Shown here in pieces: positions 1-64,000 of a DNA stretch of 64,000 bases (its first letter is position 1; every line of letters starts with the position of its first letter). The DNA is from Acinetobacter sp. ANC 3781 (lineage in GTDB: Bacteria > Pseudomonadota > Gammaproteobacteria > Pseudomonadales > Moraxellaceae), in the NCBI RefSeq assembly GCF_004331285.1, contig NZ_SJOH01000006.1:62001-126000 (forward strand), in the 5' to 3' direction. Below the pieces are notes generated by a model. That model did not search any database. It was given only the letters and a program-made list of their open reading frames with translations, and was not told the DNA's origin. The position numbers and the translations under genes are program-made.

Positions 1-139
1 AGCTGCCGAAGAGAATCATGCAGACCTGATTATCATTGGTTCACATGGTCGTACTGGCTTCAAAAAACTTTTCCTCGGCAGTGTCGCACAAAGCCTGTTG
101 GGTGAATCCCATATTCCTGTACTGATTGTGCGTGAATAA
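1..139 (+). CDS. Universal stress protein, UspA family (C-terminal end only)
   Basis: The gene enters from the left edge; only the last 45 residues are present, read from base 2 to the TAA at 137-139. They carry the UspA nucleotide-binding signature G-x2-G-x9-G-S (GSHGRTG followed nine residues later by GS) and the usual closing strand IPVLIVRE. Family members are small cytoplasmic stress proteins, many of which bind ATP. The fragment is too short to say which subgroup it belongs to or whether it is a tandem Usp protein. Confidence 0.88.
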   Translation, partial: AAEENHADLIIIGSHGRTGFKKLFLGSVAQSLLGESHIPVLIVRE

Positions 140-211
140 TAATGATCTTGGCCTTTCCCATCTCTGTCTAAAGGTGGGAAATCGCTAACTCCTAAGCATT
201 TATTACTATTA

Positions 212-547
212 TTACTCATTTATCCATTGATATTGTTTTAAATTAATCTTGTCTCCAATCACCATCACTCCTTCTTCCAATAATTTTAAGCGTTGAATAT
301 TGTCACCATGATGATCAAGCTTACTTAGGCTAATTTTTCCTTGCGAATTAATCACTCTATGCCAAGGAATTTCTGCATCTGCCTCCAAATGCTTTAAAAC
401 ATATCCTACTAAACGTGCATGTTTGGGCAATCCTGCCATCTTTGCAATTTGTCCGTACGAGGCCACTTTCCCATAAGGAATGAGAGCCACCACCTGCAAA
501 ATTTGACGGGCTAATTCATCACTAGAACGACTTGAATGTTGTGGCAT
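212..547 (-). CDS. Alkyltransferase-like protein (ATL, MGMT family without the acceptor cysteine)
   Basis: This 111-residue protein matches the DNA-binding half of O6-alkylguanine-DNA alkyltransferases: a winged-helix segment with PYGKVASYGQIA (residues 24-35), then the active-site region. Where true transferases have PCHR, this has PWHRVI (61-66), with Trp62 in place of the alkyl-accepting Cys. That is the hallmark of ATL proteins, which bind alkylated guanine and hand it to nucleotide excision repair instead of reversing it. The start at 547 is chosen because GAAGGA lies seven bases upstream; a longer reading from 586 would run into the terminator of the preceding gene. Confidence 0.86.
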   Translation of the reverse strand: MPQHSSRSSDELARQILQVVALIPYGKVASYGQIAKMAGLPKHARLVGYVLKHLEADAEIPWHRVINSQGKISLSKLDHHGDNIQRLKLLEEGVMVIGDKINLKQYQWINE

Positions 548-586
548 AGATCGTCCTTCAATTATCCAATTTAAACTTGTGAACAT

Positions 587-613
587 AAAAAAACCTTTTA
601 AAAGGCTTTTTTT
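587..613 (-). terminator. Rho-independent terminator after the antiporter gene
   Basis: A perfect CCTTTTAAAAGG palindrome (594-605) is flanked by A and T tracts on both sides. It sits just past the antiporter stop at 628 and before the ATL start at 547. The stem is AT-rich, so strength is uncertain. Confidence 0.6.
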
Positions 614-627
614 ATCAGCGTTAACGA

Positions 628-2127
628 TTAGAAATTATCTGGACTTTCCAAGCGTTTCACAGCCTGTACCTTTTCCGGATTATGCATCACAGCAACCCCA
701 TCTTCAGCTTTTTCATCAATTAAGGCATCTGGGTTATATACTGTAATAGTTTCATTACCATTGGCGTCTTCACCCACAATATACTGAAAGCCTTTCTTGT
801 TCATTTTATGACACATGCGTTGATACCAACCTTTAAAACCCGTCGTTTCTTCATTCGGGTTGTAATAGAACGCATTCATAACGGCGGGTAAACCGAGGCC
901 ACAAACCAGACCAGAAAGTAATACTGCAATAAAGGTATAACCAATTAAGATACTGCTATATTCGCTTAACTGCGGAATATTGGCTACTGCCAGAATCAAG
1001 GCAAGCGAAATTCCTCCGCGCACCCCGCCCCAAGATAATATAGCCAGACTGCCGTTATAACTTTTGTTTCTAAAACTCGGGAAAAATGCAAACGACAGAT
1101 AGTTAGCAGCAAAGCGCGAAGCATGCAAAATAATAAAGGCAACAATACCGCCTAAAATGAGACTAATGCTTAAATCTAAAATAAACAGTTCCAGACCAAT
1201 CAGCGTAAACAGGAATGAATTGATAATGCCTTCGACAGTATGCCAAAAATGGTTAACTTCACGAATTTCACGTTCTTGCAGAATTTCTTTCCATTTATTC
1301 CCCACCACTAAGCCACCAATGACGCAGGCAATAGGTGCAGAAGCATGTGCAAATAGGGCAACCAGATACGAGCCACAGGCCAGTAATGCCGTAGTTAGAA
1401 TTAAAGACTCCATTTCATGTTTACCACGAAGCAATCTTAAAATTCCCAGACCAAAGGCCCAGCCAATAATGACCGCCACCACGATTTCGTAGAGCAAGGT
1501 TTCTAAAGTGCCAAGAATAGTAAAGTGTTCACCCTGCAATACATTCAACAAAGTCATGAATACAGCGATACACATGGCATCATTAAACAGTGACTCCCCT
1601 TCGAGTTTCACAATCAGATGATGAGGAGCACGCACTGAACTTAAAACACCTTTCACCCCAATCGGGTCAGTTGCACCAAGCGCAGCGCCTAATAACAGCA
1701 GAACCAGTATGTCGACATGCTTACCTATCAGGAATTGATAGCCATATAAAGTCATGCCAAAAAAGACTGCACAAAGTACCAGAGCAATACTGGCCAAAAT
1801 ACTAATCGGCTTCCAATGGCTTTTTAAATCGGATACTTTAAATTTTAAAGCTGAAGAGGTCAGAATAAAACAAATTACCCCATTAATTAAAAAGTCATAA
1901 AAATCAATATGACGAACCGCTTCTTCAATATTGTGAATATTAATTGTTATAAACTGATTACCGCTGAGTAAACTTGCGCCCCATTGTAAAATAAACACAA
2001 AAATCGCCGACACAATCGGTACACCAATCGCTTGCGGGAAACCCAGAATACGTTTATTAAAAATTGTCGTGGCAATAGAAAGTGCAAAAATGACAGTAAA
2101 GACTTGAAGAAAAAAGAAATTTCCCAT
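628..2127 (-). CDS. Na+/H+ antiporter, CPA1 (NhaP/NHE) family
   Basis: An inner-membrane protein of 499 residues with about twelve hydrophobic segments, the size and pattern of bacterial CPA1 cation/proton antiporters. The core ion-site signatures are visible: GATDPIG near residue 153 and EGESLFNDA near residue 177. It should exchange cytoplasmic Na+ (or K+) for protons and support pH and salt homeostasis. The last roughly 80 residues are hydrophilic and probably form a short cytoplasmic tail. Ion specificity cannot be read from sequence. It appears to be transcribed alone, ending in the hairpin at 587-613. Confidence 0.92.
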   Translation of the reverse strand: MGNFFFLQVFTVIFALSIATTIFNKRILGFPQAIGVPIVSAIFVFILQWGASLLSGNQFITINIHNIEEAVRHIDFYDFLINGVICFILTSSALKFKVSDLKSHWKPISILASIALVLCAVFFGMTLYGYQFLIGKHVDILVLLLLGAALGATDPIGVKGVLSSVRAPHHLIVKLEGESLFNDAMCIAVFMTLLNVLQGEHFTILGTLETLLYEIVVAVIIGWAFGLGILRLLRGKHEMESLILTTALLACGSYLVALFAHASAPIACVIGGLVVGNKWKEILQEREIREVNHFWHTVEGIINSFLFTLIGLELFILDLSISLILGGIVAFIILHASRFAANYLSFAFFPSFRNKSYNGSLAILSWGGVRGGISLALILAVANIPQLSEYSSILIGYTFIAVLLSGLVCGLGLPAVMNAFYYNPNEETTGFKGWYQRMCHKMNKKGFQYIVGEDANGNETITVYNPDALIDEKAEDGVAVMHNPEKVQAVKRLESPDNF

Positions 2128-2362
2128 TAAGGTTCCAATTTTAGCGATTCATTGGAATAAAGCGAATTTATCCAACTATTTCCCAGTAAAATAATTCATT
2201 AGATAACATTTATGAACTGAATCAGTTTAACGATTTTTTGTAGAGCAAACAAAATAGTTAAGTTTTTTTACATATTTTTAGCAATGATTTAATATAGACA
2301 AACATCTCAGCGTTTAGTGTAGCCACACTTTTTTTAATCTCCACATTAAGTTGAATTTATTC

Positions 2363-2920
2363 ATGCATCAAACAGTGAAAACCATCTTTCGACTTTTTTT
2401 TGCAGTTGTCATTTTTCTCATTACCTTGGCTTTATTTTTCAGTGCCTATTCTAAAATCAAAGAAATTTTGCAAGCAGATCAGCAGTTCCAGCAAGCCAAA
2501 CATATTTCACTCAAGTCGAGCGCTCAAGAGCAATTGGTTTTGGTTTCCAATAATAAACGCCCCGATCAAGCGATTTTTATTTTGATTGCCCAAAATGGTT
2601 ATATTGCTAAATTAAACTGCATCCATTATCTGCAAAATATTTGTACCGATGAATATAACCAGTCACATACCCGACAAATCCAGCAGCTCGATTTATTAAA
2701 AGTGGGTCAGCAGCATTATATTGAAAATATTACTTATCAAGACAGCCGTACCCAAAAGCAGCAACAATGGTCTTATTCCAAGCAACAAATTCAGCAATTT
2801 TATCAGGTGGACATTGCTAGTTTAAAATACATTGTTTTTAGCATCCTTCTATTTGCACTAGCGGCACTGTATGTCTCCATTCGGATTCTCCGCAACTTTA
2901 AAAATTTTTTAACGCGTTAA
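2363..2920 (+). CDS. Uncharacterised two-TM membrane protein
   Basis: A 185-residue protein not assigned to a family. It has a strongly hydrophobic N-terminal segment (about residues 8-30), a hydrophilic Gln-rich middle with two Cys residues, and a second membrane segment near the C-terminus (about 150-172) followed by a short basic tail. The central part is therefore probably periplasmic. A TTG four codons upstream (2351) is a possible alternative start; the ATG is preferred although no strong ribosome site precedes either. It is monocistronic, with a terminator shared with the convergent metallopeptidase gene. Confidence 0.75.
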   Translation: MHQTVKTIFRLFFAVVIFLITLALFFSAYSKIKEILQADQQFQQAKHISLKSSAQEQLVLVSNNKRPDQAIFILIAQNGYIAKLNCIHYLQNICTDEYNQSHTRQIQQLDLLKVGQQHYIENITYQDSRTQKQQQWSYSKQQIQQFYQVDIASLKYIVFSILLFALAALYVSIRILRNFKNFLTR

Positions 2921-2930
2921 CAAGCCCAAT

Positions 2931-2959
2931 AAAAAAGAGGATATGGAATCCTCTTTTTT
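2931..2959. terminator. Bidirectional terminator
   Basis: GAGGAT and ATCCTC form a stem with a five-base loop, with an A tract before and a T tract after. It lies between convergent genes and can serve both. Confidence 0.85.
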
Positions 2960-2966
2960 AATCACT

Positions 2967-3872
2967 TTAAATAGCTTGATTGAAGGTATCGCAATCATTG
3001 ATATTTCCCGATTTCAAACCAGTTTGAAACCATTTCATGCGCTGTTCGCTACTACCATGGGTAAAGCTGTCTGGTACAACCTGTCCTGTGGAACGTTTCT
3101 GTAAATAGTCATCTCCAATTTTGTGCGCTGCATCCATCGCTTCTTCAATATCGCCTTGTTCCAGGAATTGGGTACGTTGCTGATTATGATTGGCCCAAAT
3201 TCCGGCAAAGCAGTCCGCCTGTAATTCCTGACGCACAGAGAGTTGATTACCCTGAACTTGACTAGATTGAGCACGTGCTTTTTGCACCTGATCTGAAATG
3301 CCTAACAGGGTTTGAAGATGATGTCCCACTTCATGCGCAACCACATAGGCTTGAGCAAAATCGCCGGCCTGATCTTGGCGGGATAATTCAGTGCTGTTCT
3401 GTTCACCGGAAATCCCCATTTGCTGACGCATATCTTTAAAGAAGGCCGTATCGATATAGACTTTTTGATCTGTTGGACAATAAAAAGGTCCCATCGCAGA
3501 TTGTGCTGTACCACAGCCTGAATTCACCACCCCACTAAACATCACCAATTTAGGTGCCACATATTGGCTATTCAGTTGCTGCTGAAATACCTGAGTCCAG
3601 GTATCTTCGGTATCCGCCAACACTGTGCCAACAAAATCCATGGCTTCTTGCTGTTGTGGAGTTGGATTATCCAAGCCTCTGGTTTCAGCCAATTGTGATT
3701 GTGAGGTCACCTGTTTGGTGGCTTGATAAGCTTGCTGCGGGTCAACGCCAAAAAATTTCCAGGCTACGAACGCAACCACAAGTCCTAAAATACTAATACC
3801 ACCTGCTTTCGCACCAGCTCCACCACGACGGTCCTCGACATTGGTACTTACACGACGTCCTTTCCAGCGCAT
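2967..3872 (-). CDS. ypfJ: Putative neutral zinc metallopeptidase, YpfJ family
   Basis: A 301-residue protein with the features of the YpfJ/KPN_02809 family: an N-terminal basic stretch (MRWKGRR), one membrane anchor (about residues 25-42), then an extracytoplasmic catalytic domain. The zinc motif HEVGHH starts at residue 180 and the downstream ELQADCFAGIWA segment probably supplies the third metal ligand. The anchor implies that the protease domain faces the periplasm. Its substrate is not known for the family. The upstream gene at 3922 is on the same strand 49 bases away, so the two may be co-transcribed. Confidence 0.9.
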   Translation of the reverse strand: MRWKGRRVSTNVEDRRGGAGAKAGGISILGLVVAFVAWKFFGVDPQQAYQATKQVTSQSQLAETRGLDNPTPQQQEAMDFVGTVLADTEDTWTQVFQQQLNSQYVAPKLVMFSGVVNSGCGTAQSAMGPFYCPTDQKVYIDTAFFKDMRQQMGISGEQNSTELSRQDQAGDFAQAYVVAHEVGHHLQTLLGISDQVQKARAQSSQVQGNQLSVRQELQADCFAGIWANHNQQRTQFLEQGDIEEAMDAAHKIGDDYLQKRSTGQVVPDSFTHGSSEQRMKWFQTGLKSGNINDCDTFNQAI

Positions 3873-3921
3873 AATGATATTCCTTCTAGTATGCTTTAAT
3901 TAATTTTAGCGAGTTTTCTGA

Positions 3922-4848
3922 TTATGCCTGCTTTGATTTTGGCCAAAACTTTTGGATTGTTGTAATCACTACAAAAACCAGTAAACCAGCTACAAAACCG
4001 ATAGCAAGGTTGATTAAAGTCGGAGTAAGTGAACCAATAATATTGCCGACCGTAGGAATATGCTGAATTTGATCGACTGAATCTTCAGTAAAATGGTGTA
4101 ATTGCGGAATAGCATGAGTAATAATACCGCCCCCCACCAAAAACATGGCAATTGTTCCAACAATGGTCAGGGTCTTCATTAGTTTAGGTGCAAAAGCCAG
4201 CAAACCATTACCTATACTTTGCTTTAGATGAGATGTCTGTTTGGTTAAATACAATCCCAGATCATCAATTTTTACAATCATGGCTACAAAGCCATAAACA
4301 CCTACTGTCATTAAAATCGCGATAACTGACAGCACGAGAACTTTGGTACCAAAAGCAGCGGTAGCAACCGTACCCAGTGAAATCACCACAATTTCGGCTG
4401 ATAAAATAAAGTCGGTACGAATCGCACCTTTGACTTTGTCTTTCTCGAACTTTGCCAAGTCGGTTTCAATGGCAGTAAATTCCGCTTCAGCAGCTTCTTT
4501 AGTTTTGGCTTTTTTATGCTGCAAACTGTGCAGCACTTTTTCCACCCCTTCATAACATAGAAATAACCCTCCAATCATTAATAAAGGGGTAATCAGCCAA
4601 GGAGCAACCACACTAATCAGTAAAGCTAAAGGAACAAGAATTAGCTTATTAACAAAAGAACCTTTGGCAACGCTCCAAACTACCGGAAGTTCACGCTCAG
4701 AACGTACACCGCTCACCTGTTGGGCATTGAGTGCCAAATCATCTCCCAACACTCCTGCAGTTTTTTTTGCCGCTACTTTGCTCATGACAGCAACGTCATC
4801 TAAAACAGTGGCAATATCATCTAATAATATTAATAAGCTACTCGCCAT
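3922..4848 (-). CDS. yedI: DUF808 (YedI) inner-membrane protein
   Basis: A 308-residue protein with the typical DUF808 opening ([20 protein letters not shown]) and [19 protein letters not shown] shortly after, followed by several membrane segments through the C-terminal two thirds. The family is widespread in proteobacteria as E. coli YedI; its function is unknown and a transport role has only been guessed. Length is normal for the family. It lies upstream of ypfJ on the same strand. Confidence 0.9.
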
Positions 4849-5046
4849 TATTTTTATCCTTAAAGTTACTATTCAATATCTTAAATAGAAATAGTTAAAA
4901 AAACTGTATCAACTTCATTAAATTATTCTTATTTTTTTCTATGTTCTGTTTTCATTGCGTCTGACATTCAAAAACATTATGCCGTACAATATGGCAAATT
5001 CATCGGCATATAAATGTAGTGCTAACTACTTTGGAATAGATAGATA

Positions 5047-6060
5047 ATGAGTAATCAAGACAAGCGTCCTGTTATTTTGACTGGCGACCGCCCAACTGGA
5101 CAACTTCATTTAGGTCATTTTGTAGGTTCTTTACGTTCACGAGTAGGGCTACAAGATTCTCACCATCAACATCTCCTCCTTGCTGATGCTCAAGCTTTAA
5201 CCGATAACGCAGATAACTTTGAAAAAGTACGTCGTAATATTATTGAAGTGGCGACTGACTATTTAGCTGTGGGTATTGACCCAACCAAAACAACGATCTG
5301 TGTTCAATCCTGTTTACCGGCATTGAATGAACTGACCATGTTGTATTTGAATTTTGTCACGGTGTCACGCTTAGAGCGCAATCCAACCATTAAATCTGAA
5401 ATTCAGATGCGGGGTTTTGAACGTGATATTCCTGCAGGTTTCCTTTGTTACCCTGTAGCACAAGCAGCTGACATTACCGCTTTTAAAGCGACAGTAGTTC
5501 CTGTGGGTGAAGATCAGATTCCCATGATTGAACAAACCAACGAAATTGTCCGTCGCCTGAATCGTCAAATTGGCTATGAGATTTTGCCTGAATGTAAAGC
5601 GCTGCTTTCAAATGTAGGCCGTTTACCTGGTTTTGATGGTAAAGCAAAAATGTCTAAATCTTTGGGCAATACCATTGTGTTAGATGCTTCGGATAAAGAC
5701 ATCAAAAAAGCAGTCAATGCGATGTATACTGACCCGAATCATCTTCGTGTTGAAGATCCGGGTCAGGTTGAAGGTAACGTGGTATTTACTTACCTCGATG
5801 CTTTCGATACTAATAAAGAAGAACTTGAAGAGTTAAAAGCTCATTATCGTCGTGGTGGTTTAGGTGATGGTACGGTGAAAAAACGTCTTGAAGGGGTTTT
5901 AAAGGAATTAATTACGCCCATTCGCGAACGTCGTATGGAACTTCAAAAAGATCCGGACTACATCATGGATATTTTAAAAACCGGTACTGATAAATGCCGC
6001 GATATTACCCAGCAAACCCTGGACGAAATTAAATCGGGCTTAGGGGTTTTCCACTTCTAA
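5047..6060 (+). CDS. trpS: Tryptophan--tRNA ligase
   Basis: Charges tRNA-Trp in the cytoplasm. The 337-residue class I synthetase has the HIGH-type motif as HLGH (residues 21-24, within GDRPTGQLHLGHFVGSL) and an intact KMSKS at 201-205. GDRPTGQLHLGH differs from the GxxPSGxLTIGNY form of E. coli TrpS, so it belongs to another TrpS branch. The gene is monocistronic: about 200 bases of AT-rich leader precede it and a clear terminator follows. No Trp-rich leader peptide was noticed upstream. Confidence 0.96.
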   Translation: MSNQDKRPVILTGDRPTGQLHLGHFVGSLRSRVGLQDSHHQHLLLADAQALTDNADNFEKVRRNIIEVATDYLAVGIDPTKTTICVQSCLPALNELTMLYLNFVTVSRLERNPTIKSEIQMRGFERDIPAGFLCYPVAQAADITAFKATVVPVGEDQIPMIEQTNEIVRRLNRQIGYEILPECKALLSNVGRLPGFDGKAKMSKSLGNTIVLDASDKDIKKAVNAMYTDPNHLRVEDPGQVEGNVVFTYLDAFDTNKEELEELKAHYRRGGLGDGTVKKRLEGVLKELITPIRERRMELQKDPDYIMDILKTGTDKCRDITQQTLDEIKSGLGVFHF

Positions 6061-6080
6061 AGCAACTGATCTAAACAAAT

Positions 6081-6109
6081 AGCCTTTCTTATAAAGAAGG
6101 GCTTTTTTA
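6081..6109 (+). terminator. Terminator after trpS
   Basis: AGCCTTTCTT and AAGAAGGGCT form a stem with one G-T pair, followed by a T run. Confidence 0.85.
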
Positions 6110-6188
6110 TGCTAAAATAATGAGCAATAAATCACACTAACCAATAGTTATTAACCTGAATTTACACAACTTAACTGAAAACCTCATG

Positions 6189-6208
6189 AAATGACTGATC
6201 ATTCATTT
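6189..6208. promoter_or_regulatory. AAATGA-N8-TCATTT inverted repeat
   Basis: Perfect six-base half-sites separated by eight bases, in the AT-rich spacer downstream of trpS. A related repeat occurs at 58235-58252. It resembles a repressor operator, but no start codon lies nearby that it would obviously control; it may be a relic or chance in AT-rich DNA. Confidence 0.25.
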
Positions 6209-6255
6209 TATTATACTTTTAGTGCTTAGAGCTCATTAGAGTTCTAACATTCTCC

Positions 6256-6910
6256 TTAACCGAAACTGTGCAAACAGATTCGTTGTTCTACGCAGTGATC
6301 ACCCCAATCATTGCGTATTTTTTTGTCTAAAATCTTTCTTATAAAAAATTTGAAAATTAGTACATAACTTTGATTATTTAATTCATATTTAAAAATAAGC
6401 TCAGATAAAAAAATCCTACATCTACGGGGTTCTTTATTTGCAGCTATACAAAAACCCTCGACACTTATATCTTGATCATTATCAATTTGTAAATCTCCCT
6501 CCCCATTTACACAATTTTTTGCATCCCCGCTCCCACCACCAGTATTAAACGCTAAGGCAGCTTGATATTGTGATTTTTGCTTATCTCCAAATGTGTGCGG
6601 GATATTCTTTTAATCCGATTCAGCAAATAAACTTATTTTAAAGTTATTATTATCCGCTTTAATTGCAGCTTGAACTGAATCAATGACTTTCTGTTGTGTA
6701 TTATCTGATTTTTTTTGCCAAAACAATTGCACGCTGAATCTCGTCCTCATTCATTGGCCAAGTTGAGATACTGATGTGAATAACGATGAAGGCCTGCTGA
6801 TTTAATCGGTTTATATCTGTTCTCAAATGATCCTCATTTAAAACACGTCCCTGAGCAAAAATTGTTGGTGATGCACTCATCATCATTGCTATAAATAGTA
6901 TTTTCAACAA
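6256..6910 (-). pseudogene. Decayed gene for a small secreted protein
   Basis: A readable frame starts at 6910 with a signal peptide (LFIAMMMSASPTIFAQG) and stops at 6701. Just before that stop is a run of eight T (6709-6716; A8 in the gene). Shifting frame there continues the protein (KSDNTQQKVIDSVQAAIK and onward) to an in-frame TAA at 6610-6612. Beyond that TAA the same frame stays open to 6256 with protein-like content (QYQAALAFNTGGGSGDAK, DISVEGFC). One frameshift plus one nonsense codon point to a broken gene of about 215 residues. The family was not recognised. The poly-A run could make the shift phase-variable, but the second lesion argues for decay. Confidence 0.6.
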
Positions 6911-7010
6911 AAATTTTATTTATATTATAAAGCCTTAACCCTATAGGCACCTTATTTTCTTTAAGCCTTATTTCCAATATTTATAGTTTAGTGTGGTTAT
7001 AATTATCCAT

Positions 7011-7039
7011 AAAAAAACCCGCTCTAAAGCGGGTTTTTT
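7011..7039. terminator. Terminator after lysS
   Basis: CCCGCT-CTAA-AGCGGG stem with an A tract on one side and T tract on the other, just past the lysS stop. Confidence 0.9.
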
Positions 7040-7051
7040 GATATTCACAAC

Positions 7052-8578
7052 TTAGTTTTTATGACGCATATGCGGGAATAAAATCACATCACGAATACTT
7101 GCTGCATCAGCAAATAACATGACCAAGCGGTCAATACCAATACCTTGACCTGCTGTTGGAGGAAGACCATATTCCAGTGCTTCAATGAAGTCTGCATCGT
7201 AATGCATCGCTTCATCATCACCTGCATCTTTCTCTGCAACTTGCGCTTGAAAACGTTCAGCCTGGTCAATCGGGTCATTTAATTCCGAGAAACCATTGGC
7301 CAATTCACGACCACCAATAAAGAACTCAAAACGGTCTGTAATGTGTGAATTGGTGTCATTACGGCGTGCAAGCGGCGAAGTTTCTGCTGGGTATTCTGTA
7401 ATGAAAGTTGGCTGGCGAAGTTTAGTTTCTACCGTTTCTTCAAATACGATGGTTTGAAGTCTACCCAGACCAAAACCTGGTTTTACCTGTTCTTTCAATT
7501 CTTCCTGAATAAATTTAGCCAAGAACTCACGATCAGAAACATTTTCTGCTGTGAGTTGCGGGTTATGTTCAAGAATCGCATCAAACATCGAGATTTTCTT
7601 GAATGGGCCTTTGAAGCTGAAGACTTCACCTTGATAAGGCACATCAGTAGAGCCCAAAATATCAATCGCTAATTTTTCAAGCATATTTTCAGTCAAAGCC
7701 ATCAAGTCTTTGTAATCGGCATAGGCTTGATAGAATTCGATCATGGTAAATTCTGGATTATGACGTGTCGAAATCCCTTCATTACGAAAGTTACGGTTAA
7801 TTTCGAACACACGTTCAAAACCACCTACCACCAGACGTTTTAAGTAAAGCTCAGGCGCAATACGTAAGTACAATGGCATATCTAGTGCATTATGATGTGT
7901 TTCAAATGGACGCGCTGAAGCCCCACCTGGAATCACATGCATCATTGGCGTTTCAACTTCCATGAAGCGTTCATTGGCTAAATACGCACGCATCCCCGAA
8001 ACCACTTTGGCACGGATTTCAAAAGTTTTACGTGTTTCTTCATTCACCATCAAATCAAGATAACGCTTACGATATTTGACTTCGGTGTCATTTAAACCGT
8101 GGAATTTATCTGGAAGTGGACGAAGTGATTTAGTTAAAAGCTCAAAATGTTCAATGTGAACATAAAGATCACCTTTACCCGAACGACCGATATAACCTTC
8201 AACCGCAATAATATCACCCAGGTCTAAACCTTTGATGGTAGCAACGACTTCTGGATCTAATTCTTTACGTGCAACATACAGTTGAATACGGCCAGTCATA
8301 TCCTGAATCACCAGGAATGAACCTCGGTTCAGCATCACACGACCTGCAACTTTTACATAGACGCGATCATCTGCTTCAATTTCTTCTTTAGACTTGTCAG
8401 CAAATTGTTCTTGTAGATCTTGAGCATAATGTTCACGCTTAAATGTATTGGGCCAAGGGCTGATTCCCTTTTCCTTAGCATGTGCTTCAATATGCTTTAA
8501 CTTGGCATGACGCTGTGCAATTAAATCGTTTTCGGAAATGTGTTGTTCAGAAGTCGATTGAGCGTTATGTTGCGTCAT
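7052..8578 (-). CDS. lysS: Lysine--tRNA ligase (class II)
   Basis: A 508-residue class II synthetase that charges tRNA-Lys. After a polar N-terminal helix comes the OB-fold anticodon domain ([19 protein letters not shown] region), then the catalytic core: motif 1 around [16 protein letters not shown], motif 2 [20 protein letters not shown], and motif 3 ending [11 protein letters not shown]. The start at 8578 (MTQHNAQ) is chosen because GAGG lies just upstream; the in-frame ATG at 8620 has no such site and adds residues that look non-coding. It ends in a strong terminator. Confidence 0.96.
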
Positions 8579-8701
8579 CTCTGCCTCGAATATGTGTAAA
8601 AAACGGAAGTTGCATAGCATAGCAGATTTAGTAAAATTTCGTATGACTTATTGCCAAACAAAAGCATTGATTTACTAAACCCAAATTCCTTAATTCATAT
8701 T

Positions 8702-9139
8702 TTAAGCTTCAGCTAATTGCTTAACGATTTCAAATCCTCGCTTTAATCCATTATTCATCAATTCCACATGATCTTTAGAGGTTTCTAGCTCCACACCCAA
8801 TATTGTTTGGCCATTAAAATCTTTAAGCTCATATTTTTCTAAGACACCGCTCCATTGTTTAACTTCTTCGCTATCTAGATCTTCAAGGCCGTCTTGCAAC
8901 ATTCCCAAGTGTTTAAAGGTCACGCTTTTAAATTCATCAAGTTCAGTAATTGTTGATACCATGCCTTCCCCATTGGCATCTAAGAATACCGTTTTACCAT
9001 TGACGGTCCAGTCGGAATGCATGGATGAACCAGGTGAAAAATATTGTGTCCATTGCATATACGTTTCAGGATTCCATAAAACCTGCCAAACTTTTTCTGG
9101 CGTTGCAGCAATCAAAATTTCATATTTTAAAATTTCCAT
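8702..9139 (-). CDS. SRPBCC (START/Bet v1-like, AHSA1-type) protein
   Basis: A 145-residue protein with the SRPBCC ligand-binding fold pattern: opening strand MEILKYEILIAATPEKVWQVLWNPETYMQW, then alternating strands, and a closing amphipathic helix (NGLKRGFEIVKQLAEA). Such proteins bind hydrophobic ligands or act as stress-related cochaperone-like proteins; the ligand here cannot be told. AGGGAG lies seven bases before the chosen ATG; an alternative ATG at 9160 also has AAGG upstream, so the start is unsettled by seven codons. It appears monocistronic. Confidence 0.82.
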   Translation of the reverse strand: MEILKYEILIAATPEKVWQVLWNPETYMQWTQYFSPGSSMHSDWTVNGKTVFLDANGEGMVSTITELDEFKSVTFKHLGMLQDGLEDLDSEEVKQWSGVLEKYELKDFNGQTILGVELETSKDHVELMNNGLKRGFEIVKQLAEA

Positions 9140-9439
9140 AGCTTTGCTCCCTAAAGTCATCGTCTACCTTTAAAATTATCCATCTTTATTTTTTCAGCAA
9201 ATAAATCATTTGTTACTTAAATATCAATTCAGCCCAAAATATTTATAACCGAATATTTTTAATCAATAATTTATTTTGTAAGCTGTTTTATTCTATTTGG
9301 TCTAATGAGTGTCTTAGACCAAAAGCTAAGTTGTTTCTCTGGCACAGTCACCTACAATAAATTCAAGCAAAATAGTTGAAAACTAAACTATTCAACCCTT
9401 TCTATCTTTGTGATTAAAGACAGTCTGAACGATCAAACA

Positions 9440-9946
9440 ATGAATACATGTACTTCGAAAATCTTATTTTTACATGGACTCGATTCCTCTCGTGAATCGA
9501 CAAAATTCCATGCCATTGATGCCAATCAGAAATATTGCATCGATATAGATTATCGCAATCTAAATTTTCAAACCGTTGCCGATTTTTATCGCGATATTAT
9601 TGCCAAAATTAAACCGGAAATACTGGTCGGACATAGCTTGGGCGCGTATTGGGCCTTAAAAATGTCAGCCTTGTGTAAAATTCCAACGGTTATTGCCAAT
9701 CCGAGTCTTAGTCCAAACTTTCGCGAAGACTACCCCCCAATTAATGAAGATGATCTGGAACATGACATTGCTCAAATTGCCTATTTGGAATTAGGTGACG
9801 AAATACTGGATATGTATGCTGTTCAAGAACAGCTCGAACCTTATATGATTGTTCAAGCCTTAGAAGGCGGCCATCATCGCTTAGCGAGTCCAGAAAACAT
9901 AAATGAATTAATTCAGCACATGCAAACGCATTTTCTGAAAAAATAA
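9440..9946 (+). CDS. YqiA/UPF0227-like alpha/beta-hydrolase (esterase)
   Basis: A 168-residue compact alpha/beta-hydrolase. It opens with SKILFLHGLDSS, carries the nucleophile elbow GHSLGA in its first half, and ends with GGHHR, a likely catalytic His, near residue 150. Size and the FLHGLDSS start match the YqiA/YcfP family, in which E. coli YqiA is an esterase for short acyl esters. The ATG at 9440 is used; an in-frame GTG at 9410 would add ten residues. It shares a terminator with the convergent apt gene. Confidence 0.82.
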   Translation: MNTCTSKILFLHGLDSSRESTKFHAIDANQKYCIDIDYRNLNFQTVADFYRDIIAKIKPEILVGHSLGAYWALKMSALCKIPTVIANPSLSPNFREDYPPINEDDLEHDIAQIAYLELGDEILDMYAVQEQLEPYMIVQALEGGHHRLASPENINELIQHMQTHFLKK

Positions 9947-9976
9947 AAAAGCCTTGGTTAAACCAAGGCTTTTTTA
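9945..9976. terminator. Bidirectional terminator between the esterase gene and apt
   Basis: Long stem AAGCCTTGGTT / AACCAAGGCTT with A and T tracts outside; fits two convergent genes. Confidence 0.92.
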
Positions 9977-9990
9977 GGACATAACATCAA

Positions 9991-10533
9991 TTAAGCGACT
10001 GCTTGTTCTGGCTGAGATTTATCATCCAACACTGACCAAACTTCTAAACCTAAATCATTATGTAAATCGGGTAAATCGAGGAAAATGCTCGCTCCCAAAA
10101 TTTCATGGTTACATTTATTGACCAGCTGTTTCACCGCTTTTAAAGTACCGCCTGTTGCCAATACATCATCTACAATAATAATTTTTTGCGGTTGGATGTT
10201 TGCAGACATTTCCAAACGGTCCATACCATATTCTAAGCTATAACCTACGCCCACAACCGGTGGTGGCAATTTTCCTGCTTTACGCACCAGTAACAAGCCT
10301 TTGCCTAAACGCTGAGCCAATAAACTTGCAAGTACAAAACCACGCGCTTCTACAGCAACAAAACTGTCTACTTGTTCCAGTTTTTCAACAGGAATACTGG
10401 CAATTAAAGCATCGGTTAACGGTTCAATATTGCTCATAAACAAAGGGGTTAAATCGAAGAAGCAAATACCCGGTTTAGGGAAATCTTGGACAGTACGAAT
10501 GTGAGACCACAAAATTGTAGACAAATTGCTCAT
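9991..10533 (-). CDS. apt: Adenine phosphoribosyltransferase
   Basis: Purine salvage enzyme converting adenine and PRPP to AMP. The 180-residue protein shows the Apt opening (TVQDFPKPGICFFDLTPLF), the EARGF segment at 62-66 and the PRPP-binding motif VDDVLATGGT at 121-130. Length is normal. It is transcribed alone, ending in the terminator shared with the esterase gene. Confidence 0.96.
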   Translation of the reverse strand: MSNLSTILWSHIRTVQDFPKPGICFFDLTPLFMSNIEPLTDALIASIPVEKLEQVDSFVAVEARGFVLASLLAQRLGKGLLLVRKAGKLPPPVVGVGYSLEYGMDRLEMSANIQPQKIIIVDDVLATGGTLKAVKQLVNKCNHEILGASIFLDLPDLHNDLGLEVWSVLDDKSQPEQAVA

Positions 10534-11063
10534 GGGAGAAAAGTAATTTAGAAGAGGATAGGCAATTTTAACGCTTTATCAGGTTCATGGCCAGTAAATG
10601 ATCATGCTTACCATCCAGCAACACCTGCTAAAAAATTATAAGCCATTGATTTAATTATGTTCATTTTTTTAATAAATATTAAATATAGATTTATCTGATC
10701 TTAAATTAACAAACTTTGTCTATTTCTTCTCCCCGACCTTAGTCTAAACCTGACGTTTAACTCATAAAGTCATTTCTTGAGCTTCTCTATCTCATTCTGA
10801 TTTATGCACTTTTTAAAATTCATACCCTGTTTAAATTGTTAGACAGAAACCATAATTACGTATTTCTATGACAAGTTTTGTCCTGCTCTGCAATTCTGGT
10901 TTCAAATTCACTGATTAAACTCGCATATTTGCTTTACATTAAGGCTAGAACTGCGTAAAAATTTGGTTGAATATGTACAATGAAAGTCATATTACTAGAG
11001 TCATGCTGTATATGGAATTTTACTGACTTCACTTCTTAAAAAGTCAGTGTTTTGGAGAGTCAA
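10534..11063. other. 530-base non-coding spacer between divergent apt and rubA
   Basis: AT-rich, with no protein-like frame and no RNA gene recognised. It must hold the promoters of apt and of the rub operon. A possible sigma70-like pair for rubA is TTTACA near 10932 followed after about 17 bases by TAAAAA; this is weak support only. Confidence 0.5.
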
Positions 11064-11228
11064 ATGAAAAAGTATCAATGCATCGTTTGTGGATGGATTT
11101 ATGACGAAGCTGAAGGTTGGCCACAAGATGGTATTGTCGCAGGTACAAAATGGGAAGATATCCCAGATGATTGGACATGTCCGGACTGTGGTGTATCAAA
11201 AGTTGATTTTGAAATGGTTGAAATCTAA
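11064..11228 (+). CDS. rubA: Rubredoxin
   Basis: A 54-residue rubredoxin, a small iron protein carrying one Fe held by four Cys. Both CxxC pairs are present: CIVCG at residues 6-10 and CPDCG at 39-43, with the conserved YDEAEG and DDWTCP surroundings. It passes electrons from rubredoxin reductase (rubB, next gene) to the membrane alkane hydroxylase AlkM. A strong ribosome site (GGAGAGT) precedes the ATG. Order rubA-rubB-estB-oxyR matches A. baylyi ADP1. No alkM is in this window; in ADP1 it is also unlinked. Confidence 0.97.
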
Positions 11229-11240
11229 CAATTGATATCA

Positions 11241-11266
11241 AAGACCATAGTGAATGGTCTTTTTTT
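11241..11266 (+). terminator. Hairpin terminator between rubA and rubB
   Basis: AAGACCAT-AGTGA-ATGGTCTT followed by seven T. It lies inside the 69-base rubA-rubB gap and could attenuate the operon so that rubA mRNA exceeds rubB. Confidence 0.82.
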
Positions 11267-11297
11267 ACGTCTTATAGAAAACAGTTTGGAGAAAACT

Positions 11298-12476
11298 ATG
11301 CATCCTATCGTCATCATTGGTTCGGGTATGGCAGGATATACCGCAGCACGTGAGTTTCGTAAGCTAAATCCCGAGCATGAACTGGTCATGATTTGTGCAG
11401 ATGATGCGGTAAACTATGCTAAACCCACGCTGTCTAATGCTTTAGCCGGAAAAAAAGCACCTGAGCAAATTGCTTTAGGTGATGCCAGCAAAATGAGTGA
11501 TCAACTGAAGATGCGTATTGAAGCGCATACTCGGGTTAAAGAAATTCAAGCTGAACAGCATCAACTCATTTTAGAAAAAGATGGACAACAAATCACTCAA
11601 CCCTATTCAAAGCTGGTTCTAGCTGTAGGTGCAAACCCGGTTCGTCTGGCGATTGCTGGCGATGGCAGTGATGACATTCATGTGGTCAACAATTTGGATG
11701 ACTACAAAGCATTCCGCAAAAACCTGGATCAACATCACGATAAACGCGTGGTCATTTTAGGTGCAGGTCTGATTGGCTGTGAATTTGCCAATGACTTGCA
11801 AAATACAGAACACCAAGTGACAGTGATTGATTTGGCTGCCCAACCTTTGGGACGTCTCATTCCTGACTACGTTGCCGCTTCGTTCCAAGAAAAACTTGAA
11901 GCTATTGGCATTCACTTTGTCTTGGGCACAACGGTTGAAAAAGTAATTAAAGTTGAAAAGGGTGACTATCAGATTACTTTAGCCAATGGTCAGTCTGTTG
12001 TTGCAGACATTGTACTTTCAGCGATTGGCTTACAACCGAATTTGGAGTTGGCAAAAGCCGCGAATATTGATTGTAGTCGCGGCATTTTGACCAATGGTCA
12101 TTTAGAAACCAATCAGGCAGATATTTACGCGATTGGCGACTGTGCAGAAGTCAATGGTTTACTGTTGCCTTACGTCATGCCGATTATGCAACAAGCACGC
12201 GCTCTAGCGAAAACCTTGAATGGTGAACAAACCCATGTTCATTATCCAGCGATGCCTGTTGCCGTCAAAACCCCAGCCGCTCCCCTCACGGTACTTCCAG
12301 CACCAGTGGGTGTGGATGTCAATTGGGAGACCGAAGAACTTGAAGATGGCATGATTGCTAAAGCTCTAGATGGTCAAAACACCTTGCGTGGTTTTGTTTT
12401 ATTGGGCGCGACCGCAGCAAAACAACGTCTAAGTCTAACTAAACTGGTACCTGACTTGATTCCTGTAGCTGTTTAA
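11298..12476 (+). CDS. rubB: Rubredoxin--NAD(+) reductase
   Basis: A 392-residue flavoprotein that transfers electrons from NADH to rubredoxin for alkane hydroxylation. The FAD motif GSGMAG is at residues 8-13, the NAD motif GAGLIG at 155-160, and the second FAD segment DIYAIGDCAEV near 280. The start at 11298 is preceded by TTTGGAGAAAAC, a good ribosome site; the upstream in-frame codons run through the intergenic hairpin and are not coding. Second gene of the rub operon. Confidence 0.96.
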   Translation: MHPIVIIGSGMAGYTAAREFRKLNPEHELVMICADDAVNYAKPTLSNALAGKKAPEQIALGDASKMSDQLKMRIEAHTRVKEIQAEQHQLILEKDGQQITQPYSKLVLAVGANPVRLAIAGDGSDDIHVVNNLDDYKAFRKNLDQHHDKRVVILGAGLIGCEFANDLQNTEHQVTVIDLAAQPLGRLIPDYVAASFQEKLEAIGIHFVLGTTVEKVIKVEKGDYQITLANGQSVVADIVLSAIGLQPNLELAKAANIDCSRGILTNGHLETNQADIYAIGDCAEVNGLLLPYVMPIMQQARALAKTLNGEQTHVHYPAMPVAVKTPAAPLTVLPAPVGVDVNWETEELEDGMIAKALDGQNTLRGFVLLGATAAKQRLSLTKLVPDLIPVAV

Positions 12477-12490
12477 GGGTTTAATAGTAA

Positions 12491-12520
12491 GGACATTTTT
12501 TAAGCAAAATGTCCTTTTTT
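12491..12520 (+). terminator. Hairpin terminator between rubB and estB
   Basis: GGACATTTT-TTAAGC-AAAATGTCC followed by six T. It overlaps an ATG at 12509 that is in frame with estB, which argues against that codon as the start. Confidence 0.82.
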
Positions 12521-12532
12521 GGGAAAATAACA

Positions 12533-13480
12533 ATGAATCATAGCGCACTTAATTTTACAGGCTCACCCTATACTTCTTTTATGCACGAAACCAAAGTGAC
12601 TTTAAGCAATGGAATAGAGCTGCATGTTGAAATGGGTGGAGATCCTGAACATCCTGCGATCATGCTGATTATGGGTTTGGGTGCGCAAATGTTGTTTTGG
12701 CCAGATTTTTTCTGTAAATCCCTGATTGATCAAGGTTATCGGGTTATTCGTTTCGATAACCGCGATATTGGGCTTTCATCAAAAATTCGGCATTCAGGGC
12801 CACGGCTCAATACCTTAAAACTGATGGGACGTTTTGCACTGGGCTTACAAAATCAAGGTGCGCCTTATAATCTGTATGATATGGCGGAAGATGCGGCCTT
12901 ATTGATTGAGCATTTAGGACTAGAACAAGTCTCTGTAATTGGCGCATCCATGGGCGGCATGATTGCACAAATTCTGGCAGCCAAGCATCCTGAAAAAGTC
13001 AGCAATCTCGGTTTAATGTTCACCAGTAATAATCAGCCGCTCTTACCTCCGCCTTTTCCAAAACAGCTTTTTAGCCTGATTGGCCGGCCTGAGTCTACGG
13101 ATGAAGAAGGTATCGTCAATCATAGCGTGAAAGTATTTAACATCATTGGCTCACCTGGATATATCAACCAAATCGAGATTATTCAGACCGCACGTAAACT
13201 ATATCAACGAAGTTATTATCCAGCGGGTGTACTTCAACAATTTTTAGCAATATTATGTACCGGTTCTTTGCTACAATTGAGTAAGCAAATTCAGCAACCT
13301 ACCCTTGTGGTACATGGCTCTCGTGATCGTTTACTGCCACCAAGCCATGGCAAAGCAGTTGCAAAGGCAATTACAGATGCTAAGTTTGAATTAATTGATG
13401 GAATGGGGCATGATATGCCTCCGCATTTTATTCCATATCTTAGCGGATTATTTGCTGATCACTTTAAATTAAAACATTAG
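12533..13480 (+). CDS. estB: Alpha/beta-hydrolase esterase EstB
   Basis: A 315-residue alpha/beta-hydrolase with the nucleophile elbow GASMG (137-141, Ser139) and a closing DGMGHDMPP segment with the catalytic His; GSRDRLLPP likely supplies the acid. It occupies the place of estB in the ADP1 rubA-rubB-estB-oxyR operon, where it encodes an esterase of unclear physiological substrate. The ATG at 12533 is chosen because the alternative at 12509 lies inside the terminator hairpin. The stop is seven bases before oxyR. Confidence 0.9.
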   Translation: MNHSALNFTGSPYTSFMHETKVTLSNGIELHVEMGGDPEHPAIMLIMGLGAQMLFWPDFFCKSLIDQGYRVIRFDNRDIGLSSKIRHSGPRLNTLKLMGRFALGLQNQGAPYNLYDMAEDAALLIEHLGLEQVSVIGASMGGMIAQILAAKHPEKVSNLGLMFTSNNQPLLPPPFPKQLFSLIGRPESTDEEGIVNHSVKVFNIIGSPGYINQIEIIQTARKLYQRSYYPAGVLQQFLAILCTGSLLQLSKQIQQPTLVVHGSRDRLLPPSHGKAVAKAITDAKFELIDGMGHDMPPHFIPYLSGLFADHFKLKH

Positions 13481-13486
13481 GACACT

Positions 13487-14392
13487 ATGGCTGCATTACC
13501 CTCTTTAAGACAGCTGTCATACCTCGTAACACTGTCTGAAACGCTACATTTTACTGAAGCTGCGCGCCGTTCATTTGTGACCCAATCGACTTTGTCAGGC
13601 GGGATCATGGAGTTAGAGCGTTTGTTAGGTGGAGTCCTCGTTGAACGTGACCGCCAAAATGTACGTTTAACTCCGCTTGGAGAACAGGTTGTGGCTCGAG
13701 CCCGTGTTCTATTGGCAGATGCTCAAGACTTGATGCGTTTAAGTCGTGAAATGAGTGAACCTTTAACGGGTGATTTGCATTTAGGCATTATTCCTACTAT
13801 TGCACCTTTCATTTTATCGAAACTGCTTGATGAAGTGCATAAGCAACTGCCTAAAATTCAATTGCATTTGCATGAAGCGCAAAGTGAAAAAATTGTTGAA
13901 AAACTGGAACATGGCAATCTCGACATGATTGTTTTGGCACTTCCTTTTGACACTCGAGGTTTAAAAGTTGCTGAAATCGCCAAAGAAGATTTGTATTTGG
14001 TCTGTCACAAAAACGACCAAAATACCAACACAGCAAAATCGCTGGATGACTTAGATTTATCCCGTTTAGTCTTGCTAGAAGAAGGTCATTGCTTACGTAA
14101 TCATACTTTAAGTGCATGTCCAATTGGTGAACGTAAAAATGATCATCGCTTAAAAGCCAGTTCATTACCTACGTTAGTTGAAATGGTCTCTGCGGATTTA
14201 GGCTTTACTCTACTTCCTGAAATTGCCATTCATACCAATATGATTAAAGCGAATTCAGATTTAGTGGTGAAATCTATTGAAGCTGCACCAAGTCGTACGT
14301 TAGCTTTGATCACCCGTAAAAGTACACCATTGCAAAGTGAATTTGATGTGTTATTGCAAATCTTGCAAAAAATCACCCAAAACCTTCATTAA
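13487..14392 (+). CDS. oxyR: Hydrogen-peroxide-sensing LysR regulator OxyR
   Basis: A 301-residue LysR-type regulator with an N-terminal winged helix-turn-helix (residues 5-63) and a sensing domain. The redox pair is present: Cys202 and Cys211 in HCLRNHTLSAC, with the same nine-residue spacing as Cys199/Cys208 of E. coli OxyR. It should activate peroxide defence genes when the disulfide forms. It is the last gene of the rub operon, with AGGACACT before its ATG, and ends at a strong terminator. Pairing with alkane oxidation genes fits a need to handle peroxide by-products (inference). Confidence 0.95.
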   Translation: MAALPSLRQLSYLVTLSETLHFTEAARRSFVTQSTLSGGIMELERLLGGVLVERDRQNVRLTPLGEQVVARARVLLADAQDLMRLSREMSEPLTGDLHLGIIPTIAPFILSKLLDEVHKQLPKIQLHLHEAQSEKIVEKLEHGNLDMIVLALPFDTRGLKVAEIAKEDLYLVCHKNDQNTNTAKSLDDLDLSRLVLLEEGHCLRNHTLSACPIGERKNDHRLKASSLPTLVEMVSADLGFTLLPEIAIHTNMIKANSDLVVKSIEAAPSRTLALITRKSTPLQSEFDVLLQILQKITQNLH

Positions 14393-14408
14393 AAATAAGC
14401 GATAAACT

Positions 14409-14433
14409 AAAAGGAGCAGTCGCTCCTTTTTTT
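14409..14433 (+). terminator. Terminator after oxyR
   Basis: AAGGAGC-AGTC-GCTCCTT stem with a seven-T tail. Confidence 0.9.
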
Positions 14434-14759
14434 ATTGCCCCATTCTTTTCCTAGCCAATATTTTACTTAAATAAATTCGAACATTTAATCTAAAAACAAT
14501 AAGTTCTTTGTTTAAAGAAAAAAGTTTACTCCCTACGCTAAACTCATTTTGAAATTAAAATATAATGTCTCGTATTTGGATGAGCTAAGATATGAATGAT
14601 TCAATAATTTTAAAAACAATTTAATTCAATCGTATACCATAAATTATTTTTTGATTATTATTCTATATAAGCTTAATTTAATTTCATCAATTAGCTAATT
14701 CTTAGCTTAGGACTTTTATAAGTTTATATAACGAAGTTGCTCAATAAAATCGAAACCCG
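14434..14759. other. AT-rich non-coding spacer
   Basis: About 325 very AT-rich bases with no supported gene, between the oxyR terminator and a decayed gene. No RNA gene or clear repeat was seen. Confidence 0.5.
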
Positions 14760-15235
14760 TATGAGAATAGTCTAGCCGATGAATTGGTATTGCCTGTTCC
14801 CGTCCTATTAATAGAGAATCAATCCGCTTTTAACCCTGTATTAGAAACATTCTTCATTGGATTAGGCGGCTATCCTACAGAATTAATGATGAGCATGACT
14901 CATCTTATTGAAGCTGACTACTTATCACAACCACATTTGCCCAACCTGATTTCGATAGATTATCCCTCAATCAAACAGCAACGCTTACATTTATCAAGCA
15001 ACTCAAAATTTCTCTTCCGATACGAGCAGGATAATGATCTTAGCCAACCACAGACCTCTTTACTGTTAAAGGCTATTTAGACAGTGCGCAGGATTATTTT
15101 TTATGTAAATACTGAGACAGACTTATTAAATAACATTAAAGGTATTCCGTACGGTGGAGCGCCGATCTATCATGTTTTAGCGCAATATATTTTGTCGCAT
15201 CAAGTAAAATCTGACCAATCAATATCAACCACTTG
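14760..15235 (+). pseudogene. Decayed gene of unknown function
   Basis: One frame is open from just after a TAA near 14757 to the TAG at 15078-15080 and reads like protein (LVLPVPVLLIENQSAFNPV, then FFIGLGGYPTELMM). No proper start codon precedes it; only a TTG at 14784. Near 15030-15105 a second frame has protein-like content (DLFTVKGYLDSAQDYFLCKY). After about 15108 the first frame resumes (TETDLLNNIKGIPYGGAPIY) to the TGA near 15235. Switching between two frames suggests a gene broken by at least two indels and missing its 5' end. The family was not recognised. Confidence 0.45.
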
Positions 15236-15424
15236 ACTCAACAAACGAATACGTTTAAGCGCAATAAATTTTTAAATTTGGTATCAGTGGATTTTAACCT
15301 ACTGCATGTCACAGAACAGACTTCGACTTCTCTTCAAAAAATTGAAGGCTCTATTAAAAATACTTCCAGGAAAATTGCATGCTTAGAAAGTTGGATTTTT
15401 TATTTTCAATATTTCTGTTGTATA

Positions 15425-15456
15425 AAAATAAAGGAGTCCAGAGACTCCTTTATTTT
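15425..15456. terminator. Terminator after ppk1
   Basis: A 14-base perfect stem, AAAATAAAGGAGTC / GACTCCTTTATTTT, with loop CAGA; it lies just past the ppk1 stop. Confidence 0.88.
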
Positions 15457-15477
15457 CTTCTTTGAGAGTTGAAGGAA

Positions 15478-17559
15478 TTATTTGATGATATCCAATAATA
15501 TTCTTTGCGCATTATGCGGTTCCTGGCCTTCTGCAACCTGTGCACGAACCCAGTTTCCATCTCCTTGCAACAACCATGCTTGCTGATTGTCTTTCAAATA
15601 TGTCAGTAAACCTTGCTGATAAATCCGTTTTTTCAGGGCTGGATCTTCAATTGGGAAACAGGCTTCAACACGATTAAACAAATTACGATCCATCCAGTCC
15701 GCACTTGAACAGTAAATTCGCGCGTTACCATTATTACCAAAATAGTAAACCCGGGTATGTTCCAGAAAACGCCCGACAATTGAACGCACACGAATATTTT
15801 CTGAAAGCCCCGGTAAACCAGGACGTAAACAGCAAATTGAGCGAATAATTAAATCAATTTTTACACCCGCTTGTGAAGCTTCATATAACTTGTTGATCAG
15901 CTGCCTTTCAGTTAAGGCATTTACTTTGACAATAATTTGTGCGGGCTTGCCTGCTTTAGCATTAGCAATTTCTTCATCAATAAAATTGATCAGTTGCGCA
16001 TGCAGGGTAAATGGTGCATGCAGAAGTTTCTTCAACTTTGCCATTTTGCCCATACCCGTGAGCTCCTGGAAAATGCGATGTACATCTTCACACAATTCTT
16101 TATCTGTGGTCAGCAAGCCATAGTCGGTATAAATTCGCGCATTTCCTGCATGATAGTTACCCGTACCTAAATGTACATAACGTACCAGCTTGTTATTTTC
16201 ACGGCGAACCACAAGAATCATTTTGGCATGGGTTTTGTAGCCCACAATACCGTATACCACTACGGCACCGGCTTCTTGCAGTACATTTGCAACTTCAATA
16301 TTTGATTCTTCATCAAAACGCGCACGTAATTCAATTACCGCCGTGACTTCTTTCCCATTCCGCGCGGCTTCTGCAAGTACCTGAACAATTTCAGAATCTG
16401 GCCCACTGCGGTACAAGGTTTGCTTGATCGCAAGTACTTGAGGATCACGTGCTGCCTCGCGTAACAAATTGATCACAGGTGCAAATGATTCAAATGGATG
16501 ATGTAATAAAATATCCTGCTTCTGCATGGCTGAAAAAATATTTTCAGACTTCTTTAAAACTTTTGGAATAATAGGCGTATGTGAGTCATAACGTAAATGT
16601 GGACGTTTAAAATTCGACAATAAACGGGCCAGATTCACGGGGCCATCAACCTTATAAAGTTGATCTTTTTCCAGATCAAATTCATCCAGTAAATAATTAT
16701 AAATATGTTCAGGACAATTATGTGTGACTTCTAAGCGTACTGCACGACCAAAACGGCGTGAGTTCAATTCCCCTTTTAGGGCTTTGGCCAAGTCTTCGAC
16801 ATCTTCATTTAAAGCCAGATCTGCATTACGTGTGACACGGAATTGATAGCAACCTGTAGCGGTCATGCCGGGGAATAAATCAGACACATGCTCATGAATA
16901 ATCGCGGATAGCATGACATGATGTTCTTTGCCATCAGTGAGTTCATCCGGTAAACGTACCACACGTGGCAATGAGCGCGGTGCAGGTACAACAGCCAAAT
17001 CAATTTGACGACCAAAAGCATCTTTCCCTTCCAGGGTCACAATAAAGTTTAAACTTTTGTTGACTAGACGCGGAAATGGATGAGCCGGATCTAGACTGAT
17101 CGGCGTCAGCACTGGAGCGACTTGCTCTTGGAAATACTTTTTAACCCAGGCAGATTGAGCCGGGGTAAGTTCACCACGACGTAAAAAACAGATATCTTCT
17201 TCACGCAGCTTTGGCAGAATTTCTTCATTTAAAATACGATACTGACGGTCAATCGCTGCATGCGCAGTTTTAGAAATAATCTCTAACACTTGCTTTGGGG
17301 TTAACCCATCCGGACTGTGACTTTCATTGCCCAAATCGAGCTGTTCCATCAATCCAGCGAATCGGATTTCAAAAAACTCATCCAGATTACGCGAGAAAAT
17401 CAGCAAGAAATTCATGCGATCAAGTAAAGGATGCAGTGGGTCAACCGCCTGTTCTAATACACGGAGATGGAAATCTAGAATAGAAAGTTCACGATTAATA
17501 TAACGATCGTTATATGTATATTCTGTTTGTGTAGGAGATGCGCCTGCTGCAGTATTCAT
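15478..17559 (-). CDS. ppk1: Polyphosphate kinase 1
   Basis: Makes inorganic polyphosphate from ATP. The 693-residue protein has the four PPK1 regions in order: an N-terminal helical domain ([18 protein letters not shown]), the head domain, and two phospholipase-D-like C-terminal domains. The autophosphorylated His is His444 in GYKTHAKM, and the second conserved His is in [10 protein letters not shown] near residue 605. Length is typical. It is monocistronic with its own terminator. No clear Pho box was identified in the 90 bases upstream. Confidence 0.96.
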
Positions 17560-17630
17560 ACCTAACCTATGATTATTCGAAAGTGATCCGTATCTTCATA
17601 AGTATGCTTCAAAATTATGACAATTTCATA

Positions 17631-17657
17631 AAAAAAGCCCAAAAATTTGGGCTTTTT
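17631..17657. terminator. Terminator after mtgA
   Basis: AAAAAGCCCAAA / TTTGGGCTTTTT inverted repeat with flanking A and T tracts, between the mtgA stop and the ppk1 start. Confidence 0.85.
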
Positions 17658-17671
17658 AGTCCAGTCTCTCA

Positions 17672-18346
17672 TTAGGGAATATTGCTATAACGCATATATT
17701 TTTGAATCATACGTTTACGGTATTGCAGTTTTCGGTCATCACGGTGGTCTTGGTAATATTTTGGATTGGGTAAAATGGCTGCTAAAAAGGCGGCTTGTTC
17801 ACGGCTTAAACTTCTCGCACTTTTACCAAAATAATGTTGGGTTGCCGCTTCCACACCGTAAATATTGTCGCCAAATTCAACCGAGTTTAAATAGACTTCT
17901 AAAATACGTTCTTTTGTCCAAACACGCTCCATCATCCAGGTCGCCACGGCCTCTTGGCCTTTGCGCAGAAATGAACGCTTGTTATATAAAAATAGATTCT
18001 TCGCCAACTGCTGTGAAATCGTTGACCCGCCGGCCACCACTTTGCCTTTGTCTTTATTGCGCTCTAAGGCAAATTGCATTCCCGCCCAGTCAAAACCGTG
18101 ATGTTGCAAAAATTTACCGTCTTCTGCGGCAACGACTGCATTTTTGAGATAGTCACTGATTTGATCGTAATCGCGCCATTGGTGTTTGATCGGCTTAGAG
18201 GGTTCAGACCAATAATCCAGACGCATCATCATGGTGGTGTCAACCGGATGGGTGCGCCACCACACCAGACTTGCAAAAATCCAAAGTTGTATCAAAAGTA
18301 TCAAACTGACAAGTATTAACAAACTACGAACAATAAAAGCTTTCAT
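17672..18346 (-). CDS. mtgA: Monofunctional peptidoglycan glycosyltransferase
   Basis: A 224-residue GT51 enzyme that polymerises lipid II into glycan strands at the periplasmic face. A single N-terminal membrane anchor (about residues 7-30) is followed by the GT51 motifs: [15 protein letters not shown] with catalytic Glu75, [15 protein letters not shown], and a downstream [15 protein letters not shown]. There is no transpeptidase domain, as expected for MtgA. It is divergent from the rhomboid gene at 18427. Confidence 0.95.
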
Positions 18347-18426
18347 GTCAGTGAGTTACTCCAAAATATCTGTTTTTTTCGTGCTAAGCTTGAAGCTGAA
18401 TATAGCAAAGATTATAAAAGAATAGC

Positions 18427-19239
18427 ATGGCTGAACTCTCACCTCCTTCCATTCGAACTAAACCCGAGGTTCACCTTTGGTGGCTGACTGCAGTTTTTAT
18501 TGCCATTAATGTCGGTTTATTTCTCTGGCAAGTGCTCACAGGCGTCAATATTAACAGCCCAAGTCTGGTCGATGCTATTCGTTGGGGAGCTGATTATGCA
18601 CCTTTAACCTTTTTAGAGGAACCCACTCGCCTGTTTAGCAGCATGTTTTTTCATTTTGGTTTGATCCATTTGATGCTCAATATGTGGGCACTGTATATTT
18701 TCGGCAGTGTGGCGGAACAGCTTTTTGGCCGATTCTATTATTTGGGTTTATATATTCTTGCCGGTCTGATGGGAAGTTTGCTCAGTGGCTTTATCGATAT
18801 TCAAAATACCTTTCAACTGCTGCAAACTAATGACCCCAAACTTTTCCCGACGGTCAGTGCCGGTGCTTCTGGCGCAGTCATGGGGATTGGCGGTGCTTTA
18901 ACCATCTTGTCTTTATTGCCCATCTTACCAAAACAACGCTTTATTTTAGATAAAAAAACCTTGGTCATGGTCATGGGAATTAACCTGTTGATTGGCTTTA
19001 CCATGCCGGGTATTAACAATGCTGCCCATATTGGCGGCCTGCTGATGGGTGCGGTATTGGCTGCTATTTGGTATCTTGGACAACGGGTGCATAAACCTAA
19101 TTTAGGCTTTACTCTAGGTTTAGTTGTCGGTGTAGTAAGCTGCTATGTATTTTATGATTACTGCATGCAACAGGTTCAAATCCTTGAACCTGTTTGGCGT
19201 CAAATCCTTGCAGCCATGCGCGCACAGCTGAATTTTTAA
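18427..19239 (+). CDS. Rhomboid-family intramembrane serine protease
   Basis: A 270-residue membrane protein with at least six membrane segments. The catalytic Ser148 is in GASGA (146-150) and the His is His201 in NAAHIGG, together the rhomboid dyad; HLMLNMWALYIFG (81-93) is the conserved second-helix segment. It should cleave membrane proteins within the bilayer. The substrate cannot be inferred. A second rhomboid lies at 29202. Confidence 0.93.
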   Translation: MAELSPPSIRTKPEVHLWWLTAVFIAINVGLFLWQVLTGVNINSPSLVDAIRWGADYAPLTFLEEPTRLFSSMFFHFGLIHLMLNMWALYIFGSVAEQLFGRFYYLGLYILAGLMGSLLSGFIDIQNTFQLLQTNDPKLFPTVSAGASGAVMGIGGALTILSLLPILPKQRFILDKKTLVMVMGINLLIGFTMPGINNAAHIGGLLMGAVLAAIWYLGQRVHKPNLGFTLGLVVGVVSCYVFYDYCMQQVQILEPVWRQILAAMRAQLNF

Positions 19240-19289
19240 GGTGAATAAACTATCCGGTTAAGCGCTATTATTGAGTTGAGATGAGTTGT

Positions 19290-21752
19290 TTATTGATTCA
19301 TCTCGCGCAAACTTTGTAATGGTGGAATATCACACAAATAACTCAAGCGATAGCGTCCAATCAAGGCACACACCACGGTCATTAAAATGGGTAAAATCAG
19401 CCAGATCTCCCAATGTGCCTGAATCAACAAATTCATTTTATAGCTGGCAATCGCACTAATCACTTCTGCAAAGAAGCATGAAACTACACCTGCCATAAAT
19501 CCAATAAAGCCGATCTCTACAGTCATCATTTGTTTTAATTTTTGTTTAGAACTGCCAAATGAGCGCAATAAAGCCACCTCACGTTTGCGTTCATCCATCA
19601 ACAGGTTCAAACAGGCAATTAAAACCAAAACGCCAGAGACACTGACCAATAGCGCGATTATGGTAATAATTTGCACCAGCACATTCACCACGCGTTTCAC
19701 TTCATCCAGAATCAAACTGACATCAATAAAAACCGTATTGGAAAATTGCTGAATCACGGAAACCAGCTGTTTTTTATCTTGTTCGGGCACATAAAAACTG
19801 CCTAAATAACTGCCCGCATTTTCATCCATGGTTTTGGGTGCAAAAATAAAGAAAAAATTCGGACTAAAACTTTCCCATTCGACACTACGCAAGTTAATGA
19901 CTTTGGCTTGAACTAATCCTTCAGGCAAACTAAAAGTCAGTCGATCGCCTATTTTAATGCCCAGCTCTTCCGCAGTTTTCACTTCCACCGATACATCACC
20001 AACATGACTCAATGCTGAAGTTCCCTGTACGATTCTATTGTCCGCAGGATATTCGGATGTTTGGGTTAAATTGAGTTCACGGCGTAAAGAGTTATTGTTT
20101 TCCAGCAATTCCTTGGAAAAAGGTTGATCGTTCTTTGCCACCAATCGCCCACGAATATTGGGATATAAAGGTGTGCTTGGCCATCTATGTTGCTCAATCT
20201 GGGCTTTAAATAAAGGCATATCAAACGGCGGCAAACCATAAACAAATTGATTCGGCGTACCTTCCGGTAATTGTTGCTGCCAGCGCTCGAGTAAGTCCGT
20301 TCGCAATACGGCCAAAACCGTAATTAAGCTGAGACCGAGGGCCAAAGCAGTAATTTGAAAGGCGGTTTGATAAGGCGCGCGGACATAGGCTGAAATGGAC
20401 CATTTCAGGCTTTTAATTAATTTTAAGCTGCCCCAAATGAGCATATACAGCACAGTACACAAGATGATCATTGCCCCTATGACCCATGCGGTAAGCACAA
20501 TATTTTCAGTCAGCACCACACTAAACAGCACCAGACTGGCTGTGCCCATCAGCAACATCCACAGCATAGACTGCACAGATTTTTCTTGTTGGCGAATCAC
20601 CCGAATAGGTGGTGTATTCAGTAATTGCCATAAACTTGGAACGATAAAACCCAGCAACACCACGGCACTGGTCAGCATGGCAATCGGTAAGGGACCAAGC
20701 AGCATATCCAAGGCAGAAAACTGAATTTGCAGATGTGGAATCAGTTTTAGCATCAATTGCAATAAACCATAGCCAAGCCCTACCCCTGCCAGACTACCAA
20801 TCGCCATTGCGACAATTAACACCACACCCAACAAAGTCAGATATGCACTCAGAATTTGATTTTTTGTGGCACCAATACAGCGCATTAGCGCAATATTATC
20901 CTGATTTTGCTGCACATAACGCTGACTGGTTAAGGCAATCGCAATGCCGCACAGTAAAATGGTCAAAATATTGGCAAGTTGTAGGAATGTATCTAGATTG
21001 GCAACCGGCTTCATTAAACGGGTATTGCCTTCCCTGGCATTACGTAACTTTAGACTATTCTGTTCATTGTCTATTTTGCTTTGAGCAGACCCATGCAGCT
21101 GGTTGAAATCTTGTTCAAACTGTTTGGTGTGTTGGGCAGACCCTGCCATCAATAAACGGTATTCAACCCGACTGCCAATTTGAATGGCATTGGTACGCGC
21201 AACATCGGCTTGGGAAATAATCACCGTAGGTGAAAAGCCGGAAAAGCCCAGTTCCTGATTGGAATCATGTTCAATTTCAGCAGTGACCTTAAAAGTTCCA
21301 TCGGCAATATTAAGGCTATCCCCGACTTTGACATGCAACAAATCCATGGCACGATTACTGAGCCAAACCTCTCCTGGCTGAATTTTCTTTGCTGGGGACG
21401 CAACCCGAATTTCTCCGCGCAAAGGAAAGGCATCATCAATGGCTTTCACATTGACCATGACAAATTGCTCATGGGTATGCGCCATCGAACTGAAGGTGGT
21501 GACTTCAGATTGTTGTAGGGATAACTGGTTGGCTTTGTCGTGCCACTTGTGTTCAAGCGGCTGATTGTCGCTCAGGACCAAATCGCCTGCCAGCATTTCA
21601 GCAGCCTGTAATGCTACGGCATTTTGGATTTGTTCATTACTAAACTTTAGTGCCGTAGTCGCACTGATCGCCAAAGTTAGAGCAATGATCAGTAAGTAAA
21701 CGCCTGTACTTTTAAAACTCTGGGTCAGTAAAGGTCGAAAGAGTGGATTCAT
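19290..21752 (-). CDS. ABC transporter permease, FtsX/YbbP family
   Basis: An 820-residue permease with FtsX-type topology: an N-terminal membrane helix, a large periplasmic domain, three more helices (about residues 250-370), further central helices, a second periplasmic domain and three C-terminal helices. Size and arrangement match YbbP-type permeases, relatives of LolC/E and MacB. The start at 21752 follows the ATPase stop by one base (TGA-A-ATG) with GGTGAGGG just before, so translation is coupled. The longer start at 21779 would overlap the ATPase. Together with the next gene it forms an exporter of unknown substrate. Confidence 0.92.
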   Translation of the reverse strand: MNPLFRPLLTQSFKSTGVYLLIIALTLAISATTALKFSNEQIQNAVALQAAEMLAGDLVLSDNQPLEHKWHDKANQLSLQQSEVTTFSSMAHTHEQFVMVNVKAIDDAFPLRGEIRVASPAKKIQPGEVWLSNRAMDLLHVKVGDSLNIADGTFKVTAEIEHDSNQELGFSGFSPTVIISQADVARTNAIQIGSRVEYRLLMAGSAQHTKQFEQDFNQLHGSAQSKIDNEQNSLKLRNAREGNTRLMKPVANLDTFLQLANILTILLCGIAIALTSQRYVQQNQDNIALMRCIGATKNQILSAYLTLLGVVLIVAMAIGSLAGVGLGYGLLQLMLKLIPHLQIQFSALDMLLGPLPIAMLTSAVVLLGFIVPSLWQLLNTPPIRVIRQQEKSVQSMLWMLLMGTASLVLFSVVLTENIVLTAWVIGAMIILCTVLYMLIWGSLKLIKSLKWSISAYVRAPYQTAFQITALALGLSLITVLAVLRTDLLERWQQQLPEGTPNQFVYGLPPFDMPLFKAQIEQHRWPSTPLYPNIRGRLVAKNDQPFSKELLENNNSLRRELNLTQTSEYPADNRIVQGTSALSHVGDVSVEVKTAEELGIKIGDRLTFSLPEGLVQAKVINLRSVEWESFSPNFFFIFAPKTMDENAGSYLGSFYVPEQDKKQLVSVIQQFSNTVFIDVSLILDEVKRVVNVLVQIITIIALLVSVSGVLVLIACLNLLMDERKREVALLRSFGSSKQKLKQMMTVEIGFIGFMAGVVSCFFAEVISAIASYKMNLLIQAHWEIWLILPILMTVVCALIGRYRLSYLCDIPPLQSLREMNQ

Positions 21753-21753
21753 T

Positions 21754-22482
21754 TCAGCCCTCACCGTTACGATGTTCAATTAGACGACCATCCAGCAATT
21801 CAAAATGTCGCTGACATTGCTCGGCCAGTTTTGGATTATGGGTTACCAAAACTAAGGTCGTCCCAAATTCACGGTTCAGCTGAAATAACAATTGCTCAAT
21901 TTCACTGGCGGTTTGTGTGTCTAGGTTACCTGTAGGCTCATCTGCGAAAATGATTTTCGGGTCGCTAATTAAAGCACGCGCAATGGCCACACGCTGTTGT
22001 TCGCCCCCCGACAGCACTTTGGGAGTTTGGGTCGCCTGACGTTCTAAACCGACTTTTTTAAGTAGGGCCAATGCCTTTTTCTCAGCAGCTGCAAAATTAA
22101 AATTGTTCTGTAAGCGCAGCGGTAACATCACGTTTTCTACTGCTGTTAAATGCGGCAATAACTGGAAAGACTGAAATACAAAACCGATATATTTTAAACG
22201 TACCAACGCACGCTGTTCTTCATTTAATTCAGCGACAGACTCTCCACACACCACCAATTGCCCTGAGCTGGCTTGATCCAGAGTGGCTAAAATTCCAAGC
22301 AAGGTCGATTTTCCTGAACCTGAACGTCCGGTAATAGCCACTTGTTCACCCGTCTGGATTTCAAAGTTTAAATTTTCAAAAATGCACAGTTCTTTTTGTA
22401 CAAGTTTTATCTTTTGTGTCAGTTGCTGGGCAGAAATAATCACTTGTGGCATGATGGAAGGGTCGCTCGTAACTTGGGTCAT
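21754..22482 (-). CDS. ABC transporter ATP-binding protein (LolD/YbbA type)
   Basis: A 242-residue ATPase with Walker [10 protein letters not shown] (52-60), signature LSGGEQQR, Walker [11 protein letters not shown] and the H-loop in VTHNP. The [15 protein letters not shown] and [12 protein letters not shown] segments are typical of MacB/LolD/YbbA ATPases that pair with FtsX-like permeases. AGGGA lies upstream of the start. It is translationally coupled to the permease and divergent from tesA, an arrangement also found in E. coli (tesA-ybbA-ybbP). Confidence 0.94.
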
Positions 22483-22493
22483 AAAATCCCTAT

Positions 22494-23123
22494 ATGCAAA
22501 ATCGCAATTTAAGAACTCGTGTATTTGCTTGCTTGGCGATGTTCAGCCTGTGTCTTGCTCCAGTCGTGGTGTCTGCTAAAACCATTATGATTCTGGGTGA
22601 CAGTATTAGCGCGGGTTATGGAATTCAGGCACAGCAAGGTTGGGTGCATTTATTACAAAAACGTTTAGAGCAACAGTATCCGAAACAACATAAAGTGGTC
22701 AATGCCAGTGTCAGTGGTGAAACCACCAGCGGTGCTTTGGCGCGCTTGCCTAAATTATTGCAAATCCATAAACCGCATATTGTAGTGATTGAGTTAGGTG
22801 GAAATGATGGTTTACGGGGTCAATCCCCGCTATTGATTCAAAAGAACCTGGCTCATCTCATTCAACAAAGTCAGCAAGCTAAAGCCACAGTGATTGTTTT
22901 TGGAATGAAAATCCCACCGAATTACGGTACAGCTTATAGCAAGGCCTTTGAAAAAAATTACCAGATTGTGAGTCAACAATATAAAGTAAAATTGATGCCA
23001 TTCTTTTTAGAAGGAATTGCAGGCAAGAAAAACTTGATGCAACAGGATTTAGTTCACCCGAATGCCAGCGCACAAAGCATTTTACTGAACAATGCCTATC
23101 CCTATATAAAAGGCGCTTTATAA
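22494..23123 (+). CDS. tesA: SGNH/GDSL lysophospholipase-thioesterase-arylesterase TesA
   Basis: A 209-residue periplasmic hydrolase with signal peptide (about residues 1-28, ending VVVSA). Block I is GDSISAG with Ser37, block III is GGNDG, and the catalytic Asp/His are in DLVHPNA near the C-terminus. E. coli TesA cleaves acyl-CoA and lysophospholipids. The start codon lies only 11 bases from the divergent ATPase start and has no clear ribosome site, so the mRNA may be leaderless or the promoter may lie within the ATPase gene. Confidence 0.94.
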   Translation: MQNRNLRTRVFACLAMFSLCLAPVVVSAKTIMILGDSISAGYGIQAQQGWVHLLQKRLEQQYPKQHKVVNASVSGETTSGALARLPKLLQIHKPHIVVIELGGNDGLRGQSPLLIQKNLAHLIQQSQQAKATVIVFGMKIPPNYGTAYSKAFEKNYQIVSQQYKVKLMPFFLEGIAGKKNLMQQDLVHPNASAQSILLNNAYPYIKGAL

Positions 23124-23133
23124 AGCGCCTTTT
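23108..23133. terminator. Terminator after tesA
   Basis: AAAAGGCGCTTTATAAAGCGCCTTTT inverted repeat that overlaps the tesA stop codon; also positioned to end the convergent carbonic anhydrase transcript. Confidence 0.85.
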
Positions 23134-23158
23134 GTTCGATTTGAAGCTTGATTCAATT

Positions 23159-23773
23159 TTAAAAATCAAAAAACAAAACTTCACCCGTTTCTAAAGAGTA
23201 TTCTGCACCGACAATTTTCAACTGCCCTTTGGCAATCAGGCATTCTAAAACCGCAGAACCATGACGCAGCTGATTTACAGAGGCAAAGACATTAGAACGA
23301 ACTGCATGTTTCGAGAGTTTAGATAAATCGTTTTTCAATTCAGTTTGCATCAATGTTTCAACCGATGGGCGAACACGGTTTACAATAGACATTAGATTTA
23401 ATGAGGGTGGATGATCCGGATTCATTAAGGTATCAATGGTCGCTTGAATAGCGCCACAATGACTATGTCCTAATACAATCACGACAGCGCAATCATAACG
23501 TTCTGCAGCAAATTCCACGCTGCCTACCTGTGAGGGTGCAACCACATTCCCTGCCACACGGATCACAAATAAATCGCCTAGACCCTGGTCAAATACCATT
23601 TCCGCAGGAACACGAGAATCTGAACAGCCCAAGACGATGGCAAAGGGGTTTTGATTTTCTGCCATCTCTGCCCTTTGCTGATGTGACAGTTGTTTGGGGT
23701 GTGTCGTTTCCCCTGATACAAAACGCTGGTTCCCTTTTTTTAAACGATCTAAAGCTTCTTCTGCTGTTAGCAT
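23159..23773 (-). CDS. Beta-class carbonic anhydrase
   Basis: A 204-residue cytoplasmic enzyme interconverting CO2 and bicarbonate. Zinc ligands are visible: Cys50 in GCSDSRVPAE (with the Asp52-Arg54 dyad), His103 and Cys106 in GHSHCGA. Length is normal for the class. It is a single gene, convergent with tesA. Confidence 0.95.
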   Translation of the reverse strand: MLTAEEALDRLKKGNQRFVSGETTHPKQLSHQQRAEMAENQNPFAIVLGCSDSRVPAEMVFDQGLGDLFVIRVAGNVVAPSQVGSVEFAAERYDCAVVIVLGHSHCGAIQATIDTLMNPDHPPSLNLMSIVNRVRPSVETLMQTELKNDLSKLSKHAVRSNVFASVNQLRHGSAVLECLIAKGQLKIVGAEYSLETGEVLFFDF

Positions 23774-24082
23774 GCTGGTCTTCCAATGTTTGAAGTTGCA
23801 ATATTTTAATGCGATGAAATTGGAATGTCACTTGCAAAAAGAATAGCTGATTAATTAATAACAAAGTTACAAAATATTTTATTTCGCTCATAAATTTGAT
23901 CTGGTGCACACTTTTATAGCTTCACGTAACGGACTTCAAGAAACAATTAAGTGACATTTCTACGATAATACTTACAATAAAATACAGACATTTTAAAAAA
24001 AATAAAATGCAGTCAAAATTAGATGGTTTTTAAAGGGTAAGTTAGCAAAATGACCGTCATTTACACATAAGGATAATGATCA
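23774..24082. other. Non-coding spacer between divergent genes
   Basis: About 310 AT-rich bases that must hold the promoters of the carbonic anhydrase and of the lipase pair. AAGGATAATGATCA just before the lipase ATG includes its ribosome site. No other structure was seen. Confidence 0.5.
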
Positions 24083-25114
24083 ATGACACAGCCTCACTCG
24101 ACTTTATCCCGCTGTTTGCAGATGGCCTGCTTAGCCATTTCAATCAGTGTGCCGCTTTTTTCTCATGCAACTATAAATAAAAAAATCTTCGTTGCTCAAC
24201 CTTCATTCGAAAATTATTTAGTGAAAGAACGTAGTGCGGCCGGCTTACGCAGTAAAACGATTAAAATTGATGATATTACTTGGAGCTACAGTGAAGGTGG
24301 CTCCAGCAATAAACCTGCGGTATTGCTTATTCATGGCTTGGCGGGAAATCGTGACAACTGGAATGGCGTGGCACATTTTTTAACCCCTTATTATCACGTA
24401 ATTATTCCAGACCTGCCAGGCAATGGTGAAACCAAAGTTGCGGATAATTTTGATCTGTCTATTCCCAATGTCACGGAACGCTTGCGCCGTTTTGTTGAAG
24501 CCCTTGATGTGGAGGACAAGCTGAATATTGCAGGTCACTCGCTAGGCGGCTCAATTGCAACTGTTTACGCATCACAATATCCATTTGATACGCAAAGTCT
24601 TTTTTTACTCAATAGTGCTGGCATTTATAAACAGGCCAATACTGCCTATACCAAAGACCCTTATTTTTTAAAGCATCTGATTGTGTCCAAACCGGGGGAT
24701 TTAGACGATGTCATGGCTCAAGTCATGCAGAATCCACCGGATTTACCCATTTATTTTAAAAAAGCCCAAGAAAAAATACTGATCTCTCAATCATTGCAAT
24801 CCCGTAAAATGATTGATCAATTAATCACCCTAAGTCGTATTTATACCCCGGAATCCTTTGCTCGACTGACACGAACCATTGAAGCCCCCACGCTCATTCT
24901 TTGGGGCAAGCAAGATAAAATTATTAATGTGGAAGCAGCAAATGAATTACAATCTTCATTGAAGCGTGCCGAAACGCCTGTTATTTTAAATAATGTTGGG
25001 CATATGCCTATTTTAGAAGCAGAACAACAAGTGGCGGACCACTATTTACCTTTTCTATCCAAAACCCAAAAGTTAAAAAATCCACTTGCTGATAAACTTA
25101 TCCCTTTAAATTAG
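24083..25114 (+). CDS. Secreted lipase-like alpha/beta-hydrolase
   Basis: A 343-residue protein with an N-terminal signal sequence (about residues 1-29, ending LFSHA) and an alpha/beta-hydrolase domain. HGLAGN forms the oxyanion region, the nucleophile elbow is GHSLGG (Ser153), WGKQDKI likely carries the acid and VGHMP the His. It resembles periplasmic or secreted lipases of the Moraxellaceae. It is probably co-transcribed with the next gene, 14 bases downstream. Confidence 0.88.
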   Translation: MTQPHSTLSRCLQMACLAISISVPLFSHATINKKIFVAQPSFENYLVKERSAAGLRSKTIKIDDITWSYSEGGSSNKPAVLLIHGLAGNRDNWNGVAHFLTPYYHVIIPDLPGNGETKVADNFDLSIPNVTERLRRFVEALDVEDKLNIAGHSLGGSIATVYASQYPFDTQSLFLLNSAGIYKQANTAYTKDPYFLKHLIVSKPGDLDDVMAQVMQNPPDLPIYFKKAQEKILISQSLQSRKMIDQLITLSRIYTPESFARLTRTIEAPTLILWGKQDKIINVEAANELQSSLKRAETPVILNNVGHMPILEAEQQVADHYLPFLSKTQKLKNPLADKLIPLN

Positions 25115-25128
25115 CTTATAGAGACAGT

Positions 25129-26136
25129 ATGCCGAAACATCCGATGATTGAGCAATTGATCGAAGCTCATCTTGAATTTTTAGAACAAGAATTTTCACAT
25201 ACTGCCACTATTCAAAGCGAATTTTTAAATTTCTATCAGTGGTTTAGAAAACAGACCTTGCAGGATATCTGGTCATTTGAACAAATCAATGCACTCTTGC
25301 AAAAGCAGGTTTTAGCCACTCCCGCGAGTCACTTTTTAATTGAGCAAATTACCGAACATTTTCGTTTTGCTTTAATTCATCCTGCCAATGAAAACACGCA
25401 AATTGCAGATGTGATTCCGGTATTAACCGTCGATAAAATTGCCCAATATGTTGCGAGTAAAAGTGGTCATCGTCAACGTCTGATTAAAACTGTGGTCAAC
25501 AGCTCTGCTTTTTCAGCCATGATCACACAATTGATCCAACATTCAATACAGGATTATCTGGATAATTCGGTGATGGCAAAACGGGTTCCGGGTGTGTCGC
25601 GTTTTATGAAAATGGGCAAATCGGTTTTAGAAACCGTGACTGACTCAAATCTGGATGAAACTATCGGCCATTATCTACAAAAGAATATTTTAAAGCTCAG
25701 TCAAATGAGTGAGCATGTGTTAAATCAACATTTTGATGATGAAAAGTTGTATCACTTCCAAGCCAATCTGTGGCATAAAATTAAAGATCTGCCTCTAACG
25801 GTTTTAAAGAATTATATTGAAATTCAAGACCTACCTCATACTGTGGGCTTAGGGCATGAAATTTGGGATCATCTGCGCCAGACAGAATACCTAAAACAGC
25901 AAGTTCATGATGGTATCTATGCCTGGTACACCCGTAATCAGGAACGTAGTTTTGACTTGTTAATGCGTGACTTAAATATTGATGAGGCTTTAATTCAGCA
26001 TGAATTGCAGCATTTACTAAATCCTGTAATTCAAAAGCTAGTTTCATCTGAATACTTAGGCATGCGTGCACGCGCATATTTAGAAAAGTTTTATTATGCA
26101 GAAACTGCACAGAAGATTTTAAATATCCAGTCATGA
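25129..26136 (+). CDS. Uncharacterised helical protein paired with the lipase
   Basis: A 335-residue protein not recognised. It has no signal peptide or membrane segment and is predicted from composition to be mostly helical and amphipathic throughout. Motif-like segments include VPGVSRFMKMGKSVLETVTDS near residue 154-174. It follows the lipase-like gene by 14 bases and ends at a terminator, so the two form a two-gene operon. A role with lipid or ester substrates is guessed from the neighbour only. It is not a LifO-type lipase foldase: the size is similar but there is no membrane anchor. Confidence 0.75.
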   Translation: MPKHPMIEQLIEAHLEFLEQEFSHTATIQSEFLNFYQWFRKQTLQDIWSFEQINALLQKQVLATPASHFLIEQITEHFRFALIHPANENTQIADVIPVLTVDKIAQYVASKSGHRQRLIKTVVNSSAFSAMITQLIQHSIQDYLDNSVMAKRVPGVSRFMKMGKSVLETVTDSNLDETIGHYLQKNILKLSQMSEHVLNQHFDDEKLYHFQANLWHKIKDLPLTVLKNYIEIQDLPHTVGLGHEIWDHLRQTEYLKQQVHDGIYAWYTRNQERSFDLLMRDLNIDEALIQHELQHLLNPVIQKLVSSEYLGMRARAYLEKFYYAETAQKILNIQS

Positions 26137-26137
26137 G

Positions 26138-26162
26138 AAAAGCCGCTTCAAGCGGCTTTTTC
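26138..26162. terminator. Bidirectional terminator
   Basis: AGCCGCT-TCA-AGCGGCT stem with A and T tracts, between convergent genes. Confidence 0.9.
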
Positions 26163-26175
26163 TTTATTCAACTTA

Positions 26176-28230
26176 TCAGAAATTGGCGACAAAACTAATG
26201 CCATAACGGCGTCCATCTAAAACCTGATCGCCATCTGCATCTTCTGCTTTTTCATCAAGGATGTTATAAACCCCGAATTTACCTTTTAAGCTTGGGGTAA
26301 ATTGGTAGTTAAAACCGACATCCAAGAATTGATACGCAGGGGTCGGATCAGACATTGCTGCACGACCTAAATAAGAAGACGTTTCACTACGATAATGTAA
26401 GCGTGTCCAGACGTCCAGAGCATCATTGATGTTGTAATCCACGGTTGCATTAAACATATGCTTTGGCATTTGATTTAATGGCTGACCTTTTAAATCACCT
26501 GATTTCTGCTCGGTTTCCGTATAGGTGTAATTAGTATTTAGGTTTACCCCTTCCGCAAGCTCGGTGTCAAATGAAGCCTCCACACCTTGCATGATCGCTT
26601 CATCCACATTGATGCGTGAACTGATAAAGTTCCACAAGCGGACATTCCCCGTCGCTGCATCAATGCGACCAAATGGGTCTGCACAGGTCCATGTTGCCGA
26701 ATCACTGTTACTCCCATTTGAAGATGAGCAATCGCGTATTTCTGTAATTTTATCTTTATATTCAGTATAGAAAGCAGTTAAAGAGGCTTTAGACTTGTCG
26801 CCCTGCCATGCGGTGCCAAGTTCATAGCTCAACGATTTTTCCGGTGTTAAATCGTCATTCCCCATAATAAAGGCACTGCCTTTACCGGTCACAGAGTGTA
26901 CATCACTTGATGATTGTCTTAAGTCGGGTTGTTTATAACCGGTAGATACCCCGCCCTTAAATGTCCAGGCATCTGTCGGGTTATACACCCCATATAAACG
27001 GGGTGAAAAGTTGCCATCATAATTTTCATCGTGATCGTAACGCAAACCTGTGGTTAAATTAAAAGTATCGGTAATTGACCAGGTATCTTCTGCAAAAACT
27101 GCAAATCCCCAACGGTCTAATTCAGTTACAGGCATCTCTAGATTTTGATTGGTAGCACGGTCAACCAGTGACTCATTTTTAAAATACAGACCTGAGATTA
27201 AATTGTGATTGCTCAACTGCCAATTCCACTGGGTATTGGCCAGCCAAGTGTCGAGCTCGATTCCGCTTAAACCTGAAGTGCTGTTTTTGCGATCGGGATT
27301 TTTTGATTTTTCATATTGAATATAAGAACTGCTATTCAGTACATCGCTATATCGGCCATTATGAGTTAAGCCGAAGACTTCACGATAATTTCGACCGTAT
27401 GAATCTGTTCCCGTACTTAGAATGGTTTGACCCGCGGTAGATTCAGATTCCTGTTTCGTGAAATTCGCGTCAAACTCTAAATCATGATTATCATTAATTA
27501 AATAAGTCAGTCTGGAATTTAGACTTTCCACTTCCGTACCGCGGAAGCCACCTACATAGCTGTCTTCTTCACGCTTTTGCTTATTCACTCCAAGCTGCAT
27601 GCCGAGTTTATTTTCAATCAAAGGCCCGGCTAGATAGACCGAAGCATTTTTGATATCTCCAGAATTATTAGAATCCTGTAAAACTGTTCCGAGTTCAGCT
27701 GTTCCCGACCATTCATCACTGACTTTTTTGGTAATGATATTAATTACCCCCCCCATAGCATCACTGCCATATAAGGTAGATGCAGGTCCTCGAATCACCT
27801 CAATACGTTCAATCGATGCAATCGGCGGTAAGATATTTTTTTCAAAACCACTGTCATCGCCATTTGGATTCACGTCTTTAGAAGATTGACGTTTGCCATT
27901 AACCAAAAATAATGTGTAACTTGAACTCATACCACGAATACTGACCGTTTGTGCAGAACCGGCTCCCGAAATCACCACACCTGGCGTATTTCTGAGTACG
28001 TCAGTAATATCATTATACTGTCTTGCTTCTAGTTCTTCCTGGGAAATCACAGTCATGGATGCGGGAGCTTTACTTACATCCTGTTCATAGCCTGCTGCTG
28101 TAACAACTATTGTTTCTAACTTGACCGGATTAGCAACAATAGTTGTGTTTTGATCGGCTGCAAATGTAACTGAAGTGAGAACAGATAAAATTGAAAGTGA
28201 CAGTGCAGATTGAACAATACGCTTGGTCAT
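26176..28230 (-). CDS. TonB-dependent ferric-siderophore receptor (FepA/CirA type)
   Basis: A 684-residue outer-membrane receptor. Signal peptide 1-24 (ending VTFAA) is followed by a TonB box-like ETIVVTAAG (about 39-47), the plug domain (VISQEELEARQYNDITDVLR through YGSDAMGGVINIITKK) and a 22-strand barrel ending in Phe (YGISFVANF). The plug segments resemble catecholate receptors such as FepA, CirA and BfrA. A Fur-box-like site at 28320-28334 implies induction under iron starvation. The ligand is unknown. No siderophore biosynthesis genes are adjacent. Confidence 0.92.
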   Translation of the reverse strand: MTKRIVQSALSLSILSVLTSVTFAADQNTTIVANPVKLETIVVTAAGYEQDVSKAPASMTVISQEELEARQYNDITDVLRNTPGVVISGAGSAQTVSIRGMSSSYTLFLVNGKRQSSKDVNPNGDDSGFEKNILPPIASIERIEVIRGPASTLYGSDAMGGVINIITKKVSDEWSGTAELGTVLQDSNNSGDIKNASVYLAGPLIENKLGMQLGVNKQKREEDSYVGGFRGTEVESLNSRLTYLINDNHDLEFDANFTKQESESTAGQTILSTGTDSYGRNYREVFGLTHNGRYSDVLNSSSYIQYEKSKNPDRKNSTSGLSGIELDTWLANTQWNWQLSNHNLISGLYFKNESLVDRATNQNLEMPVTELDRWGFAVFAEDTWSITDTFNLTTGLRYDHDENYDGNFSPRLYGVYNPTDAWTFKGGVSTGYKQPDLRQSSSDVHSVTGKGSAFIMGNDDLTPEKSLSYELGTAWQGDKSKASLTAFYTEYKDKITEIRDCSSSNGSNSDSATWTCADPFGRIDAATGNVRLWNFISSRINVDEAIMQGVEASFDTELAEGVNLNTNYTYTETEQKSGDLKGQPLNQMPKHMFNATVDYNINDALDVWTRLHYRSETSSYLGRAAMSDPTPAYQFLDVGFNYQFTPSLKGKFGVYNILDEKAEDADGDQVLDGRRYGISFVANF

Positions 28231-28319
28231 TCAAGTTTCCCCAAGTAGCAAAATAATAGATAAGTAATGAAATTTTCGTTGCACATTGTAACAAACAATA
28301 AACGTATTGCAATTATTAT

Positions 28320-28334
28320 TGATAACTATTCTCA
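28320..28334 (-). promoter_or_regulatory. Fur box upstream of the TonB receptor
   Basis: TGATAACTATTCTCA matches the 7-1-7 Fur consensus TGATAAT-N-ATTATCA at 12 of 14 defined positions. It lies about 90 bases upstream of the receptor start, in the promoter region. Confidence 0.65.
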
Positions 28335-28354
28335 ATATCAATTATATTTTAAGC

Positions 28355-28386
28355 AAAAAATAACCTCCATAAAGGAGGTTATTTTT
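28355..28386 (-). terminator. Terminator after nfuA
   Basis: AAATAACCTCC / GGAGGTTATTT stem with loop ATAAA and flanking A and T tracts. Confidence 0.9.
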
Positions 28387-28403
28387 AAAGTACTTTCAGA
28401 TTT

Positions 28404-29048
28404 TTACTTAAAGTAAGCACCTTCAGTATTACTGTGGTCAGTTTGGTCAACCACACGTGACAACTCGGGAACATGTTGTTTTAAAGTAGTTTCAACACCT
28501 TGTTTCAAGGTCAAGTCAATTGATGAACAACCTTGGCAACCACCACCAAATTTCAATACAGCAGTTAAGCCATGTTCTTCATCTTCAATAATTTCAACTA
28601 AAGCACAGTTACCGCCATGACCTGCAAGACCCGGGTTAATTTCAGACTGAAGTACATAAGTGATACGCTCTTCAATCGAAGCATCGGCCCCTACGCGTGG
28701 CACTTTTGAATTCGGTGCGCGGAATGTCAATTGACCACCAAAACGGTCTTTATTGTAATCAATCACCGCATCCAGCAAATATGGAATTGATGGCGCATCA
28801 ATATATGCGGCAAAGTTTGGATAATCTTGTTTATAGTCTGTAGGAATCACTTCTTCAGGTGCACTATATGCCATACAACATTCAGCACGAGGCGTACCTG
28901 CATTTTCCACAAAAATACGTACAGCAATGCCCGGAGTATTCTGTTTATCAAGCAAATCAAACAAATACTCTTGTGCCGTTGGCGTAATCAATAAATTTGG
29001 AATTTCTTCTGCAACTGCAGCGCTGATGTTATCAGTCGACATAATCAT
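28404..29048 (-). CDS. nfuA: Fe-S cluster carrier/scaffold protein NfuA
   Basis: A 214-residue protein with an N-terminal degenerate A-type (IscA-like) domain and a C-terminal NifU-like domain. The latter has the CxxC cluster-binding motif in GGGCQGCSS near residue 174. NfuA carries [4Fe-4S] clusters to target enzymes under iron limitation or oxidative stress. Two starts are possible (29048 or two codons later); GAGGAAAT lies just upstream of both. It sits between two genes with Fur-box-like sites, but no such site was found for nfuA itself. Confidence 0.95.
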   Translation of the reverse strand: MIMSTDNISAAVAEEIPNLLITPTAQEYLFDLLDKQNTPGIAVRIFVENAGTPRAECCMAYSAPEEVIPTDYKQDYPNFAAYIDAPSIPYLLDAVIDYNKDRFGGQLTFRAPNSKVPRVGADASIEERITYVLQSEINPGLAGHGGNCALVEIIEDEEHGLTAVLKFGGGCQGCSSIDLTLKQGVETTLKQHVPELSRVVDQTDHSNTEGAYFK

Positions 29049-29201
29049 ATTTCCTCAAGCTGAAGTTATCATTTTAACTGAAGATGCGGGGTAATAAAAA
29101 AAATTCAACTAAAATTGTCGGAATTATTATAAAAGTTCATCTTAACACTTCATTTAATGGCATTATTAGTTATAAATATTTAAAAGTTGAACTTTCACTT
29201 T

Positions 29202-29819
29202 ATGCTAGATTTACCTTTTAACCATACTGTTTGCCTGATCCTGATTACAGTGGCTGTTTCACTGATTGCATTTTCAAATCAGAAGGTCATGAGCCGGCTT
29301 ATTTTTTGGCCCCCTGCGATGCAGCGTGGACAATATGACCGCTTTATCACCCATGGTTTTGTTCATGCCGATGGCGCACATCTGATCTTTAATATGATTA
29401 CGCTATTCTTTTTTGGGAGCGTGATTGAAAGTTTTTACCGACAGTATTTTTTTGATCTTGGCTTTGTATTGTTCTACTTAGGCGGCTTGATTGTTGCCAT
29501 TGTTCCGAGTTATCTCAAACATAAAAATGACCATCGTTGGGCAAGTCTAGGCGCTTCCGGTGCGGTTTCGGCAGTCTTGTTTGCTTATATTTTATTTGAG
29601 CCGTGGAAACTGATTTTTGTATTCTTTATTCCTGTACCGGCAATTATTTTTGCAGTTTTATATGTCGCTTACAGTATCTGGTCAGGCAAACGTGGCAATT
29701 CCAACATCAACCATAGTGCACATTTATGGGGTGCGGCTTATGGGGTAATCATGACTATTATTCTTGAGCCTCGTATAGTGCCCCACTTTTTGAATAAGTT
29801 GATGCAATTACCTTTCTAA
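29202..29819 (+). CDS. Rhomboid-family intramembrane serine protease (second copy)
   Basis: A 205-residue membrane protein with about six hydrophobic segments. Ser119 in GASGA (118-122 region LGASGAVSA) and His174 in HSAHLWG form the rhomboid dyad; HADGAHLIFNM (55-65) is the loop and second-helix signature, with the extra His seen in GlpG-type enzymes. It is smaller than the copy at 18427 and only distantly similar. The ATG at 29202 is preferred over an in-frame TTG at 29187. Substrate unknown. Confidence 0.9.
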   Translation: MLDLPFNHTVCLILITVAVSLIAFSNQKVMSRLIFWPPAMQRGQYDRFITHGFVHADGAHLIFNMITLFFFGSVIESFYRQYFFDLGFVLFYLGGLIVAIVPSYLKHKNDHRWASLGASGAVSAVLFAYILFEPWKLIFVFFIPVPAIIFAVLYVAYSIWSGKRGNSNINHSAHLWGAAYGVIMTIILEPRIVPHFLNKLMQLPF

Positions 29820-29846
29820 GCTAATTTGTTCAGCTATGAATAGTCC

Positions 29847-29874
29847 AAGACGCTGAATTTTCAGCGTCTTTTTT
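29847..29874 (+). terminator. Terminator after the second rhomboid gene
   Basis: AAGACGCTGA-ATTT-TCAGCGTCTT stem with a T run. Confidence 0.9.
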
Positions 29875-29901
29875 CCAATAAAAATAAAATAATTTCCATT
29901 T

Positions 29902-29920
29902 GTTAATGATTATTATTTAA
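29902..29920 (+). promoter_or_regulatory. Fur box upstream of the siderophore-binding protein gene
   Basis: GTTAATGATTATTATTTAA agrees with the 19-base Fur consensus GATAATGATTATCATTATC at 14 positions. It lies about 55 bases before the start at 29977. Confidence 0.6.
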
Positions 29921-29976
29921 CAATATTCGATTCTCTGCTACTCTTTTGCACAAATTTAAGAGAACATGACTTGCGA

Positions 29977-30927
29977 ATGAATACTAGAGTTTTATTTTTA
30001 AGCGCCATTTTGGCTTCAGTAGGATTAAATGGTTTGGCGCATAGTGCAAGTTTTAATCTGGCAACCAACAAACAAAACATTGAACTCAAACAAACGCCAA
30101 AAAAAATTGCAGTGTATGACCTCTCCATTTTAGATACTTTAAATGCTTTAAATATTCAGGCTCAAATTGTACCTAAAACTACATTTACAGGCAGCTTGAC
30201 CTCATATAATCAAGCACAATTTGTTAAAGCAGGCAGTCTTTTTGAACCTGATTTGGCTCAATTAAAACAGTTAAAACCCGATTTAATTTTTGTAGGGGGT
30301 CGTTCAGCGAAAACGCTTGAAAGCTTGCAACCGATTGCCGCAACGGTCGACCTTTCTCCCAATACCGACCAGTACATGACTGATTTGAAAAATCGCACCT
30401 TGAATCTTGCTAAAGCCTTTAAGCGTGAAAATATTGCCAATAAAAAATTAAAAGATTTGGAACAGCTACAACAAAAAGTGCAGCAACAGACTGCAAGTAA
30501 ATCAGCAATGATGCTCTTTGCTGGTGGAGATCATTATATGCCGCATGCAGCAAATGACCGTTTTGGTTTTATCTATGAGTTAACGGGTTTTAAATCTGTT
30601 CTTCCCCTGACTGAAAAAACCGATGCCGCTCGACCTGAAGCTGGATCAATACAGGCTTTAGCTGCCCAAAAGAAAAATGCAGAACTGTTAGAGTCTGCCA
30701 TTCAACAGAATCCGGATTATTTAATTGTGCTGGATCGTGGCGCCGTAAATACCCAGAAATATGCTACAAAGCAAGGTATTAAAACCCATCCTATTTTAGG
30801 GCAGTCTCAAGCCGTGAAACAGAATCGGATTATTTTTGTGAATGCTGATGCCTGGTATATTACAGGTGCAGGTCTGGATAATACTGCATTCATGCTGAAA
30901 GAAATCGCTAAAAGCATTTCGAAATAA
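29977..30927 (+). CDS. Siderophore ABC transporter periplasmic-binding protein (orphan)
   Basis: A 316-residue periplasmic protein with signal peptide (about residues 1-24, ending LAHSA) and the two-lobed fold of class III binding proteins. PKKIAVYDLSILDTLNAL, LKQLKPDLIFVGGRSA and an ADAWYITGAGLDN segment resemble the FatB/CeuE/YclQ family, which binds ferric catecholates. No permease or ATPase gene is next to it, which is unusual for this family. The Fur-box-like site upstream supports iron control. The ATG at 29977 is chosen; a TTG at 29971 is less likely. Confidence 0.88.
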   Translation: MNTRVLFLSAILASVGLNGLAHSASFNLATNKQNIELKQTPKKIAVYDLSILDTLNALNIQAQIVPKTTFTGSLTSYNQAQFVKAGSLFEPDLAQLKQLKPDLIFVGGRSAKTLESLQPIAATVDLSPNTDQYMTDLKNRTLNLAKAFKRENIANKKLKDLEQLQQKVQQQTASKSAMMLFAGGDHYMPHAANDRFGFIYELTGFKSVLPLTEKTDAARPEAGSIQALAAQKKNAELLESAIQQNPDYLIVLDRGAVNTQKYATKQGIKTHPILGQSQAVKQNRIIFVNADAWYITGAGLDNTAFMLKEIAKSISK

Positions 30928-30952
30928 TACTGAAATGATAAAGCTTATACAT

Positions 30953-30975
30953 TAAGGAGCTTCGGCTCCTTTTTA
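30953..30975 (+). terminator. Terminator with UUCG loop
   Basis: AAGGAGC-TTCG-GCTCCTT followed by T; the very stable UUCG tetraloop form. Confidence 0.92.
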
Positions 30976-31093
30976 CTGGGTCTTTTGAAAAAGATTTACA
31001 CAATTTGTCATTAAATGCTACCCATCAAATCAATTTGGCATAGATAATGTAGACATCTGTATATTAATGATCAAAAAAAACGAGATTTTTTGC

Positions 31094-32644
31094 ATGTCTA
31101 CTTCACTAGATGGTCTTCAATTCCCTATCAACCCAAGCAGCAATAAAGCCAGCAGCTCCCAGACAGGCAAAGAAATTATTGCTGAAGCTTTATCTATTGT
31201 TGACAACAAGTCATCTATAAATGCACTTGGGGAAAAAAACTGGCGTAAGCATTATCCTCTCTATTTTAAGGCCTTGGTTGAACAAGGTATTCGAACTCTC
31301 AATAATCCAATTACCATTGCCAAACAGGGCTTGCACAAGGCCCATCATAGCTTTGACTTTTATAGGAATGGTCAGCGCTATTTACTTAAAGATATTATGA
31401 AGGATATCGATACAGCCAATCTGTATACCATCCAGCTAAAAGGTGAAAGTGAGGCTGCCCCTGAATGGTATGTGCCTTATAAAGGGCAAAAATTACAGGG
31501 TCAGGCTTTACTGGATCAAATTCAAATCTGGCAAGATGCTGGCATTATAGAACCAAGCCATGCGGATGCTTTACGTGCGGCACATGCCCATCCCGAATGG
31601 TTTGATCTTTCTGATCGCACTATGGTCTTATTTGGTGCAGGTTCTGAAGCCGGTCCCCTAACCTGGCTATCCAAATGGAAAGCCAACATTGTAGCTGTCG
31701 ATTTACCCAATAGTCGCGTTTGGGACAGAATTTTAAAGACCATTCAACAAGGCAATGCAACCCTGTATGCACCTTGTGCGGAAAAATTGGCGGAAGATAC
31801 TCCAACTGCTACGCTAAAAGAAAAATTGGGGGCCGATTTACTCACTCAAACACCTGAAATTGCCCATTGGCTGATCCAAAGTGAACGTCAGCTAGACCTT
31901 GCAGCCATTGCCTATTTAGATGGTGAAAAACACGTCCGGGTATCCATGGCCATGGACAGCATTATGCAGTATGTGAGTGAGCAAAAGGCTGACACCAGTT
32001 TAATGTTTATGTGTACCCCAACCGATGTTTATGCCATTCCTAAAGAGGTTGTAGAAGCTTCAAATCTCAAGCTCCTACAGCGCTCAAAATCGCAACGCAT
32101 TATCAGTGAAAGCATTTCCATGCTTTCTGCCCAGCACTTTTTCAAGAAAAACCTGGATGCATTAATCAGCTCTGATAATGGTCAAAAATATGGTATTGCA
32201 GACTGTCTGGTGGTTGAGCAAGGGCCAAACTATGCTTTGGCAAAACGAATTCAGCAATGGCGCGCAACGCTGGCACGTCATTATGGACAACGTGTCAGCA
32301 TCAATATCGCGCCCTCTACCACTACCCGTTCAGTGACTAAAAATCCGTTATTGAAAGCCGCATTTAATGGGGCAAGTCTGTTTGATGTGGAATCATTTAA
32401 TCCGGAAACCACAAATGCACTGATGGCTGCATTATGGGTTTATGACTTGCGTCATCCAGAATCGGTAGCCAACCCGGAAATACCTTTGGGTCATCCATTA
32501 GAATTGATGATGAAAGGTGCCAATCATGGCGGTTTATGGCGTGTGGCTTATTTGGCCCGTACCGCGCTGCCTTTTGCCGCACTGTATGGCTTTGCCAATG
32601 AAAAATTGCCTATCAAGAAGCTATTAAAAGTGTTTAGGAAATAG
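31094..32644 (+). CDS. Uncharacterised 516-residue protein with a Rossmann-like nucleotide-binding motif
   Basis: Not recognised. After a helical N-terminal third comes DRTMVLFGAGSEAGPLTWL (174-192) and, twelve residues on, IVAVDLPNS, which together look like a glycine-rich loop and the acidic end of strand two of a Rossmann fold binding NAD(P) or SAM. A short-chain dehydrogenase YxxxK was not seen. The C-terminal part is hydrophobic in places (LPFAALYGFAN) and ends with a basic tail. No signal peptide. The ATG at 31094 is preferred because GAGA lies upstream. It is monocistronic. Function cannot be inferred from neighbours. Confidence 0.8.
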   Translation: MSTSLDGLQFPINPSSNKASSSQTGKEIIAEALSIVDNKSSINALGEKNWRKHYPLYFKALVEQGIRTLNNPITIAKQGLHKAHHSFDFYRNGQRYLLKDIMKDIDTANLYTIQLKGESEAAPEWYVPYKGQKLQGQALLDQIQIWQDAGIIEPSHADALRAAHAHPEWFDLSDRTMVLFGAGSEAGPLTWLSKWKANIVAVDLPNSRVWDRILKTIQQGNATLYAPCAEKLAEDTPTATLKEKLGADLLTQTPEIAHWLIQSERQLDLAAIAYLDGEKHVRVSMAMDSIMQYVSEQKADTSLMFMCTPTDVYAIPKEVVEASNLKLLQRSKSQRIISESISMLSAQHFFKKNLDALISSDNGQKYGIADCLVVEQGPNYALAKRIQQWRATLARHYGQRVSINIAPSTTTRSVTKNPLLKAAFNGASLFDVESFNPETTNALMAALWVYDLRHPESVANPEIPLGHPLELMMKGANHGGLWRVAYLARTALPFAALYGFANEKLPIKKLLKVFRK

Positions 32645-32666
32645 GATTATTCTCTATTATTTTAGA

Positions 32667-32812
32667 AAAACTCCCTTTCCTGTTAGGAGATGAGAATTCT
32701 CAGAATATATTCTAAGATCGCAAGGGAGAGGCTTAAATCATATTTTATATTTAATTCTCTCCATGTCATACAGAATATATTCCTCCTCCCAAAGGGAGAG
32801 AGCAATAAAGAT
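32667..32812. repeat. Intergenic palindromic repeat element (CTCCCTTT...AAAGGGAG)
   Basis: The spacer after the unknown gene contains CTCCCTTT near 32671 and CAAGGGAGAG near 32720, then CTCTCC near 32757 and AAAGGGAGAG near 32799. It also holds perfect palindromes TGAGAATTCTCA and AGAATATATTCT; GAATATATTC occurs twice (about 32702 and 32771). This is the look of the small dispersed intergenic repeats common in Acinetobacter genomes. Whether it is a MITE cannot be told from one copy. Confidence 0.5.
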
Positions 32813-32820
32813 GAGCCATC

Positions 32821-32849
32821 AAAAAAAGCTGCAATTGCAGCTTTTTTTA
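32821..32849 (-). terminator. Terminator after the phosphate transporter gene
   Basis: AAAAAGCTGCAATTGCAGCTTTTT inverted repeat with long A and T tracts, next to the transporter stop. Confidence 0.9.
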
Positions 32850-32864
32850 TTTCAAACCGAGATC

Positions 32865-34484
32865 TTAAACAAACTGCAAGAATAACCAGAACAGACCACC
32901 TGATAAACAAATGGTAGCAGGTAGCGTGAAAATCCATGCTGAAAGAATGGTTCGTACCATCTGGAAGTTTAAGCCGGATTTGTTGGCCACCATGGTACCT
33001 GCAACCGCACTGTTTAATACATGTGTTGTCGATACTGGCATACCAAAGCCATCTGCTGCTGCAATAGTAGTCATAGCAACCAGTTCAGCTGACATGCCTT
33101 GGCCATAAGTCATATGGTCTTTACCAATACGTTCACCCACAGTCACTACAATACGTTTCCAGCCCACCATGGTTCCCAGACCAAGCGCAAGCGCTACTGC
33201 AACTTTTACCCAAGTCGGAATATATTGCAAGAATGAATCGAGGTTTTTACGGTATTCCTTGACTGTCTTGGCTTGACTTTCTGACATTGCAGGAAGCTGC
33301 TTAGTTTTATCTAAACGCTTGAAGGCAGTCGTGCTTAAGTACATATCGTTACGGATAGTCGAAACTTGTTTTTCTGGAATATCTTTTAAATCACCATATT
33401 TGGCAACGTGATTACCCAAGTGATCGGTCAAACTTGCCAAAGCAGGCACCACTTCAGGTGACATTTCTTTAGTTTGAATATACTTGGTCAACACTTCACG
33501 CGCTTGTGTATCCGGAATATCTTGATGATTTGGATAAATAACTGCCGCAGTTTGCACAGATAACTGTTCAAATGATTGGAGATGCTGGGTGTCCAGGTTT
33601 TTATTCAATGAGTACGCCAAAGGTACACAACCGATCAAGATCAGCATGATTAAACCCATGCCTTTTTGACCATCGTTTGATCCATGCGCAAAACTTACCC
33701 CAGTACAGGTAAAAATCAAAATGGCACGAATTAAAGGCGGTGGTGGTTTGTTGCCTTCAGGGGGTTTAAAAAGTTCAACTTGCTTTTTAAAGATTTTTTT
33801 TACCAATAAGAATACTATTGCAGCAAAAGCAAAACCAATTAAAGGCGAAAACAACAAGGCTTTACCGACTTTAATCACTTGGTCCATATCTACGCCACTG
33901 GCACCATTACCCATGTGCAGGAGGTAATTCATAATGCCCACCCCTAAAATCGAACCGATTAAAGTATGTGAACTAGACGCAGGAATACCCAAGAACCAGG
34001 TACCCAAATTCCACAGAATCGCCGCAATCAGCATGGCAAAAACCATGGCAAAACCAGCACCAGAACCGACATTCATAATCAGTTCGACAGGCAATAAAGC
34101 AATGATGCCGTAGGCTACTGCTCCACTTGCCACCATCACTCCAAGGAAATTACAAAAGCCTGCCCACATCACAGCAACAGGGGCAGATAAAGCATTGGTA
34201 TAGATGACTGTCGCTACCGCATTGGCAGTGTCATGAAAACCATTAACAAATTCAAAGCCTAAAGCAATTAACAACGCAGTCGCTAAAAGAATAACGGAAT
34301 ATAAACTTAATGTCGGGACATGTGACAAATCAGCTGAAAGTTGAAAGCCGATGTACACCAAAGTAGAAATAATAACCGTGAGAAACACCGGCATAAAAAA
34401 TTTCGGCGTAGCAACATGCACATTCGTCGATCTTGCTGGTGCTGATGGCACCTGGTCTTGGACGGGAGGAATATTAGAATTCAT
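32865..34484 (-). CDS. Low-affinity inorganic phosphate transporter, PiT family
   Basis: A 539-residue inner-membrane metal-phosphate/H+ symporter. Both PiT repeats are visible: GFEFVNGFHDTANAVATVIY near residue 78 and FAHGSNDGQKGMGLIMLIL near residue 268. About eleven membrane segments surround a hydrophilic central loop (about residues 300-430), as in E. coli PitA. The N-terminus has an extra soluble stretch (MNSNIPPVQDQVPSAPARS). It is not next to a phoU-like gene, so the constitutive Pit role is likely. Confidence 0.93.
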   Translation of the reverse strand: MNSNIPPVQDQVPSAPARSTNVHVATPKFFMPVFLTVIISTLVYIGFQLSADLSHVPTLSLYSVILLATALLIALGFEFVNGFHDTANAVATVIYTNALSAPVAVMWAGFCNFLGVMVASGAVAYGIIALLPVELIMNVGSGAGFAMVFAMLIAAILWNLGTWFLGIPASSSHTLIGSILGVGIMNYLLHMGNGASGVDMDQVIKVGKALLFSPLIGFAFAAIVFLLVKKIFKKQVELFKPPEGNKPPPPLIRAILIFTCTGVSFAHGSNDGQKGMGLIMLILIGCVPLAYSLNKNLDTQHLQSFEQLSVQTAAVIYPNHQDIPDTQAREVLTKYIQTKEMSPEVVPALASLTDHLGNHVAKYGDLKDIPEKQVSTIRNDMYLSTTAFKRLDKTKQLPAMSESQAKTVKEYRKNLDSFLQYIPTWVKVAVALALGLGTMVGWKRIVVTVGERIGKDHMTYGQGMSAELVAMTTIAAADGFGMPVSTTHVLNSAVAGTMVANKSGLNFQMVRTILSAWIFTLPATICLSGGLFWLFLQFV

Positions 34485-34914
34485 GCAGACGGTTCAAGAG
34501 GATAATAAAATCCCCTTATTGTTCAATTTAATTGTGACAATTATATGACAAAAGGATGCCATATAAAGCCAAATTTCAATAATTGGCTTAATTTAACTCA
34601 TTCAACTTTATCTTGATGAGCCGAACTGTTTTAAATCCATCAATTTGCATTATTTAAAGCTAAAAATAGTTTGTGCCTCAATATTTCAAAATGCATGAAT
34701 ACCTTTAGACAAGATATTTCTAATAATCAAATTACCCAGCTTGTCGTTATCTGTAGCCGATCATAGCCTGCTGATATTTCAATTCGATGAAAAATTCGGC
34801 ACTAATGGGCTTATTTTAAGCTGTGTCTCACGATGTCGGCTGAATATTCCTCAAAGGCAGTGTAATTCTGCTAAAATGATGCCCATTTTGTATTCCATCG
34901 GATTGGGGTTATTT
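34485..34914. other. Non-coding spacer between divergent phosphate transporter and metH
   Basis: About 430 bases. A frame open to 34741 joins metH but its content is not protein-like before the metH start. I saw no conserved cobalamin or SAM riboswitch core. Both genes' promoters must lie here. Confidence 0.5.
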
Positions 34915-37900
34915 ATGTCCACGCTTGCCACCCTGAAAGAGCTTCTCGCCAAACGCATCCTGATTATTGACGGCGCTATGGGTACCATGATTCAACGCCA
35001 TAAACTAGAAGAAGCGGATTATCGGGGTGAGCGTTTTGCTGACTGGGCATCTGACCTCAAAGGTAACAATGACCTTTTAGTCCTGACTCAACCCCAGATT
35101 ATTCAAGGCATTCATGAAGCCTACCTAGATGCCGGTGCAGACATCATTGAAACCAACAGCTTTAACGGCACACGTGTTTCTATGTCTGACTATCACATGG
35201 AAGATTTGGTGCATGAAATTAACTTTGAAGCAGCGCGTGTTGCCAAAGCAGCTTGTGAAAAATATTCAACGCCAGACAAACCCCGTTTTGTAGCCGGTGT
35301 ACTTGGTCCTACATCTCGTACCTGTTCGATCTCACCGAATGTAAATGACCCGGCATTTCGTAACATTACATTTGATGAACTCAAAGAAAACTATATTGAA
35401 GCAGCTCACGCCCTGATTGAAGGCGGTGCGGATATTCTGTTGATTGAAACAGTGTTTGATACACTAAACTGTAAAGCAGCAATTTTTGCAGTGAAAGAAG
35501 TATTCAATCAGTTGGGTTATGAATTGCCGTTGATGATTTCGGGCACCATCACCGATGCTTCAGGCCGTACTTTAACCGGTCAAACTGCAGAAGCATTCTG
35601 GAACTCGGTTCGTCATGGCGACTTGTTATCAATCGGCTTTAACTGTGCCTTGGGTGCAGATGCCATGCGTCCGCACGTCAAAACCGTATCTGACATTGCC
35701 AACACTTTTGTTTCAGCCCATCCCAATGCAGGCTTGCCGAATGCTTTCGGTGGTTATGATGAGACCCCTGAAGAAACTGCAGCGTTCCTGAAAGAATTTG
35801 CAGAAAGTGGCTTAATCAATATTACCGGTGGTTGCTGTGGTACAACTCCCGATCATATCCGTGCCATCTACAATGCTGTAAAAGACATTGCGCCGCGTCA
35901 GATTCCTGAGATTAAACCAGCCTGTCGTTTAAGTGGTTTAGAGCCATTTAACATTGATGAAAATTCTTTGTTCGTCAACGTGGGTGAACGTACCAACGTG
36001 ACCGGTTCAAAAAAATTCGCGCGTTTGATTCGTGAAGAAAACTATACCGAAGCTTTGGAAGTTGCCTTGGATCAAGTACAAGGCGGTGCGCAGATTGTCG
36101 ACATCAACATGGATGAAGGCATGCTGGATTCACAGGGAGCGATGGTTAAATTCCTGAATCTGATTGCCTCTGAACCGGATATTTCCCGTGTGCCGCTGAT
36201 GATTGACTCATCGAAATGGGAAATTATTGAAGCCGGCTTGAAATGCGTACAAGGTAAAGCAGTAGTGAACTCCATTTCCCTAAAAGAAGGTTATGAGGAG
36301 TTCGTACATAAAGCACGCCTGTGCCGTCAGTATGGTGCAGCAGTTATTGTCATGGCATTTGATGAAGATGGTCAGGCTGACACGGCTGCGCGTAAACGTG
36401 AAATCTGTAAACGTTCTTATGATGTGTTGGTAAATGATGTCGGCTTCCCTGCTGAGGACATTATTTTTGACCCGAACGTATTTGCGATTGCAACAGGTAT
36501 TGAAGAACACAACAACTACGCGGTCGATTTCATTGAAGCAACCGGCTGGATTAAGCAAAATCTTCCACATGCCATGATTTCTGGTGGCGTATCTAACGTA
36601 TCGTTCTCTTTCCGGGGGAATGAACCGGTTCGTGAGGCCATTCATGCCGTGTTCCTTTATCATGCCATTCAACAAGGCATGACCATGGGGATCGTGAATG
36701 CGGGTCAGCTGGCGATTTATGATGACATTCCTGCTGAATTAAAAGCTGCGGTTGAAAATGTGGTACTGAACCAAAACCAAGGCGAAAGCGGTCAGGATGC
36801 TACTGAGAAATTACTTGAAATCGCGGAACAATATCGTGGTAAAGGCGGTGCGCAACGCGAAGCTGAAAACCTGGAATGGCGTGAACAGTCTGTTGAAAAG
36901 CGTCTTGAATATGCTTTGGTTAAAGGTATTACCGCTTATATTGATATCGACACTGAAGAAGCGCGCTTAAAAGCTGCTCGTCCTTTAGATGTAATTGAAG
37001 GTCCGTTGATGTCGGGCATGAACGTTGTGGGTGACTTGTTTGGTGCAGGTAAAATGTTCCTGCCACAAGTGGTGAAATCTGCACGTGTAATGAAACAAGC
37101 CGTGGCCTGGTTGAATCCGTACATTGAAGCGGAAAAAACTGAAGGTCAGGCCAAAGGGAAAATCCTGATGGCGACCGTTAAAGGCGACGTGCACGATATT
37201 GGTAAAAATATTGTCGGCGTGGTACTGGGCTGTAACGGTTACGACATTGTTGACCTTGGCGTGATGGTGTCTGCGGAAAAAATCCTGCAAACCGCGATTG
37301 ATGAAAAAGTCGATATTATTGGTTTATCTGGTTTGATTACACCTTCACTGGATGAAATGGTATTTGTCGCCAAAGAAATGCAGCGTAAAGGTTTCCACGT
37401 TCCGTTAATGATTGGTGGTGCGACGACGTCTAAAGCACATACAGCAGTGAAGATTGACCCGCAATATTCAAATGATGCAGTGATTTATGTAGCAGATGCT
37501 TCACGTGCAGTCGGAGTTGCAACTTCCCTGCTTTCACCTGAAATGAAACCTGAGTTTATTAAAGGTTATCATGAAGAATATGCCAAGGTACGTGAGCGTA
37601 TTGCCAACAAGCAACCAAAAGCAGCAAAACTGACTTATGCCGCTTCAATTGCCAATGGCGTGAAAATTGACTGGACGAACTATGTGCCGCCTAAGCCAAA
37701 TGTTCTTGGTCAGCAAGTTCTAAAAAATTATCCGCTTGAAACTCTAGTGCCATATTTTGACTGGACACCCTTCTTTATCTCTTGGAGTTTGGCAGGCAAG
37801 TTCCCTGCAATTTTGACAGATGAAGTGGTGGGTGAAGCGGCAACAGATTTGTATGAACAAGCGCAAATCATGTTGAAAGATATTGTAGAGAACAAGCGTT

Positions 37901-38607
37901 TTGATGCACGTGCGGTGTTTAGTCTTGCTCCTGCAAAACGTACCGGTGCAGATACCGTTTCGATTTATGATGAAAATCAAACTGCAACGCATAAGTTTGA
38001 GCATACCCGTCAGCAGTCAGACAAAGTTTCAGGTAAACCGAACTTCTCATTAGCAGATTTCATTGCCCCTGAAGATACCAAGCTAGAAGACTACTTGGGT
38101 GGTTTCACGGTATCAATTTTTGGTGCGGAAGAATTGGCACATGAATATAAAGCCAAAGGGGATGATTATTCTGCAATTTTGGCACAGTCTTTAGGTGACC
38201 GTTTTGCAGAAGCGTTTGCCGAGCATTTGCATGAGCGTATTCGTAAAGAGTTCTGGGGTTATCAAGCGTCTGAACAGTTGTCGAATGATGAGCTGATTAA
38301 AGAGAAGTATGTCGGGATTCGTCCTGCACCGGGTTACCCTGCCTGCCCAGAACATTCTGAAAAAGCGACCTTGTTTAGCTGGTTAGATTCAACCAATGCA
38401 ATTGGTACCGAATTGACATCAAGCTTTGCAATGTGGCCACCTTCAAGTGTCAGCGGTTTCTATTACAGCAATCCACAATCTGAATACTTTAATGTTGGTA
38501 AGATTGCACAGGATCAGTTGGATAGTTATGCAGAGCGTAAAGGCTGGTCAATGGATGAAGCGAAGCGTTGGTTAATGCCAAACCTAGATGATTCGATTGA
38601 GATTTAA
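34915..38607 (+). CDS. metH: Cobalamin-dependent methionine synthase
   Basis: A 1230-residue enzyme that methylates homocysteine from methyl-tetrahydrofolate through B12. Modules in order: homocysteine domain (residues 1-325, ending with the zinc Cys pair [10 protein letters not shown]), pterin-binding domain ([14 protein letters not shown]), cobalamin domain with DVHDIGKN supplying the lower-axial His, and the SAM reactivation domain ([15 protein letters not shown] near residue 1133). Length matches E. coli MetH (1227). The start at 34915 is used: GGGGTT lies upstream and the 58 preceding in-frame codons are not conserved-looking. Confidence 0.97.
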
Positions 38608-38621
38608 GATTTTTAAGATGT

Positions 38622-38656
38622 AAAAAAATCCCCTCTAAGTGAGGGGATTTTTTTTA
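38622..38656. terminator. Bidirectional terminator between metH and the SIR2 gene
   Basis: AAATCCCCTC-TAAGT-GAGGGGATTT with long A and T tracts. It overlaps the stop codon of the convergent SIR2-domain gene. Confidence 0.92.
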
Positions 38657-40168
38657 TTTATATTTTTTTTGGTCATATAGACATAATAGCTTTTTAAAAT
38701 TTAATTCACGGTTTGAATTGAAAGATTGTAAATAGTGCTCTAAATCATCAAGTGTAATTTTATCGTTATATATTAAGCAAAAAATACATTCAATCTTATA
38801 GCTTTCAGCCACGATGTCTGTCTTTAAAACATCTTCTATCGTTGCAAAACCTAGAGTTAAATATTTCGTACAGTTAATTGATCTGAGCAGCTCTTCAATT
38901 TTTCTATCTTGTTGCTGTTGTAATACAGTCAATTTCGATAAACCATTATAAATCGATGAAAATCCATATATTGGAAACCAATGCGATTTAGAGATTTTCA
39001 TATCATCAATTAACTTAATTAATGATTCATCTTTCTTATGTAATATATCAAAATAGTCTTCAATTAATTGTGAAGGCTCCTTGTAGGTATATTCAATTTT
39101 AGTCTTTGTAACTGGCGAAATAGCTAATATTTTCTCTGAATTTTTGAGATCATCAATGTCTTCAGCGATACTTACTTTAATTGAGCCACCTGATGTGATC
39201 TCTTTCACAGTATCTAGCACTCTCTTTACTTGATATGCTGTCACTGGTAGGCTCAGACCTTCGATAGCCTTATATATATCTATGTAATTATCAGTTTTAA
39301 TTTTATTGATTCTTATTGTATTACCATCTACATCAATATCATGATCAAGTACATCTAAAGAGTCTGATCCTTCGGTATATTCAACCAGCAAAAAATTATT
39401 TCTAATTCGATCTGCTTCTCGTGAATTAAGCTGCACATATTTATAAATAGTACTCAAAATTTTCTTAATATTAATATCATTCACACTATAACCAATAAAA
39501 ATTATAGGGTTATGTACAAATATTGAGATTAACTGTGCGCGTATTAAATCATAACGATCATCAAAGTCATCATAATCTTCTGTTGTAAAAACTAATCCTT
39601 CGGGTTCTTCAATAGATCCATGAATTTTATAAACAGAACCATAAGGATTACTTAATAGAATATTATTTCCAACTAATGCATCAAACTGCGTAATATGTTC
39701 GATTAACTGATCATAGTTAGTTGTAATAATTGAAGAAATATTTTTAGACAATTGTTTTATAATCTCAATCTCTTCTTCCTTAGCTTCTTTAAGTTTTAAG
39801 TCTTTTAAAAGGTAAGAAATATATATCTTAAACTTATCTGATGATATTCCTTCATCTGCCTTTTTGTAGTATTCATCATTAATGTCTTTAAATTTACCAT
39901 TTCGATTTTCAGTAGTAGATGCTACTTTGTTGAACTCTTTTTGAAGAAGGCTGGCTAACTTCATAAAGTCATATTTATCAGTTTTCCTGTCGTAAACTTG
40001 ACCTTTTAGATCATGAAAATATTCATTATCACCTTTAATTTCGAAAGCAATGGCTTTTAATAAATTTTCCCAAGAATAGGAATTCTTCAAATAGCGCAAA
40101 CTAAAGCCAGTACCAAGGAAAAGTACTGGATGATTTTCATATTTATTAATAAAATCAAAAATGTCCAT
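38654..40168 (-). CDS. Stand-alone SIR2-domain protein, probable anti-phage NADase
   Basis: A 504-residue cytoplasmic protein. Its N-terminal half is a SIR2-like domain: NAD-loop VLFLGTGFSLRYL (15-27), SSIITTNYDQLIEH (145-158) with Asn151, YKIHGSI (180-186) with His183, and FIGYSVND (224-231). Asn and His in these contexts are the catalytic pair of defence sirtuins such as ThsA and DSR2, which destroy NAD+ in infected cells. The C-terminal half (about 300-504) is helical and unrecognised; it may sense infection or oligomerise. The gene is visibly more AT-rich than its neighbours, stands alone, has no good ribosome site and abuts the metH terminator, all consistent with horizontal gain. Function is inferred. 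Confidence 0.8.
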   Translation of the reverse strand: MDIFDFINKYENHPVLFLGTGFSLRYLKNSYSWENLLKAIAFEIKGDNEYFHDLKGQVYDRKTDKYDFMKLASLLQKEFNKVASTTENRNGKFKDINDEYYKKADEGISSDKFKIYISYLLKDLKLKEAKEEEIEIIKQLSKNISSIITTNYDQLIEHITQFDALVGNNILLSNPYGSVYKIHGSIEEPEGLVFTTEDYDDFDDRYDLIRAQLISIFVHNPIIFIGYSVNDINIKKILSTIYKYVQLNSREADRIRNNFLLVEYTEGSDSLDVLDHDIDVDGNTIRINKIKTDNYIDIYKAIEGLSLPVTAYQVKRVLDTVKEITSGGSIKVSIAEDIDDLKNSEKILAISPVTKTKIEYTYKEPSQLIEDYFDILHKKDESLIKLIDDMKISKSHWFPIYGFSSIYNGLSKLTVLQQQQDRKIEELLRSINCTKYLTLGFATIEDVLKTDIVAESYKIECIFCLIYNDKITLDDLEHYLQSFNSNRELNFKKLLCLYDQKKYK

Positions 40169-40437
40169 AGTTTTTTACATTAATCAATTCTAAAGTATTT
40201 CTGTTTTATACCACTAAAAAAATATAACTACCATAATTTAGTAGCTTCCTATTGATTACCTTTATCGCTCTAAATCGGCTCTTTTCCAATCCCCCTTCCC
40301 CAAACCCTCCATTTTTTTACATTTTAACTCTGCAATCTCAGGCACTTTCAATAATAATAGGGCAATAAATTTATCTCCTAAATTCATAACTATTGGTGTT
40401 TAAACATACTAAAACAACTATTTCAAATCAATAGAAA

Positions 40438-41655
40438 TCAATAGATAGATAAAGGCGTATTACTCACTAACTCTAGGTAATTTCTCACCTGATTTCTGCC
40501 CTGCCGTTTAGCCAAATATAAGGCCCGATCGGCCAAACGAATGGTCTGTTCTTTATTTAAATGGCTTTGAGAGAGTGCTACACCAAAACTTGCACTTATT
40601 TTTAAAATCTCTTCTGTTTCTAGCTGAATTTCTTCCTGTTCAATTATTTTACGACAACGTTCTGCAATCTCTATGGCTTGCTGTAAATTTTGCTCTTTTA
40701 AAATCAAAATAAATTCTTCACCACCAAAACGCCCCACGATATCCTGCTCCCGTGTAGTAGCACATAAAATTGCAGCAACGCGTTGCAAAACCATATCTCC
40801 AACTTCATGGCCATATTGGTCATTAATTTTTTTAAAATGATCCAAATCCAGTAAAATTACCGCATACGCTGTTTTTTTCTTACGTTCTAAAGCGGTGAGC
40901 TGTTCACCAACATGACGACGATTAAATACATTGGTCAAGACATCGGTCTGGCTCATTCTTTTAATATTTCTTTCACGTCGACGCCATTGCGAAAGCAAAA
41001 TTTCAAAAAACAAAATCGAAACCAGCAAGATCGGCAGATAGACTTCCGCCATACTTCCGATCCAGAATTCATTATGATAGAACTCCCCATGAGTAAGTGC
41101 ATCACTAAACACAGGCGCGTAACGAATCATCCCATTAAAAGTTAAATAACAAACAATAATGGTAAATATAAGAGCAGGAATCGCAATACTATAAATGATG
41201 AGTCGTGAATAAAAGACCAAGCCAATCAGAACGATATTAACAAATCCGGCAATGGTAGCAGGGCTGTAAATACCCACGGTATAGCCTGCATAAATCATAG
41301 TGCCACCAAAAAATATCGGTGAAAAATGAGAAATAAATTTACGGAATCTTTTATTCCGCTTATATCTGAAACTCAGTACTACCAACAACATGAAAAACAA
41401 TAAAGTAATAAACACGGTAAGCATACGGATGAAAAAAAAGTCCGTATTAATCCAGACAGCATTTTCTGCTGAGAAATAGCTCACCAGATACCATTTAATT
41501 GCACTGACTTGGCAAAATGCACCGAAAACCAGAAGCAATACTCCTTTATCAAAATCAGGCCAGTTAATAATTAAATTATCTGATTCGAGTAGGTGAAATC
41601 TAAATCTGCCCCAATAATGAAAAATCAATGTATATATTTTTCTAAACAAGTTCAT
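40438..41655 (-). CDS. Membrane diguanylate cyclase (GGDEF) with I-site
   Basis: A 405-residue inner-membrane protein. Residues 35-225 contain about six membrane segments with short loops, a MASE-like sensor of unknown input. The C-terminal GGDEF domain (about 235-395) has the active site GGEEF at 311-315 and an RxxD inhibitory site (REQD, 302-305) exactly five residues before it, so it should make c-di-GMP and be limited by product. It is probably monocistronic. Confidence 0.93.
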   Translation of the reverse strand: MNLFRKIYTLIFHYWGRFRFHLLESDNLIINWPDFDKGVLLLVFGAFCQVSAIKWYLVSYFSAENAVWINTDFFFIRMLTVFITLLFFMLLVVLSFRYKRNKRFRKFISHFSPIFFGGTMIYAGYTVGIYSPATIAGFVNIVLIGLVFYSRLIIYSIAIPALIFTIIVCYLTFNGMIRYAPVFSDALTHGEFYHNEFWIGSMAEVYLPILLVSILFFEILLSQWRRRERNIKRMSQTDVLTNVFNRRHVGEQLTALERKKKTAYAVILLDLDHFKKINDQYGHEVGDMVLQRVAAILCATTREQDIVGRFGGEEFILILKEQNLQQAIEIAERCRKIIEQEEIQLETEEILKISASFGVALSQSHLNKEQTIRLADRALYLAKRQGRNQVRNYLELVSNTPLSIY

Positions 41656-41732
41656 ATACTTAATTACTATATTTATAATTTATAAATTTTTATTACTTTA
41701 TCTTTATAGCACAAAAATTAAACAATGAAGAA

Positions 41733-42212
41733 TTATATCCGCTGAGTAAACAACACCCCATCTAAATGATCCACTTCATGCTGCACAATTCTTGCAGGGA
41801 AACCGGTATAGATCATTTCTATTTTTTGACCTTGCAATGTTAGATAACGCACTTTAATCGTTTCTGCTCGTGCCACTTGCCCACGCTCATCTGGAACACT
41901 TAAACAGCCCTCTTCACCTAGAACCAGTAACTCAGATTTTTCTAAAATTTCAGGGTTTACCATCACCACCGCATCCATTTCAGGCGCATCGGGATAACGT
42001 AGGTTAGAGCGTGAAGCGACAATAATCACCCGTTTCGAGACATAAACTTGAGGGGCTGCAATACCCACACCATTGCGCTGCATCATGGTGGTATGCATGG
42101 CTTCAGCAAGTTGATTTAACCAGTCACTATTCAGCTCCGACTTTGCAACTGTAGCCGCTGTTAAGGTCAAAATGATTTCACCACGCTGTGCAACAGGTAA
42201 AATGGTGCTCAT
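41733..42212 (-). CDS. def: Peptide deformylase
   Basis: Removes the N-formyl group from new proteins. The 159-residue enzyme has the three PDF motifs: GVGIAAPQ (48-55), EGCLS (101-105) with the metal-binding Cys, and HEVDH (145-149) with two metal His and the catalytic Glu. The gene is not next to fmt, so this is likely an additional copy and not the fmt-linked one (inference). It ends shortly after motif III, without the longer C-terminal helix of E. coli Def. Confidence 0.93.
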   Translation of the reverse strand: MSTILPVAQRGEIILTLTAATVAKSELNSDWLNQLAEAMHTTMMQRNGVGIAAPQVYVSKRVIIVASRSNLRYPDAPEMDAVVMVNPEILEKSELLVLGEEGCLSVPDERGQVARAETIKVRYLTLQGQKIEMIYTGFPARIVQHEVDHLDGVLFTQRI

Positions 42213-42435
42213 AAATTTAATCCTGACTTTGCTATAAAGCTCAACTCTATATTATTTTAAACCACAAATTTTGTATAAATCTTAGCGTCAAAAAGCAGAC
42301 TTTCATATTCTGTTTTTGGATACTTTTATTTCACCTTTTCTGCAAACCAGGGCGAGCTGTATATAAGCAAAAAATTAAGCCCATTTTAATTTTAGCTGGT
42401 TATAATCAGGCTAAATCTTTTATAAATATAAAATA

Positions 42436-42639
42436 ATGACCACAACCCAACTTCTTCTCGGCGTCCTGTTTAGTTCTATTGGCTTAGGCTATTTTCTGTA
42501 TGGAAAAAAGCAAAAAGTCACTGTGCCCTTGGTATGTGGCTTAGTCCTGATGATCTTCCCTTATTTTGTGGAAAATACTACGATGCTCACCCTGATCGGC
42601 ATCATCCTCTCAATTTTGCCTTACTTCGTAAAACTATAA
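42436..42639 (+). CDS. Small conserved two- or three-TM membrane protein
   Basis: A 67-residue, almost wholly hydrophobic protein: TTQLLLGVLFSSIGLGYFLYGKKQK, then two further hydrophobic stretches each ending in PYFV. Close relatives with the same GKKQK turn occur in many gammaproteobacteria and are sometimes labelled amino acid transport protein without evidence. It is monocistronic or precedes the transporter at 42762. Confidence 0.75.
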   Translation: MTTTQLLLGVLFSSIGLGYFLYGKKQKVTVPLVCGLVLMIFPYFVENTTMLTLIGIILSILPYFVKL

Positions 42640-42761
42640 TATCTAGACAGATCATGAAGGACTATTCATAAATTTAAGTTGTCATACCTAAAAGAAAGAT
42701 TGATTTTTTATATCAATAGCAATTGATTAAAATCAAAACTTTATCATCATTTGTAGCGCCA

Positions 42762-44102
42762 ATGACCCATATAACCAGCACGGAAGCAGCTGCACGTCTA
42801 AGCAGTGAAGATAAACGCACCCTTGGACTTTCCTCACTCGGTGGCGCACTTGAATTCTACGACTTCGTCATTTATGTCTTTTACGCCAAAATTATCTCAG
42901 AGCTGTTTTTCCCGAGTGGCTTAAGTCCTTTTTGGGCTATGCTGAATACTTACGGTATTTTTGCCGCAGGTTACTTCTTCCGCCCTCTTGGTGGCGTCGT
43001 CATGGCTCATTTTGGTGATTTGATTGGACGTAAACGCTTATTCAGCCTGTCCATTTTACTGATGGCACTCCCGACCTTAATGATTGGTGTAATGCCGACC
43101 TTTGAAAGTATCGGATATGCCGCGCCCTTATTATTATTGCTGATGCGCGTAGTACAAGGCATTGCCATTGGTGGAGAAATTCCTGCGGCCTGGACTTTCG
43201 TATCCGAGCATGTCCCCGCAAGAAAAATTGGTTTTGCTAACGGCCTACTCACCGCAGGCTTATCTTTAGGGATTTTACTCGGCGCCTTGATGTCCTTGTT
43301 TATTTCTATCAAGTTTTCAGAAACACAAATTCATGACTGGGCATGGCGTGTTCCCTTTATTGCAGGTGGTATTTTTGGTTTAGTCGCACTTTATTTGCGT
43401 AGCTATTTAAAAGAAACGCCCGTATTTAAAGCCATGCAGGCGCGTAAAGAACTTTCCAAAGAAATGCCGGTAAAACAGGTTTTAGCAGAACATAAAACCG
43501 CGGTGGTGATTGGAATGTTGTTTACCTGGTTCCTAACTGCTTGCGTAGTGGTACTGATTTTAGCCATGCATAACTTATTGGTCGGTGCTTTTGGTTTTGA
43601 ACGCGCCGATGCCTTTAAAATGCAAAGTGCCGCAATTGTCATGCAAATGTTGGGTTGTATTCTGGCAGGACTTTTAGCTGACCGTTTTGGCGCAGGCAAA
43701 GTGATTTTATTCGGCTCACTTGCTGTCGCGATCATTGCGGGTGTTTTCTATAACAGCCTCGGACATGTCGCTCCATCCACCGTGTTTATGCTTTACATGT
43801 TGCTTGGATTATTTTCAGGAACTGTGGGCATGGTGTCTTACAGTATGGTGAAAATGTTCCCGGCTCAAATCCGCTTCTCGGGTATTTCATTTTCCTATAA
43901 TGTGGCCTATGCCATAGCTGGCGGTATTACTTTGCCATTGGTGCAATGGTTAAGCCTGTATAGCAACATTGGCGCAATGTATTACATTTGGGTGGTATGT
44001 GTGGTCTCGTTCTTTACCGCGATGCTGTATAGAGCTAAATTTGAAAAAATGGACGTCGTAGCCTCTGCAGTTTCTACACCGCACAATCCAGTGCAAGATT
44101 AA
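42762..44102 (+). CDS. MFS transporter, metabolite:H+ symporter (MHS) family
   Basis: A 446-residue inner-membrane transporter with twelve hydrophobic segments. MHS features include GALEFYDFVIYVFYAKIISE in the first helix, DLIGRKRLF between helices 2 and 3, and RVVQGIAIGGEIPAAWTFV in helix 4. Relatives (ProP, ShiA, KgtP) import carboxylates, betaines or aromatic acids; the substrate here cannot be predicted. The ATG at 42762 is used because the in-frame TTG at 42723 adds residues unlike the family. Confidence 0.9.
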   Translation: MTHITSTEAAARLSSEDKRTLGLSSLGGALEFYDFVIYVFYAKIISELFFPSGLSPFWAMLNTYGIFAAGYFFRPLGGVVMAHFGDLIGRKRLFSLSILLMALPTLMIGVMPTFESIGYAAPLLLLLMRVVQGIAIGGEIPAAWTFVSEHVPARKIGFANGLLTAGLSLGILLGALMSLFISIKFSETQIHDWAWRVPFIAGGIFGLVALYLRSYLKETPVFKAMQARKELSKEMPVKQVLAEHKTAVVIGMLFTWFLTACVVVLILAMHNLLVGAFGFERADAFKMQSAAIVMQMLGCILAGLLADRFGAGKVILFGSLAVAIIAGVFYNSLGHVAPSTVFMLYMLLGLFSGTVGMVSYSMVKMFPAQIRFSGISFSYNVAYAIAGGITLPLVQWLSLYSNIGAMYYIWVVCVVSFFTAMLYRAKFEKMDVVASAVSTPHNPVQD

Positions 44103-44543
44103 TCATTAATAAAAGACCAATAAAAGAAAAGCCCTTGATTAAAATAGTGCTGATCAGTTAGGGAGTTTTTAAAATAAACTCCTTAACTTTTGGTTTATTC
44201 ACTGCAGATTATTATTTTAAGTCAAAAATTTGAAGTTTTTGCTTGTTTTGCGGAATAGTGTTTTTCCTTAACAATAATGATTAGCCCAAATATATATTTT
44301 GCGTGCGTAAGAATAGTATTTTTTCATCGCAAAACCCGTCTACTGCTTAAATTAAGAAAAATTGCAAAAACTGTATTTTTTAAATTTAGTTTTGCCTTGT
44401 ACTGTAAACAAAGCATGGCTTTGTTCTTGCTCAAGTTATGAATGACATTTTCATGTATCAAATAACATATTGAATTCAAAATAAAAAATGCCAGTCAATT
44501 TCTTAAAAAACTGGCATTAATTTATTAAAAAGCTTTTTTATCA
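44103..44543. other. Non-coding spacer between convergent genes
   Basis: About 440 AT-rich bases without a supported gene; the only structure seen is the terminator at 44482-44519. The length is unusual for a gap between convergent genes and may hide a lost gene or a small RNA, but nothing supports either. Confidence 0.45.
44482..44519 (-). terminator. Terminator after the DUF2505 gene
   Basis: AATGCCAGT and ACTGGCATT form a stem across a long AT-rich loop, with a T tract on the minus strand. Confidence 0.7.
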
Positions 44544-45041
44544 TTAAGCAGAGAGGTTTTTCTTTAATTCATCTTCAACAATCTGAATCTCCAAATCACT
44601 GAACTTACGAATTTCACCTTCCGCATGTTTTTCTAGCATACCGGCAATCAAAGGAACTTTGACTTTTACCTGCCAGTTTAATGTGAGGTGAATTTGCTGG
44701 TCGTCCCCAGTTACTGAACGTTCACAATTTGCTTCTAAAGGTAGATTTGCACCCAATTCTATGGTCGATGTTAAAGCTTCCAAATTAGTGATATCGGTAC
44801 GCTTCAAACGGAAAGCATCTTTGAGCAGTTTTTTTGCGATCTCCGGAATATTCACATCTAAATTATATGCACGGCGCAAAGTATAGGTACCGCCCTGAAT
44901 CCTAGATTCAATAATTTCTAATTTTTCACCTGGAATACGTCTGCACACGGCTTCGTGCAAAGCTGTATCTGCTGCAAGTCTTTTAAAGTCGTCAATTGAA
45001 ACGCCCTGAATTGTGGAGTTCACAGTAAAACGATGTGCCAT
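44544..45041 (-). CDS. DUF2505 domain protein
   Basis: A 165-residue protein opening with AHRFTVNSTIQGVSIDDFKRLAADTALHEAVCRRIPGE and alternating strands ending with a helix (FSDLEIQIVEDELKKNLSA). This matches the DUF2505 family, which has the Bet v1/SRPBCC-like lipid-binding shape and is found in Acinetobacter and actinobacteria. Function is unknown. It appears monocistronic. Confidence 0.85.
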   Translation of the reverse strand: MAHRFTVNSTIQGVSIDDFKRLAADTALHEAVCRRIPGEKLEIIESRIQGGTYTLRRAYNLDVNIPEIAKKLLKDAFRLKRTDITNLEALTSTIELGANLPLEANCERSVTGDDQQIHLTLNWQVKVKVPLIAGMLEKHAEGEIRKFSDLEIQIVEDELKKNLSA

Positions 45042-45175
45042 CTTTCTATCCTTATTTTTTATTGGTTATTTTGAATACTTATAAACCATTCAATCATCAC
45101 TAAGCTAGTGCCTTTGGTCGCTGTTTATTTAATTGAATTTTAGTGACACTGTCATTGACCGCCCATAACAAACTA

Positions 45176-45448
45176 TTAATCATATATGCCACAGCGTATT
45201 TCAATTTGCTCAGAACAGGAAATACTGAGGAAATGGTTTCTATATTCAATGATTGCATAGAATTGCTCGGCACCATCATCCAGGCCTGTAGCTGCCCAGG
45301 TGCTGCCTTTGGGAAAATGATTCAACCATTCAGCCTTATAAAAATCAGAGACTGAATCGAAGTTAATATAGTCAGCAGGCGCAGCTAGAATCCGAGATGC
45401 CATTTCATCAAATTGCGTCAATTGATGTTGCATAAAATCAATCAGCAT
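45176..45448 (-). CDS. Uncharacterised 90-residue protein
   Basis: A small soluble protein with clear coding character (SVSDFYKAEWLNHFPKG, QFYAIIEYRNHFLSISC). No family recognised. It lies 30 bases after pnuC on the same strand, so it is likely the second gene of that operon. The ATG at 45448 is used; a TTG three codons earlier (45457) is possible. Confidence 0.68.
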   Translation of the reverse strand: MLIDFMQHQLTQFDEMASRILAAPADYINFDSVSDFYKAEWLNHFPKGSTWAATGLDDGAEQFYAIIEYRNHFLSISCSEQIEIRCGIYD

Positions 45449-45478
45449 AGCTGTCAATCCAAGTGCGCCATAAAAGAT

Positions 45479-46063
45479 TTATACACCCTTAAAATGAGTG
45501 ATTGCCTGTTTCTTTTTCACTTGTTCCCACTGCCACCAGCCAAAAGCCGCCAAGCCGACAAAGGCGGCATATAATCCCGCGGTCAGGAATAAATCTTTAT
45601 AAATAAACATACCCACATAAATGATATCGACAAAAACCCACAAAACCCAAGTGGCAATATGTTTACGACTGGTCCAATAGGTGGCCAGTAAACTAAACGC
45701 TGCCAATTGTGAGTCTAGCATCGGTACAGCTGCGTCGGTAAAGTGTTTTAAAGTTAAACCAAAAATCAAGCCACCCAATGCTGCAAGTGACATTTGTAGA
45801 ATCACTATTCTACGCGCAATCGGTTCTATCCGAATTTCATGATCTTGCTGTTTGCCTTTCAACCAGTGATAAAAACCATAAAAGTTTACCACCATAAAAA
45901 AGAACTGCAGGATGGTTTCACCATACAGCTTAAATTCATAAAACAGGTAGGCATATAAAACAAAGGCTGCGAAGTTGAACCACCAACACCACATATTGCG
46001 TTTAATGGTTAATGTCACACCAATAAGACTAATAATGACAGCAACAATTTCTAAAGGTGACAT
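45479..46063 (-). CDS. pnuC: Nicotinamide riboside/mononucleotide transporter PnuC
   Basis: A 194-residue inner-membrane protein with about seven hydrophobic segments. WWFNFAAFVLYAYLFYEFKLYGE and FFFMVVNFYGFYHWLKG are the conserved PnuC helices that bind the nicotinamide ring. It imports nicotinamide riboside for NAD synthesis. No nadR-type kinase gene is adjacent. It heads a probable two-gene operon with the small gene at 45176. Confidence 0.92.
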   Translation of the reverse strand: MSPLEIVAVIISLIGVTLTIKRNMWCWWFNFAAFVLYAYLFYEFKLYGETILQFFFMVVNFYGFYHWLKGKQQDHEIRIEPIARRIVILQMSLAALGGLIFGLTLKHFTDAAVPMLDSQLAAFSLLATYWTSRKHIATWVLWVFVDIIYVGMFIYKDLFLTAGLYAAFVGLAAFGWWQWEQVKKKQAITHFKGV

Positions 46064-46282
46064 AGCAACAAACAGACAGGCAAAGTGTGCTGCTATTATG
46101 AAAAAAATAACGCTGAACGCAAGATAAATTATATCAATTCAGTCCTTCAATCTGACCGATGCCACAGCTGTTTCGAACTCTAGGCGATCACTTCAATAGA
46201 GACTGAAATTAAATACCCAGATTTGACAGTTTTCTAAAGACCCTTTAAAAATATAAACAACGATCGAAGTAGAAGAATAAAA

Positions 46283-47068
46283 ATGTCACAACAACATGGA
46301 AAAGTCAGCCGGGAAATTCGCGGGTCGCTGTTCTTGATTGGACTCGACCGAATCACCAAAAGAAATGCCTTTGATAGCCATCTGATTCATGATTTATCCT
46401 TGGCCTTAACCGAATATGAAGATCATGCCGAATTACGCTGCGCTGTGATCTTTGCTCATGGCGATCACTTTACTGCGGGTCTGGATTTGGTTGAATTACA
46501 ACCCAGGCTGAGTAGCGGCATATTTAACTACAATGAGCATCAGATCAACCCATGGGGAACCAGCGGCCGTCAGCGAAAAAAGCCGATCATTGTTGCAGTA
46601 CAGGGCTTTTGTTACACCGCAGGGATCGAGCTGATGCTAAATGCCGATCTTGTGATTGCTCAGGACAATAGCCAGTTTGCACAAATGGAAGTGCAACGTG
46701 GTATTTTACCTTTCGGCGGTGCAACGGTGCGTTTTGTACAGGCAGCGGGCTGGTCTAAAGCCATGCGCTACTTGCTTACTGGAGATACGTTTGATGCCCA
46801 AACGGCACTGAACTTAAACCTGATCAATGAAATCACCACTGAAATGCCTCTTAACCGAGCGATTGAACTGGCGGAACGTATTGCCCAAGCTGCACCACTG
46901 GCAGTACAAGCCACGCTTGCTTCTGCTAAAGAGGCTGCCGAACATGGTGCAGAAACTGCATTTTCTCATTTACAACAGCACCTTACCCCCCTGTTAAATA
47001 CCCAGGATGCACAGGAAGGTGTCATGGCGATGCTGCAACGACGTACACCCGAATTTAAAGGTCAATGA
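46283..47068 (+). CDS. Enoyl-CoA hydratase/isomerase (crotonase) family protein
   Basis: A 261-residue crotonase-fold protein. The first oxyanion segment is HGDHFTAGLDLVEL (about 60-73) and the second IVAVQGFCYTAGIELMLNADLVIA (about 104-127), followed by QMEVQRGILPFGGA. It should act on an acyl-CoA in the cytoplasm. The substrate is not predictable, and GFCYTAG in place of the usual GxxxGGG makes it a less typical member. It is not in a fatty-acid oxidation operon. Confidence 0.88.
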   Translation: MSQQHGKVSREIRGSLFLIGLDRITKRNAFDSHLIHDLSLALTEYEDHAELRCAVIFAHGDHFTAGLDLVELQPRLSSGIFNYNEHQINPWGTSGRQRKKPIIVAVQGFCYTAGIELMLNADLVIAQDNSQFAQMEVQRGILPFGGATVRFVQAAGWSKAMRYLLTGDTFDAQTALNLNLINEITTEMPLNRAIELAERIAQAAPLAVQATLASAKEAAEHGAETAFSHLQQHLTPLLNTQDAQEGVMAMLQRRTPEFKGQ

Positions 47069-47340
47069 TTTATAAAAATGAACCATCCAAACTCCATAAA
47101 AAAGATTTTGCTATGCTACATCTGAACCCTACGCCCGAACCCCGACATTTTGAACAGTTTTATGAACATGCCGCGCAGTTTTTTAGTATGGGAGTCAAAG
47201 GTTGTTTAGTCATGAGGCTTTTTAATAAAGTCAAAATTTTAATCAACACAGTCTGGCCGATTATAAAGGAGCGATTTTAAGGTATCGCCTCAATGATGAC
47301 CTATTCTATTCCCGCCCGTAAAGCATATAGCCTTTTCTCA
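47065..47340 (+). pseudogene. Possible frameshifted gene remnant
   Basis: An ATG overlapping the crotonase stop (ATGA) opens a 71-codon frame ending at 47280 (FEQFYEHAAQFFSMGVKG). Another frame over 47240-47320 has protein-like content (HSLADYKGAILRYRLNDDL). The two could be halves of one broken reading frame. No family recognised; the first frame could equally be a real 57- to 71-residue protein or spurious. Confidence 0.3.
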
Positions 47341-47378
47341 TTGATCTAAAATATTTGACATTTGAATCCATCCTTTAA

Positions 47379-47861
47379 TCAAACGTGGCTAAGTGCATCT
47401 TTCATTTCAAATTTATGCTCATCCCCAAAACGGTCGACATAGGTATAAAACACCCCATAACGTCCAACATAATATTCCAAAGACTGATCGTAGAAAGTCC
47501 AGTAAATAGACCATTCATCTAAATCAAGCTTGCGAATTTGGCTATGCGTTTTGGCTGGCATTTTTTTTAATACCTCTTCTTGAACTACGATTGCCTGACT
47601 CAAATTTCGTTCGGCCAATTCGCGTTCAAAAAATATTTGGCAGACATCATCAAATAACTGTTGTTCGTATTCCTCCACTTCCTCAATACGTACTTCGTGG
47701 GCAGATAATGGCTTGGTTGATGTCACTGCTTGTTTATCTAAATCCGCTAAATGCTTGATTTTGAATTGTTGAAAATGTTGATTGATCTGAAATTTAAGAA
47801 CGACTTTCCAAAGCCCTATAAGCACAATGAAAAGACACAACCCCACGAGTATTTTTATCAT
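47379..47861 (-). CDS. Uncharacterised membrane-anchored protein
   Basis: A 160-residue protein with one N-terminal membrane segment (residues 2-20) and a charged soluble domain rich in Glu and Gln (RIEEVEEYEQQLFDDVCQ). The latter half has many aromatic residues (WSIYWTFYDQSLEYYVGRYG). No family recognised. It is monocistronic. Confidence 0.72.
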   Translation of the reverse strand: MIKILVGLCLFIVLIGLWKVVLKFQINQHFQQFKIKHLADLDKQAVTSTKPLSAHEVRIEEVEEYEQQLFDDVCQIFFERELAERNLSQAIVVQEEVLKKMPAKTHSQIRKLDLDEWSIYWTFYDQSLEYYVGRYGVFYTYVDRFGDEHKFEMKDALSHV

Positions 47862-48174
47862 AGCGACACTCTCACGAGTAAATAATTGTTATCTTTATGT
47901 TTATAAAACAAATTGAGTAAAAATCATACAATTTTTAAAATATTATGCAATAAAAAAATTTATGTAGAGAGTTTCTCTTCATGCTAGCCGTTCCATATTC
48001 TGCATATCTGCTTGTGCTCTGGTTTACTTTGGACATTCAAGTCATCAAGGCCACTTCATGACGTCTATTTTTTGCATGGGATGACTTTTTTTCTTGCCTG
48101 AAATAAGGAAAATCCAATCAATCCTGCCTCCAGTAAAAATTATTTTTCCTCATCACTATCCGAACAGATTATAG
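47862..48174. other. Non-coding spacer upstream of an EamA remnant
   Basis: About 310 bases with no intact frame. It may contain the eroded 5' part of the EamA transporter gene, but I could not trace a continuous frame. Confidence 0.4.
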
Positions 48175-48490
48175 CCTCTGTTGTTTATTGCCTTTTTTCT
48201 GGCCACATCTACCATCATAGCTACTCTCATTACACACCCATATTACGCTGATCTATAGCGCTTTATTTTTCTCAGTAGTGGTGATAATTGTTTATTATCA
48301 ACTGCTGAGCAAAGTCAATTCGACCACCCTGATGCTGATTACAATCATGATGCCTCTACTGGCTACGCTACGGGCAACATGGTTCAATCAGGAAGCTCTA
48401 GATTCACATTTAATTCTTGAACTGTTTTTACTATGTGCGGGATTGTCGTTATCTTTTTATTTCATCCGTAAAATAATATCAATTAAATGA
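48175..48490 (+). pseudogene. Remnant of an EamA/DMT-family transporter gene
   Basis: Two frames together give the C-terminal part of a drug/metabolite transporter. One reads PLLFIAFFLATSTIIATLIT up to a stop near 48258. A second reads LIYSALFFSVVVIIVYYQLL from about 48250, continuing through SKVNSTTLMLITIMMPLLAT to 48490. The helix-loop order matches the last four helices of EamA proteins. The junction is a frameshift and the N-terminal half is missing. Confidence 0.6.
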
Positions 48491-48526
48491 AAAAATCCCG
48501 GGTATGATTTTTACTCGGGATTTTAA
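48490..48526 (-). terminator. Terminator after pgaD
   Basis: AAAATCCCG and CGGGATTTT form a stem with a T tail on the minus strand, just past the pgaD stop. Confidence 0.85.
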
Positions 48527-48552
48527 AAACACTTAACTGAAAACCCTGTTCA

Positions 48553-48966
48553 TTATTCGATTCGAATGATTTTACCGTGATCATCATGATGAACCACACT
48601 GACTTTTTGTAGACGCCCCTGCTTAATGTCCTGAACAGGTAAATCAAAATGATCCACATAATCTGACATTTTTTTGGCTGGAGTTTTCTTGACAACTTTG
48701 GAAGGAACAAAATTTGACCACAATAATAATCCGACCACACATGCCAATAATGCACTAACCCCATGTTCAACCCCTAAACCAAAAGCTGAAAAAAGTTTAT
48801 GAATCACATGCTGTTTTTGCAGACTCACCACACCCATCACAATTAATAATGGACGCCACAACAATAGCCATACTGCCCACATCATTGCTGTAGAGGTATT
48901 GGAGGCATAGCGTTTATGCCAGGGCAACAAACGGCGCACATCAATAATTAAAGAATTATTTTTCAT
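48553..48966 (-). CDS. pgaD: Poly-N-acetylglucosamine synthesis protein PgaD
   Basis: A 137-residue inner-membrane partner of PgaC. Two membrane segments (about residues 26-45 and 68-92) are followed by a soluble tail; size, topology and position after pgaC identify it. In E. coli, PgaC and PgaD bind c-di-GMP jointly to activate polymer synthesis. The start at 48966 overlaps the end of pgaC by 11 bases (ATG inside CTCAATGAAAAATAA), implying coupled translation; the longer frame from 49074 lies within pgaC. Confidence 0.82.
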   Translation of the reverse strand: MKNNSLIIDVRRLLPWHKRYASNTSTAMMWAVWLLLWRPLLIVMGVVSLQKQHVIHKLFSAFGLGVEHGVSALLACVVGLLLWSNFVPSKVVKKTPAKKMSDYVDHFDLPVQDIKQGRLQKVSVVHHDDHGKIIRIE

Positions 48967-50248
48967 TGAGGATACTCTTATTATTGACTGTTGAATTACG
49001 CATACCGCGGTCTGGACTGACCCAGCGTGCACGCTTGCCATCACTACGGAATAAAACTTTTGGAAATGCCACAATACTGGCAGACAGCGTAATCAACCAG
49101 AAGACAAATGGATACCAGATCATCCAGAAGTAATTTTTGCCGAGTCCGGGTTCATAACGACTGTCCATCCATTTACTTAAAGCAAACTGAAGCAAACAGG
49201 TCGCACCTAATAACATACCGGTTCCGTAAGGCAGAAATGGAGAACTCAGCCCATTAATTCCAAACGGAACAACAAAATGTATTAACCAGAGAATCGCCAT
49301 AAACAGCATTAAATAAGACCAGACCAGTGTCAGGATGAGCTCAAACAGCAAGGGCCATAAAAAATTCAGCTTTGGTTTAAACAGTACATCCATGTTTTTT
49401 ATCAGCACTTGTGCCCCGCCCATAGCCCAACGCAGGCGCTGTTTCCACAAACCATTAAAGGTTTCAGGCATTAAAATCCATACCAGGGCATTCGGTTCAA
49501 AGTGGATATTCCAGCCTGCCCGTTGCAGCTTCCAGGTAATATCAATATCTTCGGTCAGCATGTCAGGTGACCAATAACCGACTTCATGCACTGCACTTTT
49601 ACGAAATGCAGTAATTACACCAGAAACCGTAAACAGTCGTCCAAAACTACGTTGTGCACGTTTGATCATCCCTACGATAGAAGAAAACTCTCCGACCTGA
49701 ATACGACCAATTAAAGTGGAACGGGTACGAATCCGTGGATTACCCGTAACAGCAGCGACCGTTTCATCTTTCAGAAAATGACGAAGCATCCAGGTTGCTG
49801 CATGCGGATCGAGCAAGGCATCCCCATCGATGCCAATCAAATATTCAGCCTCGGTCAACAGGCTTCCCGCCTGTAAAGCCATGGCTTTGCCTTGATTGTG
49901 TGCCAAATGCACCACACGCAGCTTTTCATACTGTCCAGCCAAACGGTTTAAGACGTCTGCGGTGTTATCCGTGCTCCCATCATTAATCGCAATGACTTCA
50001 AAGTTTGGATAATCCAGTGACAAAGCATGACTTAAAGTTTCTTCAGCGTTATCACCTTCATTAAAGCAAGGCACGAGCACTGCCACTTTGGGATAAGCAG
50101 CCAGTGGCTTCGGTTGTTGATACGGTGGATCTTGTCGTTCTTTCCAATAGAAAATCAGTGCACCAATCATCCATAAATACGACATAAACAAGGGATAATA
50201 AAAGACAAAGTGCAAAGCAGAATGCCAAAAGTGCTGGAGCGTTGACAT
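48956..50248 (-). CDS. pgaC: Poly-beta-1,6-N-acetylglucosamine synthase PgaC
   Basis: A 430-residue processive family 2 glycosyltransferase in the inner membrane, using UDP-GlcNAc. An N-terminal helix is followed by the catalytic domain with NDGSTDNT (89-96), DGD (141-143), TED (232-234) and QRLRW (270-274), then three or four C-terminal helices. All catalytic signatures of the PgaC/HmsR/IcaA group are intact. Twelve bases separate it from pgaB. Confidence 0.95.
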   Translation of the reverse strand: MSTLQHFWHSALHFVFYYPLFMSYLWMIGALIFYWKERQDPPYQQPKPLAAYPKVAVLVPCFNEGDNAEETLSHALSLDYPNFEVIAINDGSTDNTADVLNRLAGQYEKLRVVHLAHNQGKAMALQAGSLLTEAEYLIGIDGDALLDPHAATWMLRHFLKDETVAAVTGNPRIRTRSTLIGRIQVGEFSSIVGMIKRAQRSFGRLFTVSGVITAFRKSAVHEVGYWSPDMLTEDIDITWKLQRAGWNIHFEPNALVWILMPETFNGLWKQRLRWAMGGAQVLIKNMDVLFKPKLNFLWPLLFELILTLVWSYLMLFMAILWLIHFVVPFGINGLSSPFLPYGTGMLLGATCLLQFALSKWMDSRYEPGLGKNYFWMIWYPFVFWLITLSASIVAFPKVLFRSDGKRARWVSPDRGMRNSTVNNKSILNEK

Positions 50249-50259
50249 ATAAAATTCCT

Positions 50260-52251
50260 TTAAGGAACAAGTTTGCTTGATTTCAAATCAAAGGCTTTGC
50301 GTAACACTTGTGTATCGGGATGATCTTGAATCGGATCATCTGGATAGTAAGCCACGTGCATTGCACCTTGTTCATATAAAGATTGAATAGTCTGCGCCAT
50401 CTCATCTGATGGAACTTTTTGATTGGTTAGCCAGTTCACTGCCTGCAATTCAAAGACGGTTTTTTTGATTCCCTTTGGAAATTGCTTCACGCGATGGACA
50501 ATATCTCGATAAAAAGCATCGCTATTGGGTGCTTGCTCCATATACGGCATCGCCATAATGGCTGTAAAATCGTAACGGTTGATGGATTGTTCTAAAGACT
50601 GTGAGTACCAGTTTTCCGCATAAGGTTTAAGTGCAACTTGCGCATATAAATTACGTGCGGTGAGTAAAAAGGGTTGATACTGACGTACTTGTTGTGCCAG
50701 TTGCATGGCAAAGTCATCAATATATTTGGTTTTATAAGCGGTCCATTTTTGCAGATCTGCATCATTGCTACGAATTTTGGCTAAATCGGTCGGCAAACCA
50801 ATAGCTGCATAAGCTTTTAAGGCTTTAGGACTGGCATCTTCATAGTCCGATAAAGTGGTATCGTCATGGAATAAAATACCGTTAAAAGGCACAGACTTGG
50901 CTAAGTCCTGATAAATCCCGCTAATGGTTTTGCGCGCCTCCGGTGAAAAGGGGCTTAATCGACGATAGCCCATATTCAGATGTTCTGTATCAACGGCTTG
51001 CTGGGTTTCAACCAGATCTTGGGACACAGGATTATTTTTAGGTAGTTCCCAAGCCAATAATGGCATCCAGGCATATACTCGCCCCACTTGAGTACGGGTC
51101 TGAATTTGCCAGGCGACACGGTTAAACAGGTCTGCGCGCATTGGCAAATAATGATTGGGGAAATACACCATATCCGCTGAGCCATTGGCATCAGGATCGG
51201 AAAAGGCCTGTAAATACACGGTATTCACTTTCATCGCCATAATCCGGTCAAGCAAGTGGTCGAGATTACGTTCTTGCTGAATCGGATCTTTGTCGTAAAT
51301 GTAATCTAAATCGATATGCATAATTTTTTGCGGACGATTATTGTCGCCCAAATGCTGCTGTCGACTTTGAATTTCTCGTGCTAAATCCGCTGTGGTCATA
51401 TTGCCTTCAATCAAAATACGATTGAGCTGACCCAGTGAACTTTTAGCCGAATCTGCACCATCATCCAGACTAATCGCAATAGGCATACCCAACTGTTTGG
51501 CAACCTTTACGAGCTGCATATTGTAGTGACCATAAGGCCAGACCATGACCCGTGGTGATTTCAAACCATGGGCTATCAGCAATTGGTTATTCTGTTTTAA
51601 ATCATTGGATATACGCTGCTGATAATGGCTATCATCTTCATAGCTTGCAGACTTTGGATCATATAGGCGTGTGACAGCCGCAGGTTCCAGATTACCTTGT
51701 GGATTACCTAAAATACCGCGATGTAAATTATAACTGTGACTGGCAATTTCCACTAAACCACTGTCTTGCATCTCTCTCAATTCTGCCCAGGACAGCATTT
51801 CTTTACGTTGAATCTGCTCACCTGAAAAATCTATATTTTTCTCTTTCTTCGGCTCTAACCACGAACCGACCACTGCCAAAACCACAGGAATTTTATTGGC
51901 TTTAAGAATTGGATAGGCATTTTGATAAAAAGATGCATAACCATCATCTACCGTTAATAAAACCGGTTTTGTAGGCAAGCTATATTTCCCTTGATGAGCC
52001 TGGATAAGCTGATCAACATTAATAAAGTGAAAACCGTTTTTTTTCAGCCAATCAATATGTTGCTGAAATTGGGTCGTACTTACTGCATATTCAGGAATAA
52101 GTGCACTTTTAGTGTTGATAATTTCATGATAACCAATCACCGTTAGGGTTGGATTATGCACTGGCGTTTGACTCCAGGCTAAATGGGGAATCTGCAATAG
52201 AACTGCAGAAAGAGAGGTGGAAAGCAAAGTTGCAAGCAAGCGAGGTTTCAT
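50260..52251 (-). CDS. pgaB: Poly-beta-1,6-N-acetylglucosamine N-deacetylase PgaB
   Basis: A 663-residue periplasmic enzyme that partly deacetylates PNAG for export. Signal peptide 1-27 (ending LAWSQ) lacks the lipobox Cys found in E. coli PgaB, so it may be soluble in the periplasm. The CE4 deacetylase domain (about 30-290) has VDDG (101-104) and HSYNLH (His172 and His177) as metal ligands. The C-terminal glycoside-hydrolase-like domain starts at MHIDLDYIYDKDP (about 310). First gene of pgaBCD; no pgaA precedes it. Confidence 0.93.
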   Translation of the reverse strand: MKPRLLATLLSTSLSAVLLQIPHLAWSQTPVHNPTLTVIGYHEIINTKSALIPEYAVSTTQFQQHIDWLKKNGFHFINVDQLIQAHQGKYSLPTKPVLLTVDDGYASFYQNAYPILKANKIPVVLAVVGSWLEPKKEKNIDFSGEQIQRKEMLSWAELREMQDSGLVEIASHSYNLHRGILGNPQGNLEPAAVTRLYDPKSASYEDDSHYQQRISNDLKQNNQLLIAHGLKSPRVMVWPYGHYNMQLVKVAKQLGMPIAISLDDGADSAKSSLGQLNRILIEGNMTTADLAREIQSRQQHLGDNNRPQKIMHIDLDYIYDKDPIQQERNLDHLLDRIMAMKVNTVYLQAFSDPDANGSADMVYFPNHYLPMRADLFNRVAWQIQTRTQVGRVYAWMPLLAWELPKNNPVSQDLVETQQAVDTEHLNMGYRRLSPFSPEARKTISGIYQDLAKSVPFNGILFHDDTTLSDYEDASPKALKAYAAIGLPTDLAKIRSNDADLQKWTAYKTKYIDDFAMQLAQQVRQYQPFLLTARNLYAQVALKPYAENWYSQSLEQSINRYDFTAIMAMPYMEQAPNSDAFYRDIVHRVKQFPKGIKKTVFELQAVNWLTNQKVPSDEMAQTIQSLYEQGAMHVAYYPDDPIQDHPDTQVLRKAFDLKSSKLVP

Positions 52252-52545
52252 TAAAGGGTGCTCAAAAAATCATTTTATTCTCTGAACACCATCCATCGCC
52301 TATCCCTAGGGTGCTTTCCTTTTTATGATGTGTGACATTCAGTAGTTCAGCATGCTTTTTATCCCACTAAACTGAAATGAATCTTAAAAAATAATAGCGT
52401 AATAAAAAAATAAACCTTTAAAAAACACAATAGCATGCCTGTTTTTTAGTCATGCGATTAAATTTAAATAAACCACTTAGATTGATAAGAACATGACTTT
52501 AAAATATGAATGCAGTCCGATTAAACAATATACCTGTTGCTCTCA

Positions 52546-54456
52546 TTAACGCTTCTGACGCCAGGAACGAAATGCTTGGTACTGATCTCGACCTGCGTTC
52601 TTTGCAGCATAGAGCTGAACATCCGCTGCTTTCATCAGTTCGTGAATATCGGCATACGGATGATTTTGGTCCATCCAGGATACTCCCATACTTAAGGTCA
52701 CATATGGCTTTTGGTCAGGCCTATTTAAATGTTCTAAACCTGCTTGTCTTACTGCATTTAAAACCTGTTGCAATACATTTAACACCACCTCACTGGGAAC
52801 ATTATGCAGAATAATTGCAAACTCTTCTCCACCATAACGTGCCACATAAGCTGAAGCTGGCAAGGCACGCTGTATAATCTTAACCAAATCCTGCAAGACC
52901 ACGTCGCCCTTCAAATGCCCATAGAAATCATTATAATTTTTAAAAAAATCTACATCTAACATGGCAAATGCCAAAGTATGATTGGTGTGATTTTTTGTCA
53001 GGGTAAATAAACGCTGAATTTCAGCATTTAAAGCACGGCGGTTAAATGCGCCTGTTAATGCATCAATTTGAATTTGTAACTCTAGCTGTTGATTGAGCTG
53101 ATTTAATTGCAAAGTGCGCTCTTGTACTTTCTGATCTAGAGAACTATTCAGCTCGAGTAAATTATTGTTGAGTTGCTCAATATACTGAGTATGTTTTGCA
53201 TAATTTTTGGATTGCTGAAACATAATCAGCAAGGCATAAAAACTGGTTGAAATAAAAGACAGGTTAAATGAATCAATTAAATTAAGGGTCAGTAAAAAGT
53301 CATGCAAAAAAGTGGTACATAATAAAATTACGGCCCAGAAGTTAATCGTCGAATATTTTTCTTTTAATTTCACCGTTCGATAAAAACCGTAAGCAAAATT
53401 TAATAGCACCACCGGACTAAATAAAAAACTATAAAATATTAAATACTCAAAAATTTCCGGTTCAGTAAATAGGGTGATAATAATATCAACGACAAATATC
53501 GACATTGCGACAAAATAAACAATTGGATGTATATAACGCCAATTGAGCAAATACATATAAGTAAGAAAAAGTGCGATTGTAAAATAGGTAAACAGATACT
53601 CTAATCGTACTCCCCAAATCCAGCTAAGACTTGTAAATGTAGTATAGGCATAAGGTGCTGAAAATAAATTATGTAAGGCAAGGAACAAAATAAAAATACC
53701 AAACACAAATACTCTAATGCTGCTACGCGTGATTTTTCCTTGAAAAATTGAAAACATCAGGGTAAAGATACCGATCCCTAATACTGCACCGCATACCAGG
53801 CCAATACTCATCATCAGTTGCTGGAACTGACGAGAAATTGTTGTACCTAGCCCAATTCGCATCGGATTTTCTAAACCACCATGCAGAGTATTGAAATTGG
53901 ATGCTTGAATGGTCAGGGTGAAATATTCTTTTTGTAAGACAAAAAAGGCTATTTTAGGTACATTTTCTGTCCGGTGACTGATTTTATCTTTTCCCACCTC
54001 CCCTAAACGTAGTATGAAATCACCATTTAAATACATCCGGTAAGCACCATATTGGTTGGGAATATAAATGGCAATACGACGTCCAATATATTGTTTCGGT
54101 ATTTTAAAATGTCCAATAAAGGTACCGTAGTTTTTATTGGTACCCGTCAGCTGTTTAAAAGAAATCGGTAAACTTACCGTTTCAGATTTTAATACTGCAT
54201 TGGGTTTAACGATTAGCTGTTGAGGATAATACTCCCATGATCCTTTTAAGGGGACGGTACTGGTTTCAGTAAACTCAAACGGAGTGAGTGATTTTTGTTG
54301 TAAGTAATAAGAATCAGGCGCGGCATTATATTGTGCCCATGCATATTTTTGACACGCGAATATGCAGACCCATGCAATAATAAAAAACTTCAAAACATAT
54401 ATTAAATTATAGTTCTTATCCAAAAAGCGAATCATCCTTAAATTACGCTTAACCAT
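52546..54456 (-). CDS. Membrane diguanylate cyclase with periplasmic 7TMR-DISM-like sensor
   Basis: A 636-residue protein. A membrane anchor (20-38) is followed by a periplasmic beta-rich domain (about 45-205; WEYYPQQL, GAYRMYLNGDFILRLGEVG) like 7TMR-DISM carbohydrate-binding-type sensors, then seven membrane helices (about 212-415), a coiled coil (420-465) and a GGDEF domain with GGEEF at 542-546. The place of the inhibitory RxxD holds PASA, so no product inhibition is expected. It lies upstream of pgaBCD on the same strand and could supply c-di-GMP for PgaCD, possibly sensing glycan in the periplasm (inference). Confidence 0.9.
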   Translation of the reverse strand: MVKRNLRMIRFLDKNYNLIYVLKFFIIAWVCIFACQKYAWAQYNAAPDSYYLQQKSLTPFEFTETSTVPLKGSWEYYPQQLIVKPNAVLKSETVSLPISFKQLTGTNKNYGTFIGHFKIPKQYIGRRIAIYIPNQYGAYRMYLNGDFILRLGEVGKDKISHRTENVPKIAFFVLQKEYFTLTIQASNFNTLHGGLENPMRIGLGTTISRQFQQLMMSIGLVCGAVLGIGIFTLMFSIFQGKITRSSIRVFVFGIFILFLALHNLFSAPYAYTTFTSLSWIWGVRLEYLFTYFTIALFLTYMYLLNWRYIHPIVYFVAMSIFVVDIIITLFTEPEIFEYLIFYSFLFSPVVLLNFAYGFYRTVKLKEKYSTINFWAVILLCTTFLHDFLLTLNLIDSFNLSFISTSFYALLIMFQQSKNYAKHTQYIEQLNNNLLELNSSLDQKVQERTLQLNQLNQQLELQIQIDALTGAFNRRALNAEIQRLFTLTKNHTNHTLAFAMLDVDFFKNYNDFYGHLKGDVVLQDLVKIIQRALPASAYVARYGGEEFAIILHNVPSEVVLNVLQQVLNAVRQAGLEHLNRPDQKPYVTLSMGVSWMDQNHPYADIHELMKAADVQLYAAKNAGRDQYQAFRSWRQKR

Positions 54457-54563
54457 TACCTAATGTAGCTATAAAAAATGAAAACTCAAACAATTATTCA
54501 CCTATTCTGCAAGATTCATCCTTGTATCTTGCAAGATATTTATTAATTGGAAATTAATAAATT

Positions 54564-54908
54564 TTAATCACGGGTTTTCACGTCAAACAATTCAATTTCA
54601 AAAATTAGGTTTGAGTTTGCAGGAATGATTTTGCCCATTTTCCGTTCACCATAAGCCAAGTGCGCAGGAACAAGTAATTTACGCTTGCCACCTACATTCA
54701 TGCCCATAATGCCTTGATCCCAGCCTTTAATCACACGACCAGTACCAATCACGGTTTCAAAGTAACTGCCACGGTCAATAGAAGAATCAAACTTGGTACC
54801 ATCTTCCAGCCAGCCTGTGTAGTGGGTAGTAATCAGTGCCCCTTTAACCGCTTCCTTACCTTCACCTACTTTTAAATCAATAATTTGTAATTCATTTGTC
54901 ATTGTCAT
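54564..54908 (-). CDS. FKBP-type peptidyl-prolyl cis-trans isomerase
   Basis: A 114-residue single-domain FKBP, cytoplasmic as no signal peptide is present. The core is typical: ALITTHYTGWLEDGTKFDSS, FETVIGTGRVIKGWDQGIMGM and LVPAHLAYGER, ending FEIELFDVK. It catalyses proline isomerisation during folding. Two starts two codons apart are possible. Single gene. Confidence 0.94.
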   Translation of the reverse strand: MTMTNELQIIDLKVGEGKEAVKGALITTHYTGWLEDGTKFDSSIDRGSYFETVIGTGRVIKGWDQGIMGMNVGGKRKLLVPAHLAYGERKMGKIIPANSNLIFEIELFDVKTRD

Positions 54909-54990
54909 TTACCTGATCGGATTACTCAATTTTCAATGGCTATTATAAACCGGATTACATTGATTTCTTGATGATTTAAGGTTTCAATAT

Positions 54991-55614
54991 TTAAAAACTC
55001 AGCTCTTGGATATTCGAATCGTTGAGTAAATAAGCGGTCAGTTTTTTATGATTTTCAGCGGAGCCGATTAAAATCCAGCGGCCACTCATTCGATGTTCAG
55101 TTTTATGTTGCACACTGCGAACCACCTTCATCTCGTAAGTCCTAAATAAATCTTCATACTGATCTAAAGTCTTGTGTTGATAAGGACAAATAATTCGATA
55201 GGTGCGGGCATGACTCAGGGCTTCTATTCGCTCCTGAACATAGATTAGAAAAATTAAAACGATCAGCACAATCAAGGTTGCAAACAGGCTTAGCAGTTCA
55301 TAACCTGCGCCTGCCGCCATTCCCAAGGCAGCAGTCATCCAGATTGTGGTGGCAGTGGTAATCCCGGAAATACGGTTCTCATCTTTAAAAATCACCCCTG
55401 CCCCGACAAAACCTAAACCCGTCAGGATATTGGCTGCAATTCGATCAGGACTATCAATACCAATTTTTAAAGACAGCATGGTAAACAAACAGGAACTGAG
55501 ACTGACCATGATCATGGTTCGAAGGCCGGCAGATTTACTGCGATACTCACGTTCAGCACCGATAATGGCACCAATACCCAAGGCTATAAGCAAACGATAT
55601 AAATCAGGCTGCAC
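54991..55614 (-). CDS. MgtC/SapB family membrane protein
   Basis: A 207-residue protein with four or five N-terminal membrane segments containing the MgtC signature (GAIIGAEREYRSKSAGLRT, LTGLGFVGAGVIFKD, GITTATTIWMTAALGMAAGA) and a soluble C-terminal domain (about 135-207). Relatives include MgtC, which modulates F-ATPase and Mg2+ adaptation, and many of unknown role. No Mg2+ transporter gene is adjacent. Confidence 0.9.
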   Translation of the reverse strand: MQPDLYRLLIALGIGAIIGAEREYRSKSAGLRTMIMVSLSSCLFTMLSLKIGIDSPDRIAANILTGLGFVGAGVIFKDENRISGITTATTIWMTAALGMAAGAGYELLSLFATLIVLIVLIFLIYVQERIEALSHARTYRIICPYQHKTLDQYEDLFRTYEMKVVRSVQHKTEHRMSGRWILIGSAENHKKLTAYLLNDSNIQELSF

Positions 55615-55699
55615 TATTCACCCCTCTCATTGTTATTCTTTTAAGGTATACGCAATTTTGAGATCAGAATGCAAGCCTAAACCCGCATCCTGCTTATAT

Positions 55700-56230
55700 T
55701 TACTGTAACTGTTCCCATTCAACTACGACTTGTGCATGCTCGCCAATCAGCGTCCATTCACCATCCATAACGTTGAGTTGTAATTGCATGGTACGTGCGC
55801 ATAATTGTGCTAGTGCATCTGTTGTTGCTGTAGACAATTTCCACACTTCAACATTTCTTAAAGTTTTTAATTTGCTATTGCGTTTATACCATTCTTCGAC
55901 TGAAGACCCATAAGTCACCACTGCGACTTGCTTGCAACGTGCGCTGGCTTTTTTAACTTTATCTTCATCGGGACTACCGACTTCAATCCATTTGACCAAT
56001 TGACCGGTTAAGTCTTTTTGCCACAATGCTGGTTCATCGGTTTCAAACAGATCTTTGGTAAATTCTAGGGCTTCATCAGCAAAACGCGCATAGGCCAAAA
56101 TACGCACCATCAATCGCTCAATGGTTTCCGATGGATGTTGAGCCATAGTTAGTTGATAATCAGCATATTGATGATCATCCATATTGGCAATATTCAAATC
56201 AGCCTTATAAATTGTTGCTTTAAGCGCCAT
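55700..56230 (-). CDS. yaeQ: YaeQ family protein
   Basis: A 176-residue protein opening ALKATIYKADLNIANMDDHQY and containing RILAYARFADEALEFTKDLFETDEPALW, both typical of YaeQ, which has a PD-(D/E)xK nuclease-like fold of unknown function. The start at 56230 is used: GGACTC lies upstream, and the ten extra codons of the longer frame are unlike the family. It lies 42 bases after the CobW gene on the same strand. Confidence 0.92.
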   Translation of the reverse strand: MALKATIYKADLNIANMDDHQYADYQLTMAQHPSETIERLMVRILAYARFADEALEFTKDLFETDEPALWQKDLTGQLVKWIEVGSPDEDKVKKASARCKQVAVVTYGSSVEEWYKRNSKLKTLRNVEVWKLSTATTDALAQLCARTMQLQLNVMDGEWTLIGEHAQVVVEWEQLQ

Positions 56231-56272
56231 AAAAGAGTCCTCAAATTTGGCGCTTAGCATATAAGATTTGCA

Positions 56273-57304
56273 CTACTTTTGCTGAGTTGTTTTATCCGTT
56301 TCATCCAAATTCAGCTGACATTGTAATAATTGATCTTCAAAATATTGCCAATCACGCTGATCTCGTACAATGATTTCAATACGGTTATCTATACCCTCCT
56401 CTGAGGACTGGTAATTAAATTGCTCCGAATTGAAGTTAAAGACTTTCCAGCCCTGATTGGTATTAAAAATTGCTTTAATACGCAGCCAATCTTGTTGTTC
56501 ACAAAGCAAATCCAATAAAAGATAGAAATCGAATTGCCAACGTTTGGGTAATTTCCAACCCGCCACACTATAGCCTTGCGTGGTCTCGACATAGTGATAA
56601 GGCAACTGTTTAATTTCAGGCAAAATTTGTCTTGCAGTATATGTTTTTTGAATTTTAAGCAGCGGCTGAATTTTACGTTCCGTACATACATATAAGATAT
56701 CAATTTGTTCAAGTGTAATATGCGCTTGCCCACTCATCAGCCAAGTTTGCTGATAAGCCTGATATTCTTTCTTCAATACTTCCAAAGCTTGGCGATCTGC
56801 AACGTCCATGATATCAGCATGGGATACCACAAGAATTTGGGCAGCTTTTAGCTGATCTGCATACAGGTTTTGCTTGCTCCAATCAGCATCATGCAAACGC
56901 GAACCATCCACCACCGTGACTAAGGCCCGCATCGCAATATTTTGCTGCCAATGCGGTTCGGTCAGCTGTTCCAGTAATTGTGCAGGATGTCCCAAACCAG
57001 TCGGTTCGATAAACAAGCGATCCGGTTTGCTCTCTGACAATAACCGTGATAAAGCGATTTGCATGGGTAATTGACTACTGCAACAGAGACAGCCGCCTAA
57101 GAGTTCTTTAACTTCATAACCTTGGGTTTGCGGTAATAACTGCTGATCCACCCCAATTTGTCCAAACTCGTTCATGAGCACTGCCCAAACTTCATTTCCA
57201 GGTTTTTGACTGAGTAAATGTTGAAGCAAGGTGGTTTTTCCAGCACCTAAAAATCCGGAAATGATATGCGTAGGGACAGCTTTTGTGGGAGAAATCAGTT
57301 TCAA
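56273..57304 (-). CDS. CobW/COG0523 family GTPase, putative metal chaperone
   Basis: A 343-residue G3E GTPase. Walker A is GFLGAGKTT (17-25), the metal-binding CxCC is Cys72-Leu-Cys74-Cys75 in GGCLCCS, and the second domain is the CobW C-terminal type. The family delivers zinc (or other metals) to target enzymes, often under zinc limitation. The target is unknown; no Zur box was identified upstream. Likely co-transcribed with yaeQ. Confidence 0.9.
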   Translation of the reverse strand: MKLISPTKAVPTHIISGFLGAGKTTLLQHLLSQKPGNEVWAVLMNEFGQIGVDQQLLPQTQGYEVKELLGGCLCCSSQLPMQIALSRLLSESKPDRLFIEPTGLGHPAQLLEQLTEPHWQQNIAMRALVTVVDGSRLHDADWSKQNLYADQLKAAQILVVSHADIMDVADRQALEVLKKEYQAYQQTWLMSGQAHITLEQIDILYVCTERKIQPLLKIQKTYTARQILPEIKQLPYHYVETTQGYSVAGWKLPKRWQFDFYLLLDLLCEQQDWLRIKAIFNTNQGWKVFNFNSEQFNYQSSEEGIDNRIEIIVRDQRDWQYFEDQLLQCQLNLDETDKTTQQK

Positions 57305-57884
57305 AACTTACTCGCTATACATGGAGGGAAAATTAATACACATTGTGATAAGAGCAATTCACACAACTGAATTGCATAACACTTCACTTTAATTTTTTCC
57401 TTTCGCTCTGGCAACGTATTCATCTTATTTAAAAAATTAAACAGCGGGATAATTAAATTTTACTTATATAAATGAATTAAATATCTAAATTAAGTTCAGT
57501 ATTAACACACTCTTTTTACTGCATTCCAAATGCAAAGTGATCAAAAACCCCATCGTAATCTGAAAAATTTATTTACATTTAATCTATTCAGCAATTTTAT
57601 GAAAAACCGTCATTCTCTGGTGGTTTGTTTATTTTAAGTAAAAACATACTCTCAGAAAGCTGATCTAGAAATATCTCTATACATTTTTTATGCCTCTTTT
57701 TAAGTAATTTTTACAGTAAATGTACAGCAAATCCTTACTTGTGATTTTTATGTTAACCGACCTGTTTCACTTTGTTGCTTTGATTGCTCCCCTGTCCTAG
57801 GCTCTTTAGCATGAGCCCTGTCCATATTTATGTGATGATAAATATGGATCTAATCACTTTTTTAAAGAATAAAGGATGCCTAAA
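57305..57884. other. 580-base non-coding spacer
   Basis: AT-rich region between divergent genes with no protein-like frame over 40 codons. It must hold the CobW promoter and the promoter of the small secreted protein. No RNA gene or repeat was recognised. Confidence 0.45.
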
Positions 57885-58106
57885 ATGAAATTAACTCAAC
57901 TATTACTTGCTTCTACTTTTACCATTGCTGCTGCAACCACCTTTGCCGCTAGTGCTGATAAACAACCTCAAGAAGAAAAAGTGATTGTCTCTACTCAAGA
58001 ACAACCGGACACTGTAAGCTCTGAAAGTGCTGCTGCCAAGCCTACATCAGCTCAACCTGCTTCAGAAGTCGCTGTAGAAGAAGCACCGGCTAAACCTGCA
58101 CAATAA
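57885..58106 (+). CDS. Small secreted Pro/Ala/Glu-rich protein
   Basis: A 73-residue protein with a cleavable signal peptide (KLTQLLLASTFTIAAATTFA) and a short mature part rich in Ala, Pro, Glu and Ser (EEKVIVSTQEQPDTVSSESA), likely disordered. AAAGGATG lies eight bases before this ATG; an ATG three codons earlier overlaps that ribosome site. No Cys lipobox, so periplasmic or secreted. Function unknown. Confidence 0.72.
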   Translation: MKLTQLLLASTFTIAAATTFAASADKQPQEEKVIVSTQEQPDTVSSESAAAKPTSAQPASEVAVEEAPAKPAQ

Positions 58107-58170
58107 CCTTAAAACTCGATCTCTAAATTATTACCCCACCTTGTTTGCTCAAGTTAATATTTTAGAGATC

Positions 58171-58207
58171 AAAGCTGAATTATGTTAATAATTCAGCTTT
58201 TTATTTT
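58171..58207 (+). terminator. Terminator after the small secreted protein gene
   Basis: AAGCTGAATTAT-GTTA-ATAATTCAGCTT stem of 12 base pairs with a T-rich tail. Confidence 0.9.
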
Positions 58208-58234
58208 AGGGAAGATTTCTATAAACGATAGAAA

Positions 58235-58252
58235 TAAATGATCATTCATTTA
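58235..58252. promoter_or_regulatory. Operator-like inverted repeat upstream of the monooxygenase
   Basis: TAAATGA-TCAT-TCATTTA has perfect seven-base half-sites around a four-base centre, about 175 bases before the monooxygenase start. It has the form of a TetR- or MarR-type repressor site. The regulator is unknown. Confidence 0.4.
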
Positions 58253-58426
58253 AAAAACCATATAGTTAAATACACATATAATTATTAATTTTCAAATATT
58301 TAAAATATTAATAAAATTCTCCCTGTTTTGTTTTCATTCAACATATCTACTATGGCATAGCTTGTTTAGACCCTCAAATTCACCGTTAATACAGTTAAAT
58401 GTGAATTGATTGAATGGACATTCGCT

Positions 58427-60034
58427 ATGAGCAACAAAACAAATTACACCACTGAAGTGGCAATCTTGGGCGCAGGTCCGGTTGGTTTAACAATTGCGAA
58501 CTATTTAAGCAAACAAGGTGTTCAGGTCACTATTATTGAGCAGCTGGATAGTTTGATTGACTACCCACGTGCCATTGGTATTGATGATGAATCTTTACGT
58601 ACCATTCAATCACTCGGCTTAGTCGATCAAGTATTGCCGCATACTACTCCGAACCATGCAATGCGTTTCCTGACTCCTAAGGGTCGTTGTTTTGCTGACA
58701 TTCAGCCGCTTACCCGTGAATTTGGTTTCTCGCGTCGTAATGCATTTATTCAGCCTCAAGTTGACAATGTATTACTGCAAGGTTTGAAGCAATACGATAA
58801 AACTGAAGTGCTTTTTTCACGTCAGCTGAATGAATTTAGCCAAGATGCAAATGGCGTAACGCTAAAGATTCAAGATAAAAACCAGAAACAAGAAACTGTT
58901 CAAGCAAAATATTTAATTGCCTGTGATGGTGGTAACTCAATTGTACGTCGTACTTTGAATATTGCTTTTGATGGCAAAACTGCACCGAACCAATGGATCG
59001 TAATCGACATTGAAAATGATCCTTTAGCGACTCCGCATATTTACTTATGTTGTGACCCAGTACGTCCTTATGTATCTGCTGCGCTTCCGCATGGTATTCG
59101 TCGTTTCGAATTTATGGTGATGCCGGGTGAAACTCAGGAAGAGTTAAGCCAGCCAGAAAATATCGCAAAATTGTTGTCCAAAGTTCTACCAAATGCTGAA
59201 AATATTGAAGTGATTCGTCAGCGTGTTTACACACACAATGCACGTATTGCGGATAAATTCCGTGTCGACCGTATTTTACTTGCCGGTGATGCAGCACATA
59301 TTATGCCGGTATGGCAAGGTCAGGGTTATAACAGCGGTATGCGTGATGCCTTTAACCTGGCTTGGAAAGTTGCGCTCGTGGTACAAGGTAAAGCAACTGC
59401 TGATTTATTGGATTCTTACCAGATTGAACGTAAAGACCATGCCAAAGCGATGATTGATCTTTCTGTGATGGCAGGTCATGTGCTTGCACCACCTAAAAAA
59501 TGGCAAGGTTTTGTCCGTGACGGTATTGCCTACGCATTGAATTACATCAAGCCAATTAAACAGTATTTGCTTGAAATGCGTTTTAAACCAATGCCAAAAT
59601 ATAATGACGGTGCCTTGCTTGCAGATGGTAAAAAAGAATCTCCAATCGGTAAAATGTTTATCCAGCCGCAGGTAAAACTTGAGTCTGGTGAAAAAGTTTT
59701 ACTGGATGACGTGATTGGTAACGACTTTGCCATTATTGCTTGGGGTGTGGATCCACAATGGGGACTCAGTGCGACCACCATGCAAGTCTGGAAAAATTTA
59801 GGTGTTAAATTTATTCAGATCATTCCTGAAGTTCAGTTTGGCAATGAAAATCGCAAGAAATTTGACGGCGTGATTACCCTGGGCGATATTGGTACCGATA
59901 TCCGTACCTGGTTTGGTAAAACATCAGAGTCGGTTGTGATTTTACGCCCTGACCGTTTTGTGGCCGCACTTGCAATTCCACAAACTTTAGACCACGTGAG
60001 CCAGCAGTTATTCAAAAAGCTCCACGTAAAATAA
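58427..60034 (+). CDS. FAD-dependent aromatic monooxygenase (MhpA-like)
   Basis: A 535-residue class A flavoprotein hydroxylase. The FAD dinucleotide motif is GAGPVG (15-20), the DG motif is in [13 protein letters not shown] (about 160), and the GD motif with flavin contacts is [23 protein letters not shown] (about 282-304). A C-terminal thioredoxin-like tail is present. Similarity in layout is to 3-(3-hydroxyphenyl)propionate hydroxylase, but no mhp ring-cleavage genes are adjacent, so the substrate is open. The ATG at 58427 is preferred over an upstream TTG (58406). Confidence 0.87.
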
Positions 60035-60063
60035 TCATTCAACTGAATGATATTAAAAGATCT

Positions 60064-60091
60064 GACCACGTGAAAGCGTGGTCTTGTTTTT
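60064..60091 (+). terminator. Terminator after the monooxygenase gene
   Basis: GACCACG-TGAAAG-CGTGGTC followed by TTGTTTTT. Confidence 0.85.
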
Positions 60092-60306
60092 ATCTAAATT
60101 CTTTAGCGATGTAAATTGCATATTTCTATCAAAATGAACACCTAAAGGCGTATATAACTGGACATCCGTTCTTGCTTTTCTTAGACAAAGAAAAAACCAA
60201 TTATTCACGAATGAATAATTGTTTAGGTTTCTAATAACTAAAATTAACTAGTTTAGTGTTCCAAATTATAAAGACGGAACTAAACAAAATTAATCACAGA
60301 ATTAAA

Positions 60307-60585
60307 TTAGTCGCTGAGACCTTTCAATTTTTCAGCAACAAGATGAGTATGCTGCCTATCAACAATGCTTAAACCCATATGCTGTGACTCAGCCCAAACT
60401 AAATACTCGAATATATCTTGTAATGGTTTTTTATCTATCAGCATTTTATACAATGGCATAACATAGCTATCATATTCATTAAATGCTTCTGGAAAATTTT
60501 GCACACCAATAGAATCCCATTCTTTTAAAAGAATAACTGAAATCCTTTTGTATAATGATTCAGCAAGCTCTATATTTTCCTCCAT
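60307..60585 (-). CDS. Small conserved protein of unknown function (WDxIGV...EYDSYV type)
   Basis: A 92-residue soluble protein. EWDSIGVQNFPEAFNEYDSYV, then an amphipathic helix and YLVWAESQHMGLSI, form a pattern found in small uncharacterised proteins that occur alone or beside toxin genes as candidate immunity proteins; that link is from memory and unproved. The start at 60585 has GAAAGGA eight bases upstream; the longer frame from 60618 lacks one. It stands alone in AT-rich DNA, which suggests acquisition. Confidence 0.72.
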   Translation of the reverse strand: MEENIELAESLYKRISVILLKEWDSIGVQNFPEAFNEYDSYVMPLYKMLIDKKPLQDIFEYLVWAESQHMGLSIVDRQHTHLVAEKLKGLSD

Positions 60586-60748
60586 TATGTTTTTCCTTTC
60601 ATTGGCGTTACAACTCAACCTGTTTTGAAATCTACGATAACTCGAACATTATTCACAGGATCATAATATTCTTTCGTCCTAGGTCTAGTTAGATAAGAAT
60701 AGGTGTTCAAGTCGTTATTGATTTTGCATAAATGAAAGAAAAACCATT

Positions 60749-61366
60749 TTAGGCATTTATTTTTTGAAACCACGGTACATCTTTCATCGAATCCCGGCTT
60801 CCAATCAGTTGAATAAAAGGCTTGAACTCATCCAGATAAGGCAAGATTTTAAAAGAGATGGCGAAAACCAGCCAGTAAGCCAGATATAAATCTGCTGCTG
60901 AAACTTTCTCGCCGAGCAAATATGGGTTGGCCTGTTGCATTCCCTGTTTTAGGAAAGCGAATAAAGTTTCCTCATGACCAAAAGCCAAGCCGGTTTTTCT
61001 CTTTTCAATTTGTTCTTTAGACACCTCAAGACTTTTTAAGTCCATATATTCGGTCAAGGGGCCATGACAAAAGAACATCCATTTCAAATATGCACCACGC
61101 TTAGGATCATCTAATGCCGGCGCCAAACCTTTTTCACTGTATTTATCGGCCAGATAGGTAAATATTGCCGCCACTTCTGAAACCACGATTCCTTGATCGA
61201 CCAGACATGGCACTTTTCCCATAGGATTAATCTTTAAATATTCAGCCTGGTGCATGTCTTCATAGGGAACTTGGATCTGTTCAATCTGATCTTCAATTGC
61301 CAGTTCTTTTAGCAAAGGAAAAAGCGTCATTCCACGTGATTGAGTATTGTTATAGAGCTTCATCAT
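60749..61366 (-). CDS. Glutathione S-transferase
   Basis: A 205-residue GST. The thioredoxin-fold N-terminal domain opens MMKLYNNTQSRGMTLFPLL, where Ser10 is the likely glutathione-activating residue, with INPMGKVPCLVDQG and VSEVAAIFTYLADKY contacting glutathione. The helical C-terminal domain follows (about 90-205). It is probably cytoplasmic and detoxifying. Substrate unknown. It is monocistronic. Confidence 0.91.
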   Translation of the reverse strand: MMKLYNNTQSRGMTLFPLLKELAIEDQIEQIQVPYEDMHQAEYLKINPMGKVPCLVDQGIVVSEVAAIFTYLADKYSEKGLAPALDDPKRGAYLKWMFFCHGPLTEYMDLKSLEVSKEQIEKRKTGLAFGHEETLFAFLKQGMQQANPYLLGEKVSAADLYLAYWLVFAISFKILPYLDEFKPFIQLIGSRDSMKDVPWFQKINA

Positions 61367-61540
61367 TTTTGTTCAATCTATCTTGTTGTTTTAATTATTG
61401 AGTATAAAGCGATAAAACAGTTTGTGCATTGTTGTTCTGTGAATCGTTGTAATGCAAAGGATTGTTTTATGAAACACTGTGATGTTACGCAATATCTTTT
61501 ATTTATTAAAACATGACGCAACATCTAGGTTTTTAATTTT

Positions 61541-62440
61541 TTAAAAGAATCCCATATAAAACTGTTCTTTCAATATTTTTAAAATCAGCTCAATGATTTG
61601 ATTCTTTTGACCTTTACGGTAACTTACATATAAGTCAATCATCGGCAAAGGCTCAATGGTGTTTTTCACCACAATTTTATCCCCTAACAGTGGAATAACA
61701 TAAGCCGGTACCAGACTCCACCCCACCCCCATCCCAACTAAATTTACATTCAATAAAATATTGGTCGATTGCTGTACCACATTGACATTCACTTTGGATT
61801 GCTTAAAAAAGTCGGTAATAATTTTATATAACTGCGGTGAAGCAATTTCATCACTGATAATGAAGTCTTGATCGTTAAAACTCTTGATACTGACGTGACG
61901 TTGCTCTGCTATAGGCGAATCTTTTGGAACAATTAAAGCCAAAGGCTCGCTAAAAATTTGTACATGCTCAAGTTCACTCGACTCATCAATATAGCGGGTA
62001 AAAGCAATATCAATATCGCTTTTCTTTAACGCCTTGAACTGATTTGCATCGGTCATACTGTGAAAGTTAATTTTGATATCAGGAAAGTGTGCACGAATAT
62101 TCGGCATGATATAAGGGAAAATTTTCATTTCCGCTACCGGCACAAACCCAATATTCAGCTGGTCTTTGTTTAAGTTGGCAATTTGACGGGCATCCTGAAT
62201 AGCTTTCTCAGCATGTTCCAAACTTAACAGGGCCTCTTTTAAAAATGCTTTGCCTTCTTCAGTCAGTTCAACTTTACGATTTGACCGAATCAACAACTGC
62301 ACTCCGACTTCTTGTTCAAGATCTTTTATTTGCTGACTTAAAGAGGGCTGTACCGTACACATGCGTTGTGCCGCCTTGGTAAAGTTCAGCTCTTCTGCCA
62401 CTGCAACGAAATAGCGTAAATGACGTAATTCCACGGCCAT
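61541..62440 (-). CDS. LysR-family transcriptional regulator
   Basis: A 299-residue LysR protein: winged helix-turn-helix at residues 3-62 (LRHLRYFVAVAEELNFTKAAQRMCTVQPSLSQQIKDLE) and an effector domain (about 90-299). It resembles the CatM/BenM/HcaR subgroup that responds to aromatic acids, but the effector cannot be identified. It lies six bases after the MFS gene, so the two are co-transcribed. Confidence 0.92.
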   Translation of the reverse strand: MAVELRHLRYFVAVAEELNFTKAAQRMCTVQPSLSQQIKDLEQEVGVQLLIRSNRKVELTEEGKAFLKEALLSLEHAEKAIQDARQIANLNKDQLNIGFVPVAEMKIFPYIMPNIRAHFPDIKINFHSMTDANQFKALKKSDIDIAFTRYIDESSELEHVQIFSEPLALIVPKDSPIAEQRHVSIKSFNDQDFIISDEIASPQLYKIITDFFKQSKVNVNVVQQSTNILLNVNLVGMGVGWSLVPAYVIPLLGDKIVVKNTIEPLPMIDLYVSYRKGQKNQIIELILKILKEQFYMGFF

Positions 62441-62446
62441 ACCTCT

Positions 62447-63640
62447 TTATTTGGGTTGTTGAACTGCTGCTGATACCACTGAGTATTTATAGACAAACAA
62501 GGTTGCCACAGTAATGACAGCACAAAATAGATAAGTCATTTGATAGCCATAACTCGCAATGATCAAACCAAGAGCTACCGAACCAATCGCCATGCCTAAA
62601 TCAAACAAGGTGAAAAAGGTTGAGACTGCATGTCCCATTCGCTGCTTGGGCACAGATTGAATCGCTAAAGTTTGAAAACAGGGAAATAAGGAGCCATAGC
62701 CAATCCCAATAAATATAGCAGATAGCCAAAGAATCCATTGGTTTGAAATAAAACTCACCACCACCAAGCCTAAAGCAAAGAAAATAAACGAAGGATAAAT
62801 GACGGCGCTGGCACCTCTACGATCATAAATTCTTCCAACCCACGGCCTTACTACAATCATGGAAATTGCGAATACAATAAAAAATAAACTGGTATAGGCG
62901 AGTAAATCTTTAGATTCGCTGTATGCGGTAATGAAGCTCATAATGCTGGAATAGGCAAATGCAGTTAGCAAGGCTACAAAGCCAATCGGAACTGCGCGCA
63001 TTTCAATAATATCATGAAAACCTAAACGTTTTTCTTCTACCGTGTTAGGTAACTTGTCGAGTTTATTTTCTTGTACCGGCACCATTAAGCAAAAAATAAA
63101 GCCCAGACAGATCACAGCGCTTAAAATGGCAAACAGCATCATAAAGTCGGTAAATTGAAGCACGGTTAAGGCAATCAAAGGGCCAAAGACCACGGCAAGA
63201 TTGGTCGACATGACAAAATAGCCCATGCCCTCACCTTTACGATGATCCGGAATAAAATCATTGGCAATCGGTACGGTGACGGTGGTTAATACACTAAACC
63301 AAATGCCGTGAACAAAGCGAATAATCAGTAAAGCCCACATGTTATCTGCAAACAGATAGCTAAAAGAAAAAAGAACAAATAAAAATTCGGAACCGCGAAA
63401 GGATATTTTTTTTCCCAATTTTTCAATAATTAATCCGGAAAATGGGCGAACTGCAATTGAAGACAGCAGAAATAAAGTGAGTGCCAAACCTGCTTCTTTG
63501 ACCGTTCCACCTAAATGCTTCATGATGTAAATCGGCAAAATGGTCAATAGCGCATAATAATACGTAAATAAAAACAGGTTATTGAACAGACACAATAGAA
63601 AAGAGCGATTCCATAAACGCCCGGTGTTCGTTGCAGACAT
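62447..63640 (-). CDS. MFS transporter (drug:H+ antiporter type)
   Basis: A 397-residue inner-membrane protein with twelve hydrophobic segments. FSGLIIEKLGKKISFRGSE carries the loop 2-3 motif, and RFVHGIWFSVLTTVTVPIANDFIP the helix 4-5 region. Size and the absence of MHS features suggest an efflux carrier. It sits between a TetR gene (27 bases upstream) and a LysR gene, typical of an efflux pump under local control. Substrate unknown. Confidence 0.9.
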   Translation of the reverse strand: MSATNTGRLWNRSFLLCLFNNLFLFTYYYALLTILPIYIMKHLGGTVKEAGLALTLFLLSSIAVRPFSGLIIEKLGKKISFRGSEFLFVLFSFSYLFADNMWALLIIRFVHGIWFSVLTTVTVPIANDFIPDHRKGEGMGYFVMSTNLAVVFGPLIALTVLQFTDFMMLFAILSAVICLGFIFCLMVPVQENKLDKLPNTVEEKRLGFHDIIEMRAVPIGFVALLTAFAYSSIMSFITAYSESKDLLAYTSLFFIVFAISMIVVRPWVGRIYDRRGASAVIYPSFIFFALGLVVVSFISNQWILWLSAIFIGIGYGSLFPCFQTLAIQSVPKQRMGHAVSTFFTLFDLGMAIGSVALGLIIASYGYQMTYLFCAVITVATLFVYKYSVVSAAVQQPK

Positions 63641-63667
63641 AATGACCCACTTCAGTGTAGCGCAGCG

Positions 63668-64000
63668 CTACTTTTGAATCACAACGGGTTGCATCAGCAA
63701 ACCCACAAGATTTTGAATATACGTTTCATCGGGCATACGATTGAAGAAAATAATCTGATAATGAATAGGGCCATACAGCGCATCTAGCATCAGCTCAAAT
63801 GGATAGTCAGCAATAATTTCATGACGTTGAATGGCGATTTGAATCAGCTTGCGGGTTTGCTCACGACGCGGCAATAAATACTGTTTAAAGAATTCACCCG
63901 CAGCTTCACGATGCTCTGCCATGACGACCAACAGTGCCCGTCCAACAGGATGATTCAATGCATGCGACAACTTTAAAAGCTGCTGATTCAGATTAAATTG
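63668..64000 (-). CDS. TetR-family regulator (C-terminal part; cut by the window end)
   Basis: The frame stays open to the last base, so the gene continues beyond the window. The visible 110 residues form the helical ligand-binding domain of a TetR regulator: ALLVVMAEHREAAGEFFKQY, RREQTRKLIQIAIQRHEI, LMLDALYGPIHYQIIFF, as in the TetR_C_11-like group. The DNA-binding N-terminus lies outside. Upstream of the MFS and LysR genes on the same strand, it is probably the local repressor of the operon. Confidence 0.85.
   Translation of the reverse strand, partial: QFNLNQQLLKLSHALNHPVGRALLVVMAEHREAAGEFFKQYLLPRREQTRKLIQIAIQRHEIIADYPFELMLDALYGPIHYQIIFFNRMPDETYIQNLVGLLMQPVVIQK

Follow-up and report, generated by a model that had tools for sequence, protein, structure and literature searches.

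We identified a stand-alone gene of the PDC-S25 family next to metH in Acinetobacter sp. ANC 3781. The gene probably encodes a horizontally transferred single-gene anti-phage effector that senses infection and responds by depleting NAD+. In the window, which is the whole stretch of 64,000 nucleotides analyzed here, it lies at 38654..40168 on the minus strand and forms an intact reading frame of 504 amino acids with an ATG start codon; the open reading frame together with Pfam, PADLOC and PHROG matches defines it as a SIR2_2-domain gene. We propose that the N-terminal SIR2_2 domain would be an NAD+ hydrolase that is off in healthy cells, and that a fast-diverging, helical C-terminal module would detect an infection cue, either directly or via assembly, and then switch the SIR2 enzyme on. 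The depletion of NAD+ would halt both the cell and the phage. The computations establish the fold, the unchanging catalytic residues, purifying selection, mobility, the absence of a recurring neighbor, accessory status and placement in variable loci; NADase activity, the trigger and protection against phage are inferred.

The SIR2 gene and metH form a convergent pair. A stem-loop terminator lies between them (38622..38654, plus strand), and its stem after metH reaches the stop codon of the SIR2 gene. The GC content of the gene is 28.3%, compared with 39.5% for the window. Upstream of the start codon, by 37 nt, is a putative extended -10-like element recognized by its match to the consensus, TGNTATAA (40206..40213, minus strand). 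All four metH-locus copies that were compared have this element, at a distance of 34-37 nt from the start, and it was not among the promoters reported by a standard promoter scan. Nine flanking genes (32868-46063) gave zero matches to PADLOC models at E<=0.001, and the lack of a known defense gene among them counts against the defense reading. The original prediction, which described the gene as AT-rich against its surroundings, adjoining the metH terminator and standing alone, agrees with these results and with the absence of a recurrent partner among the relatives.

The family is already catalogued. PDC-S25 is a phage-defense candidate in PADLOC-DB 2.0.0, and the window protein matches it over its full length (E=3.6e-142, 473 bits), residues 2-504 corresponding to model positions 13-515 of 517. 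A second full-length match is to PHROG 2695 (E=2.7e-114), and in Pfam SIR2_2 is the sole family above the cut-off (E=5.5e-19, residues 146-243). No Pfam or NCBIfam domain match was obtained for residues of about 300-504. The original prediction that the last 200 or so residues correspond to no known domain therefore stands for these two domain collections and fails for the full-length profiles, and its suggestion of a possible new subtype cannot stand in that form because PADLOC-DB already contains the family as PDC-S25. The name is a broad one, since the PDC-S25 models match all 83 aligned relatives, including 16 of only 23-31% identity, and two PADLOC ThsA models likewise pick up all 83 through the shared domain; this breadth is a further point against the defense reading. 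The window protein gave no match to the PD-named PADLOC models.

Among open-licence papers, we found no published experiment on any PDC-S25 member and no relevant paper on PDC-S25 or PHROG 2695. In passages of a 2026 archaeal survey, PDCs are traced to a 'guilt-by-embedding' approach, for which Payne et al. are cited, and most of them are described as unvalidated (PMC12988326). One Sir2 homologue is mentioned among the validated systems in passages of Vassallo et al. 2022 (PMC9519451). The terms SIR2 and PDC are absent from the main text of the DefensePredictor paper (PMC13092281), and S25 is absent from the genes shown in a paper on Streptococcus thermophilus defense with a PDC gene list (PMC11514479). 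The window protein is a PDC-S25 member that is ordinary in kind and well supported as a defense candidate, and its locus is interesting. The present analysis turns a catalogue name into a concrete protein, with defined residues, a known point at which the effector gives way to the putative sensor, and a relative in an E. coli P2 prophage.

The enzyme half is supported as well as sequence allows, and its NADase activity is predicted. In a structure model of the whole protein, which was built on 83 sequences and has a mean pLDDT of 89.2, residues 1-309 (39242..40168, minus strand) form the predicted SIR2 NADase domain. The best structural matches of this domain are DSR2 (Z 19.1, 3.5 A over 244 residues), KomC (Z 18.8, 3.1 A over 243 residues) and ThsA (Z 18.6, 3.8 A over 244 residues), whose scores amount to ties. 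Human FAM118B follows with Z 16.3. In passages of a paper on human FAM118, ThsA, DSR1 and DSR2 are placed together in the SIR2_2 subfamily, and antiphage sirtuins are described as NAD hydrolases that are often switched on by changed multimerization (PMC12700824). The codon of Asn151 is at 39716..39718 and that of His183 at 39620..39622 (both minus strand). Asn151 aligns with an alanine position of one solved ThsA and His183 with an alanine position of one solved DSR2, and the molecule names of the solved chains in the profile alignment include DSR2(H171A). Both residues are invariant in 83 of 83 rows, as are G19, G21, W33, D153, K181, D198 and D231. A SIR2-like fold with Asn151 and His183 at the positions used for NAD+ cleavage, as had been proposed at the outset, is consistent with all of this.

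The same domain bears on whether the protein is instead a housekeeping NAD-dependent deacylase or ADP-ribosyltransferase. The SIR2 fold itself is compatible with such a role, as is the presence of canonical sirtuins among the weaker hits of the structure comparison (Z 10-11). However, residues 1-309 contain zero cysteines and CxxC is absent from this region in all 83 rows, so the zinc-binding cysteines of the sirtuin module are missing; the best structural matches are defense NADases, and 167 of 175 congeners have no close member. We consider a housekeeping role extremely unlikely.

The C-terminal half is of a different character. Residues 310-360 (39089..39241, minus strand) are a helix followed by a low-confidence linker, with a mean pLDDT of 62 for residues 321-330 and 52-55 for residues 331-360. 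Residues 361-504 (38657..39088, minus strand) form an all-helical module, a putative sensor or assembly domain, with a mean pLDDT of 77-98 per ten residues and values above 90 in 11 of 15 such blocks. The module was also modeled alone, as residues 310-504. Searches of solved structures with it gave a best Foldseek E of 0.91 and a best Z of 3.0, both too weak to count as a match, a result that does not in itself demonstrate a new fold; a sequence search with the module gave no usable match, and a viral structure library gave no match at E<=0.001. Mean identity to the window protein is 50.2% in residues 1-309 and 28.8% in residues 361-504, and the latter segment is the less conserved in 82 of 82 comparisons with the window protein. 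This position and faster divergence beside a fixed enzyme suggest that residues 361-504 are the likely sensor.

Among named systems, PDC-S25 itself has the same full-length architecture as a stand-alone gene, and no difference from it was found in the features tested. DSR2 and DSR1 share the SIR2_2 effector, and the catalytic Asn and His are aligned with those of DSR2. In contrast, DSR2 has 1,005 residues, so the window protein with 504 is about half as long, and the structural alignments with DSR2 cover window residues 1-309 only. When the C-terminal model was searched alone, DSR2 was absent from the match lists, though the module may still have a DSR2-like fold. Those PADLOC Dsr1 and Dsr2 models that match the family take in 1-9 of its 83 members at E<=0.001, and the window protein matches none of the Dsr1 and Dsr2 models at E<=1. 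ThsA also shares the SIR2 domain, and the PADLOC ThsA models match best at window residues 120-252. However, ThsA has a C-terminal SLOG domain, whereas the window protein has no Pfam SLOG match at E<=1 and its C-terminal module gave no ThsA match. ThsB_TIR (PF08937) had 0 matches in the genome, while the same search was positive in one of 14 control genomes. SIR2-HerA and SPARSA have a HerA or Argonaute neighbor, unlike the window gene, whose nine flanking genes showed no PADLOC match. The original prediction had set the protein apart by its being shorter than DSR2, lacking a SLOG domain and having no HerA, TIR or Argonaute partner, and these distinctions were borne out within the scope of the searches just given.

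KomC and Avs5 share the SIR2 domain as well (Z 18.8 and 16.4). KomC works with a partner and Avs5 carries a STAND domain, and the PDB titles of these matches name KomBC and SIR2-STAND; neither such a partner nor a STAND domain was found in the window protein or the nine flanking genes. It is possible that assembly-driven activation is a mode shared with KomC and Avs5.

The neighbors of relatives give no sign of a multi-gene system. Among the loci of 59 relatives, 11 of 55 had a same-strand gene within 60 bp on the upstream side, and 4 of 55 had one on the downstream side. No family of nearest neighbors (immediate genes of at least 80 codons) was found in more than 4 of 59 loci, so none of them is a recurrent partner. 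Resolvases (4/110), phage integrases (3/110) and cytosine methylases (3/110) occur among the nearest neighbors, with no dominant defense context, which also counts against the defense reading.

SPARSA-type SIR2 effectors can act against plasmids and other incoming DNA, and the enzyme described here could have the same target instead of phages. SPARSA chains are among the structural matches, and some relatives are plasmid-borne or lie in what looks like an integrative element, as this explanation would predict. Nevertheless, the window gene has no Argonaute or PADLOC-known partner beside it, no neighbor recurs beyond the figure just given, and prophages and phages themselves carry the SIR2 gene. 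Action against plasmids is therefore unlikely, and defense against phages is the reading that we favor.

Two E. coli copies are informative about genomic context. DNA of 60-80% identity to a copy from a viral contig (L314) is present in 86 of 5,426 E. coli genomes, and 25 of these 86 matches cover at least 80% of the query. One E. coli copy, whose protein is 46% identical to that of the window, belongs to a P2-like prophage and is flanked there by the portal gene and the replication endonuclease; near-identical copies of this gene were found in five of the 5,426 genomes, itself counted. It occupies the gpA-gpQ locus, a hotspot that houses validated antiviral systems according to passages of Rousset et al. 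2022 (PMC9122126), and this placement speaks for the defense reading. SIR2 is explained in the legend of the cassette figure of that paper, and a test of a SIR2-only system is absent from its five main-text mentions of SIR2 and from section 10 (PMC9122126). The second E. coli copy is likewise 46% identical and has integrase-like genes on either side, downstream of ssrA.

The gene is accessory and not core, as the original prediction had expected. Close relatives (at least 46% identity) are present in 8 of 175 Acinetobacter genomes, and these eight copies include two fragments and one copy split across two contig ends. A conserved core gene is ruled out by this count, even with the fragments included. 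Any relative at E<=1e-5 is present in 22 of the 175 genomes; in the other 14 genomes the identity is 28-41%, and the broad model might class some of these relatives as PDC-S25 too. Beyond Acinetobacter, a collection of genome contigs yielded 77 loci. The plasmid collection has 42 records with a relative (12 covering at least 80% of the query), and 58 viral contigs carry one, of which 37 reach at least 41% identity and 21 fall within 24-32%. Phage records with a relative number only 7 of 50,697, all below 60% identity, and this scarcity is another point against the defense reading. Four of the seven are Lactococcus phage BK5-T, in which the relative (26.6% identical) sits between the lysin and the integrase. 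Phage P2 fun(Z), which we had presumed to be a possible relative, was rejected as such, as P2 is absent from the seven phage records matched.

By record title, the 58 labeled rows of a 59-row tree represent nine phyla. The window protein and two other Acinetobacter metH-locus copies form a separate long-stemmed clade; two other Moraxellaceae rows fall outside it, although one of them, A. towneri, sits on a long branch whose placement is unsure. Rows of the same phylum group together far more than in shuffles, which makes transfer between phyla likely but not rampant. The open-frame test was failed by 10 of 94 relatives (L240, L256, L267, L281, L290, L295, L296, L298, L300 and L311), which hints at frequent decay; two of these failures are copies in one symbiont genome (Fukatsuia). 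For the window copy, decay is ruled out by the open frame and by selection. The pair from genomes G093 and G125 shows strong purifying selection, with a dN/dS of 0.043 at a dS of 0.37, and the remaining pairs are saturated.

In Acinetobacter, metH is the immediate upstream locus for five of the eight close copies, namely those of the window, G062, G093 and G125 and, in G073, one piece of the split copy. The G167 copy is away from metH, and the G013 copy is at a contig end. The original prediction of an insertion at a conserved locus is supported by the four closest relatives of the window genome by metH, in which the SIR2 gene is absent. Similarity to those four breaks off 3-57 bp past the final sense codon of metH and picks up again 1,710-1,832 bp past that codon, and these breaks give the acquired cassette approximate limits of 38607..40313. 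The alignment with G062 is unbroken through metH (80.2%) and the SIR2 gene (70.4%), which fits long residence of the gene at the metH site. Between G093 and G125, the SIR2 genes are more alike (92.9% identity) than the metH genes (87.9%), which fits exchange. A further genome, G026 (locus L095), has a broken N-terminal SIR2 remnant with a stop 1395-1847 bp after metH, behind other cargo, a pattern that resembles the partial replacement of one cassette by another.

These copies also bear on whether the gene is a maintenance or lysogeny accessory of mobile elements, serving addiction or superinfection exclusion and giving no benefit to the host at the metH locus. Carriage by prophages and plasmids would be expected of such an accessory. 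The window cassette, however, consists of the SIR2 gene alone, with no integrase; intact metH-locus copies are found in several species, the measurable pair is under purifying selection, and no recurrent neighbor is available as a possible antidote. We regard this explanation as very unlikely, and an anti-phage effector is the reading we prefer.

In Acinetobacter, the stretch that follows metH serves as a hotspot for cargo genes. The comparison across the genus that the original prediction had proposed revealed a variable locus: among 121 delimited metH loci, 98 have cargo and 23 have none, and the cargo falls into 92 clusters including the SIR2 cluster. A usable metH end was available in 137 of 166 metH-positive genomes, and 132 gave ORFs of at least 90 codons; 11 metH loci without a recurrent gene were set aside, and the list of 'core' clusters was partly hand-picked. 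The mean GC content of cargo is 0.313 (155 ORFs), against 0.410 for the 911 other ORFs. Among the matches listed for 91 cargo representatives, some are to PD-Lambda-3, Old, AriA, PtuA and PDC-S31. In Pfam, some of the 91 match SduA and CAP12-TIR, and others are transposases (at most 5 of 91 per family) or metabolic genes. The PADLOC model families matched, which are counts of families and not of proteins, were 461 for 91 of the 92 cargo representatives (the SIR2 cluster being excluded) versus 62 for 91 of 176 core representatives, which include a reverse transcriptase with many defense-model matches. When ten common cargo clusters were scanned singly, one gave a good match to PDC-S33, one a weak match to PD-T7-4 and eight no PADLOC match; these eight and the transposases in the cargo count against the defense reading. 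Even so, with its 92 cargo clusters, the metH-downstream locus is a place to seek further small immune genes.

A two-palindrome element of about 100 bp accompanies much of this cargo, for example in L091, L092 and L095. It is present on both sides of the cargo in 37 of 98 loci, while 19 loci have it on a single side and 42 lack it altogether, and 35 of the 37 doubly bracketed loci have a plus copy on the left and a minus copy on the right. Of the left copies, 52 are plus and 2 are minus; of the right copies, 46 are minus and 8 are plus. Only one of the 23 cargo-free loci has the repeat within 600 bp of metH. The strict repeat pattern occurs 2.5 times per intergenic kb in cargo zones versus 0.08 elsewhere in the fetched loci, but the pattern and profile were made from cargo-side copies, which partly predetermines both this enrichment and the plus orientation on the left. 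The minus orientation of right copies (46/54) is not built into the pattern. The repeat is also dispersed: exact copies were located at 18 places in 7 of 11 genomes, and by their coordinates 13 of these places are away from metH. The element may serve cassette exchange, or it may be of a REP-like kind that accumulates at the metH loci. A profile scan of the window gave zero matches to the repeat, so the element is not part of the SIR2 cassette finding.

A bolder proposal is that PDC-S25 is a self-contained sensor-effector with a new helical fold that travels as an interchangeable metH-terminator cassette via the inverted two-palindrome repeats. We hold this only tentatively and regard it as doubtful; if true, the metH terminator would be a natural site at which cassettes of immune genes are exchanged. 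The loci contain one further recurrent feature, a short gene of about 120 codons (cluster 1; L091:9249-9635) that was present in 44 fetched metH loci, often directly after the cargo, and that we take to resemble a DUF559 endonuclease-fold gene.
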